Source: Clostridiales bacterium (GTDB lineage: Bacteria; Bacillota; Clostridia; Christensenellales; Borkfalkiaceae). From it: 41,070 bases of DNA. Under the pieces are notes generated by a model. It saw only the letters and a list, made by a program, of their open reading frames with translations, had not been told where the DNA came from and searched no databases. Below, piece after piece: positions 1-41,070 of this stretch (position 1 is the stretch's first letter; each line of letters starts with the position of its first letter). Both the position numbers and the translations under genes were made by a program. Where the stretch lies: assembly GCA_015055545.1 (NCBI GenBank), contig SVHY01000015.1, positions 1 to 41,070 of the forward strand, given 5' to 3'.

Positions 1-2037
1 AGGACCCGTCGTGTGGTTCACTGCCGTTACCGTTGCACCGTCCATATCGATATCGTCCGTTAAAACTACGTACCAGCCAGCCGTTTGCGTGGTGTTAGAG
101 TTTTGATTTCCTTTATTGTACTGGAAGAAAGCTTGCAATTCATCTGCCGTAGAAATCGCGTGCGTAACTACCACGAACGGTTGTTCTACGATTTTGCCGT
201 TGCCGTAAACGGAAACCGTGTTCAATTCGCCTACCGTATAATCCTCAACATAACACGTCAATTTGTTGTCTACGTAATAATCAGAAGGAATTTCAGTGCC
301 GTTTAACAACACTTTTTCCACGTCGCCGCCCGTAAGTTCCGAAAGGGAAATGGTCGTATTTTCATCCAAGTAAGCCGTTTCCAACGTCGTTTTATTTTGC
401 GCTACTAAGCTATTTCCAAAATATACGCTATAATCGTCGTAAGTCCAGTACTCAGCCCAATTGTTATTTTCTTCTGCCGCCATACTTGCTTTGATAGCAG
501 GGATTAACGTGTTTATAGAATTGGATACGTTGGTTGCAGGCGTAGCCTTATTGCCGTCCGTTGCACTGCTAAATACCGTCGCCTTTGCGTTGGTTGCTGC
601 AAAGCAGTCGTAGAAATAAGAACCCGTTGCACTACTATCCGAAAAAGCATATGCCTTTTCAGGTGCAGTCGTATACGTCAAATCGGCAATACAATTGATC
701 ACCGTTGCAGCAGCCGTGTTTCTCCAAACACCTTGACACGCACCGTTCGTCGTAAACGTTGCTTGTACGTATACGTTTTGTAAACGGTGCATAGTACCGT
801 AAACGTATTCCGCTATCGGATAGCCGTTCGTACCCGATACGGTAACGTCCGTAAACGCAACGTTTTCAATCAATACCCCGTGGTCAGACGTAGAGCCAAA
901 AGCACCAAATAAGGCACGTTGGTCTCCGCCGACTTTGTAGTTGGAAATCGTATGGCCTAAACCGTTAAAACTACCGTGAAATCTTGCATCGCCACGACCT
1001 TTACATTTATTAACGCCACCTAAATCCATATCTTTTACAACGACCACGTACCAGTCTTTCGTAGGTTCAGGACTCGTACCCGAATATTTCATTTCTGCGC
1101 TCCATTCATCCCCGTCCGAAACGCCTGCGGCTTGGTCACCGACGATATGCGTTGCGGCGATAAAGGGAACTTTCGTTACGTCGTTGCCACTAACAAGGCT
1201 GATATTGCTCAATTCGCCAAGGGTTAATTGCGCCTGTGCCAAGCCCGTGGGATTTACGGTCACTTTGCCGTCTGCCGCCGTCACTTTACCCAAATATTTC
1301 GCGCCGAAATATGCGTCGTAATCGCCGTCAGCCACTTCCGCCGTCACTACGCCCGTTTTTGCGTAGGTTGCGTACGCGCTTTCGTTATTGAAATCTTTCG
1401 TTTCCGTAACCGCGTAATCGCCGCCTGCGTATGCAACGAACAGGTCTTTGTTGCCCGTCGTTACGTCGCTCGTATTTTCAACCAAGCAGTGCATCGCTAC
1501 GCCTTTAATCGCTCTGCCCGTGTCCGCGTCCACTGCAAGTTCCGTATGTTCACCCACCGTTGCGTAAGCGCGAGCGTACAACACCGTTTCGTAAACTTTC
1601 GCCAACGTATCCGTATCGCTCACGTCTAATTCATCGTACGTGATACTTGCGTAATACGTCCACGTTTCTTCTACGCCGTCGTTTGCGGTAAATTTAGGCA
1701 ATGTTTGATTTTTCAAAGGAATAACTTCTTGCGTTGCGCCGCCCTTTTCCGTAATGGGTTGTTTATCCACGACCATACCCCATTGCACTTCGCCAAGGCT
1801 CGTCACGTAGTTATAATAGCTTTCCGAAACCGTCACGCTCCAACGGATACCCGAGGGGGTGTTGCTCTTAATACGGATTGCCGCGCCGTCAACCATTTCA
1901 AAGTTGCCCTCAACCGCTACTTCTTCCACCTCGCCCGTTGCGTACACGTCCGTTTTGGCAAGCCCAGCCACGCCAAGCGAAGCTACGAAAGCGAGAGATA
2001 ATGCTACAATCAAATTCTTTTTAGCTTGTTTTTTCAT
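1..2037 (-). CDS. Large secreted protein with GLUG-like repeats, 3' end beyond window
   Basis: The frame is open from an ATG at 2037 to the window edge (679 codons visible), so the C-terminus is missing. The start follows a strong GGGGAGGGAG ribosome site. Residues 1 to about 33 form a signal peptide: a lysine-rich start (MKKQAKKN), a hydrophobic stretch, then a cleavage region near VYATG. Around residues 345-400 is a stretch of the type FHGSFNGLGHTI...LFGAF...IENVAF, like the GLUG-type beta repeats of clostridial surface proteins. A second 'Y-V-V-L-T-D-D-I-D-M-D-G' stretch near the edge starts another copy. The protein is probably extracellular or surface-bound. Substrate and function are unknown. 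It lies 13 bp after a 42-codon ORF and shares its promoter. Confidence 0.8.
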   Translation of the reverse strand, partial: MKKQAKKNLIVALSLAFVASLGVAGLAKTDVYATGEVEEVAVEGNFEMVDGAAIRIKSNTPSGIRWSVTVSESYYNYVTSLGEVQWGMVVDKQPITEKGGATQEVIPLKNQTLPKFTANDGVEETWTYYASITYDELDVSDTDTLAKVYETVLYARAYATVGEHTELAVDADTGRAIKGVAMHCLVENTSDVTTGNKDLFVAYAGGDYAVTETKDFNNESAYATYAKTGVVTAEVADGDYDAYFGAKYLGKVTAADGKVTVNPTGLAQAQLTLGELSNISLVSGNDVTKVPFIAATHIVGDQAAGVSDGDEWSAEMKYSGTSPEPTKDWYVVVVKDMDLGGVNKCKGRGDARFHGSFNGLGHTISNYKVGGDQRALFGAFGSTSDHGVLIENVAFTDVTVSGTNGYPIAEYVYGTMHRLQNVYVQATFTTNGACQGVWRNTAAATVINCIADLTYTTAPEKAYAFSDSSATGSYFYDCFAATNAKATVFSSATDGNKATPATNVSNSINTLIPAIKASMAAEENNNWAEYWTYDDYSVYFGNSLVAQNKTTLETAYLDENTTISLSELTGGDVEKVLLNGTEIPSDYYVDNKLTCYVEDYTVGELNTVSVYGNGKIVEQPFVVVTHAISTADELQAFFQYNKGNQNSNTTQTAGWYVVLTDDIDMDGATVTAVNHTTGP

Positions 2038-2050
2038 ATTCTCCCTCCCC

Positions 2051-2179
2051 TTACGACTCAAAAGTTACCCATTTTTCAATGTTGAACTTCGCGGAATCGT
2101 CCACGATAGATGCTGTGATGACGTCCATACTGCAAAACGCCATTACCGATATAATCGGTGAGTTGTACTGTTGTTTCAT
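2051..2179 (-). CDS. 42-residue small protein upstream of secreted protein
   Basis: A short frame of 42 codons starting MKQQYNSPIIS and ending KWVTFES, with a strong ribosome site (AAGGAGGAG, 9 bases before the ATG). Its stop is 13 bp before the large secreted protein gene, so the two are almost surely co-transcribed. There is no signal peptide or membrane segment. The pattern Y-x-S-P-x-I...D-V-I-T-A-S resembles small ORFs I recall placed before large secreted proteins in gut Clostridia; that link is from memory and was not searched. It could be a leader peptide, a peptide precursor or a translational coupler. Function unknown. Confidence 0.6.
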   Translation of the reverse strand: MKQQYNSPIISVMAFCSMDVITASIVDDSAKFNIEKWVTFES

Positions 2180-2226
2180 TTTGTCTTACTCCTCCTTACT
2201 GTTCAAATTTTTTCTGGTAAACATTT

Positions 2227-2262
2227 TTTGTGTTCAGTTGAACACAAAGGGGCTAGCCCCTT
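2227..2262. repeat. Two adjoining palindromes in the 5' leader
   Basis: A 22-bp near-perfect palindrome (two TTTGTGTTCA-type arms) runs directly into the perfect 16-bp palindrome AAGGGGCTAGCCCCTT, sharing two A bases. They lie between the predicted start of transcription (about 2290) and the 42-codon ORF. On the plus strand the second hairpin is followed by TTATTTTT, so it could act as a terminator in that direction; on the minus strand there is no U tract. Role unknown: leader hairpins or an operator. Confidence 0.5.
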
Positions 2263-2296
2263 ATTTTTGTCAAAATTTTTCACCTTGACATTATCC

Positions 2297-2325
2297 ATTA
2301 TAACACAGGTTTTTTCATTCGTAAA
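2297..2325 (-). promoter_or_regulatory. Promoter of the 42-aa ORF and secreted protein unit
   Basis: On the minus strand, -35 TTTACG (2320-2325), a 17-bp spacer and -10 TATAAT (2297-2302). Predicted start of transcription is near 2290, giving a leader of about 110 nt. The first base of the -35 box is shared with the AraC-type operator at 2325-2362, the same geometry as at 4185-4250. Confidence 0.7.
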
Positions 2326-2362
2326 TCGCATATTTTGCGCTTTGCATAGCGTTTTTTGCTCT
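2325..2362 (+). promoter_or_regulatory. Candidate AraC-type operator, two 17-bp half sites
   Basis: Direct repeats atcgcatattttgcgct (2325-2341) and atagcgttttttgctct (2346-2362), 13 of 17 bases alike and exactly 21 bp apart, which is two helical turns and typical of AraC-family direct repeats. They lie just upstream of the -35 box of the minus-strand promoter at 2297-2325. The same motif occurs at 4213, 4234, 4320, 4341 and, inverted, at 6787. Confidence 0.6.
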
Positions 2363-2409
2363 ACTTTTGGCTTTTTTATGGAAAAATCTGTTTTTGGGGG
2401 CAACGTGTT

Positions 2410-4113
2410 CTATTTGCGTAAACCGTCCATTACGCTGTCAAAGCCAAAGTTACCGCGATAACAAAGCATATCCAAATTTTCGTTTTTCTTCTCGTACAGC
2501 GTAGGACAGCAATCGTTTTCGGCTTTCAAGGCTTGCCAGCCTTTCCAAAGCGAATCGTATTCTTGTATTGCGGCTTGTACGCCACGCTCGTCCTTTTGCA
2601 ACGCGCGCACGTTCGCGCGGTACATCGTTTCAAAAATCGCGTACAAATAGTAGCCGTATTTGCACGTAACGCGGATATAGTCTACGGCGTTGCCCGTCGT
2701 GATTTTTTCAGAGAGCGCCACTATCTCTTTCCAAAACGCTACGCTTTGCGCTTTTTCTAAAAGCAGTTCGTTCGCCACGCCCGCTTGCACGGCGTTTTTC
2801 ACGTTGGTATGAAAATGTTCGGGATTGATATTTTGATCGCGCGTCCAAAGTATGCACCAATCGTATTTATCCGTCGTCGTACCCCTGCCAAAGAGCACCG
2901 CTCGCGACGAAAGCAAACACAGCTCGTAAAAAATCTGCGCGTCCGTATCCGACGTTCCCAACACTTCTTTTGCGTATTGTTTTGCGTAATATTGATCGCT
3001 TTTCGACGTGTCCTTTGCCCATTGCGAAAGGACGTACGCGTTCAAATCGCACCAAAGCTCTTTGCCGTTTTTCACGACGATTTCGCCGTTCTTGCCGTTT
3101 TTGCCGCTCAAATACGGTCCGTCCCAACCGCCCCCGCGCGACCACGTCCATATCCCTTTTACCAAAGAATTTTCCACGTTGATTACGTCACGCAAGCTTT
3201 TCTTTTCGCGCTCTTGCAGCAGCATTTTATATTCTTCCGCACCGTTGATAACGTCGCTTCCGATATAATTCGGGTGCGCGCCCTTGCCCTCGTATTCCCG
3301 CGCCGCTTGCACTTCTACGATTTGTTGGTGTTTGCCGCTATTGAGCGATTGATTGAAAGGTACGTTGCGCCAAAAATCGCCCGCCGTGTGCTTGATACAA
3401 AAATAAAATTTATCATGCGTCGGGATTTGTTCGCTTACGCGCAAATATGTTTCTTTATCTCGTTGAAAGGAACTAAACCCCCAACTGCGGTAATATATTT
3501 CGCGCTGGTGCTTTTCGCATACCGTTTGAATCAGAAAACGGATAAGCGTTAGATGGTATTCTTCCGCACCGCCTAATATCGGGTTATTGCCCGTATGATA
3601 GGGTATGCCGTATTTTTCCTGCGCGTACGTTTCGCCGTAGCGGACGTATATCCCGCTAATTTGCGGATATTCGCGAAACATTTCGTCGAACATCTCTTGC
3701 ATCAACTCTTGCGTTATCGCTTTGCCTATATCGATTTCCCCGTTCTCGTTCAAAATCTCAGGAAAACTTTGCAACATCGCACGCGGAAAAACGATCATAT
3801 CCATCATGAACGAAACTTTTAATCCCTCCGCCGCCGCTTGCGCGTATAACGTTTGTAAATTCGCTTTATGCTGTTCTACCCAAGCCCGCTGTTTACTGCC
3901 TTTGGGAAATATCGGTTCTCTACCGTACTTTTCCGCTACGCCGTCCCACAATAACCCGTACTGCGCACAGTTATATAAATCAAACGTCTTACCGTCGTAC
4001 CCCCGCGCTTTTAAAAATTTCGGGTTATTATACGCGGATTGATATTTTGTCAACCCGGGATTATCGTGTACCATATCGTGTACGAATAAATCTGTTCTCG
4101 TTCTCTCGTCCAT
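2410..4113 (-). CDS. Putative TIM-barrel glycoside hydrolase-like protein
   Basis: 567 residues with no signal peptide, so probably cytoplasmic. The sequence has the feel of a TIM-barrel carbohydrate enzyme: alternating strand-like and helical stretches, many aromatic residues, and the conserved-looking segment G-I-Y-V-R-Y-G-E-T-Y near residue 155, soon followed by PYHTGNNP. An acidic residue in RYGETY is a candidate catalytic or sugar-binding residue. I do not recognise a named family with certainty; alpha-glucuronidase-like or related barrel hydrolases are possibilities. It is divergent from the AraC gene, has an AraC-type operator at its promoter, and neighbours GH28-like genes, so a role in breaking down uronic-acid-containing plant oligosaccharides is likely but inferred. 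Confidence 0.6.
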   Translation of the reverse strand: MDERTRTDLFVHDMVHDNPGLTKYQSAYNNPKFLKARGYDGKTFDLYNCAQYGLLWDGVAEKYGREPIFPKGSKQRAWVEQHKANLQTLYAQAAAEGLKVSFMMDMIVFPRAMLQSFPEILNENGEIDIGKAITQELMQEMFDEMFREYPQISGIYVRYGETYAQEKYGIPYHTGNNPILGGAEEYHLTLIRFLIQTVCEKHQREIYYRSWGFSSFQRDKETYLRVSEQIPTHDKFYFCIKHTAGDFWRNVPFNQSLNSGKHQQIVEVQAAREYEGKGAHPNYIGSDVINGAEEYKMLLQEREKKSLRDVINVENSLVKGIWTWSRGGGWDGPYLSGKNGKNGEIVVKNGKELWCDLNAYVLSQWAKDTSKSDQYYAKQYAKEVLGTSDTDAQIFYELCLLSSRAVLFGRGTTTDKYDWCILWTRDQNINPEHFHTNVKNAVQAGVANELLLEKAQSVAFWKEIVALSEKITTGNAVDYIRVTCKYGYYLYAIFETMYRANVRALQKDERGVQAAIQEYDSLWKGWQALKAENDCCPTLYEKKNENLDMLCYRGNFGFDSVMDGLRK

Positions 4114-4117
4114 TCTA

Positions 4118-4151
4118 TATCTCCAAATGTATCTCCAAATATATCTCCAAA
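4118..4151 (-). repeat. Three tandem 12-bp repeats carrying Shine-Dalgarno sites
   Basis: Read on the minus strand, TTTGGAGATA occurs three times at a strict 12-base period just before the ATG at 4113. Each copy contains a GGAG ribosome-binding core; the last one has the correct spacing to the start codon. The array may change translation strength when copies are gained or lost. Confidence 0.7.
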
Positions 4152-4184
4152 GCCAAAACGCTCTATTTTTTCCATTATTATATT

Positions 4185-4213
4185 ATTTTAACATTTTCAC
4201 GTGCGCTTGTAAA
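4185..4213 (-). promoter_or_regulatory. Promoter of the putative glycosidase gene
   Basis: On the minus strand, -35 TTTACA (4208-4213), a 17-bp spacer and -10 TAAAAT (4185-4190). A second TATAAT at 4177-4182 lacks a good -35. The TTTACA and TAAAAT pair is preferred because its -35 shares its first base with the operator at 4213-4250, as at the 2297-2325 promoter. Confidence 0.65.
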
Positions 4214-4250
4214 TAGCGTTTTTTGACTTGTCTATATCGTTTCTTGTCTT
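4213..4250 (+). promoter_or_regulatory. Candidate AraC-type operator, two 17-bp half sites
   Basis: Direct repeats atagcgttttttgactt (4213-4229) and atatcgtttcttgtctt (4234-4250), 21 bp apart, just upstream of the minus-strand -35 box. With the copies at 2325-2362, 4320-4357 and 6787-6803 they suggest a consensus near ATAGCGTTTTTTGYCTT. The AraC gene at 4408-5286 is the obvious candidate binder. Confidence 0.7.
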
Positions 4251-4319
4251 ATCTTTTGCATAAAAAACCGTTCCGTTACACAAAATACTGGGCAATAAAC
4301 TCTAATTTTTTAACATTAA

Positions 4320-4357
4320 ATAACATTTTTTGCGATAAACATAGCGTTTCTTGTCAT
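4320..4357 (+). promoter_or_regulatory. Candidate AraC-type operator upstream of the regulator gene
   Basis: Direct repeats ataacattttttgcgat (4320-4336) and atagcgtttcttgtcat (4341-4357), again 21 bp apart. The site ends 15 bp before the -35 box of the AraC promoter. No good minus-strand promoter fits it, so autoregulation or looping with 4213-4250 (about 107 bp away, close to 10 helical turns) is possible. Confidence 0.55.
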
Positions 4358-4372
4358 TTCGCGCTACGAATA

Positions 4373-4401
4373 TTGCATTTTTTGCCAGTATCTTTTATAA
4401 T
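4373..4401 (+). promoter_or_regulatory. AraC gene promoter, probably leaderless transcript
   Basis: -35 TTGCAT (4373-4378), a 17-bp spacer and -10 TATAAT (4396-4401). Seven bases on, the expected first base of the RNA is 4408, the A of the ATG. No ribosome site precedes that ATG, which fits a leaderless mRNA and argues against the upstream in-frame ATG at 4351. Confidence 0.65.
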
Positions 4402-4407
4402 AATGCT

Positions 4408-5286
4408 ATGAGAAAAATCTTCACGGAATATTATTCCCCGCAAAAAAACATATTCTTTCAGCACTTGTTGGATTACCAAGACGAAGAAAACGCGCAACCG
4501 TTCAAAGCGGAATCCCATTCCTTTTACGAGTTGCTATTCGTCGTGAGCGGAAAAGCGGAGCAAATGATTAACGAAAACCGTTATCTTGCCTCCGCCGGCG
4601 ATTTAATCGTCTTGGACAAGCAACAGTTGAAAAAACAGCAATATCTTCTGCAAGACGGGGATTACGAACGCTACGTTTTGCGGTTTAATCCGCATTTGAT
4701 TTCCCTTGACAGCGCGAATATAAACGATATCTTCCACCTTTTGCTGTTTGGGAACAACGGCGTGTTTACCATTTTGAAACAATCGGACACGAAACAGGCG
4801 AACGTCGCAGAATATTTCCAAAAGATTGAACGTTTGACCTTGCAACCCAACGACGAATGTACGCTCATTCAAATGATAGCCACTATTTTGGATTTAACGA
4901 CGGCTATTCATAAGCAAAATCAGCTGGGTACGCTTGCGCCCGTGCAAGTACAGGTCAACGAACATATCCGCACCATTATTCAATACGTTAGCGATAATAT
5001 TTTTTCTAACTTGACTCTCGAAAAAATGGCGACGGATTTGTATTTAAGCCCCTATTATATTTCGCATTTGTTTTCTAAATACATGGGTATGCCCCTCAAA
5101 AAATATATCAATAATATCAAAATCCATAAGGCGCAGGAATTGATTGCCGCGGGCGAATCCCCCACTGCAACCGCCTTAAAGCTGGGCTTTCAGTATTATT
5201 CCACCTTTTTCAATACCTATAAGAAAATTCTCGGTCAGCCACCGTCCGTCGATAAACACACTAACGACGTTGACAGAAAATCCTAA
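4408..5286 (+). CDS. AraC-family transcriptional regulator
   Basis: 292 residues from the chosen start; an in-frame ATG at 4351 lies upstream of the promoter and is rejected. The N-terminal part (about 25-120) is a cupin-like sensing domain (SFYELLFVVSGKAE, SAGDLIVLD). The C-terminal 100 residues are the AraC double helix-turn-helix: LEKMATDLYLSPYYISHLFSKYMG, then KIHKAQELIAAGESPTATA and the signature GFQYYSTFFNTYKKILGQPP. Such proteins bind a sugar or sugar derivative and activate nearby catabolic genes. The matching 17-bp direct repeats around it (2325, 4213, 4320, 6787) are its likely targets. The inducer is unknown; an uronate or pectic oligosaccharide is a guess from the neighbours. Confidence 0.9.
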   Translation: MRKIFTEYYSPQKNIFFQHLLDYQDEENAQPFKAESHSFYELLFVVSGKAEQMINENRYLASAGDLIVLDKQQLKKQQYLLQDGDYERYVLRFNPHLISLDSANINDIFHLLLFGNNGVFTILKQSDTKQANVAEYFQKIERLTLQPNDECTLIQMIATILDLTTAIHKQNQLGTLAPVQVQVNEHIRTIIQYVSDNIFSNLTLEKMATDLYLSPYYISHLFSKYMGMPLKKYINNIKIHKAQELIAAGESPTATALKLGFQYYSTFFNTYKKILGQPPSVDKHTNDVDRKS

Positions 5287-5302
5287 AATCTTTTCTACGT
5301 AC

Positions 5303-5331
5303 TTGATTTTTTATCCGTTAACGGCTATAAT
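5303..5331 (+). promoter_or_regulatory. Promoter of first GH28-like gene
   Basis: -35 TTGATT (5303-5308), a 17-bp spacer and -10 TATAAT (5326-5331), start near 5338. The -35 box is stronger than at the motif-bearing promoters. Only one weak copy of the operator motif (5271-5286, minus strand, 11 of 16 bases) is visible, so regulation by the AraC protein is uncertain here. Confidence 0.65.
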
Positions 5332-5368
5332 ATAAAGTACGTTATTTGCAAACTTTCAAGGAGTATTT

Positions 5369-6706
5369 ATGAACGTTTCCATTTTAGAATTCGGCGCTAC
5401 GCCTAACGCCGACGGTTTACAAAATACGTTTATCCAAAACGCAATCGACCATTGCTTTTTAAACGGTGGCGGCGAAGTCGTCGTGCCGTCTGGTAAATAT
5501 CTCGTCAGCGGTATACGCTTGCGCTCAAACGTTACTTTGCGTTTGTTATCGGGCGCAAATCTCGTCGGCTCACGTAAAATTGAGGATTATCGCGTACTTT
5601 TAGACGAAGACGCTATCGAACCGCTGCCCGAACGCATTATGCCCGAAATCCGTAAACCGCAAGACGAAACGGATTTACGCATGTATTATTGCGCAATAAT
5701 TCATATATACGCCGCCAATAACGTAGCGATTATCGGCGAAAAAGGCGCTGTTATCGACGGGCAGAACTGTTATAACCCCAACGGCGAAGAAGGTTTTCGC
5801 GGTCCGCATTGTATCAACGTTTTAAAATCCTCTAACGTAACCTTTAAAGGCTATACCGCCCAGCACGCGGGCGGCGATACGCACTGTATTTGGGCAAGCA
5901 AGAACCTGCTTTGCGAACATCTTACGCTGCTTGGTGGCAATAACGGTATTTCTTTGTATAAAACCAAGAAAATTACCGTTCGGTATTGCGATATCTCCAC
6001 CGGCAACGATTGTTTCGTCGGCTTTAACAACCACGACGTGTTTATCGAAGACAACGAGCTGAACACGTCCTGTAACTGTTTCCGTTTCGCCGGTACGAAC
6101 GTTACCATACGGCATTGCAACGCTCAAGGACCAGGGAAATACGGACACCGTTTAACCATGCCCAAGCAAGCGCTTATCGACGGCGAAATCGCCACCGCCG
6201 ACCGTTTTCCCGAATGTCGGTATAATCTAATCGGCTTCTTCATCTATTACGGCGACAAACGCATGTACGTACGGAAAACGTCGTCCAATATCATACTCAG
6301 CGATTGTAAAATCGTAAATTCTAATCGTTTTTTCACTTTCCAGTACGACGAATCCGATCCTTGGCAGCAAAACAAACCGTTATCGGATATAACGTTCCGC
6401 AACATCCAAGCGGAAGGCTTGCGAATCCCTATTTTGGTATACGGCAGCAAAAAATCGCCTATTTCCCTGTTCTTCGATAATTGTATCTTCCAATACGCAA
6501 ACGACAGGCGCAACAATCCGCTTATCAAGGTGGCTAATTGCAGCGATATCAAGCTATCCAACGTCAGTACGAATATGTACGGTTCAACGACGATTGCAAC
6601 GTACGGAAATTTCGTCAATAACATCTCCACGAAAGGCGATTATACGGAAAGCGAATTTAAAATCGGCGTGTGGGCTTTGGAAGATTTTGAAACGACGTTT
6701 ATTTAA
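5369..6706 (+). CDS. GH28-like right-handed beta-helix protein, altered acidic residues
   Basis: 445 residues, preceded by AAGGAG. The N-terminus (MNVSILEFGATPN, N-A-I-D, GGGEVVVPSGKYLVSGIRLRSNVTL) is the usual opening of pectate lyase and GH28 beta-helix proteins, and the rest shows repeated short strands. There is no signal peptide, so a cytoplasmic oligosaccharide hydrolase is the family expectation. Compared with its neighbour at 6862, two aspartates in the central helix are replaced: the HDG position reads NNG (Asn192) and GDDC reads GNDC (Asn213), with Asp214 kept. These align with the acidic cluster that forms the GH28 active site, so this paralog may be inactive or act differently. 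It is a single-gene unit ending at the terminator at 6716. Confidence 0.75.
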   Translation: MNVSILEFGATPNADGLQNTFIQNAIDHCFLNGGGEVVVPSGKYLVSGIRLRSNVTLRLLSGANLVGSRKIEDYRVLLDEDAIEPLPERIMPEIRKPQDETDLRMYYCAIIHIYAANNVAIIGEKGAVIDGQNCYNPNGEEGFRGPHCINVLKSSNVTFKGYTAQHAGGDTHCIWASKNLLCEHLTLLGGNNGISLYKTKKITVRYCDISTGNDCFVGFNNHDVFIEDNELNTSCNCFRFAGTNVTIRHCNAQGPGKYGHRLTMPKQALIDGEIATADRFPECRYNLIGFFIYYGDKRMYVRKTSSNIILSDCKIVNSNRFFTFQYDESDPWQQNKPLSDITFRNIQAEGLRIPILVYGSKKSPISLFFDNCIFQYANDRRNNPLIKVANCSDIKLSNVSTNMYGSTTIATYGNFVNNISTKGDYTESEFKIGVWALEDFETTFI

Positions 6707-6715
6707 TATTTTTGA

Positions 6716-6752
6716 ACGACCGCGAAAGGAAAATTTCCTTCGCGGTCGTTTT
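6716..6752 (+). terminator. Terminator after first GH28-like gene
   Basis: A long inverted repeat with ACGACCGCGAA and TTCGCGGTCGT arms followed by TTTTA. It separates the two GH28-like genes into different transcripts; it may work in both directions. Confidence 0.8.
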
Positions 6753-6786
6753 ATAAAAACAATTTTCACTATCTTTATCGCTAAAC

Positions 6787-6831
6787 TCTACAAAAAACAC
6801 TATTTCCTTTTACGGGGAAATTTGTTATAAT
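6787..6831 (+). promoter_or_regulatory. Promoter of second GH28-like gene with AraC-type half site
   Basis: -35 TTTCCT (6803-6808, poor), a 17-bp spacer and -10 TATAAT (6826-6831). The reverse complement of 6787-6803 is atagtgttttttgtaga, 12 to 13 of 17 bases like the other operator copies, and its end shares one base with the -35 box exactly as at 2325 and 4213. The distal half site expected 21 bp away is not convincing. The poor -35 fits activator dependence. Confidence 0.55.
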
Positions 6832-6861
6832 ATTGTAGATATTAACGTAGCGAGGTTTATT

Positions 6862-8190
6862 ATGCAACTTTCCATTTTAGATTGCGGCGCGACGTTGAAC
6901 GCCCAAACGCCGCAAACGGAATATATTCAAAACGCAATTGATAAATGTTATTTGTCGGGCGGCGGCGAGGTCGTCGTACCCAAAGGCGAATTTTTATGCG
7001 GCGGACTGCGTTTGCGCTCTAACGTTACTTTGCATTTATTAAAAGACGCAAAACTCGTCGGTTCGCGCAATTTAAACGATTACCGCGCCTTTTTTAACCA
7101 AGACGAATGGAACCCTATTCCTGAAAATTATCTTCCCGAATATAACACGGCAACGCCGCAAAAACGCGCGTGGTTCAACGCGTTTATCGTAATTTATAAC
7201 GAAAAAAACGTATCGATTATCGGGGGAGAAGGCTCCGTTATCGACGGACAAAACTGTTATAATCCCGACGGCGAAGAAAAATTTCGCGGTCCGCACTGTA
7301 TAACGGTAATACAATCGGAAAATATTACGTTTAAGGGCTATACGGTGGAAAACAGCTCCAACTGGGCGCACGCCGTTTTTACAACGAAAAATATTCTCGT
7401 GGACGACGTAACCGTCCTTGCTGGACACGACGGCGTACATTTTACCATCTGCGAGAACGTAACCGTCCGTAATTGCAAATTCTACACGGGCGACGATTGT
7501 ATCGCAGGTTGCGTCAACCGCAACGTTTTAGTGGAGGACTGCATTTTAAATTCGTCCTGTAACGCATTCCGTTTTTCGGGCGTACACGTACGCGCGTATA
7601 GATGCCACGCGTTCGGTCCCGGTCGCTTCGCTTGGCGATTGAGTCTGACGGACGAAGAAAAGAAAAACGGCGTTGTTGCAACGCCCAATCCTAACCGTTT
7701 TAACACCTTGCGTAGTTTCTTCTCCTATTTTATCGAAGGCAAACATTGCAAGGTGGAAGAACTTCCGTCCGATATGCTCTTTGCCGACTGTACCGTAGAG
7801 AATCCACAACGTTTTATTTCCTATTTCGTCGATTCCAACCATTCTTGGTTTAATCTTCCAGCGCAGGATATTACTTTCCGAAATATCAAAGCGACAGGCG
7901 TATACGTTCCCGTATTTTTATTCGGCGACACGGACGCGGCAAGCGCAAAAATCACTATGGAAAACTGTGACGTTCAGTTCTTGGAAGAAAGAAAACAAAA
8001 CGCTGCGTTTAAAATGGGCTACTTCCATACGGTACGCTTACAAAACGTTACGACGAACAGCACTTGCGAACGTCATATCGCGCTGTTCGGCGACGAAAAC
8101 GGTAAAATCGTCATCGACGGCGGCAACGTCCAAGCCCCCAACGATAACGACGTGTTCACAAAACCCGAATTTGAAACGAACTACGTTTAA
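6862..8190 (+). CDS. GH28-like right-handed beta-helix glycosidase
   Basis: 442 residues, cytoplasmic (no signal peptide), paralog of the gene at 5369 along its length. It opens with MQLSILDCGAT, N-A-I-D-K, GGGEVVVPKGEF and LRLRSNVTL. It keeps acidic residues in GHDG (Asp190) and GDDC (Asp211, Asp212), which correspond to the catalytic aspartates of polygalacturonase-type enzymes; the usual GHG and RIK motifs are not obvious, so the subfamily is unsettled. Likely role: hydrolysis of a galacturonan- or rhamnogalacturonan-type oligosaccharide after uptake. It starts a unit with the transporter at 8214, and its promoter carries an AraC-type half site. Confidence 0.78.
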   Translation: MQLSILDCGATLNAQTPQTEYIQNAIDKCYLSGGGEVVVPKGEFLCGGLRLRSNVTLHLLKDAKLVGSRNLNDYRAFFNQDEWNPIPENYLPEYNTATPQKRAWFNAFIVIYNEKNVSIIGGEGSVIDGQNCYNPDGEEKFRGPHCITVIQSENITFKGYTVENSSNWAHAVFTTKNILVDDVTVLAGHDGVHFTICENVTVRNCKFYTGDDCIAGCVNRNVLVEDCILNSSCNAFRFSGVHVRAYRCHAFGPGRFAWRLSLTDEEKKNGVVATPNPNRFNTLRSFFSYFIEGKHCKVEELPSDMLFADCTVENPQRFISYFVDSNHSWFNLPAQDITFRNIKATGVYVPVFLFGDTDAASAKITMENCDVQFLEERKQNAAFKMGYFHTVRLQNVTTNSTCERHIALFGDENGKIVIDGGNVQAPNDNDVFTKPEFETNYV

Positions 8191-8213
8191 TCCGCAGCAA
8201 CGAGGCACGACCA

Positions 8214-9134
8214 GTGGAATACTTATATATCTTGATAGCGGTTATCGGCATTAGCGGCGTTTTCGTAACGTCTAAAATCTATCAACGCCGCTATACGAAA
8301 AATTTTTTAAGTTTAATGGTGTTTTCCTTTTTCCTTGCGCTTGGCGGTTTCGCGTTTTCGTTCGTCGTCAACGGCTTTACAATCCGTTTTTCGAGCGTCA
8401 CGCTCGTCTATGCACTCATCGTAGCAATCGCTATCGGCTTTGACAATATCGCAGGCGTCGTCGCTTTGAAATATTGCAAAATGTCGCTGTATACGACCTT
8501 TATTTTATCGGGTGGTATGGTTATTCCGTCGATTGTGGGTATGCTCTTTTGGAACGAACCGATTGTCGGCTGGCGCATAGCAGGTATCAGCGTCGTTCTC
8601 CTTGCCTTGGTTGTTCCCACCTTTGAAAAAACGGATAAACGCACGTCGAAAATCGGATTACTGCTTTGCTTGGGCGTATTCGTTTGCAACGGCATCAATA
8701 ACGTATTCACGAAATTACATCAGTCAACGCCCAACGCTTTGGGCACACAAGACTTTCTCATTTGGGAAAATTTATGTAATTGCGTGTTAACGCTACTGAT
8801 TGCAACGGTGTTCGTTTGTATAACGCACACAAAAAAAACGTCCAACCCTTTGCAGCGCGAACGGACGGAAAACGGGAACGCACTTACCATCAAGCGTTGG
8901 ATTATACCCGTATCGTTGATTTTATTGACTTCGCTTATCAGCGGCGTTGGGCAGACGTTCAATTTAATGGCAGCAAAAACCATTCCCGCATCGCTGTTAT
9001 ACCCGTTAACGACAGGCGGTAGCATGATCCTCTCGGCGGTATGCGGCAAAGTCTTTTTCAACGAAAAGATAACCAAATGGAACGCAATCAGCTTAACGCT
9101 TGCCGCGCTTGGCACGGTTTTATTCGTTTTATAA
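8214..9134 (+). CDS. DMT-superfamily (EamA-like) membrane transporter
   Basis: 306 residues starting with GTG after a GAGG ribosome site, 23 bp downstream of the GH28-like gene, so co-transcribed with it. Ten hydrophobic segments in two halves of five fit the drug/metabolite transporter fold: the first helix MEYLYILIAVIGISGVFV, helix pairs ending in FWNEPIVGWRIAG (end of first half) and FFNEKITKWNAISL (end of second half), the typical EamA 'EP/EK' signature. By context it may move a sugar or uronic acid across the cell membrane. The substrate and direction cannot be read from the sequence. A terminator follows at 9153. Confidence 0.8.
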   Translation: MEYLYILIAVIGISGVFVTSKIYQRRYTKNFLSLMVFSFFLALGGFAFSFVVNGFTIRFSSVTLVYALIVAIAIGFDNIAGVVALKYCKMSLYTTFILSGGMVIPSIVGMLFWNEPIVGWRIAGISVVLLALVVPTFEKTDKRTSKIGLLLCLGVFVCNGINNVFTKLHQSTPNALGTQDFLIWENLCNCVLTLLIATVFVCITHTKKTSNPLQRERTENGNALTIKRWIIPVSLILLTSLISGVGQTFNLMAAKTIPASLLYPLTTGGSMILSAVCGKVFFNEKITKWNAISLTLAALGTVLFVL

Positions 9135-9152
9135 TCCGCAAAAAATTTCACA

Positions 9153-9187
9153 ACCGTTTAGGTTTTACCCCTAAACGGTCGTTTTTT
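9153..9187 (+). terminator. Terminator after transporter gene
   Basis: Inverted repeat ACCGTTTAGG / CCTAAACGGT with a short loop, followed closely by GTTTTTT. Ends the GH28-like and transporter unit. Confidence 0.85.
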
Positions 9188-9190
9188 ATA

Positions 9191-9365
9191 TGACAAACTT
9201 TCCTATTGCGTTTTTCCACACACCTATCTTTGTCAAACGTTCGCACTGCATTTTCCTACACACCTATCTACGCTAAACTTTCGCACTGCGTTTTCCTACG
9301 CACCTATCTACGCTAAACTTTCGCACTGCGTTTTCCTACGCACCTACCTTTGCACCTATCTTTGC
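9191..9365. repeat. 40-bp tandem repeat array with CT-rich tail
   Basis: Copies with a strict 40-bp period: 9221-9260, 9261-9300 and 9301-9340, the last two identical, plus a diverged copy before and a partial copy after. Key words in each unit are cacctatct, caaac or taaact, tcgcactgc and ttttcctac. Directly after (9364-9410) comes a CT-rich run with three imprecise ctctcattc units. No reading frame is supported here; this fills most of the gap between the transporter and the next gene. Confidence 0.85.
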
Positions 9366-9433
9366 CCTCTCATTCTCCCTCTCATTCCCCCTCTCATTCC
9401 CCCCTCACACACGCCCCTTGCAATCCACATTTT

Positions 9434-9487
9434 TTCTATATCATTTTTTATATTATATGAAGATATGTTCATATGTTCATATATTTG
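9434..9487. repeat. Copy 1 of identical 54-bp direct repeat
   Basis: A 54-bp AT-rich sequence, identical to 11538-11591 and in the same orientation. It begins ttctatatc and ends tcatatatttg, and similarity continues weakly (catattt) beyond the end. The two copies enclose a cassette of three genes. Confidence 0.95.
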
Positions 9488-9514
9488 CCACATATTTGGT
9501 GTATGTGTATGTGT

Positions 9515-9533
9515 GGGGGGGGTAGGGAGGGGG
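9515..9533 (+). other. G-run cluster, possible G-quadruplex
   Basis: A run of eight G, then TA, GGG, A and GGGGG within 19 bases, enough for four G-triplets. It sits between the 54-bp repeat and the terminator at 9569, outside any gene. Confidence 0.5.
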
Positions 9534-9568
9534 AACGACGAGCATAATGAAAAATGTATAATGCATTG

Positions 9569-9594
9569 AAAAAGAGCGGTCACCCGCTCTTTTT
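9569..9594. terminator. Bidirectional terminator
   Basis: Perfect 11-bp stem AAAAAGAGCGG / CCGCTCTTTTT with loop TCAC. The A and T ends serve both directions. It overlaps the end zone of the minus-strand P-loop gene. Confidence 0.9.
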
Positions 9595-9597
9595 CAT

Positions 9598-10068
9598 TTA
9601 TTGCAACAACTCAAAAATTAAATCTGCCGTATGTTCGTTTTCCTTTTGATAATTAACGTGTCCGCTTAATAAATTCTTATAAATAGGTATCACTTTCGTT
9701 TTATCTAAATTAATTTGCCCTATTTTATCATGGAAAAAGTTAAAAACCTGTTTCCCGCGCGTAGCGTGCGAGCAACATACGATAGCATAATAATCGCCAT
9801 AATGCACTCGATTAAATATCCAATTCAAAGAACCAACGATATCCCCATACGAAATAACCAGCACCTTTTTACCGTTTTTTTCTAAGGTTACGTCACCAAC
9901 GCTGGTTTCATCACCCTGTGCGTTTGTAATCGTCCAAAACGGGGTTACCTTACCAGCAAAACTATGTACTGGCACAAAGCCGTCCGCGACTAATTTTTGG
10001 ATAGTTTTATTGGCGGATATCGTTTTACCAGAGTTTGGCGAACCTGCAATGATAATAAACTTTTCCAT
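9598..10068 (-). CDS. P-loop NTPase of unknown function
   Basis: 156 residues, starting after AAGGA. A Walker A motif GSPNSGKT lies at residues 9-16 right behind the first strand (MEKFIIIA). A hydrophobic strand with an aspartate (KVLVISYGDIV) is a candidate Walker B, and YYAIVCCSHATRGK looks like a further strand-loop of the fold. The size and layout recall small kinase-like or AAA-like NTPases, but I cannot assign a substrate. It follows the LRR lipoprotein by 17 bp and should be co-transcribed with it under the XRE-controlled promoter at 11128-11156. Confidence 0.65.
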   Translation of the reverse strand: MEKFIIIAGSPNSGKTISANKTIQKLVADGFVPVHSFAGKVTPFWTITNAQGDETSVGDVTLEKNGKKVLVISYGDIVGSLNWIFNRVHYGDYYAIVCCSHATRGKQVFNFFHDKIGQINLDKTKVIPIYKNLLSGHVNYQKENEHTADLIFELLQ

Positions 10069-10085
10069 GTTTCTTTTCCTTATTT

Positions 10086-11057
10086 TTATAATTTATACCA
10101 CATTGTTTCGCCCATAACATATTTATCGGACAATATTTTAGCCAAGTTTTCAACATCAGTTGCGTCAATTTCTTCACCATCGCCAGTCCTATTACGCCAA
10201 ACGTCAAAATCGTTTACCTGATACCAAGTAGAAGTATCTTCAAATACAACACTAGCCAAACCGTAACATCCTAGAAACGCATCATATGCAATCCAAAGTA
10301 CCGAATCGGGTATCGTTATACTTGTTAATCCACTACAGCCAGAGAACGCACTAACTCCTATCGTCATTACCGAATTGCCTATCGTTACGCTTGTTAAATT
10401 ATTGCAACTAGAGAACGCATAATTTCCTATCGTCGTTACCGAATTGCCTATCGTTACGCTTGTTAATCCGTCGCAATCATAGAACGCACTTTCTCCAATC
10501 GTCGTTATGCTATCGGGAATTTCCACGCTGGTTATGTAGGATTCGTTTTCAAACGCATTAGCACCAATTTCAGTGACAGGCAAACAGTTATAAGTGGAAG
10601 AAATAACGATATCTTGTTCGGATGCTAACCCCAAGCCGATTACGCGGTATTCGTCCTTACCCGAAATTTTTTGATAATGCAAGTTGCGCGTTGCACCTTT
10701 TTCAATCGGTTCTCCCGTAGGCAATTCAATCGTAGGCAACACCGTGCCGTTTGTAAGCGTGATAATCATCATGCCGTCCTCGTCCACTTCTACGCTTTCT
10801 ATGCCAACACCTTGCGGACCTTGCATGCCCGTTGCACCCTTTATCGTGGCAAGCCACGTTTCATAATCAAGCGGGGCTTGCCCTTGCGCCGCCGCGTATT
10901 CTACATAGCTATCGTATACCCGTTCGATTTCCGTTTTTTCAACGGGTGACGTATTATCACTCGCGCTATCGTCGCCACACGCGGCTACACCACACGCAAA
11001 CGCGCTAACGCTTGCAAACGCAAGCAAGCCTATAAGAAATTTTTTCGCTTTGTTCAT
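10086..11057 (-). CDS. BspA-type leucine-rich-repeat lipoprotein
   Basis: 323 residues from the ATG at 11057, which has a GGAG ribosome site; a longer frame starting at 11120 would run through the promoter region. Residues 1 to about 25 are a lipoprotein signal (MNKAKKFLIGLLAF...) with lipobox VAAC, so the cysteine is lipidated and the protein is anchored outside the cell membrane. A short Gly-rich collagen-like segment (GATGMQGPQG) follows, then a strand-rich part, then about five LRR_5 repeats of 23 residues (TSVTIGNSVTTIGNYAFSSCNNL type). BspA-like repeats usually serve adhesion or binding. The last part (about 270-323) is not recognised. Confidence 0.88.
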   Translation of the reverse strand: MNKAKKFLIGLLAFASVSAFACGVAACGDDSASDNTSPVEKTEIERVYDSYVEYAAAQGQAPLDYETWLATIKGATGMQGPQGVGIESVEVDEDGMMIITLTNGTVLPTIELPTGEPIEKGATRNLHYQKISGKDEYRVIGLGLASEQDIVISSTYNCLPVTEIGANAFENESYITSVEIPDSITTIGESAFYDCDGLTSVTIGNSVTTIGNYAFSSCNNLTSVTIGNSVMTIGVSAFSGCSGLTSITIPDSVLWIAYDAFLGCYGLASVVFEDTSTWYQVNDFDVWRNRTGDGEEIDATDVENLAKILSDKYVMGETMWYKL

Positions 11058-11127
11058 TTTTAAGTTCTCCTTATAACTATACATATTGCAATAAAATTTA
11101 CGCAAACGGTATATTTCCACCTTCTTT

Positions 11128-11156
11128 ATTATATTCTAATTATAATTAGAAGTCAA
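11128..11156 (-). promoter_or_regulatory. Lipoprotein promoter with operator in the spacer
   Basis: On the minus strand, -35 TTGACT (11151-11156), a 17-bp spacer and -10 TATAAT (11128-11133). The spacer is almost exactly the perfect palindrome TTCTAATTATAATTAGAA (11134-11151). A repressor bound there would block RNA polymerase. The divergent XRE protein is the natural candidate. Confidence 0.8.
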
Positions 11157-11164
11157 GTGTTTTG

Positions 11165-11182
11165 TTCTAATTTTTGTTAGAA
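11165..11182 (+). promoter_or_regulatory. Second XRE operator, over the regulator's own -10 region
   Basis: TTCTAATTTTTGTTAGAA has the same TTCTAA...TTAGAA arms as 11134-11151, with start points 31 bp (three helical turns) apart. It overlaps a -10-like TAGAAT (11178-11183) whose predicted start is 11190, the A of the regulator's ATG. This suggests autoregulation and a leaderless transcript; the -35 is poor. Confidence 0.65.
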
Positions 11183-11189
11183 TATTGAT

Positions 11190-11414
11190 ATGAAAAGTTT
11201 TGACGTTAATATTTTAAGCGAGCGATTAAAAATGCTCCGAAGCGAAAAAAAGATTGGACAAAATAAATTAGCGGAAGATATTGAAGTTTCCAACGCGTCG
11301 ATCAGCTATTGGGAAACAGGTAAACAACTACCATCCGCGGAAGCGATATTCAAACTATCGCAATATTTTGAAGTTCCAGCAGATTATTTATTAGGCTTGA
11401 TTGATTGGGATTAA
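11190..11414 (+). CDS. XRE-family (Cro/CI-type) helix-turn-helix regulator
   Basis: 74 residues, almost only an HTH_3 domain: L-S-E-R-L-K-M-L-R, then IGQNKLAEDIEVSNASISYWETGKQLPSAEAIFKLSQYFEVPADYLLG, a textbook XRE pattern. No effector domain is present. No ribosome site precedes the ATG, and the -10-like box is placed for a leaderless mRNA. Two matching palindromes in the 75-bp space to the divergent lipoprotein gene suggest it represses both itself and the lipoprotein and P-loop unit. The signal that relieves repression is not visible. Confidence 0.88.
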   Translation: MKSFDVNILSERLKMLRSEKKIGQNKLAEDIEVSNASISYWETGKQLPSAEAIFKLSQYFEVPADYLLGLIDWD

Positions 11415-11423
11415 TTTAGCAAC

Positions 11424-11461
11424 GCCGACCGAACGTAAACACGTTCGGTCGGCACTTTTTT
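11424..11461 (+). terminator. Terminator after XRE gene
   Basis: Perfect 13-bp stem GCCGACCGAACGT / ACGTTCGGTCGGC with loop AAAC, followed by ACTTTTTT. Confidence 0.92.
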
Positions 11462-11537
11462 CACAACATTTTACCCTTTTATCCCCGACGCCACCCAACC
11501 CACATTTTTTATAACCAACATCCACAATCCGTATTTA

Positions 11538-11591
11538 TTCTATATCATTTTTTATATTATATGAAGATATGTTCATATGTTCATATATTTG
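11538..11591. repeat. Copy 2 of identical 54-bp direct repeat
   Basis: Identical to 9434-9487 and in the same orientation, 2104 bp away. Both copies lie beyond gene ends. They bracket the P-loop, LRR lipoprotein and XRE genes. Confidence 0.95.
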
Positions 11592-11642
11592 TAACATATT
11601 TTACTTGGGTCGTTCGGTCAGTTTACGGGTAGCTACTGCCAC

Positions 11643-11734
11643 AGGGGCTTTAAGGCTTTTCTCGCGCAACGTAAGGTAAGCGTTGCGCTCGGTCACCACG
11701 CGGACGGACATATGTCCGCGCTCACTTCGCCCCT
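11643..11734. other. Nested hairpin cluster in 400-bp gene-free stretch
   Basis: An outer stem AGGGGC (11643-11648) / GCCCCT (11729-11734) encloses the hairpin GCGCAACG / CGTTGCGC (11664-11671, 11681-11688) and the palindrome CGGACATATGTCCG (11705-11718). A further hairpin, CAAGGAAC / GTTCCTTG, follows near 11790-11810. It could be a small structured RNA or a remnant repeat element. Frames crossing it have no ribosome site and are ignored. The rest of 11592-11819 holds nothing else I can support. Confidence 0.4.
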
Positions 11735-11819
11735 ACAAGGCATTATTAATGCATTGTTTAACGGGCAATTCGTCCTTCCAAATCCGCAAGGAACTGTGTT
11801 CCTTGACCTTAATTCTACA

Positions 11820-12041
11820 TTATTTCTTGTTCTCAATCGCCGAGCCGTGCATTAAATCGCCGATAAAGCACATATCCTCGCACGTTTCTTTTAAAAGACG
11901 CATAAGCTCGCTACGCGTTTCCTTGCGCAAAGACTTTGCCAAAGCGTGCGCGTATTCGGTTATGAGCAGTTTTTGCATATAGAACGCGTCCTGCAAGCTG
12001 TCGTATTCGTTGAGCGTGATTTCCCGTTTTTCCAGTTTCAT
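11820..12041 (-). CDS. Small helical protein, possibly coat or ferritin-like
   Basis: 73 residues, charged and helical throughout (LNEYDSLQDAFYMQKLLITEYAHALAKSLRKETRSELMRLLKETCED). The rhythm recalls the helical segments of CotF-type spore coat or ferritin-like small proteins of Clostridia, but this is only a resemblance. Its start overlaps the stop of the preceding gene by the four bases ATGA, showing translational coupling with the 70-residue neighbour. Confidence 0.6.
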   Translation of the reverse strand: MKLEKREITLNEYDSLQDAFYMQKLLITEYAHALAKSLRKETRSELMRLLKETCEDMCFIGDLMHGSAIENKK

Positions 12042-12250
12042 TCTTCTTCCCCCTTGGCGTTGGTTTTGCCGTTCAACAGGCGTTCAAGCGCCTGTTTGCG
12101 TTTCGAATGGCGCAAGGCAAGTTCTTCCATATCCTTGGCAAGCGTCGCGTCGGTAAGCAAGCGCGAATAGATTTTCGCTTTTTTTTCCGCCAAGTCTTCC
12201 ACGGACACGAGCGTACTTAAAATTTCGTCTTTTTCGCCGTTTTGTTGCAT
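12038..12250 (-). CDS. Small helical protein of unknown function
   Basis: 70 residues, highly charged, predicted helical (EILSTLVSVEDLAEKKAKIYSRLLTDATLAKDMEELALRHSKRKQALERLLNG). No motif recognised; helical hairpin proteins related to spore coat or ferritin-like families are a possibility. Its ribosome site is the GGGGG in the 3' arm of the terminator of the upstream nth gene, an unusual overlap. It is coupled to the 73-residue gene by a 4-bp overlap. Confidence 0.6.
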   Translation of the reverse strand: MQQNGEKDEILSTLVSVEDLAEKKAKIYSRLLTDATLAKDMEELALRHSKRKQALERLLNGKTNAKGEEE

Positions 12251-12257
12251 AAAAAAT

Positions 12258-12289
12258 CCCCCTTTTTATTCAGTATTCTAAAAAGGGGG
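12258..12289 (-). terminator. nth terminator overlapping the next gene's ribosome site
   Basis: On the minus strand, CCCCCTTTTT and AAAAAGGGGG form a 10-bp stem with a 12-base loop, followed by ATTTTTTATG. The GGGGG arm is also the only ribosome-binding sequence of the gene starting at 12250, so an RNA reading through would hide that site in the stem. Confidence 0.75.
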
Positions 12290-12294
12290 CAAAT

Positions 12295-12924
12295 TTATTC
12301 TTTTTTCGCGTAATCGCATACGCCGCTTAACGCGCACTTTTCGCAATCGGGTTTTCTGGAATGGCAAACTTTCCGCCCGTGCCAAATGAGCCAATGGTGC
12401 GCTTTCGACCAATCTTCTTTTGGAACGGCTTTTTGCAAACCCGCCTCCACTTCCAAAGGCGTTTTCCCTTTGGCAAGCCCTAAACGGTTGCTAACCCGAA
12501 ACACGTGCGTATCCACGGCAATCGCGTCGCCGCCAAACGCCACCGAATACACGACGTTCGCCGTCTTTTTTCCTACGCCCGCGAGCGTCATCAGCGTTTC
12601 TATCGTATCAGGCACTTCGCCGCCGTATTTTTCGACGATATCGCGCGATGCGGACAGGATATGCTCCGCTTTCATACGGTAAAAACCGCAAGAAAAGATA
12701 TATCTTTCCAGCTCCGTTTGTGAGAGCGTCAACATTTGTTCAGGCGTGGAATACCGCTCAAATAAAACGCTCGTAACCTTATTCACGCGCTCGTCCGTGC
12801 ACTGTGCGGATAAAATCACCGCCACCAACAGCTCGTACGGCGTGGTGTATTTAAGCGCGGGTTTCGCGTCGGGATATAAAGTTTGTAAAACCGCAAGCGC
12901 GGTCTTCTTATCCGTTTTCTTCAT
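12295..12924 (-). CDS. nth: Endonuclease III, DNA glycosylase/AP lyase
   Basis: 209 residues, full family length. It removes oxidised pyrimidines and cuts at abasic sites in base excision repair. The helix-hairpin-helix reads LAGVGKKTANVV with the catalytic lysine at Lys120, and the catalytic aspartate lies in AVDTHV (Asp138), both at the positions known from E. coli. The C-terminus carries the 4Fe-4S cluster cysteines in the standard C-x6-C-x2-C-x5-C spacing (CHSRKPDCEKCALSGVC). It is followed by its own terminator. High confidence. Confidence 0.97.
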   Translation of the reverse strand: MKKTDKKTALAVLQTLYPDAKPALKYTTPYELLVAVILSAQCTDERVNKVTSVLFERYSTPEQMLTLSQTELERYIFSCGFYRMKAEHILSASRDIVEKYGGEVPDTIETLMTLAGVGKKTANVVYSVAFGGDAIAVDTHVFRVSNRLGLAKGKTPLEVEAGLQKAVPKEDWSKAHHWLIWHGRKVCHSRKPDCEKCALSGVCDYAKKE

Positions 12925-12973
12925 AACGGTATCAGTATAACACGTTTTTTAAAATTTTGCAAGTATTTTCCTT

Positions 12974-13231
12974 TTAATTATACGGCGTAACCGTCATTCT
13001 ACCGTTTAAAAATTCCGTTTTATAAAAACCTTTAAAGGTTGGGTATTTGCCCGTTTTTAAAATTGCTTTCGCGCGCACGTAAAATCGCGCGTCAAACCGC
13101 ACGCAAAGCCCGCAACCGATTTTTGCCTCTTTCGGCGCGGGTACAGTGGTTGCGGGCACGCCGTAGCCGTTCAACCGTTCCGCATACGCCAACGAATGTG
13201 CGCGAGAACGGAATACCGCCAATATCATCAT
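12974..13231 (-). CDS. DUF3343 family, putative Se/S carrier-like protein
   Basis: 85 residues. The pattern MMILAVFRSRAHSLAYAERLNGYGVPATTVPAPKEAKIGCGLCVRF matches DUF3343 (putative Se/S carrier-like) proteins: a short strand, then a helix, with the G-C-G-L-C cysteine pair, here at residues 40 and 43. In this family the cysteines are thought to carry sulfur or selenium. It is divergent from a cysteine desulfurase-like gene, the usual company for such proteins. No selD or other selenium gene is in the window, so sulfur handling is as likely as selenium. Confidence 0.75.
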   Translation of the reverse strand: MMILAVFRSRAHSLAYAERLNGYGVPATTVPAPKEAKIGCGLCVRFDARFYVRAKAILKTGKYPTFKGFYKTEFLNGRMTVTPYN

Positions 13232-13298
13232 AAGTCATATACTCCTTTTTTTCGGAATAATATATTGTATGAATTACGCTGAATAAGAGGTGCTATCT

Positions 13299-14423
13299 AT
13301 GCTGTATTTTGACAACGCCGCGTCGGGCGGCAGAAAACCCGATTCCGTTCTTTCCGCCGTCCGCTCCGCTATGCAAGTCTGCGCGAACCCCGGTCGCAGC
13401 GGACACAAACTCGCGCTGTCCTGCGCCAACGTCGTCCAAAGCTGCCGTAACGCTTTAAACGAATATTTCGACGGTTACGGATTCGACCGCGCAATTTTCA
13501 CTAAAAACTGCACGGAAGCGTTGAATATCGCGCTGTTTGGAACGTTAAAAAAAGGCGATCACGTCGTCGCTACTTGCATGGAACACAATTCCGTCTTACG
13601 CCCGCTTGCCGCTCTGCAAGCCGCAGGCGTTATCACGTACGATATTTGCCCTTTGGACGAACAAGGCAATATCCACGTTAAAACGTTACTTTCGCTCGTG
13701 AAAGAGAACACGCGGCTCGTTGCGATCACCAGCGCGTCTAACGTAACGGGCGCAACGCCGCCCATCGCCCAAATCCGTGCTCAATTACCGCCCCGCGTTC
13801 TGTTTTTATGCGACGGTGCGCAAGGCGGCGGACATTTGCCTTTACGTATGCGCGAACTGGGAATAGATTTGTTGGCTTTGGCAGGACACAAGGGTTTAAT
13901 GGCGATACAAGGTAGCGGCGCGTTACTCTTTTCCGACCGCATTGACCCCACGCCCCTTTTATTCGGCGGTACGGGCTCGCTCAGCCCGAGCCTTGAAATG
14001 CCCGATTTTTATCCCGACGCGTTGGAGGCGGGTACGCTCTCTTTCCCCGCCGTCGTATCGCTCTTGGAGGGCGTGCGCTATATCTCCGACCACGAACGCC
14101 AACACCGCGCGCATTTATTGTCCTTAACCGCATACTTTTTGGGCGGTTTGAAAGCGTTTCCCACCTATCGAACCTATTCCCGTCCCAACGCGTGCGGCAT
14201 CGTCGCGTTTCAAAGCCGAAACCGCGATTCGGAAGAAATCGCGCAAATTTTATCCGATGACTATGATATCGCCGTGCGCGGTGGTTTACACTGTGCGCCA
14301 CTTATGCACGACGCGCTAAAAACTGCGGACGGCGGGCTCGTGCGCGTTTCCTTTTCCCCGTTCAATAGCGAAAAGGAAGTGGACGAACTCTTATTCGCGT
14401 TAGAGCGTGTAGAAAAAAGCTAA
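13299..14423 (+). CDS. Cysteine desulfurase-like class V aminotransferase
   Basis: 374 residues from the ATG at 13299, which has AAGAGG eight bases upstream; a GTG at 13290 sits on that ribosome site and is rejected. PLP-dependent fold: MLYFDNAASG start, histidine in MEHNSV, aspartate in LCDGAQGGG, and the PLP lysine in LALAGHKG (Lys198). The active cysteine is probably Cys332 in VRGGLHCAPL, the pattern of the TIGR01977-type desulfurase family. It would release sulfur or selenium from cysteine or selenocysteine onto a carrier; the DUF3343 protein opposite is the likely partner. Its stop overlaps the convergent gene by 4 bp. Confidence 0.9.
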   Translation: MLYFDNAASGGRKPDSVLSAVRSAMQVCANPGRSGHKLALSCANVVQSCRNALNEYFDGYGFDRAIFTKNCTEALNIALFGTLKKGDHVVATCMEHNSVLRPLAALQAAGVITYDICPLDEQGNIHVKTLLSLVKENTRLVAITSASNVTGATPPIAQIRAQLPPRVLFLCDGAQGGGHLPLRMRELGIDLLALAGHKGLMAIQGSGALLFSDRIDPTPLLFGGTGSLSPSLEMPDFYPDALEAGTLSFPAVVSLLEGVRYISDHERQHRAHLLSLTAYFLGGLKAFPTYRTYSRPNACGIVAFQSRNRDSEEIAQILSDDYDIAVRGGLHCAPLMHDALKTADGGLVRVSFSPFNSEKEVDELLFALERVEKS

Positions 14424-14689
14424 ATCTTTTTCAGCTTTTCCACGATTTCGCCCAACTTTTTCCGTTGCGAGGAATCGAGCATCGGCGCAAACGCGTTATA
14501 AAAAGCGTCGATTTCCGCGTTGGAAAGCGTACCCGCGCGTTTACTCTTTTCCGCTTCGGCTAATACGCTTTTCAACATTTGCGCGTTGCTTTTACCGTCG
14601 TACGCGGCGGCGATTTGTTGTGCTAATTCTTCCGCCGACGCGGTCGATTTTTGCTCTGTTTTGGGCGTGTAGGTTTTGAAACTTCTCAT
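14420..14689 (-). CDS. Small hypothetical protein
   Basis: 89 residues with a good ribosome site (GGGAGG). The first 20 residues are basic and disordered-looking (MRSFKTYTPKTEQKST), the rest helical (SAEELAQQIAAAYDGKSNAQMLKSVLAEAEKSKRAG...QRKKLGEIVEKLKKI). No signal peptide, no known motif. Divergent from the 103-residue gene at 14761; the two may be a functional pair, but no function can be given. Confidence 0.65.
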   Translation of the reverse strand: MRSFKTYTPKTEQKSTASAEELAQQIAAAYDGKSNAQMLKSVLAEAEKSKRAGTLSNAEIDAFYNAFAPMLDSSQRKKLGEIVEKLKKI

Positions 14690-14749
14690 AGAATTGCCTC
14701 CCGTTTTTTATTCATTGTATTCCACGGCGCAAGTTTTCGTGACCGCGCA

Positions 14750-14755
14750 TATAAT
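14750..14755 (+). promoter_or_regulatory. -10 box placed for a leaderless transcript
   Basis: TATAAT ends six bases before the ATG at 14761, so RNA would start at or next to the A of the start codon. No ribosome site is present. The -35 is not recognisable. Same pattern as at 4396 and 11178. Confidence 0.45.
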
Positions 14756-14760
14756 ACAGT

Positions 14761-15072
14761 ATGGAAATTTTAGTCTTATTGCTTTTATACTACCTTTCGC
14801 AAAACCCCGAATTCCCCGACCGCGTAAAACCGATTATGAGCCAACTGAAAAACTCTCAACAAATGCTTCATTTCTTAAACGACTTGTCTGCTTTTTCCCA
14901 TCTGTTCGACGGGCTGAAAACGGCTACGCCTAACCCCGACGCCGCAAAAAAAACGCCGCCTAAGGACAAACCGAAAGACGACGATAAAGAAAAAAATCCG
15001 CAATCCCCCACGCAAGGGATTGCAGACGAGTTTATTCAAAAAATTTTGGACGGGTATTTATCTAAACAATAG
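14761..15072 (+). CDS. Small hypothetical protein, hydrophobic N-terminus
   Basis: 103 residues. A short hydrophobic start (MEILVLLLLYYLSQNP) could anchor or insert it in the membrane. A helical part follows (MSQLKNSQQMLHFLNDLSAFSHLF), then a lysine, proline and aspartate-rich linker of about 40 residues and a short C-terminal helix (IADEFIQKILDGYLSK). No motif recognised. The end overlaps the convergent SDR gene by 11 bp. Confidence 0.6.
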   Translation: MEILVLLLLYYLSQNPEFPDRVKPIMSQLKNSQQMLHFLNDLSAFSHLFDGLKTATPNPDAAKKTPPKDKPKDDDKEKNPQSPTQGIADEFIQKILDGYLSKQ

Positions 15073-15760
15073 AAAAACCGCCGTTGACTGGTAAATCAAT
15101 ACCCGTAACATATTCGTTCTCTTCCAAGAACAGCACCGCGCTTGCAACATCTCCGCCCTCGCCTATCCGTCCAAGCGGAATTTCCTCTTGCAACGCGCGC
15201 ATGTCCTCGTCCGAAAAATGTGCGTTCATTTGCGTATCAATCACCCCGGGCGATACGGCATTAACACGAATACCCGAATATCCAAGTTCCTTAGCGAGAG
15301 CTTTCGTCAAACCCAAAAGCGCGGCTTTGGATGAAGAATACACCGTTTCACAGCTCGCCCCTACTTCTCCCCAAACGGAAGAAATATTGACGATCAGCCC
15401 GCTTTTTTTCGCAATCATATATTTCGCAGCTTCACGGCTACACAAAAACGCCCCGCCGATATTGACGGCGAACAGGTCGTTAAATTCTTTGAGCGTAACG
15501 TCCTGAATTTGTTTCACGAGCGAAACGCCCGCGTTATTGACGAGTATATCTACGCCGCCGATTTTTTCAAACAACGCCACCACCGCGTTTTCGTCCGCAA
15601 CGGACGCGCGATAAACCTCCAACCCCGCCGCTTCTGCCAAAGCGGCGTTTTGTTCGTCCTTTGAATAGCTCACGCACACGCGATATCCTTTTTTCAAAAA
15701 CGCGCAAGCGATTGCGTAACCTATTCCGCGCACACCGCCCGTCACTAAAACCGTTTTCAT
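15062..15760 (-). CDS. Short-chain dehydrogenase/reductase (FabG-like)
   Basis: 232 residues from the second of two close ATGs (MKTVLVTGG; the first lies nine bases upstream). Rossmann motif TGGVRGIG at residues 7-14, NNAG in the middle, and the catalytic Ser, Tyr and Lys in NISSVWGEVG and VYSSSKAAL. The tail VTGIDLPVNGG is typical of FabG-like proteins. It could reduce a 3-oxoacyl-ACP or another carbonyl substrate. Last gene of the shikimate array, 22 bp after aroK; it has no obvious step in that pathway. Confidence 0.85.
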   Translation of the reverse strand: MKTVLVTGGVRGIGYAIACAFLKKGYRVCVSYSKDEQNAALAEAAGLEVYRASVADENAVVALFEKIGGVDILVNNAGVSLVKQIQDVTLKEFNDLFAVNIGGAFLCSREAAKYMIAKKSGLIVNISSVWGEVGASCETVYSSSKAALLGLTKALAKELGYSGIRVNAVSPGVIDTQMNAHFSDEDMRALQEEIPLGRIGEGGDVASAVLFLEENEYVTGIDLPVNGGFSIV

Positions 15761-15782
15761 TTCATACATACCCCGTACGTAT

Positions 15783-16292
15783 TTATTTTTCGCCCACCAT
15801 TTTTACAATTTCATCGGCGATCTCTTCGGGTGTTTTTCCGTCCACGTCCACCACGTAATCGGCAACGTGTTCGTAGATAGGCGCGCGCTCTTTCATGAGC
15901 CTTGCAAGCCGATCGCTAATACTTTCCGTCGCCGTTTGTAACAGCGGACGCGTACCGTCAACGATCAACCGTTTAGACAGCGTTTCAAACGACGCACGCA
16001 AGAACACGATTTTCCCGTTCTCTTTCAAGAGCGCGTTGTTTTCGCTTTTCAAAACCAACCCGCCGCCCGTGGAAATGATAAGGTTATCCATTTTCACAAG
16101 CTCGCGTACCGTTTCCGTTTCCAGCTTTCGAAAATGCGCCTCGCCGTAGTATTCAAAAATATCCGAAATTTTACCGTATTTATCCACGATAACGCCGTCG
16201 GTATCGTACCATCTACGCCCCGTCAATTCTGCAATTTTTATGCCGATGGTCGTTTTTCCCGCACCCATCATACCGCACAAAATCAGGTTCAT
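15783..16292 (-). CDS. aroK: Shikimate kinase
   Basis: 169 residues from the ATG at 16292, which overlaps the aroQ stop as ATGA; a longer frame upstream is inside aroQ. Phosphorylates shikimate to shikimate 3-phosphate with ATP. Walker A GMMGAGKTTIG near the N-terminus, then the substrate-binding aspartate in WYDTDGVIVD, the arginine in HFRKLE, STGGGLV, and the lid arginines in GTRPLL. Normal length for the monofunctional enzyme. Confidence 0.95.
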   Translation of the reverse strand: MNLILCGMMGAGKTTIGIKIAELTGRRWYDTDGVIVDKYGKISDIFEYYGEAHFRKLETETVRELVKMDNLIISTGGGLVLKSENNALLKENGKIVFLRASFETLSKRLIVDGTRPLLQTATESISDRLARLMKERAPIYEHVADYVVDVDGKTPEEIADEIVKMVGEK

Positions 16293-16723
16293 AACGCCCC
16301 CTTCAAACCCACGATTGCCGCAATATAGCTGCTTGCGCCAAATCCGCAAACTACGCCTTTGCAAACTTCGGACAAAACGCTGCTGTGTCTAAATTCTTCG
16401 CGCGCATGCACGTTCGACATATGCACTTCCGCAACGGGAATATCGATTGCCGCAATCGCGTCACGGAGCGCGTAGCTGTAATGCGTGAACGCACCTGCGT
16501 TGAATACGATCGCGTCATAACTCTTTTCCAAGAACGCCGTATGCAAACAATTAACCAGTTCGCCCTCGATATTGCTTTGATAAAACGCTACTTCGTCGCT
16601 GTTGGTTTTACAGTACGCCGCAATTTTCGCATTGATATCGCTAAGCGTAGCCGTTCCGTACACGCTCTGTTCGCGTTTACCCGTTAAATTGAGATTAACT
16701 CCGTTGATAACCAAAAATTTCAT
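16289..16723 (-). CDS. aroQ: Type II 3-dehydroquinate dehydratase
   Basis: 144 residues, normal for the dodecameric type II enzyme, which turns 3-dehydroquinate into 3-dehydroshikimate. Motifs in order: MKFLVINGVNLNLTG, the active tyrosine in REQSVYG, QSNIEGELV, NAGAFTHYSYALRDAI, EVHMSNVHAREEFRHSS with the catalytic histidine and arginine. The proline of the usual NGPNLN is valine here. Coupled to aroK by a 4-bp overlap. Confidence 0.96.
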   Translation of the reverse strand: MKFLVINGVNLNLTGKREQSVYGTATLSDINAKIAAYCKTNSDEVAFYQSNIEGELVNCLHTAFLEKSYDAIVFNAGAFTHYSYALRDAIAAIDIPVAEVHMSNVHAREEFRHSSVLSEVCKGVVCGFGASSYIAAIVGLKGAL

Positions 16724-16743
16724 AAGTATTGCCTTCCTTATTT

Positions 16744-17553
16744 TTATGCCTGCTGAGCAAGATATTTTTCGTATAAAAGTTTTGCTTGCTTACTATCGGG
16801 TTTCATGTTTAAATACAAACAATCGGAATAGTACGCCTGATAAAAGAGCATTGCCGCGCCGTTTAAAATTTGCAACCCGCACTCTTGCGCAAGCCTTAAA
16901 AACTCCGATTTTTCGGGCGTATAGATAAGGTCTATCGCCACGGTCGCGCCCAAGAACGCCTTTGCCGTTACGGGCGAAACGCCTTCCGTGTCGTGCATAC
17001 CCACACCCGTACAGTTGATCAAAATATCGTATCCGCCGCTTTCAGGATCGTCCGCCGCCACAACGCCGAGCTGAATACAAATTTCTTCCAACTTCTCGCG
17101 GTTTCTTCTGTATAAAAACACGTCTGCACCCGCTTTTTTCAAAGCCGCCGCGCTGCTCCTGCCCGAACCGCCCGCACCAAGCACCAAAATCTTTTTATTT
17201 TTTACTTGTATTCCCGCCGTTTCCAGCATCAGTAAAAATCCTACGCCGTCGGTGTTATAGCCCTTGCCCGTCGCCGATATAACGGTGTTTACCGCACCAA
17301 AATCGAACGCGTCGCCCTCTATGTCGTTTAAATATTCCATAATATCCCGCTTATAGGGAATGGTGATATTAAACGCGTCGAAATCACCCAGCAATCTTCT
17401 CGCCGCGCAGTCGAACCCGTCTTGGGTAACGGAAAAGCTCTCGTATTCGCAGCGCACGCCAAGCTCGTGTAATATAAAGGTATGTATCGCAGGACTTGTC
17501 GATTTGGATACGTCCTTTCCAACCAAGCCCAAACGCAACGTTTTTTCGTTCAT
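16744..17553 (-). CDS. aroE: Shikimate dehydrogenase
   Basis: 269 residues from the second ATG (MNEKTLRLGLVG), chosen because a GGGGG ribosome site is too close to the first ATG (17562). Reduces 3-dehydroshikimate to shikimate with NADPH. Substrate site: SKSTSPAIH and the lysine in FNITIPYK; aspartate in NTDGVGF; NADP-binding loop GAGGSGRS with the basic pair in YRRNREK. Sits between aroA and aroQ with short gaps. Confidence 0.95.
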   Translation of the reverse strand: MNEKTLRLGLVGKDVSKSTSPAIHTFILHELGVRCEYESFSVTQDGFDCAARRLLGDFDAFNITIPYKRDIMEYLNDIEGDAFDFGAVNTVISATGKGYNTDGVGFLLMLETAGIQVKNKKILVLGAGGSGRSSAAALKKAGADVFLYRRNREKLEEICIQLGVVAADDPESGGYDILINCTGVGMHDTEGVSPVTAKAFLGATVAIDLIYTPEKSEFLRLAQECGLQILNGAAMLFYQAYYSDCLYLNMKPDSKQAKLLYEKYLAQQA

Positions 17554-17567
17554 CTCGTACATGCCCC

Positions 17568-18818
17568 CTATCTATCCACGCCCAGCTTATCGAAGAAGTC
17601 GGGGAATGAAATGGCGCAACATTCGGGATTCTTGATATTACCGCCCTTTTCGGAGGCTATAAGCCCCACCGCCGCCGTCATTGCAATACGGTGATCGAGA
17701 TAGCTATCGATATCCCCGCCTATCAATTTCTTTTTGCCGCGAATGATAAACCCGTCGTCAAGCGGCGTACAATCCCCGCCCATGCGGTTGATCATTTCCG
17801 CCGTTGCAAAGATACGGTCGCTTTCTTTCACGCGCAACTCTTTCGCGCCCGTTATCGTCGTTTCACCGTCAGCGAACGCGCAAAGCATAGCCACGAGCGG
17901 CAGTTCGTCTATCATAGCGGGTACGTCTTGCGCCGTCAAACAAATCCCGCGCATATCCGATTTTTCCACGAGTATATCCGCGATTTCTTCCCCGCCCGAA
18001 ACGCGTTGATTGCACAACGTATATCGAACGCCCAGCCTATCGAACGCTTTTAAAATCCCCGTTCTCGTAGGGTTTACGCCCACGTTCTTACACAGCGTTT
18101 TCCCTTTCAACGCACCAAGCGCCATAAAATACGCCGCCGAAGATATATCCGCAGGCACGCGTACGTCCAACGCTTTTAAATTGCTCTTTTTTACGCGCAC
18201 GCAAGTCCCGTCCGCGCGTATATCCGCACCCATAGCGAAAAGCATACGCTCGGTATGGTCGCGCGATAAAATAGGTTCTGTTACACTCGTTTCGCCGTCC
18301 GCGGACAGCCCTGCCAAAATCACCGCGCTTTTCACTTGCGCCGAGGCGATTTTCAGTTGCACGTCCGCGCCCTGCAAGGTTTTGGGCGCAACGTATACGG
18401 GCGCATGCCCCTCCGTCGTTTGGACGTCTGCCCCAAGCAACGACAACGGCTGCGCGATACGGTTCATAGGGCGTTTAGACAAAGATTCGTCGCCGTACAA
18501 AACCGCGTCGATTTTTTTCCCCGAAACCAAACCCGTCAAAAGCCGCATGGTCGTACCCGAATTACCACAATCGAGCTTTACGCCGCTTTTAAACTGCGGC
18601 GCGCCCTTTACGCGAACCGTCGTGCCGTCCGTTTGGATATCCGCGCCCAGCGCGCGCATACAACGACAAGTGGAAATACAGTCCTCGCCCATAAGCGCGT
18701 CCGTAATCACCGCTTCGCCGTCCGCGGCGGCATTGAGCATCACCGCGCGGTGGGTAATCGATTTGTCCCCGGGCAATAAAAATTCACCTTCAAAACGTTC
18801 TCTTGATTGTATTTGCAT
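17568..18818 (-). CDS. aroA: 3-phosphoshikimate 1-carboxyvinyltransferase (EPSP synthase)
   Basis: 416 residues, full length. Joins shikimate 3-phosphate and phosphoenolpyruvate to give EPSP. Signature motifs: LPGDKSITHRA near the N-terminus, LDCGNSGTTMRL in the first domain, SAQVKSAVILAGL, then LRVKESDRI and the C-terminal DHRIAMTAAVG. Four bases after aroB stops, so in the same operon. Confidence 0.97.
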   Translation of the reverse strand: MQIQSRERFEGEFLLPGDKSITHRAVMLNAAADGEAVITDALMGEDCISTCRCMRALGADIQTDGTTVRVKGAPQFKSGVKLDCGNSGTTMRLLTGLVSGKKIDAVLYGDESLSKRPMNRIAQPLSLLGADVQTTEGHAPVYVAPKTLQGADVQLKIASAQVKSAVILAGLSADGETSVTEPILSRDHTERMLFAMGADIRADGTCVRVKKSNLKALDVRVPADISSAAYFMALGALKGKTLCKNVGVNPTRTGILKAFDRLGVRYTLCNQRVSGGEEIADILVEKSDMRGICLTAQDVPAMIDELPLVAMLCAFADGETTITGAKELRVKESDRIFATAEMINRMGGDCTPLDDGFIIRGKKKLIGGDIDSYLDHRIAMTAAVGLIASEKGGNIKNPECCAISFPDFFDKLGVDR

Positions 18819-18821
18819 AAC

Positions 18822-19883
18822 TTACATATCCTGCGCGGCTTTCATTAAAGCCGCCTTGTACTTATCAAACGGCAAGGAATAGAGCGTCCACTCGTTTTCG
18901 GCTTTTGCCACCGCCATTTTAATAGCGCCGTCCCCTACGTTCTTTTTATCCGATTTCGCCTTTTCCGCATCCTTGTCAATACCTGAAAAATCAGGTTCAG
19001 ACAACGGCGCAAGCGCTAACGCGCCGCGAATGATTTTCAATAATTTTTCCCCGTACGCCTTTTCGCATACGCCAGCCGCAATCGCCATTTTCGTTTCCAA
19101 AAGCATACCGTAAAGCACGCTTTCCCCGTGCGAAAGATTGTGCGAAAGTTCCACGGCGTGCCCCGTCGTATGTCCGACGTTTAACGATTTCCGCTCGCCC
19201 GTTTCTTTTTCGTCTATTTCCACCACGCGCGCCTTATGCGCCACGCAATCGTAAATCAAATCGGTTAAAAAATCCAAGTCGGTCAAGACGTTCAAATTTT
19301 CATACAGCCTTTTAAATATCGTAGCCGAAAGCGCCGCATATTTGACAATTTCACCTATACCGCACTTCACTTCCCGCACGGGTAACGTCTTTAAAAACGT
19401 AGGATCGATCAGCACTTCGCACGGTTGATAAAACGCACCGACGATATTCTTCACGCCGCATAAATCCACCGCCGTCTTTCCGCCCACGCTACTATCCACC
19501 TGCGATAAAAGCGTAGTGGGTATTTGTACACACGAAATACCGCGCATATACAATGCCGCCGCCAAACCGCCAATATCCCCGATTACACCCCCACCGACGG
19601 CAAACAACCGCGACGTACGGAGCAACCCTGCCGTAGCCATACGCTCCAAAATTGCCTGCAAGGACGAGAAGGTTTTATATTCTTCCCCCGCTTGCAAAAC
19701 GAAAATTTCCACGCCATCGAAATAGATCTTGAAAAAATCGGGATATAACGCAAACACGTTGGAATCGGTGAGCACGAAATTTGTTTGTCCACTCGTCAAA
19801 CGGGGTAACCGCGCCGCTAAAACGTCGCTGCCGATATAAATATTCGCCGCCGCCGACGGGGCTTTTAAAACAATCTGTCGCAT
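18822..19883 (-). CDS. aroB: 3-dehydroquinate synthase
   Basis: 353 residues from the ATG at 19883, which has GGAG at the right distance; a TTG at 19898 is in frame but overlaps the aroC stop. Converts DAHP to 3-dehydroquinate, using NAD and a divalent metal. Motifs: QAGEEYKTF, AVGGGVIGDIGGLAA, PTTLLSQVDSSVGGKTAVD, GIGEIVKYA, and the metal-binding histidines in LNVGHTTGHAVE and SHGESV. Confidence 0.96.
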   Translation of the reverse strand: MRQIVLKAPSAAANIYIGSDVLAARLPRLTSGQTNFVLTDSNVFALYPDFFKIYFDGVEIFVLQAGEEYKTFSSLQAILERMATAGLLRTSRLFAVGGGVIGDIGGLAAALYMRGISCVQIPTTLLSQVDSSVGGKTAVDLCGVKNIVGAFYQPCEVLIDPTFLKTLPVREVKCGIGEIVKYAALSATIFKRLYENLNVLTDLDFLTDLIYDCVAHKARVVEIDEKETGERKSLNVGHTTGHAVELSHNLSHGESVLYGMLLETKMAIAAGVCEKAYGEKLLKIIRGALALAPLSEPDFSGIDKDAEKAKSDKKNVGDGAIKMAVAKAENEWTLYSLPFDKYKAALMKAAQDM

Positions 19884-19894
19884 ATTCTTCTCCG

Positions 19895-21028
19895 TCAAGG
19901 CAACTCGTTATAACGCGTCGCCACCTGCCCCATAGTATCGCCGCCAAGCCGTTCGTTCACCGCGTCGGCAAGCACTTGCGCCACCACCGCTTCGGCAATG
20001 ATTTCCAAAGCAAAAATCGCGCACACGTCGCTGCGCTCCGACGCCGCCGTTTGGCTTTCTTTGGTCAAATAGTCTACCGTTTTCAAGCCTTTCATCAAGG
20101 TAGGGATCGGTTTCATCGCCACGGACAACACGATTTCTTCGCCGTTGGACATACCGCCCTCAATCCCGCCGGCGCGGTTGGTTTCGCGATAAAATTCGCC
20201 GCCGTAAAAAATCTCGTCGTGTACATCTTTACCGCTCTTCGTACCGACGGCAAAGCCTTCGCCAACAGCCACGCCTTTTACGGCTTGAATACTCATCAAG
20301 CCCTGCGCAAGCCGTGCGTCTAATTTTTCGGCGTACGTCATCATACTGCCGAATCCACGCTTTAAACCCTTCACGCGAATTTCTACCACGCCGCCTGCCG
20401 TATCGCCAGCTTTTTTAAGCGCGGTTATCTTCTCTTTCGCCAAGGTTTCCGCTTGACTATCCAGCATACCCGTTTCCGTCGTTTTCGAGCGAGCAAGCTC
20501 GTTGAACGCATACATGCCCCCGTCCTTTACGCCGCAAATTTCTTTCACGTAACCACCGATTTGTACGCCGAGCGCCGCAAGATATTGCTTGTACACACCG
20601 CCAGCTGCAACGCGTATCGCCGTTTCGCGCGCCGAGGCGCGTTCTAAAATATTCCGCGCGTCCGTTTGTTCAAATTTGATAACGCCTGTCAAATCCGCGT
20701 GTCCGGGACGAACCTTGGTAAGGCTCTTTTTTTGCATAACGCTCTCATCGCACGCACCGCTGCCCATGCAATTTTCCCAGTTGGCAAAATCTTTATTGAA
20801 AATGCAAAGCGTTACGGGACTGCCCAGCGTTTCGCCGTTGCGTACGCCCGTCAAAATTTCCACTTGGTCCTTTTCAATTTTTTGCCGTGCTCCGCGTCCG
20901 AATCCGCTTTGGCGCAAGCGCAAATCTTCGTCGATTTTTTCTTTATCGATTTTTAAATGCGCAGGTAAGCCCTCAATGATAGCCACCAAAGCCCTGCCGT
21001 GCGATTCACCTGCCGTCGTCAATCTCAT
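19895..21028 (-). CDS. aroC: Chorismate synthase
   Basis: 377 residues, starting MRLTTAGESHGRAL after AGGAG. Makes chorismate from EPSP with reduced FMN. Family motifs: GESHG at the start, RQSGFGRGAR, VRPGHADLTGVIKF, RASARETAIRVAAG, and GGMSNGEEIVL. Gap of 9 bp after clpC and 11 bp to aroB. First aro gene in the direction of transcription. The DAHP synthase step is not in the window. Confidence 0.97.
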   Translation of the reverse strand: MRLTTAGESHGRALVAIIEGLPAHLKIDKEKIDEDLRLRQSGFGRGARQKIEKDQVEILTGVRNGETLGSPVTLCIFNKDFANWENCMGSGACDESVMQKKSLTKVRPGHADLTGVIKFEQTDARNILERASARETAIRVAAGGVYKQYLAALGVQIGGYVKEICGVKDGGMYAFNELARSKTTETGMLDSQAETLAKEKITALKKAGDTAGGVVEIRVKGLKRGFGSMMTYAEKLDARLAQGLMSIQAVKGVAVGEGFAVGTKSGKDVHDEIFYGGEFYRETNRAGGIEGGMSNGEEIVLSVAMKPIPTLMKGLKTVDYLTKESQTAASERSDVCAIFALEIIAEAVVAQVLADAVNERLGGDTMGQVATRYNELP

Positions 21029-21037
21029 AACCTACTC

Positions 21038-23566
21038 CTATGAAAAACGGTATTCCCCGTTGATAAAATCCACCGTCACGCGTTGCCCGCCGACCACTTT
21101 TCCCATTAAGATTTCTTCGGAAAGCCTGTCTTCTATCCTACGCCGTACTACCCGTTTGAGCGGCCGCGCACCGTATAACGGATCGTATCCTTCTTGCACG
21201 AGCGCGTATAACGCGCGCTGTGTCACGCTCAACGTCACGCCACGCTGTTCTTGTAAGCGTTTGGCAAGCGACGCAATGATTTTGTCGCCTATCTTCACAC
21301 AATCTTCTGGGCTTAACGGGTGGAACACGATGATATCGTCCATGCGGTTTAAAAATTCCGGTTTAAAGCGCTCTTTCAGCGTTTCCGTCACGCGTTCTTT
21401 CATGCGCTCGTAATGCTCGCCCGTGGCAAGTCCCGCGTTTTGCGCCTCCTGTGCACCTGCGTTCGACGTCAAAATGATAACGGCATTTTTAAAGCTAACC
21501 GTCCTGCCCTTGCTGTCCGTCAACCGCCCGTCGTCCAAAATTTGCAAAAGCAAGTTAAACACGTCAGGGTGCGCTTTTTCGATTTCGTCAAAAAGCACTA
21601 CGCAATAGGGATTTGTCCGCACTTTATCGGTAAGCTGTCCCGTTTGCAAATCTTCGTATCCCGCATACCCCGGGGGCGCGCCGATGAGCTTGGATATCGA
21701 TTGCTTTTCCATATATTCGCTCATGTCCAATCGGAGCATCTGCTCTTCCGAACCGAACATAGTTTCCGCCAATGCCTTACAAAGGTCGGTTTTTCCCACG
21801 CCCGTAGGACCGACAAACATAAACGAACCGATCGGCCTCGACGGGTCTTTCAAGCCCGCGCGTGCTCTGCGAATGGCTTTTGCCACCGCACTCACGCCCT
21901 CGTTTTGACCGATAATTCTTCTATGCAAATCTTCTTCCAAGCGCAAAAGTTTCGCGCTTTCTTCCTGCGTAATTTTAAGGAGCGGAATTTTTACCCGTGC
22001 GCTGACGATTGCCGCAACCTGTTCTTTGCCGATTGCCGCTCTGCCGTCGGGTAAAATCAAGGGCGCTTGCGCCTGTTTTACCGCCGCAAGCTTGTCTTTT
22101 GCCAAGCGCAAATTCTCAAACGCCGCCGTAGCAAGCGCAAATTCACCCCTGCGTTCGCGTAAAACGCGTTCTTCTTCAAAATTACGGATTTCCGTTTCCA
22201 ACGCCTTGATTTCCGCGCCGCCGTCTTCTAACACGCGCACGCGCGCCGCCGCTTCGTCTATCAAATCAATGGCTTTATCCGGCAAAAATCTGTCGGTTAT
22301 ATACCGCGCGGAAAGCTTGACAGCCGTTTCAATCGCCTCGTCCGTAATGACGATGGAATGGTGCTGCTCGTATTTTTTCCGTAAACCTTGTAAAATGGCG
22401 ATAGCGTCTTTTTCGGACGGTTCTTCCACCCAAACGGGCGTAAACCGACGCTCTAACGCAGGATCTTTTTCGATATATTTACGGTACTCTTCAATCGTCG
22501 TCGCGCCGATGACCTGTAAATCCCCACGCGCAAGCATGGGTTTTAAGATATTCGCCGCGTCCATGCCGTTATCCGACGACGCGCCAGCGCCTACGATTGT
22601 GTGGATTTCGTCGATGAACAATACCACGTCGCCGTCTTCTATCACAGCGCCTATCATATCTTTCAATCTTTCTTCAAAATCCCCGCGATAACGCGCCCCC
22701 GCAAGCATACCCGGCATATCCACCGAAAATACCGTCTTGTTATACAGCTGTTCGGGTACGTCGCCGTTGACGATAAGCTGCGCCAATCCTTCGACAATCG
22801 CGCTCTTACCAACCCCCGGCTCGCCGATTAAAACGGGATTGTTTTTCAAACGGCGAGAAAGCACCTGTATCATCTTCTCGATTTCTTTTTGTCTGCCGAT
22901 AACGGGATCTATTTTTCCGCGCATAGCCCGTTCCGTCAAGTCCGTCCCGTACGCCGTCAGTTTTTCCACCGCGCCGCTCTTTTTCTCGTCCAAACGTTCA
23001 AACGCGCCGCCCTTTTCCATCGTCGGCGTTTGCATTTTCGGTTTGTCCACTTTCACCGTAGCCACGTCGTTGAAGTCCGCGTTCAACGGATCGGTTTGCA
23101 CGTGTTCCGCCTCACTCTCTTCGCCGAACAGTTTTTTATTTTTCAACGCTTTTAACGCCTGTTTCGTCCGTTCCCGTAACACTTCCACGTCGGCAAGCTT
23201 GCGTAAAATCTTCACCGCCATGCACTCGTCGTTTTCTAAAATCGCGTACAGCATATGTGCCGTACCCGCTTTCGTTTCCGTTTCTTCTGATAAGAGCACC
23301 GCTCTATCGTACATCGTCTGCGTACGACGGGTTAAGCCCTCGTATTTAGACTTGGTGTCGATACACTTAAAAAACAGTTCCTCGTACTCGCTTTTGGTCA
23401 CGCCCTCGCCCGCCAAAATCCCGTACGCGCTACACTGTGGCATACACAAAAACGCGTAGACGAAATGTTCGCTGCCTACGTAACCTGCGTCAAGCCGCAC
23501 GGTCGTTTCGTTGCACAGTTTCAACGCTTTTCTGAAATTTTCCGATGCTCTTGTAAGTGGATACAT
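21038..23566 (-). CDS. clpC: ClpC-type AAA+ chaperone/unfoldase
   Basis: 842 residues. Unfolds proteins, including those marked by McsB with phosphoarginine, and feeds them to ClpP. Order: Clp N-domain with two repeats (1 to about 145), first AAA module with Walker A GEPGVGKS and Walker B VLFIDEIHT, a coiled middle domain (EEERVLRERRGEFA), and the second AAA module with Walker A GPTGVGKT and VVLFDEIEK. The region where B. subtilis ClpC has its ClpP-docking VGF loop reads NAGLATG here, so the docking tripeptide is probably AGL. It follows mcsB by 29 bp and precedes aroC by 9 bp. Confidence 0.95.
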   Translation of the reverse strand: MYPLTRASENFRKALKLCNETTVRLDAGYVGSEHFVYAFLCMPQCSAYGILAGEGVTKSEYEELFFKCIDTKSKYEGLTRRTQTMYDRAVLLSEETETKAGTAHMLYAILENDECMAVKILRKLADVEVLRERTKQALKALKNKKLFGEESEAEHVQTDPLNADFNDVATVKVDKPKMQTPTMEKGGAFERLDEKKSGAVEKLTAYGTDLTERAMRGKIDPVIGRQKEIEKMIQVLSRRLKNNPVLIGEPGVGKSAIVEGLAQLIVNGDVPEQLYNKTVFSVDMPGMLAGARYRGDFEERLKDMIGAVIEDGDVVLFIDEIHTIVGAGASSDNGMDAANILKPMLARGDLQVIGATTIEEYRKYIEKDPALERRFTPVWVEEPSEKDAIAILQGLRKKYEQHHSIVITDEAIETAVKLSARYITDRFLPDKAIDLIDEAAARVRVLEDGGAEIKALETEIRNFEEERVLRERRGEFALATAAFENLRLAKDKLAAVKQAQAPLILPDGRAAIGKEQVAAIVSARVKIPLLKITQEESAKLLRLEEDLHRRIIGQNEGVSAVAKAIRRARAGLKDPSRPIGSFMFVGPTGVGKTDLCKALAETMFGSEEQMLRLDMSEYMEKQSISKLIGAPPGYAGYEDLQTGQLTDKVRTNPYCVVLFDEIEKAHPDVFNLLLQILDDGRLTDSKGRTVSFKNAVIILTSNAGAQEAQNAGLATGEHYERMKERVTETLKERFKPEFLNRMDDIIVFHPLSPEDCVKIGDKIIASLAKRLQEQRGVTLSVTQRALYALVQEGYDPLYGARPLKRVVRRRIEDRLSEEILMGKVVGGQRVTVDFINGEYRFS

Positions 23567-23595
23567 ACTTTTTCCTTTGTTTTATATTGTCTTGG

Positions 23596-24621
23596 TTAAT
23601 CAACCCTCACTACGAGTTCGGGTACAACTCTTTGCGCAATCTCCGCGCGCATTAAATCGCAATCGTATTCGCTTGCGCCCTGTAAATTGTTTTCCAAACG
23701 GAAGGACGCGGGGCGCATATCCGCAAGAAAGTCGTTAAAATCCTGCGCGTCACGCGATTTGAAAAAACCAAGCGCCACGCCAAGACGCACTTTCACCATA
23801 CAATCGGTCAATTCCTTGATAGGCAATATCGCGCAGTTGGTAAGCGTGCCGTACGCGCGCAAGCACTCGTCTTTGAGTTGAATTTTTTCACGTTTCAACA
23901 TCTTCTCTCTCGCGCGAAGCTCCAAATCGCAGAGCGTCATCGTCATGCGTATCATTTGATCGAGTATGTCGTTTTCGGACAATCCGAGCGTACGCTCGTT
24001 GCTCACCTGATAGCTATACCCTTCCGCCGCCGTACCCTCGCCGAACACGCCGCGAACGGTCAACCCACCCGCTTTGAGCGTGGGCAAAAACGCCGCAAGC
24101 TCGTTGCTACGGGCAAGCCCGGGCAAAAACATCATGACGGACGCGCGCATACCCGTGCCGAGATTGCTCGGGCACGCGGTCAAATACCCTAACTTATTAT
24201 CGTACGCAAAATCAAGTGCCGCGCCCAAGCCCTCGTCAATACCGCTAATGCGTTCGTACGCTTTGTATAAATCAAAGCCCTTATATATATATTGTTCGCG
24301 TAAATGGTCTTCTTCGTTGACCATAATGGAAATGGAATTATCCGACGAGATAAACGCCGCGGCGAGTTCTTTGCGACGAATGAGCGCGGGACTAATCAAA
24401 TGCTGTTCCTGCAAGAGCGTAGCTTCTTCTTTCGTGAGCTTGCCCATGTCGTTTTTCTTAAAATCGTCTAATTTTTTCAGTTCCTTTTCAACTAGATACA
24501 CCACTTCCGAGGCGAGCGGCAAATCCAGCTTATCAGGGAACGGATAATTCGCCAAATTCCGCGCAAGTCGTATGCGCGTAGACGTTACGAGCGTTTGAAT
24601 GAATGCGGGCGCTTGCGCCAT
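23596..24621 (-). CDS. mcsB: Protein-arginine kinase McsB
   Basis: 341 residues from the ATG at 24621, after GGAGGAGG; a longer frame upstream lies within mcsA. Phosphorylates arginines on misfolded proteins to mark them for ClpC. Phosphagen-kinase-like motifs: STRIRLARNL near the N-terminus, NEEDHLREQ, CPSNLGTGMRAS with the active-site cysteine, and SNERTLGLSE. The C-terminal RDxxRA phosphoarginine-binding motif, as I recall it, reads CDLMRA here, losing the first arginine. Overlaps the end of mcsA by 37 bp. Confidence 0.93.
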   Translation of the reverse strand: MAQAPAFIQTLVTSTRIRLARNLANYPFPDKLDLPLASEVVYLVEKELKKLDDFKKNDMGKLTKEEATLLQEQHLISPALIRRKELAAAFISSDNSISIMVNEEDHLREQYIYKGFDLYKAYERISGIDEGLGAALDFAYDNKLGYLTACPSNLGTGMRASVMMFLPGLARSNELAAFLPTLKAGGLTVRGVFGEGTAAEGYSYQVSNERTLGLSENDILDQMIRMTMTLCDLELRAREKMLKREKIQLKDECLRAYGTLTNCAILPIKELTDCMVKVRLGVALGFFKSRDAQDFNDFLADMRPASFRLENNLQGASEYDCDLMRAEIAQRVVPELVVRVD

Positions 24622-25064
24622 ACGAAATCCTCCTCCCCGTAACCGCTTTGCAGGGCGTTCAACCGTTCCAGTCGCGCTTTTGCGTCCTCGTTCCGCCCCT
24701 CGTCGCGTAATTTTTCCACGACCGTTTTTAATTGATAGCAACGCCGCGACAGCCGTTCCGTATCCCCGCCGAGCGGTGATTTTCCTTTATGCGCCTGTTG
24801 ACCTTGCATTTTCACGATAACGGGAAACAGTACGCTTTCATGCGCGCGATAACAGTACGCGCAACCGACGAGATTGCGCTTTTTTACTTCTTCCGCCGTT
24901 TGTCCACAATGCGGACACACAGACGAGCTTTTCTTTTCTTCGCCCGCCGTGATAAACAGCGCGTGATAACAGTCCAGACAGTAATATTCCACCGTCTTTT
25001 TGCCTTTTTTTATCTGCTCGTACGTTTTCGTAGCCTGATTTTTTTTGCAATGTCCGCACAGCAT
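24585..25064 (-). CDS. mcsA: McsA zinc-finger activator of McsB
   Basis: 159 residues. Cofactor of the arginine kinase McsB. Four CxxC pairs (CGHC, CLDC, CPHC, CAYC) form zinc-binding knuckles in the first 75 residues, and the C-terminus has a UVR-type helical hairpin (LKTVVEKLRDEGRNEDAKARLERLNAL). Starts 6 bp after the XRE-membrane gene and overlaps mcsB, so translation is probably coupled. Confidence 0.93.
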   Translation of the reverse strand: MLCGHCKKNQATKTYEQIKKGKKTVEYYCLDCYHALFITAGEEKKSSSVCPHCGQTAEEVKKRNLVGCAYCYRAHESVLFPVIVKMQGQQAHKGKSPLGGDTERLSRRCYQLKTVVEKLRDEGRNEDAKARLERLNALQSGYGEEDFVWRKRPHSFKRS

Positions 25065-25070
25065 ATAAGC

Positions 25071-25742
25071 TCACCCGTTTTTCGGTTCTTTTTTCTTTTT
25101 CTTCGGTCTATCAAGCGCAGCGTTCCGTTTTTTAAACAAGTGTCTAAAGAACGTCCAAAGCACTTCTAAAATCTGCAAAGGCACGCCCAACAAAAACAAC
25201 ATCCAAAGCCCGTTAGGGTTCGTACCCAAATCCAACGAAACGTATTTCGCCGTCAAATACATACACAAAATGGACAGCCAAATGAGCGCCGAAACGCCGA
25301 TAAAATTGAGCGTTCGGTAATGCCAAATACTCGCGTAAACGATAACGACGATTGCCGTTGCCGTCGCAGCATACACAAACGAAATCCACCACTCGCCGTT
25401 CGGTTTTACAAGGTACAGTCCCACGAACGCACAAGTCGCCACCAACCAAACGATTCCCACGGAAAGCAACGTAATAAGCAAATGCAAGCCCGCCGTATTC
25501 ATGCGCGCAAGTTTCGTTTTCGGTTCTTCACTAACGAGATCGTTCACCGTTACGCCGTACAATTTGGCAAGCTGCAGTAAGATATACACGTCAGGCACGC
25601 CGTTGCCCGATTCCCACTTGGAAACGGACTTGTCCGAGTAATTAATTTTCTCGGCAAGCTCTGCCTGCGTCAATTTAGCCGCTTTTCTGTAATACACCAA
25701 ATTTCTGGCGATTTTTTCATTGATTTCGGTTGTATTTTCCAT
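25071..25742 (-). CDS. XRE-type regulator fused to a four-helix membrane domain
   Basis: 223 residues. Residues 5-70 are an HTH_3 domain (IARNLVYYRKAAKLTQAELAEKINYSDKSVSKWESGNGVPDVYILLQLAKLYGVTVNDLV). After a short linker come four hydrophobic helices (about 88-110, 118-138, 143-163, 173-197) and a very basic tail (KKRNAALDRPKKKKKEPKNG). A DNA-binding protein held in the membrane. It occupies the place where ctsR stands in many Bacillota (ctsR-mcsA-mcsB-clpC), so it may sense membrane or envelope stress for this operon; that is inference. No other candidate heat-shock repressor is in the window. Confidence 0.85.
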   Translation of the reverse strand: MENTTEINEKIARNLVYYRKAAKLTQAELAEKINYSDKSVSKWESGNGVPDVYILLQLAKLYGVTVNDLVSEEPKTKLARMNTAGLHLLITLLSVGIVWLVATCAFVGLYLVKPNGEWWISFVYAATATAIVVIVYASIWHYRTLNFIGVSALIWLSILCMYLTAKYVSLDLGTNPNGLWMLFLLGVPLQILEVLWTFFRHLFKKRNAALDRPKKKKKEPKNG

Positions 25743-25755
25743 ATCCTATATTATG

Positions 25756-25781
25756 CGGCGCACGCCCGAAGACATACGCCG
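25756..25781 (-). other. Hairpin between proS and the XRE-membrane gene
   Basis: Stem CGGCGTATG / CGTGCGCCG (nine pairs, two of them G-U) with loop TCTTCGGG. No T tract follows, so it is at most a leaky terminator or an RNA-processing site in a continuous proS-to-aro transcript. Confidence 0.5.
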
Positions 25782-25787
25782 AATTTG

Positions 25788-27218
25788 TCAATACGCTCTC
25801 GCGTATACGATAACGTGTTTTGCTTTTTCGCCGCAAACCGCGCAAGTTTCGCGCGTTTCACCCTCCGCGTATACACGCGCAGTCGCCGCCGTTTCTTCCT
25901 TGATCTTATCTTCGCAAGCGCGACAGCCGCACCAACCCGCTTTCACGAAATTACCTTCTTCTACGCCCGCAAGAATACCTGCCATATCGTCCGCATACAC
26001 GATACGACTTTCTCTACGCGCACGCGCCGCTTCGAGCATATCCTTTTGCACTTGTGCAAGCAACGATTTCACGCTTTCCGCAGCGTTTGAAAGCGACAGT
26101 TCCGACTTTTCCAACGTATCTCTACGCGCGCAAACCATCTTACCCGCTTCAATATCGCGCGGTCCAAGCTCAATACGTACGGGCACGCCTTTCATCTCCC
26201 ATTCGTTGAACTTCCAACCGGGGCTATTATCCGTGTTGTCGAACGCAACGCGAACACCCGCTGCTTCCAGCTCCGTTTTCAATTTCTCGCAAGCCTCTAC
26301 AACGCCGCCTTTACGCGCTGCAATCGGAACGATTACGCATTGCGTGGGCGCAACCACGGGCGGCAACAACAAACCGCGTTCGTCGCCGTGCGTCATGATA
26401 ATCGCACCTATTAAACGGGTAGATACCCCGAACGACGTCGTATACGCCGTTTGTAAATTTCCCTCTTGACCTTGGTATTGAATTTCAAACGCTTTGGCAA
26501 AGTTCTGCCCCATATAATGCGACGTACCCGATTGCAAACTCTTTCCGTCGCGCATCATAGCTTCCATGGTATACGTAGCTACCGCGCCGGCAAAACGTTC
26601 CTTTTCCGTTTTTCTGCCCGTCAAAACGGGAATAGCAAGGCAGTTTTCCATAAATTCTTTGTATACGCCGAGCATTTGGAGCGCAAATTCTTCCGCCTCT
26701 TCCGCCGACGCGTGCGCGGTATGCCCTTCGTGCCACAAAAATTCGCTCGTTCTCAAAAACGGACGAGTGGTTTTTTCCCAACGCATAACGTTACACCATT
26801 GATTGACTTTCAACGGCAAATCACGATAAGACTGTACCCACTTGGACATCATCGTACCGATAATCGTTTCGGACGTAGGACGGATAGCCAAGGGTTCGGC
26901 GAGTTCTTCCCCGCCCGCGTGCGTAACCACGGCTACTTCGGGTGCAAACCCTTCTACGTGTTCCGCCTCTTTCGTAAAATAGCTCATGGGAATAAGCAAC
27001 GGGAAGTACGCGTTTTGCACGCCCGCTTTTCTAAATCTCGCATTGAGCTGCTCTTGGATATTTTCCCAAATCGCATACCCGTACGGACGAATGACCATCG
27101 TACCTTTTACGGGCCCGTAATCCACGAGCTTCGTCTTTAACACAACATCCGTATACCATTGCGGAAAATCCGCGTTGATATCCGCTATCTGTTCTACAAA
27201 CTGACCTTCTTTTGCCAT
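25788..27218 (-). CDS. proS: Prolyl-tRNA synthetase, archaeal/eukaryote-like type 3
   Basis: 476 residues with a good ribosome site (GAGAGG). Charges tRNA-Pro. It lacks the editing insert of the long bacterial form and shows the short type-3 pattern: PVKGTMVIRPYGYAIWE, the class II motif 2 region NQWCNVMRWEKTTRPFLRTSEFLWHEGHTAHA, and ATYTMEAMMRDGKSLQSGTSHYMGQNF. The C-terminal zinc-binding-like part has CRACE and CAVCG. No T-box leader is visible upstream; instead there is a palindromic repeat at 27238-27259. Confidence 0.95.
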   Translation of the reverse strand: MAKEGQFVEQIADINADFPQWYTDVVLKTKLVDYGPVKGTMVIRPYGYAIWENIQEQLNARFRKAGVQNAYFPLLIPMSYFTKEAEHVEGFAPEVAVVTHAGGEELAEPLAIRPTSETIIGTMMSKWVQSYRDLPLKVNQWCNVMRWEKTTRPFLRTSEFLWHEGHTAHASAEEAEEFALQMLGVYKEFMENCLAIPVLTGRKTEKERFAGAVATYTMEAMMRDGKSLQSGTSHYMGQNFAKAFEIQYQGQEGNLQTAYTTSFGVSTRLIGAIIMTHGDERGLLLPPVVAPTQCVIVPIAARKGGVVEACEKLKTELEAAGVRVAFDNTDNSPGWKFNEWEMKGVPVRIELGPRDIEAGKMVCARRDTLEKSELSLSNAAESVKSLLAQVQKDMLEAARARRESRIVYADDMAGILAGVEEGNFVKAGWCGCRACEDKIKEETAATARVYAEGETRETCAVCGEKAKHVIVYARAY

Positions 27219-27237
27219 AATAACCTCTCTTTACTTC

Positions 27238-27259
27238 CGTTCGAACGGTCGTTCGAACG
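27238..27259. promoter_or_regulatory. Tandem palindrome with SOS-box-like core
   Basis: Two copies of the perfect palindrome CGTTCGAACG separated by GT, ending 20 bp before the proS ATG. The central 14 bases, CGAACGGTCGTTCG (27242-27255), fit the Bacillota LexA consensus CGAAC-N4-GTTCG. No convincing promoter could be placed around it. Confidence 0.45.
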
Positions 27260-27275
27260 CGTATTTTTTAAGCGC

Positions 27276-27308
27276 AAAACGCCGCTATACGAACTTTCGG
27301 CGTTTTTT
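27276..27308. terminator. Terminator between membrane-protein triplet and proS
   Basis: Stem AAAACGCCG / CGGCGTTTT with a 13-base loop, followed by more T on the plus strand. On the minus strand it ends the three-membrane-protein unit with only four T, so it is probably partial. Confidence 0.6.
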
Positions 27309-27335
27309 TGCGTGTTTTTCTGTTTTTATCAACCT

Positions 27336-28895
27336 TTACGATTTTCTCGTATAGGTGCGATATTTATGTACCTCAAAAACGTTCCCACAGGACGGGCAAC
27401 GGTGATAAGGCGCAACCTCCGTCACCGACAGTTGCTTGCCACAACGGGGACAACGCACTTGCCACTGTTTCGTCAAATCCACTTCTTTTACCCGTTCAGG
27501 CTCGGACGTTTCTCCCACCGCTAAATCAGGTTTCTTTTCTGCCTTTTCCGCTGCTATCGCCGCAGGCGAGGGCGTGGGTTGCAAATACTCGGGCGCGGGC
27601 ATGGGCGCAGGTTTCACCGCGCATTGCGTCGGCGCGCAAGGTTGATTTGCGGGCATAGGATAGGGCATGGGATAATACACGGGCATATACACGGGCTGCG
27701 GTTGCGGTTGCGGCATAAACACCGGCATCATCATAGGTGGCATTTGTTGATAAACGGCCGTATTCGGCGTAGGTTGCGTTTGCGGCATAGGCATAGGCGC
27801 AACGTACGGCATAGCCTGCATAGCGGGCATCTCGTCCGTTTCTTCCACTTCTTCCCTTTCCTCTTTATTTTTGGATTTGAAAATACAATCGATTAAGAAT
27901 GCTACGAACGCGATTCCCGCGATGATGGCGTAGCTCCAACCCAACCATTCGGTGGGCTTTACTTTGAGTACGAAATACTGAATGGCGAAAATACCACCCG
28001 CCGCAAGGAACAGGATAAACGAGAACACGCGGTAATTTTTCATACCCGCACCCTCAATCCCCAAGCGGTTAAATTCCGTAGACGACGTTGCATGACCCAC
28101 AAGCACGAACAAACAAATCAAAATGAGTGCTTGCAACGCTACGGGCACGACTTCTTTCACCAAGTCCATACCCGCAAACGGGTTGGCAGGAATTAACGCG
28201 TAATCGATAAATACGCCCAAAACGCACGTTTTCATAAACAGCCAAATAATAGCCGCCGTCGCTGCGAGTTGTACAAGGTTACGGAAGAAATACACGAACA
28301 AGCCGCAATTTCTCTTTTCTTCGGATACTTCGCCCGTACCGCCGCCGACGTTGAAATAGCTCACCGTACCGCCGATAAGTCCGCACAGGAAATGGATAAA
28401 CACCCCTGCGCCAAGGAATACGTACGCCCAAAGGTTAAACTCCACTTCAAGCCACGGATATTGCAACATATAAATAATCAAGAACACGTTGACGATCATC
28501 GCGAATGTACCCGAAAAGACTTTGCCCATCTTCTCCATCGCACGCATATTGCGGTTGAACCCGTTGACGTAACGGGAGCTGCGCTTGGTCAGCCAGCCGA
28601 GCTTACCCATACATCTGAAGATATTGATAAGCGCGGTTAAAAGCGCCAAGCCGTACAAGCCCGAAACGATTAACGCGTGCCAGCTCCGCCCGTCGCCAAA
28701 CAGGTCTTTAAACGGTTTCCAAAAGTTCAGCACCCAAAAATCTTCGCCGCCGAACTTCAACATGGGCATACAGGCAAGCGCCGCCAAAGCCAAAGCGCCC
28801 AAAAGATACATCACACCCACGAACTTCGCTTTTGCGTGCACTTTTTTCACCCGTTTTCTAAGAGCCGATCCCCTCGTCGATTCGTATGCCTTCAT
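27336..28895 (-). CDS. Polytopic membrane protein with C-terminal zinc ribbon (paralog 3 of 3)
   Basis: 519 residues. The first 345 residues have about eight hydrophobic helices and share three landmarks with the next two genes: GKLGWLTKRSSRYVNGFNRNMRAM, GLFVYFFRNLVQLA, and HATSSTEFNRLGIEGAGMKN. A long Met/Pro/Gln-rich linker follows (about 370-470), then a zinc-ribbon-like end with CPRC and CPSC. The ribbon and linker are unique to this copy, as if it received an extra cytoplasmic binding module. Family and function are unknown to me. Ribosome site AGAGAGG. Confidence 0.8.
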   Translation of the reverse strand: MKAYESTRGSALRKRVKKVHAKAKFVGVMYLLGALALAALACMPMLKFGGEDFWVLNFWKPFKDLFGDGRSWHALIVSGLYGLALLTALINIFRCMGKLGWLTKRSSRYVNGFNRNMRAMEKMGKVFSGTFAMIVNVFLIIYMLQYPWLEVEFNLWAYVFLGAGVFIHFLCGLIGGTVSYFNVGGGTGEVSEEKRNCGLFVYFFRNLVQLAATAAIIWLFMKTCVLGVFIDYALIPANPFAGMDLVKEVVPVALQALILICLFVLVGHATSSTEFNRLGIEGAGMKNYRVFSFILFLAAGGIFAIQYFVLKVKPTEWLGWSYAIIAGIAFVAFLIDCIFKSKNKEEREEVEETDEMPAMQAMPYVAPMPMPQTQPTPNTAVYQQMPPMMMPVFMPQPQPQPVYMPVYYPMPYPMPANQPCAPTQCAVKPAPMPAPEYLQPTPSPAAIAAEKAEKKPDLAVGETSEPERVKEVDLTKQWQVRCPRCGKQLSVTEVAPYHRCPSCGNVFEVHKYRTYTRKS

Positions 28896-28957
28896 TCCAA
28901 GTTCCTCTCTTTATCGTATTTGGCGAGATAACAACGCCCCGCCCGCGTTTCACTTCC

Positions 28958-30082
28958 TTAAATAATCGTATTGTTATATTTCGCGGACTCTTCGCCTTCG
29001 CGGAAATACGCGTCCATATCCAACTCGTCGTACGTACCGCGACGGCGGGATTGCACGATACAATCGAGCAAGAACCCAACGAACGCTGCAATTGCCGCGA
29101 TCAAGAGCTTGCTGTTCAAGCCCGAATCCGCGCCAATACCTAAATACGGCAACGCAACTAACGCGCCGATGGCAAGGGTCGCAAAGAACGCAAATACCGC
29201 AAAATTTTTCATACCAGCGCCGTGCATACATTCACGGTTGTATTCAGTTGCCCCCGTCGCGTGCTTAACGAGCACGAACACGCACAGCCACGCTACGAGC
29301 TCCACAGCCGCAGGAATCAACTCTTTCATTTCCAGCGAACCAAAGCCCGCTTTGGAAACCATCACTGCGTCCAAAATTTTCGCAATCGTCGCCACGAGCA
29401 CGCTTTGCGAAAGCAGGAAATACACGATGACACCCACCACGCCAAGCTGTAATACGTTGCGCACGAAATACACGAGCAAACCGTGTTCGCGTTCTTCTTC
29501 TTCCACGCGATCGCCCGTCGTGAACAACGTTACTTTCCCGCCGAGCAAACCTGCTACGAAATGGATAAACAAGCCAACCGCAAGCGTTATGTAGCCAAAC
29601 GTCGTAATTTTCACGCCGTCGCCCGAGAACATGTAAATCAAAAGGTTAGTGATAACGATAAGCGCAAAGCTACCCGAGAACCGTTTTGCAATATCGTCCA
29701 TAGCGTACATATTACGGTTAAAGCCGTTGGAATAACTCGCACGGCGTTTAAAAAGCCAACCGAGTTTAGAAAAACTACGCAATACGTCAATGAGCATAGC
29801 CAGCAACATCAAACCGTACAACAGCGCGCAAAACGCCGCGAACGTATCCGCTACGGGCAAATTCTTCAAGCCCGCCATACCGCCAGCAAACACCGTCTTA
29901 AACGGTTTAAAAAACGCCATTGCCGTCAAAGTCGTCGCCGCGCCGTCCATGAGCGGCATCACCGCCGTCAGCGCAACGATCCCAAGCAAACCCAATAAAT
30001 ACAAAATCCCGACGAATTTCGCGCGGTTTTGTACGGACTTGATCCGTTTCCGAAGTTGTACGTTTCTCGTGGTTCTTTTCAT
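28958..30082 (-). CDS. Polytopic membrane protein (paralog 2 of 3)
   Basis: 374 residues, about eight hydrophobic helices, N-terminus basic (MKRTTRNVQLRKRIKSVQNRAKFVGILYLLG). Landmarks shared with both neighbours: SKLGWLFKRRASYSNGFNRNMYAMDDIAKRFSGSF, GLLVYFVRNVLQLG, and HATGATEYNRECMHGAGMKNF. No zinc ribbon. Good AAGGAG ribosome site. Short gaps to both neighbours suggest one operon from the promoter at 31265-31293. Function unknown; it could be a membrane scaffold or sensor rather than a transporter, but nothing in the sequence decides this. Confidence 0.8.
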   Translation of the reverse strand: MKRTTRNVQLRKRIKSVQNRAKFVGILYLLGLLGIVALTAVMPLMDGAATTLTAMAFFKPFKTVFAGGMAGLKNLPVADTFAAFCALLYGLMLLAMLIDVLRSFSKLGWLFKRRASYSNGFNRNMYAMDDIAKRFSGSFALIVITNLLIYMFSGDGVKITTFGYITLAVGLFIHFVAGLLGGKVTLFTTGDRVEEEEREHGLLVYFVRNVLQLGVVGVIVYFLLSQSVLVATIAKILDAVMVSKAGFGSLEMKELIPAAVELVAWLCVFVLVKHATGATEYNRECMHGAGMKNFAVFAFFATLAIGALVALPYLGIGADSGLNSKLLIAAIAAFVGFLLDCIVQSRRRGTYDELDMDAYFREGEESAKYNNTII

Positions 30083-30117
30083 AATCCCATCACTCCTTTT
30101 TCGCTTTCAAAATTTTG

Positions 30118-31221
30118 TTATCTTCCGTATCTTTCCTGTCGTTCGTATAAATAATCGTCGCCGTTCACGTCGTCGCCGCGGTATCTGCGTTTATACAGCG
30201 GGAACGCCGTCAAGCACAAATCCGCCACGAACGCCGCGCCAACGAATATCGCCGTCATCAGTATTTCGCGCGCGCCCGCGTGTTCAGATTTAAAATATAC
30301 GTAATAGAAAACGGTTGCCGCCGTCGCCAAAACCGAAAGCAATAAAAACGCTTTCCGCCCCGGCGTTTCCCGTCCGTCCATGTCGTACTCTTTACGTCCA
30401 AGCGCGTATATCGCCATGCCGATAAAAAGTAACACCGTTACGGTTTCCGTCGCAAAATACAACAGCGCTTTGATATCCGATTTCATAACCGAAACCGTAC
30501 CGCTAAAATCGCAGATAAACGCCCAAACGTACCCGCCAAAGCGCGCGTATTTTAAAAACCAAACCGCCGCCAAAGCCGTACCTGCAATTTGGAACAGGTT
30601 GCGAATAAGCGGGGAAAAACTCCCTACCTGCCGTTCGTCTTCAATAATGCCGCTGTGGATATCGAACAGACTGATATTACCGCTGCAAACGCCGCAAAAC
30701 AAATGCACCAAAAGCCCTACGCCAACGCAAATCCAAAACAACGTTTGCATTTCGCAAGCCGAATCGAGCAGCGCAATCAAAAAATGATTGACCAAAATAC
30801 AAATAAACGACGACGAGAACGCGTTCCCCAAATCGTCCATAGCGTACGCGTTGCGGTTGAACCCGTATACACGGCTTGCCTTGCGCTTGAACAGCCAATT
30901 CAGCTTGGAAAGGCTACGCAAAACATTGCAAAGCAATACGAAAAGGGTTACGCCGTACAGCCCCGACGTTATCAGCGGAATAGCAACAAAGCGGAAATTT
31001 TTGATTTCCTTAAACGCTTTCCAAAACTCCATAACGCTCAATTTCACCGTTTCGTTTTCTACGTTCGTACTCAAAACAAGCGACAAACAGGTAAGCGCGG
31101 TTAAAAGGAGCGTTGCAAATAAATATAAAAGCCCTATCGCCCGCGCGCTTCTTTGCGTTTTGGCGATACGCTGTTTCATGTATACGTATTTTTTTGCTGA
31201 GCCGCGTTCTACGTATTCCAT
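30118..31221 (-). CDS. Polytopic membrane protein (paralog 1 of 3)
   Basis: 367 residues from the ATG at 31221 (AGGAGCG upstream); an in-frame extension to 31266 would run into the promoter. About eight hydrophobic helices. It keeps SKLNWLFKRKASRVYGFNRNAYAMDDLGNAFSSSF and SPLIRNLFQIAG, but the third landmark is more diverged (GRKEYDMDGRETPGRKAF). Most distant of the three copies. First gene of the unit. Function unknown. Confidence 0.78.
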   Translation of the reverse strand: MEYVERGSAKKYVYMKQRIAKTQRSARAIGLLYLFATLLLTALTCLSLVLSTNVENETVKLSVMEFWKAFKEIKNFRFVAIPLITSGLYGVTLFVLLCNVLRSLSKLNWLFKRKASRVYGFNRNAYAMDDLGNAFSSSFICILVNHFLIALLDSACEMQTLFWICVGVGLLVHLFCGVCSGNISLFDIHSGIIEDERQVGSFSPLIRNLFQIAGTALAAVWFLKYARFGGYVWAFICDFSGTVSVMKSDIKALLYFATETVTVLLFIGMAIYALGRKEYDMDGRETPGRKAFLLLSVLATAATVFYYVYFKSEHAGAREILMTAIFVGAAFVADLCLTAFPLYKRRYRGDDVNGDDYLYERQERYGR

Positions 31222-31264
31222 ACTTTGTTCGCTCCTAAAAGACTTTATAAAAACCCTTTTTACC

Positions 31265-31293
31265 ATTATACCTGTTTTTTAGTGAAAAGTCAA
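31265..31293 (-). promoter_or_regulatory. Promoter of the membrane-protein triplet
   Basis: On the minus strand, -35 TTGACT (31288-31293), a 17-bp spacer and -10 TATAAT (31265-31270); start near 31258, about 36 bases before the ATG at 31221. A strong sigma-A type promoter. Confidence 0.85.
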
Positions 31294-31332
31294 TATCCTT
31301 AATGGTAAAATTTATGCTTTTACTTAAAAATT

Positions 31333-31881
31333 TTACGACTTTTTTCGCGATTTTTTCGCGAATGTCGATTCATATTCGTCAATACACTTTGCGATAATTT
31401 CCATCGCCTCGTCGCGGTGGCAAATTTCTTTAACCGCGGTATGCTTGTGTTCAAGCGATTTATACACCTCAAAAAAGTGCATCATTTCGTCAAAAACGTG
31501 CTTGGGCAGTTCTTGGATATCGTAATACCCGTTATAAGTGGGATCACCGCACGGGATAGCGATAATTTTTTCGTCCAACGAACCGCCGTCGATCATTTTA
31601 ATAACGCCGATCGGATAACAGGTAACGAGGGTAGAGGGATAAATGGTTTCCCCACACAAAACGAGCACGTCCAGCGGGTCTTTATCGTCCGCGTAGGTAC
31701 GAGGAATAAACCCGTAGTTTGCAGGGTATACGGTGGACGTATAGAGCACTCTATCCAAGCGCAAAAGCCCCGTTTCCTTGTCCAGTTCGTATTTCGCTTT
31801 ACAGCCTTTGGGAATTTCGATAAACGCCTCGAATTTTTTGGGTGTAATGCGGTTTTTGTCAATGTCGTGCCAAATATTCAC
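31333..31881 (-). CDS. ppa: Inorganic pyrophosphatase, family I
   Basis: 182 residues. Splits pyrophosphate to two phosphates and so drives biosynthesis. Family I signature: IEIPKGCKAKYELDK near the N-terminus, YPANYGFIPRTY, and the metal-binding DDKDPLDVLV; then GVIKMIDGG, DEKIIAIP and HFFEVYKSLE. The basic tail (FAKKSRKKS) is lysine-rich. Normal length. Confidence 0.95.
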   Translation of the reverse strand: MNIWHDIDKNRITPKKFEAFIEIPKGCKAKYELDKETGLLRLDRVLYTSTVYPANYGFIPRTYADDKDPLDVLVLCGETIYPSTLVTCYPIGVIKMIDGGSLDEKIIAIPCGDPTYNGYYDIQELPKHVFDEMMHFFEVYKSLEHKHTAVKEICHRDEAMEIIAKCIDEYESTFAKKSRKKS

Positions 31882-31900
31882 AGTTTTGCTCCTTTTTCAA

Positions 31901-31984
31901 TGAATTGCAAGGCGTTGCCTTGTGTGAATTGAAAATAAATTTTCATGAATTGCCCTACGGACATGAATTGCACGCGTTGCGTGC
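31901..31984. repeat. Hairpin and tgaattg repeat cluster
   Basis: Four copies of the word tgaattg at irregular spacing separated by small perfect hairpins, CAAGGC-GTT-GCCTTG (31908-31922) and GCACGC-GTT-GCGTGC (31970-31984), followed by AT-rich tgcattat repeats to about 32050. It looks like an intergenic repeat element upstream of ppa. The rest of 31985-32163 holds nothing I can support. Confidence 0.55.
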
Positions 31985-32163
31985 ATGGCGGAAAGTTTTT
32001 ATAATTTCTACCACCATTATGCATTATGCATTTTGCATTATACATTATTATATCACGTTTCCCTTAATTTTGCAAGGGCATAGAAAAGCGATTTTTGCAA
32101 TTTTTTATCAAAACGAAAAAATACGAGAATTTTCCCGTATTCCTTGTGCGCTATTTATGAAAA

Positions 32164-32721
32164 TCAATCGTTTGGCGAGCAGGTTGGTTCGGTGAGTTCC
32201 CAGCCGTTTCCAATCACCTTTTTCACGTTTCTACCCCACTCCAAGCCCTTTTTTATCGCGTTCCACGTTTCTATCGTGCCCCCGTAATGCACGCAAGTCA
32301 AAGCGTCGCAATGATAGAACGCGCCGTTTCCGATCGACGTTATCGACTCGGGTATGAACACCGTTGATAAATTTAAACAGCCCGCAAACGTAGCGTTTGG
32401 AATGGCGCGCAAAGAATTGCCTATCGTTACGCTTTCAAGCGCGCTACAACCCAAAAACACGCAACCGCCCATACTGTTTACGGAGTCTGGAATAACGATA
32501 TGCTCCAACCGCTTACAGTTTTTAAAAGCGTTTTCCAAGATAACGTGCGTTTTGGGGTTGATTTCATAACGCTTATACGTCGTTGCCGTCGCACCCACTA
32601 AGACGAGATAAGGATTGCTTTGATTTCCGAGATATTTCGCGTTTCCGTATATAGAAAACTCCAAGCCGTCGCAATCGGAGCAATCGTCTAATGGAAACAT
32701 AATTTTCTTTGATTTTGGCAT
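32164..32721 (-). CDS. BspA-type leucine-rich-repeat protein
   Basis: 185 residues from the ATG at 32721, six bases after GAGAAG. A GTG start at 32802 is in frame but would translate across the terminator hairpin, so it is less likely. No signal peptide, unlike the lipoprotein at 10086. After an N-terminal part (KKIMFPLDDCSDCDGLEFSIYGN) come about four LRR_5 repeats of 23 residues (ILENAFKNCKRLEHIVIPDSVNSMGG, SALESVTIGNSLRAIPNATFAGC and so on) and a tail with HYGGTIETWNAIKKG. Function unknown; probably protein binding inside the cell. Controlled by the leader at 32737-32908. Confidence 0.75.
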   Translation of the reverse strand: MPKSKKIMFPLDDCSDCDGLEFSIYGNAKYLGNQSNPYLVLVGATATTYKRYEINPKTHVILENAFKNCKRLEHIVIPDSVNSMGGCVFLGCSALESVTIGNSLRAIPNATFAGCLNLSTVFIPESITSIGNGAFYHCDALTCVHYGGTIETWNAIKKGLEWGRNVKKVIGNGWELTEPTCSPND

Positions 32722-32736
32722 AATCATCTTCTCGAT

Positions 32737-32768
32737 AAAAAAGTGTCGCTCCGCAAAGGAAACGACAC
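32737..32768 (-). terminator. Terminator within the leader, upstream of the LRR gene
   Basis: Ten-pair stem (two G-U) with a six-base loop and a run of six U, 16 bases before the LRR start codon. Its place ahead of the gene, not after one, is the mark of transcription attenuation. Confidence 0.8.
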
Positions 32769-32908
32769 CCTGTAAAAATGTCTTTTCGCTTTGCTGCGAC
32801 ACAATTCAATAAAATCCATTTCAAAGAACGTTTTTTATAACGCGAAAAAGATACACTTCTACCAAAAGAAGTATACGTCCTTTGAAATAAATTATTAAAC
32901 TATGTCGC
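32737..32908 (-). promoter_or_regulatory. Structured leader RNA, candidate riboswitch or attenuator
   Basis: Predicted RNA runs from about 32908 down to the U tract at 32737. Stem P1: GCGACA at the very 5' end pairs with UGUCGC (within 32795-32803). Stem P2: 14 pairs with one G-U between 32875-32888 and 32818-32831, enclosing a small hairpin (about 32851-32874). Then a terminator: GTGTCGTTTC / GGAGCGACAC, loop CTTTGC, six U. The second P1 strand (GUGUCGC) can instead pair with all seven bases GCGACAC of the terminator's 3' arm. That gives two exclusive folds, P1 plus terminator or antiterminator. Not a known class that I recognise. Confidence 0.65.
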
Positions 32909-32914
32909 AATTTT

Positions 32915-32943
32915 ATTTTAACACATTTTACTAGCTTTTGCAA
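32915..32943 (-). promoter_or_regulatory. Promoter of the leader RNA and LRR gene
   Basis: On the minus strand, -35 TTGCAA (32938-32943), a 17-bp spacer and -10 TAAAAT (32915-32920). The expected first base is 32908, so the RNA begins precisely with the GCGACA strand of P1. Confidence 0.75.
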
Positions 32944-32956
32944 GCGTTTTGCGTGC

Positions 32957-32990
32957 AAAAAAACCGCAACGGCTCGCGCTACGGTTTTTT
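32957..32990 (-). terminator. nagB terminator
   Basis: On the minus strand, CCGTAGCG / CGTTGCGG stem (two G-U pairs) flanked by A6 and T7. Lies just before the promoter of the LRR unit, so nagB does not read into it. Confidence 0.85.
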
Positions 32991-33015
32991 ACGTTTAAGC
33001 TTTTATAAAATTTAC

Positions 33016-33738
33016 TTATAGCAAGCTTGCGGCATCTTTGTCGCAAACGATAGTCACGTTGGGGTGTAATTGCAGTACGGACGCGGGCAAATCAACGGTG
33101 ATTTCGCCTTTTACCATACCCTTTACCGCCTCCGCTTTATTCTTGCCGGAAACGACCATAATAATCGATTTTGCTTGCATGATATTTTTGATACCCATAG
33201 ACAACGCTTGACGAGGAACTTCGTCGATGGAATTGAACAAACGGGAGTTGTCTTTAATGGTGCTTTCCGTCAAATCCACGATATGCGTAACGGACGAAAG
33301 CGGCGTACCCGGTTCGTTGAAACCGATGTGTCCGTTCGAGCCAAGACCAAGCACTTGGATATCCTGCGTTTTCGTTTCCAAAAGCGCGTTATATCTATCA
33401 CATTCCGCTTGCAAGTCCTTTGCCGAACCGCAAGGAAGATTCGTGTTGTTCATGTCGATCTCGATACCTTTGAAAAGGTTTTCGCGCATGAAATACGCAT
33501 AGCTTTGGTTGTGATCCGCCGTCAAGCCCACGTATTCGTCCAAGTTCACGGTCGAAACGTTTTTATACGACGTACCGTTTTCCTTATGGTCCTTAATCAT
33601 GTTTTGATACGTACCGATAGGGCTTGAACCCGTAGCCAACCCAAGCACGCAGTTGGGATTATTCTTTACAACGCTGATGATGATTTCAGCGGCTTTTTTG
33701 CTCATTTCTTCGTAATTTTCCGTAATAATAACTTTCAT
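33016..33738 (-). CDS. nagB: Glucosamine-6-phosphate deaminase
   Basis: 240 residues. Turns glucosamine 6-phosphate into fructose 6-phosphate and ammonia, feeding amino sugars into glycolysis. Motifs: LGLATGSSPIGTYQNMI (phosphate loop), TVNLDEYVGL with the catalytic aspartate, QVLGLGSNGHIGFNEPG with the catalytic histidine, and KAEAVKGMVKG near the C-terminus. About 25 residues shorter at the C-terminus than the E. coli enzyme, as in Bacillota. No nagA is next to it. Confidence 0.96.
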   Translation of the reverse strand: MKVIITENYEEMSKKAAEIIISVVKNNPNCVLGLATGSSPIGTYQNMIKDHKENGTSYKNVSTVNLDEYVGLTADHNQSYAYFMRENLFKGIEIDMNNTNLPCGSAKDLQAECDRYNALLETKTQDIQVLGLGSNGHIGFNEPGTPLSSVTHIVDLTESTIKDNSRLFNSIDEVPRQALSMGIKNIMQAKSIIMVVSGKNKAEAVKGMVKGEITVDLPASVLQLHPNVTIVCDKDAASLL

Positions 33739-33771
33739 TTCATTCTACCTCTTTAAAAGTTTGATACGTAT

Positions 33772-33800
33772 AGTATACTCTTTTTTAGGGGCGCGGTCAA
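33772..33800 (-). promoter_or_regulatory. nagB promoter
   Basis: On the minus strand, -35 TTGACC (33795-33800), a 17-bp spacer and -10 TATACT (33772-33777). Confidence 0.8.
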
Positions 33801-33880
33801 GCGTTTGGAGATACGTTTCTTGTCGAAATTTAGAGAAAATGATTTTCGAGAAAGTTTTTTTATTTTTGGGTCAAAAAGCT

Positions 33881-33909
33881 TTGACAAGCGTTAAAAAATA
33901 TGATATAGT
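33881..33909 (+). promoter_or_regulatory. tRNA-Ser promoter
   Basis: -35 TTGACA (33881-33886), a 17-bp spacer and -10 TATAGT (33904-33909); start near 33916, 24 bases before the mature tRNA. Confidence 0.88.
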
Positions 33910-33939
33910 AGTATAGCTTTGAAAAAAAGAAAGAGCCAT

Positions 33940-34031
33940 GCAGAAGTACCCAAGAGGCTCAAGGGGCTCCCCTGCTAAGGGAGTAGTATGGGAAAACCGT
34001 AGCGCGGGTTCGAATCCCGCCTTCTGCGCCA
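33940..34031 (+). tRNA. tRNA-Ser (anticodon GCU)
   Basis: 92 bases including an encoded CCA. Acceptor stem GCAGAAG / CTTCTGC with discriminator G; anticodon loop CTGCTAA gives anticodon GCT for AGC and AGU codons; a long variable arm (class II, typical of serine) and a T arm with GGTTCGAATCC. The 3' side adjoins the integrase region, and a 14-base part of the variable-arm region recurs at 34204. Confidence 0.96.
33979..33992 (+). repeat. 14-bp word in tRNA-Ser repeated at 34204
   Basis: GGGAGTAGTATGGG, spanning the end of the anticodon stem and the variable arm, recurs exactly at 34204-34217. Possible attachment-site core or a copy left by an earlier integration. Confidence 0.5.
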
Positions 34032-34065
34032 AAAGTGTTAGTTTTGAACAAACTAACACTTTTTT
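34031..34065 (+). terminator. tRNA-Ser terminator
   Basis: Near-perfect inverted repeat AAAAGTGTTAGTTT / AAACTAACACTTTT with a five-base loop and trailing T. Confidence 0.92.
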
Positions 34066-34185
34066 CGTGCTTTTTACCCCGTTTTTTGTTCATTTTCACA
34101 AAAATTAATTGTCAAAAATTTTCATACATTTATGCATTTTTCAAAAAAGTTGCCCAAAAGTTGCCATTTTATTTAAATCCTCATC

Positions 34186-34217
34186 ATACTACTACTCCAC
34201 GTGGGGAGTAGTATGGG
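34186..34217. repeat. Inverted repeat holding the tRNA-like word, candidate att or integrase site
   Basis: CATACTACTACTCC and GGGGAGTAGTATG face each other around ACGT; the right arm contains the 14-bp word shared with tRNA-Ser (33979-33992). It lies 60 bp past the integrase stop codon. The rest of 34066-34276 shows no gene. Confidence 0.5.
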
Positions 34218-34276
34218 CAATTTTGCTCATTTTTTAAGGGATAATTCCATCAAGAATTACCCCTATTTTTTGTCTA

Positions 34277-35674
34277 TTACGAGAATATATTATCCAAAAC
34301 ATTCGCCGCCATTGCATCCCTTGATTGAAAGCAATACGCATAAATATCGCTTGTTGTACTCGGCCTTGCATGACCTGCCCGTTTAGAAACGGTCATCAAC
34401 GGTACGTTTTCCATAAGCTGTAATGTAATATTCGTATGTCGCAAACTCCGAAGCGTTACTTTTGGCAAACCCGATTCCTCCAAAATTTTTCTCAACCATA
34501 TATTTGCCGTTTGCGGGTAAATCGCCGTCCCCATATCTGAAACCAACAATTTCGTTCCCGCTTTCCATGCATCGCCTAATTCATTCCGCTTATTCCAATA
34601 CCAACGCAAATAAACTTCTAAAACGTTCACCAAAATTTTAGGCAACCTAAATACCCTTACCGACGTTTGGTTCTTCGGTTCTTTTTCTATTATCCCGAAA
34701 CCTGTTACGACTACTTTTGAACGCCGAATCGTCATTATCTCTTTTTTTAAATCCAAATCCGATAACTCTAACCCGCAAAGTTCGCCCCTACGTATCCCTG
34801 TAAGCAAAATTATCAATCCCATCGTTTTCATTTTTATATCGGGATATTCCATCAAGAAACGATAGAATGCCAACGAATTTTCTTCGGACAAGTGCTCGGG
34901 GATATTTTTTATCCGTTCGGGAAAATCAAGATATTCTCTTGTTGCAAAATTGTGTTCCACCAATCGTAATTTTTTCGCATAAGTTAGAATTCCTTGCACC
35001 GTCACTTTTCGCTTGCGAATAGATTCATACGAATATTTTTGTTTCGTAACGGTAATATCAAAATAATAGTTTACGTCTTTCCCTGCGTATTCTGCAAACA
35101 TTTGCGCTCCCTTTAATTTTATTGCTTGTCCATTTTTCATCGCGCATAAAATAGAATCACTTATTCCTATTAACGCAGCCAATCGACAACGAGGTATTTT
35201 GAATTGCTGAATATAGGAAAAGAATTTTGAATTTGCGACAACCTTAACAATCTCTCTTTCCTTTTGGTCTATTTGATCATAAGCATATTGTAAAATGGAA
35301 GGCGTTATGTCTTTTAATTTATAACCGCCTATTAAAGGATTAATATCCTCTAACGCATCTTTACTGTTCGCATAATGGCTTGCCGACTTTTCTCTTTTTA
35401 TACGTTCCAACCATTTATAGGAAAATTCTTCAAACGTAATATCAGGGCTACCATATTCATATTTTGCCGCACCGTACAGTTTTTTGGTTTCTTGTTCAAA
35501 TTCAGCGGATATTTTTTGCAATTCCTTTTCTAATTGACGAGGCGAAAGTTTTGCTGATAATACAACCGTTTTTGATTTACGAATTCTTTTTCCCGCTCCA
35601 ACGTTTTGCACGCTGGCCTGTATTAAATAAACTTTCTTATCTCCTTTTCTTTCCTTTTCAATAATCGTTGCCAT
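34277..35674 (-). CDS. Tyrosine-recombinase integrase with internal HTH-like insert
   Basis: 465 residues. Catalyses site-specific integration of the element. N-terminal arm-binding part (1 to about 75), core-binding domain starting near 78 (DITFEEFSYKWLERIK), and catalytic domain from about 255: arginine in LTGIRRGEL (about Arg295), SLRHT (Arg412, His413), histidine in AGHARPSTT and the nucleophile tyrosine in SDIYAY (about Tyr445). Where HxLRH is usual, the first histidine is replaced by Arg409. Residues 147-210 are an extra segment (IPRCRLAALIGISDSILCAMKNGQAI...) that looks like an XRE-type HTH placed inside the core-binding domain. Last gene of the element, next to tRNA-Ser. Confidence 0.9.
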   Translation of the reverse strand: MATIIEKERKGDKKVYLIQASVQNVGAGKRIRKSKTVVLSAKLSPRQLEKELQKISAEFEQETKKLYGAAKYEYGSPDITFEEFSYKWLERIKREKSASHYANSKDALEDINPLIGGYKLKDITPSILQYAYDQIDQKEREIVKVVANSKFFSYIQQFKIPRCRLAALIGISDSILCAMKNGQAIKLKGAQMFAEYAGKDVNYYFDITVTKQKYSYESIRKRKVTVQGILTYAKKLRLVEHNFATREYLDFPERIKNIPEHLSEENSLAFYRFLMEYPDIKMKTMGLIILLTGIRRGELCGLELSDLDLKKEIMTIRRSKVVVTGFGIIEKEPKNQTSVRVFRLPKILVNVLEVYLRWYWNKRNELGDAWKAGTKLLVSDMGTAIYPQTANIWLRKILEESGLPKVTLRSLRHTNITLQLMENVPLMTVSKRAGHARPSTTSDIYAYCFQSRDAMAANVLDNIFS

Positions 35675-35675
35675 T

Positions 35676-35876
35676 CTAATTCTCCTTACTCATTTCGTTA
35701 ATACATTTGAGCAAGTCGTCGTAATCAACCATAATCTTTGTTCCCGATTTTATATATCGAACTTTATTATTATTACACAACGCTCGAATATAATAGCTTG
35801 TCAAACAGCTATTCGGATCTTCTTCCTTGATCATTTCCAACGCTTGCCGAATACTTCTTATTCTTGGTAAAACCAT
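35676..35876 (-). CDS. Excisionase-like small DNA-binding protein
   Basis: 66 residues from the ATG at 35876, with GGAGGG in front; a longer in-frame start at 35972 has no ribosome site. It reads as a winged-helix excisionase: SIRQALEMIKEEDPNSCLTSYYIRALCNNNKVRYIKSGTKIMVDYDDLLKCI, where the LTSYYIRALC helix binds DNA and the IKSGTKIMVDYDDL strand pair is typical of MerR/Xis helix-wing proteins. Its stop is one base from the integrase start, so the pair is coupled and would control integration direction. Confidence 0.75.
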   Translation of the reverse strand: MVLPRIRSIRQALEMIKEEDPNSCLTSYYIRALCNNNKVRYIKSGTKIMVDYDDLLKCINEMSKEN

Positions 35877-35958
35877 TCGCCCTCCTTTTACATTTATTCT
35901 ATATAAAAAGAGAACGCACCTTATTTCGATGCGCTCTCCGCTTGTTTTATTATGTAGA

Positions 35959-36174
35959 TTATTTTTTGACACTCCGCTTTAACGCTTCGTATCCTGCATA
36001 AATTAAGTCCACTTTGGAAATATCGTGAGCTTTCAAAAACTCGTCTATTTCTTCATAGTCCTTTCGTGAAATGCTTGTACCAAATATTTTATTTGCCGCT
36101 TTCCGTTCTTCTTTATGCTTTTCTTCATATCTACGCCGATTTTCGCGCATCGGGGTACTTGCTTTCCTTTCCAT
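35959..36174 (-). CDS. Small basic protein, possible ribbon-helix-helix
   Basis: 71 residues. The first half is very basic (MERKASTPMRENRRRYEEKHKEERKAANKIFG), the second half helical (SISRKDYEEIDEFLKAHDISKVDLIYAGYEALKRS), which looks like a ribbon-helix-helix-like DNA-binding unit found in conjugative elements. Role may be relaxosome accessory or regulator; not certain. Confidence 0.6.
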   Translation of the reverse strand: MERKASTPMRENRRRYEEKHKEERKAANKIFGTSISRKDYEEIDEFLKAHDISKVDLIYAGYEALKRSVKK

Positions 36175-36244
36175 AACTACACCTCTTAAAGTTTCATTAT
36201 GGAAAGTATAGCATATTTAATTGTCTTTGTCAATCGTATTGATA

Positions 36245-36367
36245 CTACTGTTTCGTAATTGCGCCGAGAATAAGTCCTACGCCGTCCAAAACGATATTCA
36301 TAGCAATCAATCCTACGCCTAACGCCACTTTCGTAACCTTACCCAATTTCTTAAAAATTCCTTTCAT
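36245..36367 (-). CDS. 40-residue amphipathic membrane peptide
   Basis: A short frame starting MKGIFKKLGKVTK, then a Gly-rich hydrophobic helix (VALGVGLIAMNIVLDGVGLILGAI) and ending TKQ. Strong ribosome site GGGAGG six bases before the ATG. Cationic start and one membrane helix fit a small membrane peptide, for example a toxin-like or regulatory peptide or an accessory of the transfer machine. No partner antitoxin is seen. Confidence 0.55.
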   Translation of the reverse strand: MKGIFKKLGKVTKVALGVGLIAMNIVLDGVGLILGAITKQ

Positions 36368-36382
36368 TGTTGACCTCCCTTT

Positions 36383-36748
36383 TTAACTTACGTACACAAG
36401 TTCGTTTAAGATTTCTTCTTCAATCCGACTTTTGATTTCCGCTTCCACGTGTAAATCGTGCATAAAATCTCCCGTCTTTTTGAACTGCTTAGATTTAGAC
36501 AGTTTTTCATACATTACTTCATACATTTCGTCCGCTTGCTTATCAATCCCGTGCAAGTATTCGGGTAAATCCCCTGCCAAAGCCATATACTTGCCGACGT
36601 TGTGTTCTTCAAGATATTTCTTGGCGAGCGTTCCGTATTTCCCGTACACTTGCATTTTCGGTTTGACGAGCTTTTCATACGCTATAATTTCTTCAACCGT
36701 CATACCTTCGTTCTCTCTTGCTTTCCTTTTGAGTTCCGCTGCTTTCAT
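36383..36748 (-). CDS. TnpV-like transposon-associated protein
   Basis: 121 residues from the ATG at 36748, after AGGAGGAG; an upstream in-frame start is weaker. From about residue 30 the pattern YGKYGTLAKKYLEEHNVGKYMALAGDLPEYLHGIDKQADEMYEVM and the tail EAEIKSRIEEEILNELVY match the TnpV family carried on clostridial mobile elements. Biochemical role unknown. Confidence 0.7.
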   Translation of the reverse strand: MKAAELKRKARENEGMTVEEIIAYEKLVKPKMQVYGKYGTLAKKYLEEHNVGKYMALAGDLPEYLHGIDKQADEMYEVMYEKLSKSKQFKKTGDFMHDLHVEAEIKSRIEEEILNELVYVS

Positions 36749-37051
36749 AGCACTCCTCCTGTTTATTAAAATCGTATTGATACGATAGCATAATTTTTTG
36801 GGTTTGTCAACTGTTTTGAGCAACTTTCTTAAAATAGGTGAAATGAAAATTTAAGTTCCAGTTTGTAAAGGTAAATTCCTGTTTCTGACAGTAACTTCTA
36901 TTTTTATACTTTTTAGCTGTTTAAGATCCCGTCATTTTTTGCAATTATGGATTTTAGTTCTACAAATTCCTTGTTTTTTGCTCTTTTTTATCTAACCTCC
37001 ATTTCACTTCTGGAACTTATCTTTTCAATTCAGCTTTTCTTAAATATTTTT
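36749..37051. other. 303-bp AT-rich gap without a gene
   Basis: No frame with a ribosome site. The words GTGAAATG (36839) and AAGTTCCAG (about 36853) recur as reverse complements near 37000-37018 but in swapped order, so they do not form one hairpin. A run of T near 36980-36990 is unstructured. It may hold the promoter for the TnpV-side genes. Confidence 0.4.
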
Positions 37052-40000
37052 TTAGCTTACTAAAAAGGCAATTCCGCGCACCAAATACGGTACTGCTACT
37101 AAAAGTGCAAAGATAACTACAAGCCCGATGCCGTAATTTACTAACATTTTCTTCGCTTTTGCCTTATCCTCATTCTTGTGGGCTATAATCATTGCAACAC
37201 CCATTGCAATCGACCAAACACCTGCTGTTGCTAAGAACACCCAAATCATATATGGACTGTACTCATCGAAAAGATATTCCACGTAATTAGATACTCTTTC
37301 GTATTGCGCGCCAACATCTTGGTCATAATAGTCTCCACAATGCGAACACGCATATCTTCTTGTGATCATTCCATCTGCATTTTTTTCATCTACAAGCTCG
37401 TAATTGTGTCCTCTTGCAGGAATTACATCGACCTTTTCATAATCACATCTACTGCAAGCATAATAGCGTTCCCCATTATCTACACAAGTAGAAGCAAGCC
37501 TTACATTCGTTTCTAACGAGTGTCCACTTGGACTTACAATATTTGTTCGATACTCATATTGACATACTAAACAAGTGTGTAATACACATCCCTCTTCCGT
37601 ACACGTAACCTCAATATATGTCTCTACATAATCGTGTCCATTTGCTTTCAGTATTTGTGTCTTATATGTATCACTACATCTTGCACAACATTGTCCGATA
37701 AAACCCTCTTCCGTACAAGTCGGTTCTACCCTCTTAAGCTGATAATCGTGTCCGAGCGCATCAACAAAGGTATCATTGTAGCCCGTTCCACATCTTGAAC
37801 AAATATGAGTTGTATAACCTTTGTCCACGCAAGTAGGCTCAATTACTTCGGGTTCATAAGAGTGTCCCAATGCAGGGATTGCTTCGTTATATTTATAATT
37901 ACAAGTAGCACAAGTTTTGTATCTTAAACCGTTCTCCGTACACGATGCACTTGTCGTAATTTTCCAAGCGCCATAATCGTGTCCGTGCGCATTTACGTAG
38001 TTTTCAATATAACTATTTCCACAAGCACTACAAGTCTGCGTTGTATAACCTCTATCCGTACAAGTTGCTTCCGTTACTTTAGCTACGTATTTATGCCCTT
38101 TTGCATTTACATAAGTATTCACATACGTATCATCGCATCTGCTACACACGTGAGTAGTATAACCTTGTTCCAGACAAGTTGGTTCGGTAATCGTCGCAAC
38201 GTAATCGTGTCCTTTGGCTCCCACTTCTTCCGTTTCATACGCACCGCAACTGATACAATCTCGCCGCCTCGTTCCCGTTTCTAGGCACGTGGAATCTTTT
38301 ACGATATACCAACCGCTAAAATCGTGTCCGTTTGCAGAAACTACGTCATCGTTAAACGTTGCGCCACAACGAGAACAAGTATAAACCGAATAACCCTCAG
38401 CCGTACAAGTCGAATCTACAACCTTTGTAACAATATAGTTATGACCAAGTGCATCTACAAAATCTGCATTATAAGTATCACCGCAATTATCACATTTGTA
38501 AATCGAATATCCGTCTGCCGTACAGGTTGGCTCAACCGTAGTTGTCTTTACATAATAGTGGTCAATAGAGAAGTTATAAGTAGTTGAACGATTGGCATCA
38601 TTTTTCAATACAAATGTATGGTCTCCCTCTGCTTTAATCCACGTTCCATTCACATAACTTTCTCCATTTAACGTTCCTGAACAATTATTATCCGTCCAAA
38701 TTACGCAAACCTGATTACCATTGCTTGCTCTAACAATTTGAGCAGTCGGTGGTGCAACATATAATGATACTGAATACGTTGCAGACCTGTTTCCATATCC
38801 GTCCGTTGCATAGAATTGATATGTTCCATCCTCGTATGTTTTAGGAAAAGTAATTGACGTTGTAGTAGACTGAACAAAATTACTACTCGATGGCATTTTA
38901 TAATATAATGTTGCGCCACCAATATTATCCGATGCAGAAACAGTAAAACCATCACTTAATGTATCGCCCCAATTCCCTTTTGATAATGAAACGGTTGGCG
39001 CTATATTATCTAAGGATATTGTTACCGTCGAAGATGAATTACCTGCTTTATCAACACAATAGAACGAATATGTACCATTCGTAGTTAATTGAGTTCCATT
39101 AGTGTATGTTGTATAGCCACTTGCATTAGGCATTTTAACATACACCGTATTCAATCCTGATGCAGCATCCGAACCAACGTACTTGATATAGCTTGCTGTT
39201 GATTTTGTGCCTGAACTTACAGCAGATGTTCCACTATATAACACGCCTACGGGATTAACACTATCAAGATAAATTGACTTTGTTTCTGATATATTTCCTG
39301 CTTTATCAACAGCCCTAAATTGATATGTCCCATTAGTTGCGCTTGCTGCAATTTGTGTTCCCGAAGTATAGGTTGCCCAACTTGAAGAACTCGGTGTTTT
39401 ATATTGCAAATAACTTATTCCACTTTGTCCATCACTTGCCGTATAGGAAAATGCTGAGTTTGTGTACGAGCCCGTTAGCGTGGTTCCACTTGCATTTTTA
39501 ATCACTCCTGTTGGTTTCGTATTATCAAAATAAACATAATACGTTGAAGATTGGTTTCCTGCTTTATCCTTTGCATAAAAACAATATAGACCGTTTACAT
39601 CCGATGCACTTACAGTTTTCGACGAACCTACTGCACTATAACTACTTGTCGAAGGTGTTTTTACATATAAGTTTTCCAATCCACTCGTACTATCACTCGC
39701 AGTTACCGTAAACGCAGAAGTCTTGTAGTACGTCGTGCTTGTAGATGCTCCGCTTACAGTCGGTGCAGTTGCATCAATCTTAAAAGCAGTTGTAAATGTA
39801 ATCGTTGTTTGCTTTGAAGTATAGTTAGGATATGATGCCATATAGTCCGAAGCATACCACGTGTACGTTAAGGTATAACTGCCATCAGCCAAAGTTCCTG
39901 AATATAACGTTGCACTTAATGACTTACCCGATGCCGCCGTACTATTAACAATAGCCGTCCCACTTGCATTTGTTAAACGTACCGACGTAATTCTTGATTG

Positions 40001-40360
40001 TGTTCCCGATGTTGCTATTCCTACATCGGCAATAATATTTACACTATTGAAAGTAAAATACTGCCCTTTTGTTGCCGTTGCGCTTCCTGAATATGATGTC
40101 CCATATAATTTTAGCGCCATTGTCCTTTTGGTGTACTGTCCAAACGAATAGGATGTTACATTAGTATCAGATACAGTAACTGCTTGTTGCATACCATAGG
40201 CAGAATATGTACCCGTATAGTCAAATGGCATCGTATAATACGGTGTAGTTGCCGCACTCGCCGTTACTTCTCCACCGCCGAAAAGAAATCCGAAGCACAT
40301 ACAAATTGCAAAAAGCGCGGATAGAAGAAAAAATTTCGCTTTTTTAGTTTTTATTTTCAT
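37052..40360 (-). CDS. Large surface protein with Ig-like and Cys repeats and VirB2-like tail
   Basis: 1102 residues. Signal peptide 1 to about 36 (MKIKTKKAKFFLLSALFAICMCFG...VTASAA). A beta-rich part (40-195), then four Ig-like repeats of about 85 residues, each ending in a DKAGN- or DGYGN-type turn. Next come ten to eleven 36-residue repeats with C-x10-C-x2-C and GH(D/N)Y (PTCTEEG...TCSRCG), probably zinc or disulfide modules, to about 1010. At the end two membrane helices (about 1037-1060 and 1074-1100) are joined by a short basic loop (HKNEDKAKAKKML), the layout of VirB2/Maff2-like conjugation proteins. Starts inside the end of the VirB4-type gene (17-bp overlap). Likely a mating adhesin or pilin-linked protein. 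Confidence 0.8.
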   Translation of the reverse strand: MKIKTKKAKFFLLSALFAICMCFGFLFGGGEVTASAATTPYYTMPFDYTGTYSAYGMQQAVTVSDTNVTSYSFGQYTKRTMALKLYGTSYSGSATATKGQYFTFNSVNIIADVGIATSGTQSRITSVRLTNASGTAIVNSTAASGKSLSATLYSGTLADGSYTLTYTWYASDYMASYPNYTSKQTTITFTTAFKIDATAPTVSGASTSTTYYKTSAFTVTASDSTSGLENLYVKTPSTSSYSAVGSSKTVSASDVNGLYCFYAKDKAGNQSSTYYVYFDNTKPTGVIKNASGTTLTGSYTNSAFSYTASDGQSGISYLQYKTPSSSSWATYTSGTQIAASATNGTYQFRAVDKAGNISETKSIYLDSVNPVGVLYSGTSAVSSGTKSTASYIKYVGSDAASGLNTVYVKMPNASGYTTYTNGTQLTTNGTYSFYCVDKAGNSSSTVTISLDNIAPTVSLSKGNWGDTLSDGFTVSASDNIGGATLYYKMPSSSNFVQSTTTSITFPKTYEDGTYQFYATDGYGNRSATYSVSLYVAPPTAQIVRASNGNQVCVIWTDNNCSGTLNGESYVNGTWIKAEGDHTFVLKNDANRSTTYNFSIDHYYVKTTTVEPTCTADGYSIYKCDNCGDTYNADFVDALGHNYIVTKVVDSTCTAEGYSVYTCSRCGATFNDDVVSANGHDFSGWYIVKDSTCLETGTRRRDCISCGAYETEEVGAKGHDYVATITEPTCLEQGYTTHVCSRCDDTYVNTYVNAKGHKYVAKVTEATCTDRGYTTQTCSACGNSYIENYVNAHGHDYGAWKITTSASCTENGLRYKTCATCNYKYNEAIPALGHSYEPEVIEPTCVDKGYTTHICSRCGTGYNDTFVDALGHDYQLKRVEPTCTEEGFIGQCCARCSDTYKTQILKANGHDYVETYIEVTCTEEGCVLHTCLVCQYEYRTNIVSPSGHSLETNVRLASTCVDNGERYYACSRCDYEKVDVIPARGHNYELVDEKNADGMITRRYACSHCGDYYDQDVGAQYERVSNYVEYLFDEYSPYMIWVFLATAGVWSIAMGVAMIIAHKNEDKAKAKKMLVNYGIGLVVIFALLVAVPYLVRGIAFLVS

Positions 40361-41070
40361 TGAATACCTCCTTTGGTTTTTGTTCGCTAAATAATGTTTG
40401 CGCGTACTCGCCTGATATAATTTTCACGCTCGCACGTAGTTCCGTCGAACCGATAAAAAATGCTTGTCCTGTTACCGCCGAAATAATCATTCGTTGCTCG
40501 TCGTCGTTAAAGCTCTCGCCCGCTTTATACACGTCCAACACGTCTTTCATATCGGGCGCAGACAATTTGAAAATAAACGTGTATTGACTGTTTTTGATAA
40601 TCGCGCTCGTCTTTCCGCGCAGTTCTTCGTTCGCGTTCCAATCCGCTATGTTTTGCGTGGCAGGAATAAAACTACCGCCGTATTTTCTTATTCTCTTACT
40701 CATAGAGAAAAAGAAATCAAGTGCAATCGGGAATTTCGCGTCGATAAATAAATGTGCTTCGTCGCAAACAATCATCGTTCGTAAATTCTTACCGTTCTTA
40801 TTCTGTTCTCTCGCGTTGATAACCTCTTGTTCGATAAACCTGAACACGAGAAGCATTTGCGCGTTCGCCACTACATTGTTCTTATTAGCAAATAGCGATT
40901 GGAAGTTGAAATCAATCAACCCTGCGTCCACTTTTAGTGTAGATGGAGCATTCCAAATATCTCTAAATCTACCGTTTACGAATTTTTGTAAGTGCCTTTC
41001 TACTGTTCGCATATCGCGTAATGTCAACGCGTCCATATTTTCCGTATCTTTTAAGAGTAGCGTTTCAAGC
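40344..41070 (-). CDS. VirB4-type conjugation ATPase, N-terminal part beyond window
   Basis: The frame is open to the window edge, so the first methionine seen (41036) is internal; 241 codons plus stop are visible. VirB4/TraE-type ATPases power assembly of conjugation channels. Visible: the Walker B strand with acidic pair in TMIVCDEAHLFID, the following SKRIRKYGGSFIPATQNIADW segment with its glutamine and asparagine, and a C-terminal strand FIFKLSAP...GQAFFIGSTELRASVKI. The Walker A region lies outside. It overlaps the surface-protein gene by 17 bp. Confidence 0.85.
   Translation of the reverse strand, partial: LETLLLKDTENMDALTLRDMRTVERHLQKFVNGRFRDIWNAPSTLKVDAGLIDFNFQSLFANKNNVVANAQMLLVFRFIEQEVINAREQNKNGKNLRTMIVCDEAHLFIDAKFPIALDFFFSMSKRIRKYGGSFIPATQNIADWNANEELRGKTSAIIKNSQYTFIFKLSAPDMKDVLDVYKAGESFNDDEQRMIISAVTGQAFFIGSTELRASVKIISGEYAQTLFSEQKPKEVFNENKN

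Follow-up and report, generated by a model that had tools for sequence, protein, structure and literature searches.

The leader in front of a leucine-rich repeat (LRR) gene in contig SVHY01000015.1 of a Clostridiales bacterium (assembly GCA_015055545.1; the window, i.e., the whole stretch of 41,070 nucleotides that was analysed) represents a class of RNA that occurs in many copies. Computational comparison of the copies reveals a common structure, a characteristic promoter placement, an association with the gene that follows, and a tail (T) that is complementary to two competing partners. Judged from the sequences, the class is probably a cis-acting, transcription-terminating RNA attenuator of an uncatalogued kind, a reading to which we assign a probability of roughly three in four; that it is, more specifically, a small-molecule riboswitch appears evenly balanced on the same grounds.

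The organization of the window copy is given in Table 1. The RNA comprises around 172 bases and ends in a T-run at position 32737. Its predicted fold (-64.8 kcal/mol) is far more stable than the mean of shuffled sequences (-33.1 kcal/mol; z -8.3; 0 of 200 shuffles as good), and the P1 stem GCGACA/TGTCGC continues into P2 almost unbroken. A preliminary description of this DNA had proposed a promoter (TTGCAA, 17 bp, TAAAAT), an RNA start GCGACA that pairs with a later UGUCGC, and a complete terminator just before the gene. The promoter is present on the minus strand, the pairing is confirmed by the predicted fold, and the terminator, which a simple terminator scanner missed, forms its stem under constrained folding. 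Downstream of it, ATG starts are found at 32727, which is the first one after the terminator and lies nine bases beyond it, and at 32721. The frame of the LRR gene has no stop codon as far back as a GTG at 32802, within the RNA; this extension is taken to be fortuitous.

Table 1. Organization of the leader in the window, from the whole element to the controlled gene
Feature	Position	Strand	Basis or remark
Whole RNA element	32737..32909	minus	covariance model match 168.7 bits; fold z -8.3; predicted transcript start G 32908
Promoter, -35 TTGCAA, 17-nt spacer, -10 TAAAAT	32915..32943	minus	sigma-70-like; read in sequence
P1 5' strand	32892..32909	minus	constrained folding and covariation
P2 5' strand	32877..32887	minus	folding; sequence variable, complementarity conserved (own-partner z -49.6)
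P3 5' strand	32868..32876	minus	folding and covariation
P3 3' strand, also complementary to tail T	32851..32859	minus	P3b:T z -11.0
J3/2	32831..32850	minus	32842-32850 (CUUUUUCGC) can pair with tail GCGAAAAG; z -12.2
P2 3' strand	32819..32829	minus	folding
P1 3' strand	32795..32812	minus	folding
Tail T, putative switch strand	32772..32794	minus	complementary to J3/2 plus P3 3' strand (z -16.0) and to terminator 5' arm (z -18.8)
Terminator 5' arm, alternative partner T (antiterminator)	32758..32768	minus	duplex test and folding
Terminator 3' arm (32752-32743) and U-run (32742-32737)	32737..32752	minus	covariation and folding
Controlled gene, 187-aa BspA-type LRR protein	32164..32727	minus	LRR_5 PF13306 E 5e-23

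Upstream of the promoter, the minus strand carries a nagB-like gene (33016-33738; PF01182), followed by a terminator-like site. Elsewhere in the window, a tRNA gene (33940-34028, plus strand) is followed by a gene for a tyrosine-type phage integrase (34277-35674, minus strand), as at an integrated element; an open reading frame of 1102 aa (37052-40360) exhibits no Pfam match at E 1e-4; and two adjacent pectin-active-like proteins (pectate lyase-like and GH28; 5369-8190) fit a plant-fibre gut niche.

A nucleotide search of 61 genomes gave 48 places in 22 of them, including six in the window's own genome, one of only 34 bp; 47 were confirmed by BLAST, the 34-bp match (L013) was not. Leaving out a truncated copy (L052) and a chance match (L053), alignment A1 contains 45 copies, and the covariance model R1 was built from it with P1 set by hand. 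Matches to R1 are found in 46 of the 57 genus genomes (up to 10 per genome), and several of the 11 genomes of the genus without a match are incomplete. The window's genome contains seven, five strong and two weak; its weaker copies L056 and L057 (G000:C1:57517-57694 and 21465-21639; 59 and 53 bits) do not begin with the customary TGCGACA and represent a divergent subtype, seen also in L058. Outside the genus the counts are lower bounds, with seven to nine first-look candidates scored per genome: R1 matches at least 58 of 297 genomes in the order sample and at least 51 of 291 in the class sample, and in the phylum sample of 398 only the window's genome among the candidates scored. Scanning named genomes for a DNA pattern yielded at least 120 stretches, and 76 of the 80 listed match R1 at E 0.01 or better. 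The stretches listed belong mostly to Clostridia, Oscillospiraceae and Ruminococcus metagenome-assembled genomes, many of them, by their titles, from deer, goat, sheep, buffalo or rabbit (Lapin) samples. Among the four listed stretches without an R1 match (L145, L155, L177, L207) are all the Gammaproteobacteria and Bacteroidales records of the listing.

Plasmids gave no match with the window leader or the L059 copy as query, and of four pattern matches in viral contigs only L258 contains the element. Two human faecal records deposited as phage carry it as well (MT835845.1, L260; MT837627.1, L261; found with the L059 copy as query only). Since MT835845.1 exhibits a lipoprotein reading frame downstream of the element and a second gene that we take to be YicC-like, it is probably bacterial chromosome mis-binned as phage.

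Concerning the anatomy of the class, P1 (TGCGACA.../...TGTCGCA) has 14 pairs in the model, P2 a median of 13 bp, and P3 is a hairpin whose loop usually contains GGUA (GUAUACUUC..GGUAGAAGUGUA or GUAUUUUUA..GGUAAAAAUGCA). J3/2, on the 3' side between P3 and P2, has a median length of 15.5 nt; T and then the terminator follow 3' of P1. For a covariance-model search with a check for compensatory changes, as the preliminary description had suggested, the outcome is positive: the class is found in Clostridia, and all 32 modelled pairs (P1, P3, terminator) exhibit pair-keeping changes on both sides in 95 copies, i.e., matches from 88 loci, which are a subset of the loci. In the same helices and copies 95.0% of the cells are paired, a value that leans towards structure because the covariance-model alignment is fitted to it, compared with a mean of 74.8% after shuffling (0 of 500 shuffles as high); registers slid by one to three columns reach 33-55%, none of them above 54.9%. 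G·U cells greatly exceed A·C cells, with 560 as against 54 (P1 119/28, P3 185/25, terminator 256/1; gaps and the remaining mismatches account for a further 711 cells), which argues for selection on the RNA made from this strand. RNAalifold, applied to a plain MAFFT alignment, finds P3 and the terminator, and as a third helix part of the P1 3' strand joined to the tail; P1 and P2 were not found, probably because their register differs between copies.

P2 was examined through duplex energies. This and the other duplex, energy and 10-mer tests were run on 142 non-redundant, fully segmented rows out of 191 (alignments A2 and A4; A4 includes some low-scoring antisense matches, of which the 142 rows may retain some). 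In these 142 copies, 138 distinct 10-mers adjoin P3, such that the P2 sequence is free, and nevertheless the two strands of P2 are complementary to their own partner (z -49.6 against shuffled partners).

The same test reveals two possible pairings of the tail. T is complementary to the 5' arm of its own terminator (z -18.8 against shuffled partners), the window copy having GCAAAGCGAAA-AGACA with TGTC-GTTTCCTTTGC and distant copies CGGAGUUAUGCA with UGCGUGGCUUCG. It is also complementary to the sensor side, i.e., to J3/2 (z -12.2), to the P3 3' strand (z -11.0) and to both together (z -16.0); the J3/2:T pairs read CUUUUUCGC/GCGAAAAG in the window, GCUUUGAUU/AAUCAAAGC in L063, UUAUCGU/ACGAUAA in L058 and CUAUUUCGC/GCGGGAUGG in L081. 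These partner-shuffle tests ignore the relatedness of the copies; in each subgroup (76 window-type and 66 distant copies) 0 of 1000 shuffles were as good, and negative controls remain near zero (P1a:T -1.0, P2a:T -1.2, P3a:T +2.6). Among the 45 genus-level copies, six J3/2:T pairs can be aligned, and nearly all of their variation falls on one of the two sides, so that the covariation of this pairing rests mainly on the distant copies. Tail lengths vary by single nucleotides between 20 and 28 nt, by which any reading frame is shifted, a point that bears on the question of a leader peptide.

By contrast, the switch claimed in the preliminary description, in which the P1 3' strand pairs with the 3' arm of the terminator, is not conserved in the class. 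The seven-base match GUGUCGC/GCGACAC can be read in the window copy, but over the 142 copies the pairing is barely better with own than with foreign partners (z -1.9), with z 0.2 in the 66 distant copies and z -2.8 in the 76 window-type ones (matched by 7 of 1000 shuffles), which makes it no more than a local addition. On sequence grounds, the conserved candidate for the switch strand is the tail after P1 (32794-32772).

The antiterminator (-64.8 kcal/mol) and terminator (-63.9 kcal/mol) states of the window copy are nearly isoenergetic; the terminator stem has a probability of 0.38, and of 1.0 when T is kept unpaired by constrained folding. Averaged over the 142 copies, the terminator has -14.5, the antiterminator -15.2 and the duplex of T with P3b and J3/2 -14.4 kcal/mol, and in 80 copies it is the antiterminator that has the greater stability. 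The leader contains a conserved structured domain and, at the sequence level, candidates for mutually exclusive structures: both T pairings covary, and the terminator and antiterminator states lie within 1 kcal/mol of each other.

The attenuator might accordingly be pictured as follows. Transcription would start at the first G of P1, and the RNA would fold into a long rod consisting of P1 (around 14 bp), P2 (around 13 bp of free sequence), the conserved P3 hairpin and the conserved J3/2. The emerging T would then face two competing partners, the terminator's 5' arm on the one hand and J3/2 with the 3' side of P3 on the other. Held by the sensor domain, it would leave the terminator free, and transcription would stop; placed on the terminator 5' arm, it would form an antiterminator, and the downstream gene, usually that of an exported surface protein, would be transcribed. 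That both pairings are used, which of the states is ON and which OFF, and that a small ligand is sensed rather than a protein, an RNA or a physical cue, is what we infer. Concerning the geometry, around 4 nt connect T to the foot of P1, and J3/2 is situated around 27 bp up the rod, beyond P1 and P2. For T to pair with J3/2 in cis, the rod would thus have to bend sharply, or P1 to open. Of the two, a sharp bend between P1 and P2, which are similar in length (14 and 13 bp), may be the more likely, and pairing with P3b would also need P3 opened; with neither bend nor opening of P1, a trans or dimer model would be needed to account for the covariation of T with J3/2 and P3.

Riboswitches built on a terminator platform resemble the class in the sensor-like conserved domain, the competing strand, the antiterminator and terminator, the multicopy regulon and the tandem copies; they differ in that the class is without a match in Rfam 15 at cut-off and that its targets are mostly surface lipoproteins and BspA-LRR proteins. 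T-box leaders likewise choose between terminator and antiterminator in leaders of Bacillota, whereas no Rfam match assigns the class to them. The same cis attenuator could also be thrown by a protein, a trans-acting RNA, temperature or the kinetics of ribosome or polymerase instead of a small-molecule ligand. This is consistent with the free sequence of P2, because of which the conserved core consists mainly of P3, J3/2, T and the ends of P1, and the near-perfect rod of around 27 bp could be a substrate of RNase III or of a protein. However, metabolite-binding leaders are usually laid out in just this way, with a conserved core, stems of free sequence and a competing tail; we regard a trigger other than a small-molecule ligand as rather unlikely.

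Concerning the nature of such a ligand, riboswitches for c-di-GMP (GEMM-I, GEMM-II) often control surface and adhesion genes in Clostridia, and in this respect the class is similar to them; it differs from them in lacking an Rfam match, and the search for GGDEF, the c-di-GMP-producing domain, gave nothing in 53 of the 57 genus genomes, the window's (83% complete) among them. With GGDEF in just four of the 57 genomes, many of which are incomplete, and the RNA in 46, c-di-GMP was rejected as the general ligand, being hard to keep in this role within the genus, and the signal may be an unrecognised one. The c-di-AMP synthase family DAC is present in 56 of the 57 genomes, which says nothing either way about c-di-AMP.

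The direct targets are mostly exported proteins. A signal-like N-terminus is found in 94 of 130 direct targets as against 62 of 336 other genes of the same loci (Fisher p 1.5e-27), and a lipobox in 59 of 130 as against 18 of 336 (p 6.6e-23); the calls were made by a crude home-made predictor, and copies from related genomes are not independent, such that the counts overstate the sample size. Pfam scans covered the targets of 86 of 131 copies, with a start within 60 nt, and 43 of a listed 57. LRR_5 is the commonest family (32 of the 86 and 13 of the 43); Listeria-Bacteroides repeats, Ig-like, MBG, collagen, M23, CHAP and subtilase domains also occur. The remaining 36 of the 130 targets are without a signal-like N-terminus, and the cytoplasmic-looking minority comprises zinc ribbons, TIR domains (L019, L151), SLOG-like domains (L147, L154; below and above a family cut-off, respectively) and very small proteins, because of which the signal is not obvious. 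The 187-aa protein of the window is among those in which the predictor finds no signal-like N-terminus; of the earlier remark that a cytoplasmic LRR protein is an odd target, the LRR_5 gene is borne out, but it is not typical, since most targets of the class do have such an N-terminus, and it is an exception within it. Defence-system models gave few scattered matches on the 86 targets and nothing coherent. TIR-domain and SLOG-like proteins are tied to nucleotide-derived signals, and these targets are a possible clue to the ligand.

The preliminary description recognised no known class, and the search of Rfam 15 agrees, with no family reaching its cut-off for the element. At gathering cut-offs the window contains nothing in the leader and one tRNA elsewhere; up to E 10 the leader gives ten sub-threshold matches, the best of which (E 0.036) is a microRNA model far below its cut-off; and in 39 loci that carry the element only tRNA and tmRNA exceed theirs. 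A matching published motif was found neither in Rfam 15 nor in the open-access literature searched, including the available portions of PMC8040213, PMC11109978, PMC8632094, PMC2864571 and PMC6429828.

The element might still correspond to a published candidate class, which would affect its name only and not the mechanism. A human-microbiome survey of 2021 describes, according to its accessible text, thousands of RNA models that are placed in supplements (PMC8040213). The SLH motif of Stav et al. (2019), as described in the accessible part of that paper, is a riboswitch candidate upstream of surface-layer protein genes in Clostridia, Negativicutes and Synergistaceae, with around 60% of the motifs preceding SLH proteins (PMC6429828). 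Compared by description only, it shares with the class a leader position before genes of cell-surface proteins, Clostridia included, and three SLH-like targets were noted by eye (L065, L120, L125), all of them more than 60 nt downstream and outside the Pfam scans. On the other hand, its range includes Synergistaceae and Negativicutes and its dominant target family is a different one, LRR_5 being the commonest here, and the SLH domain is absent among the 25 families listed of 42 (86 direct targets) and of 30 (43 direct targets). Because of this difference in the dominant target family, identity with a published class is considered improbable.

The placement of promoter and gene exhibits a similar regularity across the copies (these counts, like those of the exported targets, include the first 75 of 96 A4 rows). 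A distance of exactly 5 nt separates the end of the best -10 hexamer from the element in 153 of 194 distinct copies, a spacing that predicts a start at the first G of P1, and 172 of the 194 pass the -10 score threshold compared with 94 of 970 random positions. Of 193 copies, 131 have a ribosome site with an open frame that begins within the next 60 nt (14-58 nt after the element), compared with only 4 of 192 on the divergent side; the RNA is thereby linked in cis to the gene that follows. Complete units can be stacked before one gene, four of them in L147, three in L058, and two each in L059, L060, L063, L072, L104, L157 and L171. At L147 (6628-7438, minus strand) four promoter-RNA-terminator units of two alternating subtypes precede one SLOG-like gene, and this stack looks like a multi-input regulatory array.

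A family of stand-alone, trans-acting small RNAs with their own promoter and terminator, situated near surface genes by chance or duplication, would likewise form complete promoter-RNA-terminator units, some in tandem, and 62 of the 193 copies are indeed without a ribosome-site gene start within 60 nt. Against it stand the downstream excess of gene starts just mentioned and the covarying antiterminator pairing, for which a pure small RNA would have no need; furthermore, the RNA is at most weakly complementary to the start of its own downstream gene (P2a z -1.3, P2b 0.5, T -2.0, P3b with J3/2 -2.7). We consider this family quite improbable. A DNA-level element, such as an integron attC-like palindrome or a MITE-like mobile repeat, would also be multicopy and palindromic with conserved ends and a free inner stem sequence, but it is very hard to reconcile with the excess of G·U over A·C in P1, P3 and the terminator, which is not strand-symmetric and indicates selection on one RNA strand, with the complementarity kept in P2 despite its diversity, and with the promoter spacing and gene phase kept by most units.

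Present in many copies and clearly two-state in its anatomy, this regulatory RNA has a coherent regulon in which exported proteins predominate; the gut Clostridia that carry it are represented here almost exclusively by metagenome-assembled genomes. Chances seem about even that the attenuator described here is a new riboswitch class of these bacteria, which would respond to a signal other than c-di-GMP, at whose nucleotide-derived nature the TIR and SLOG-like minority may hint, and which, in units that can be stacked up to four deep in one locus, would set the surface coat of lipoproteins and BspA-LRR adhesin-like proteins. As such, the class offers a testable handle on the choice of surface proteins in gut Clostridia.
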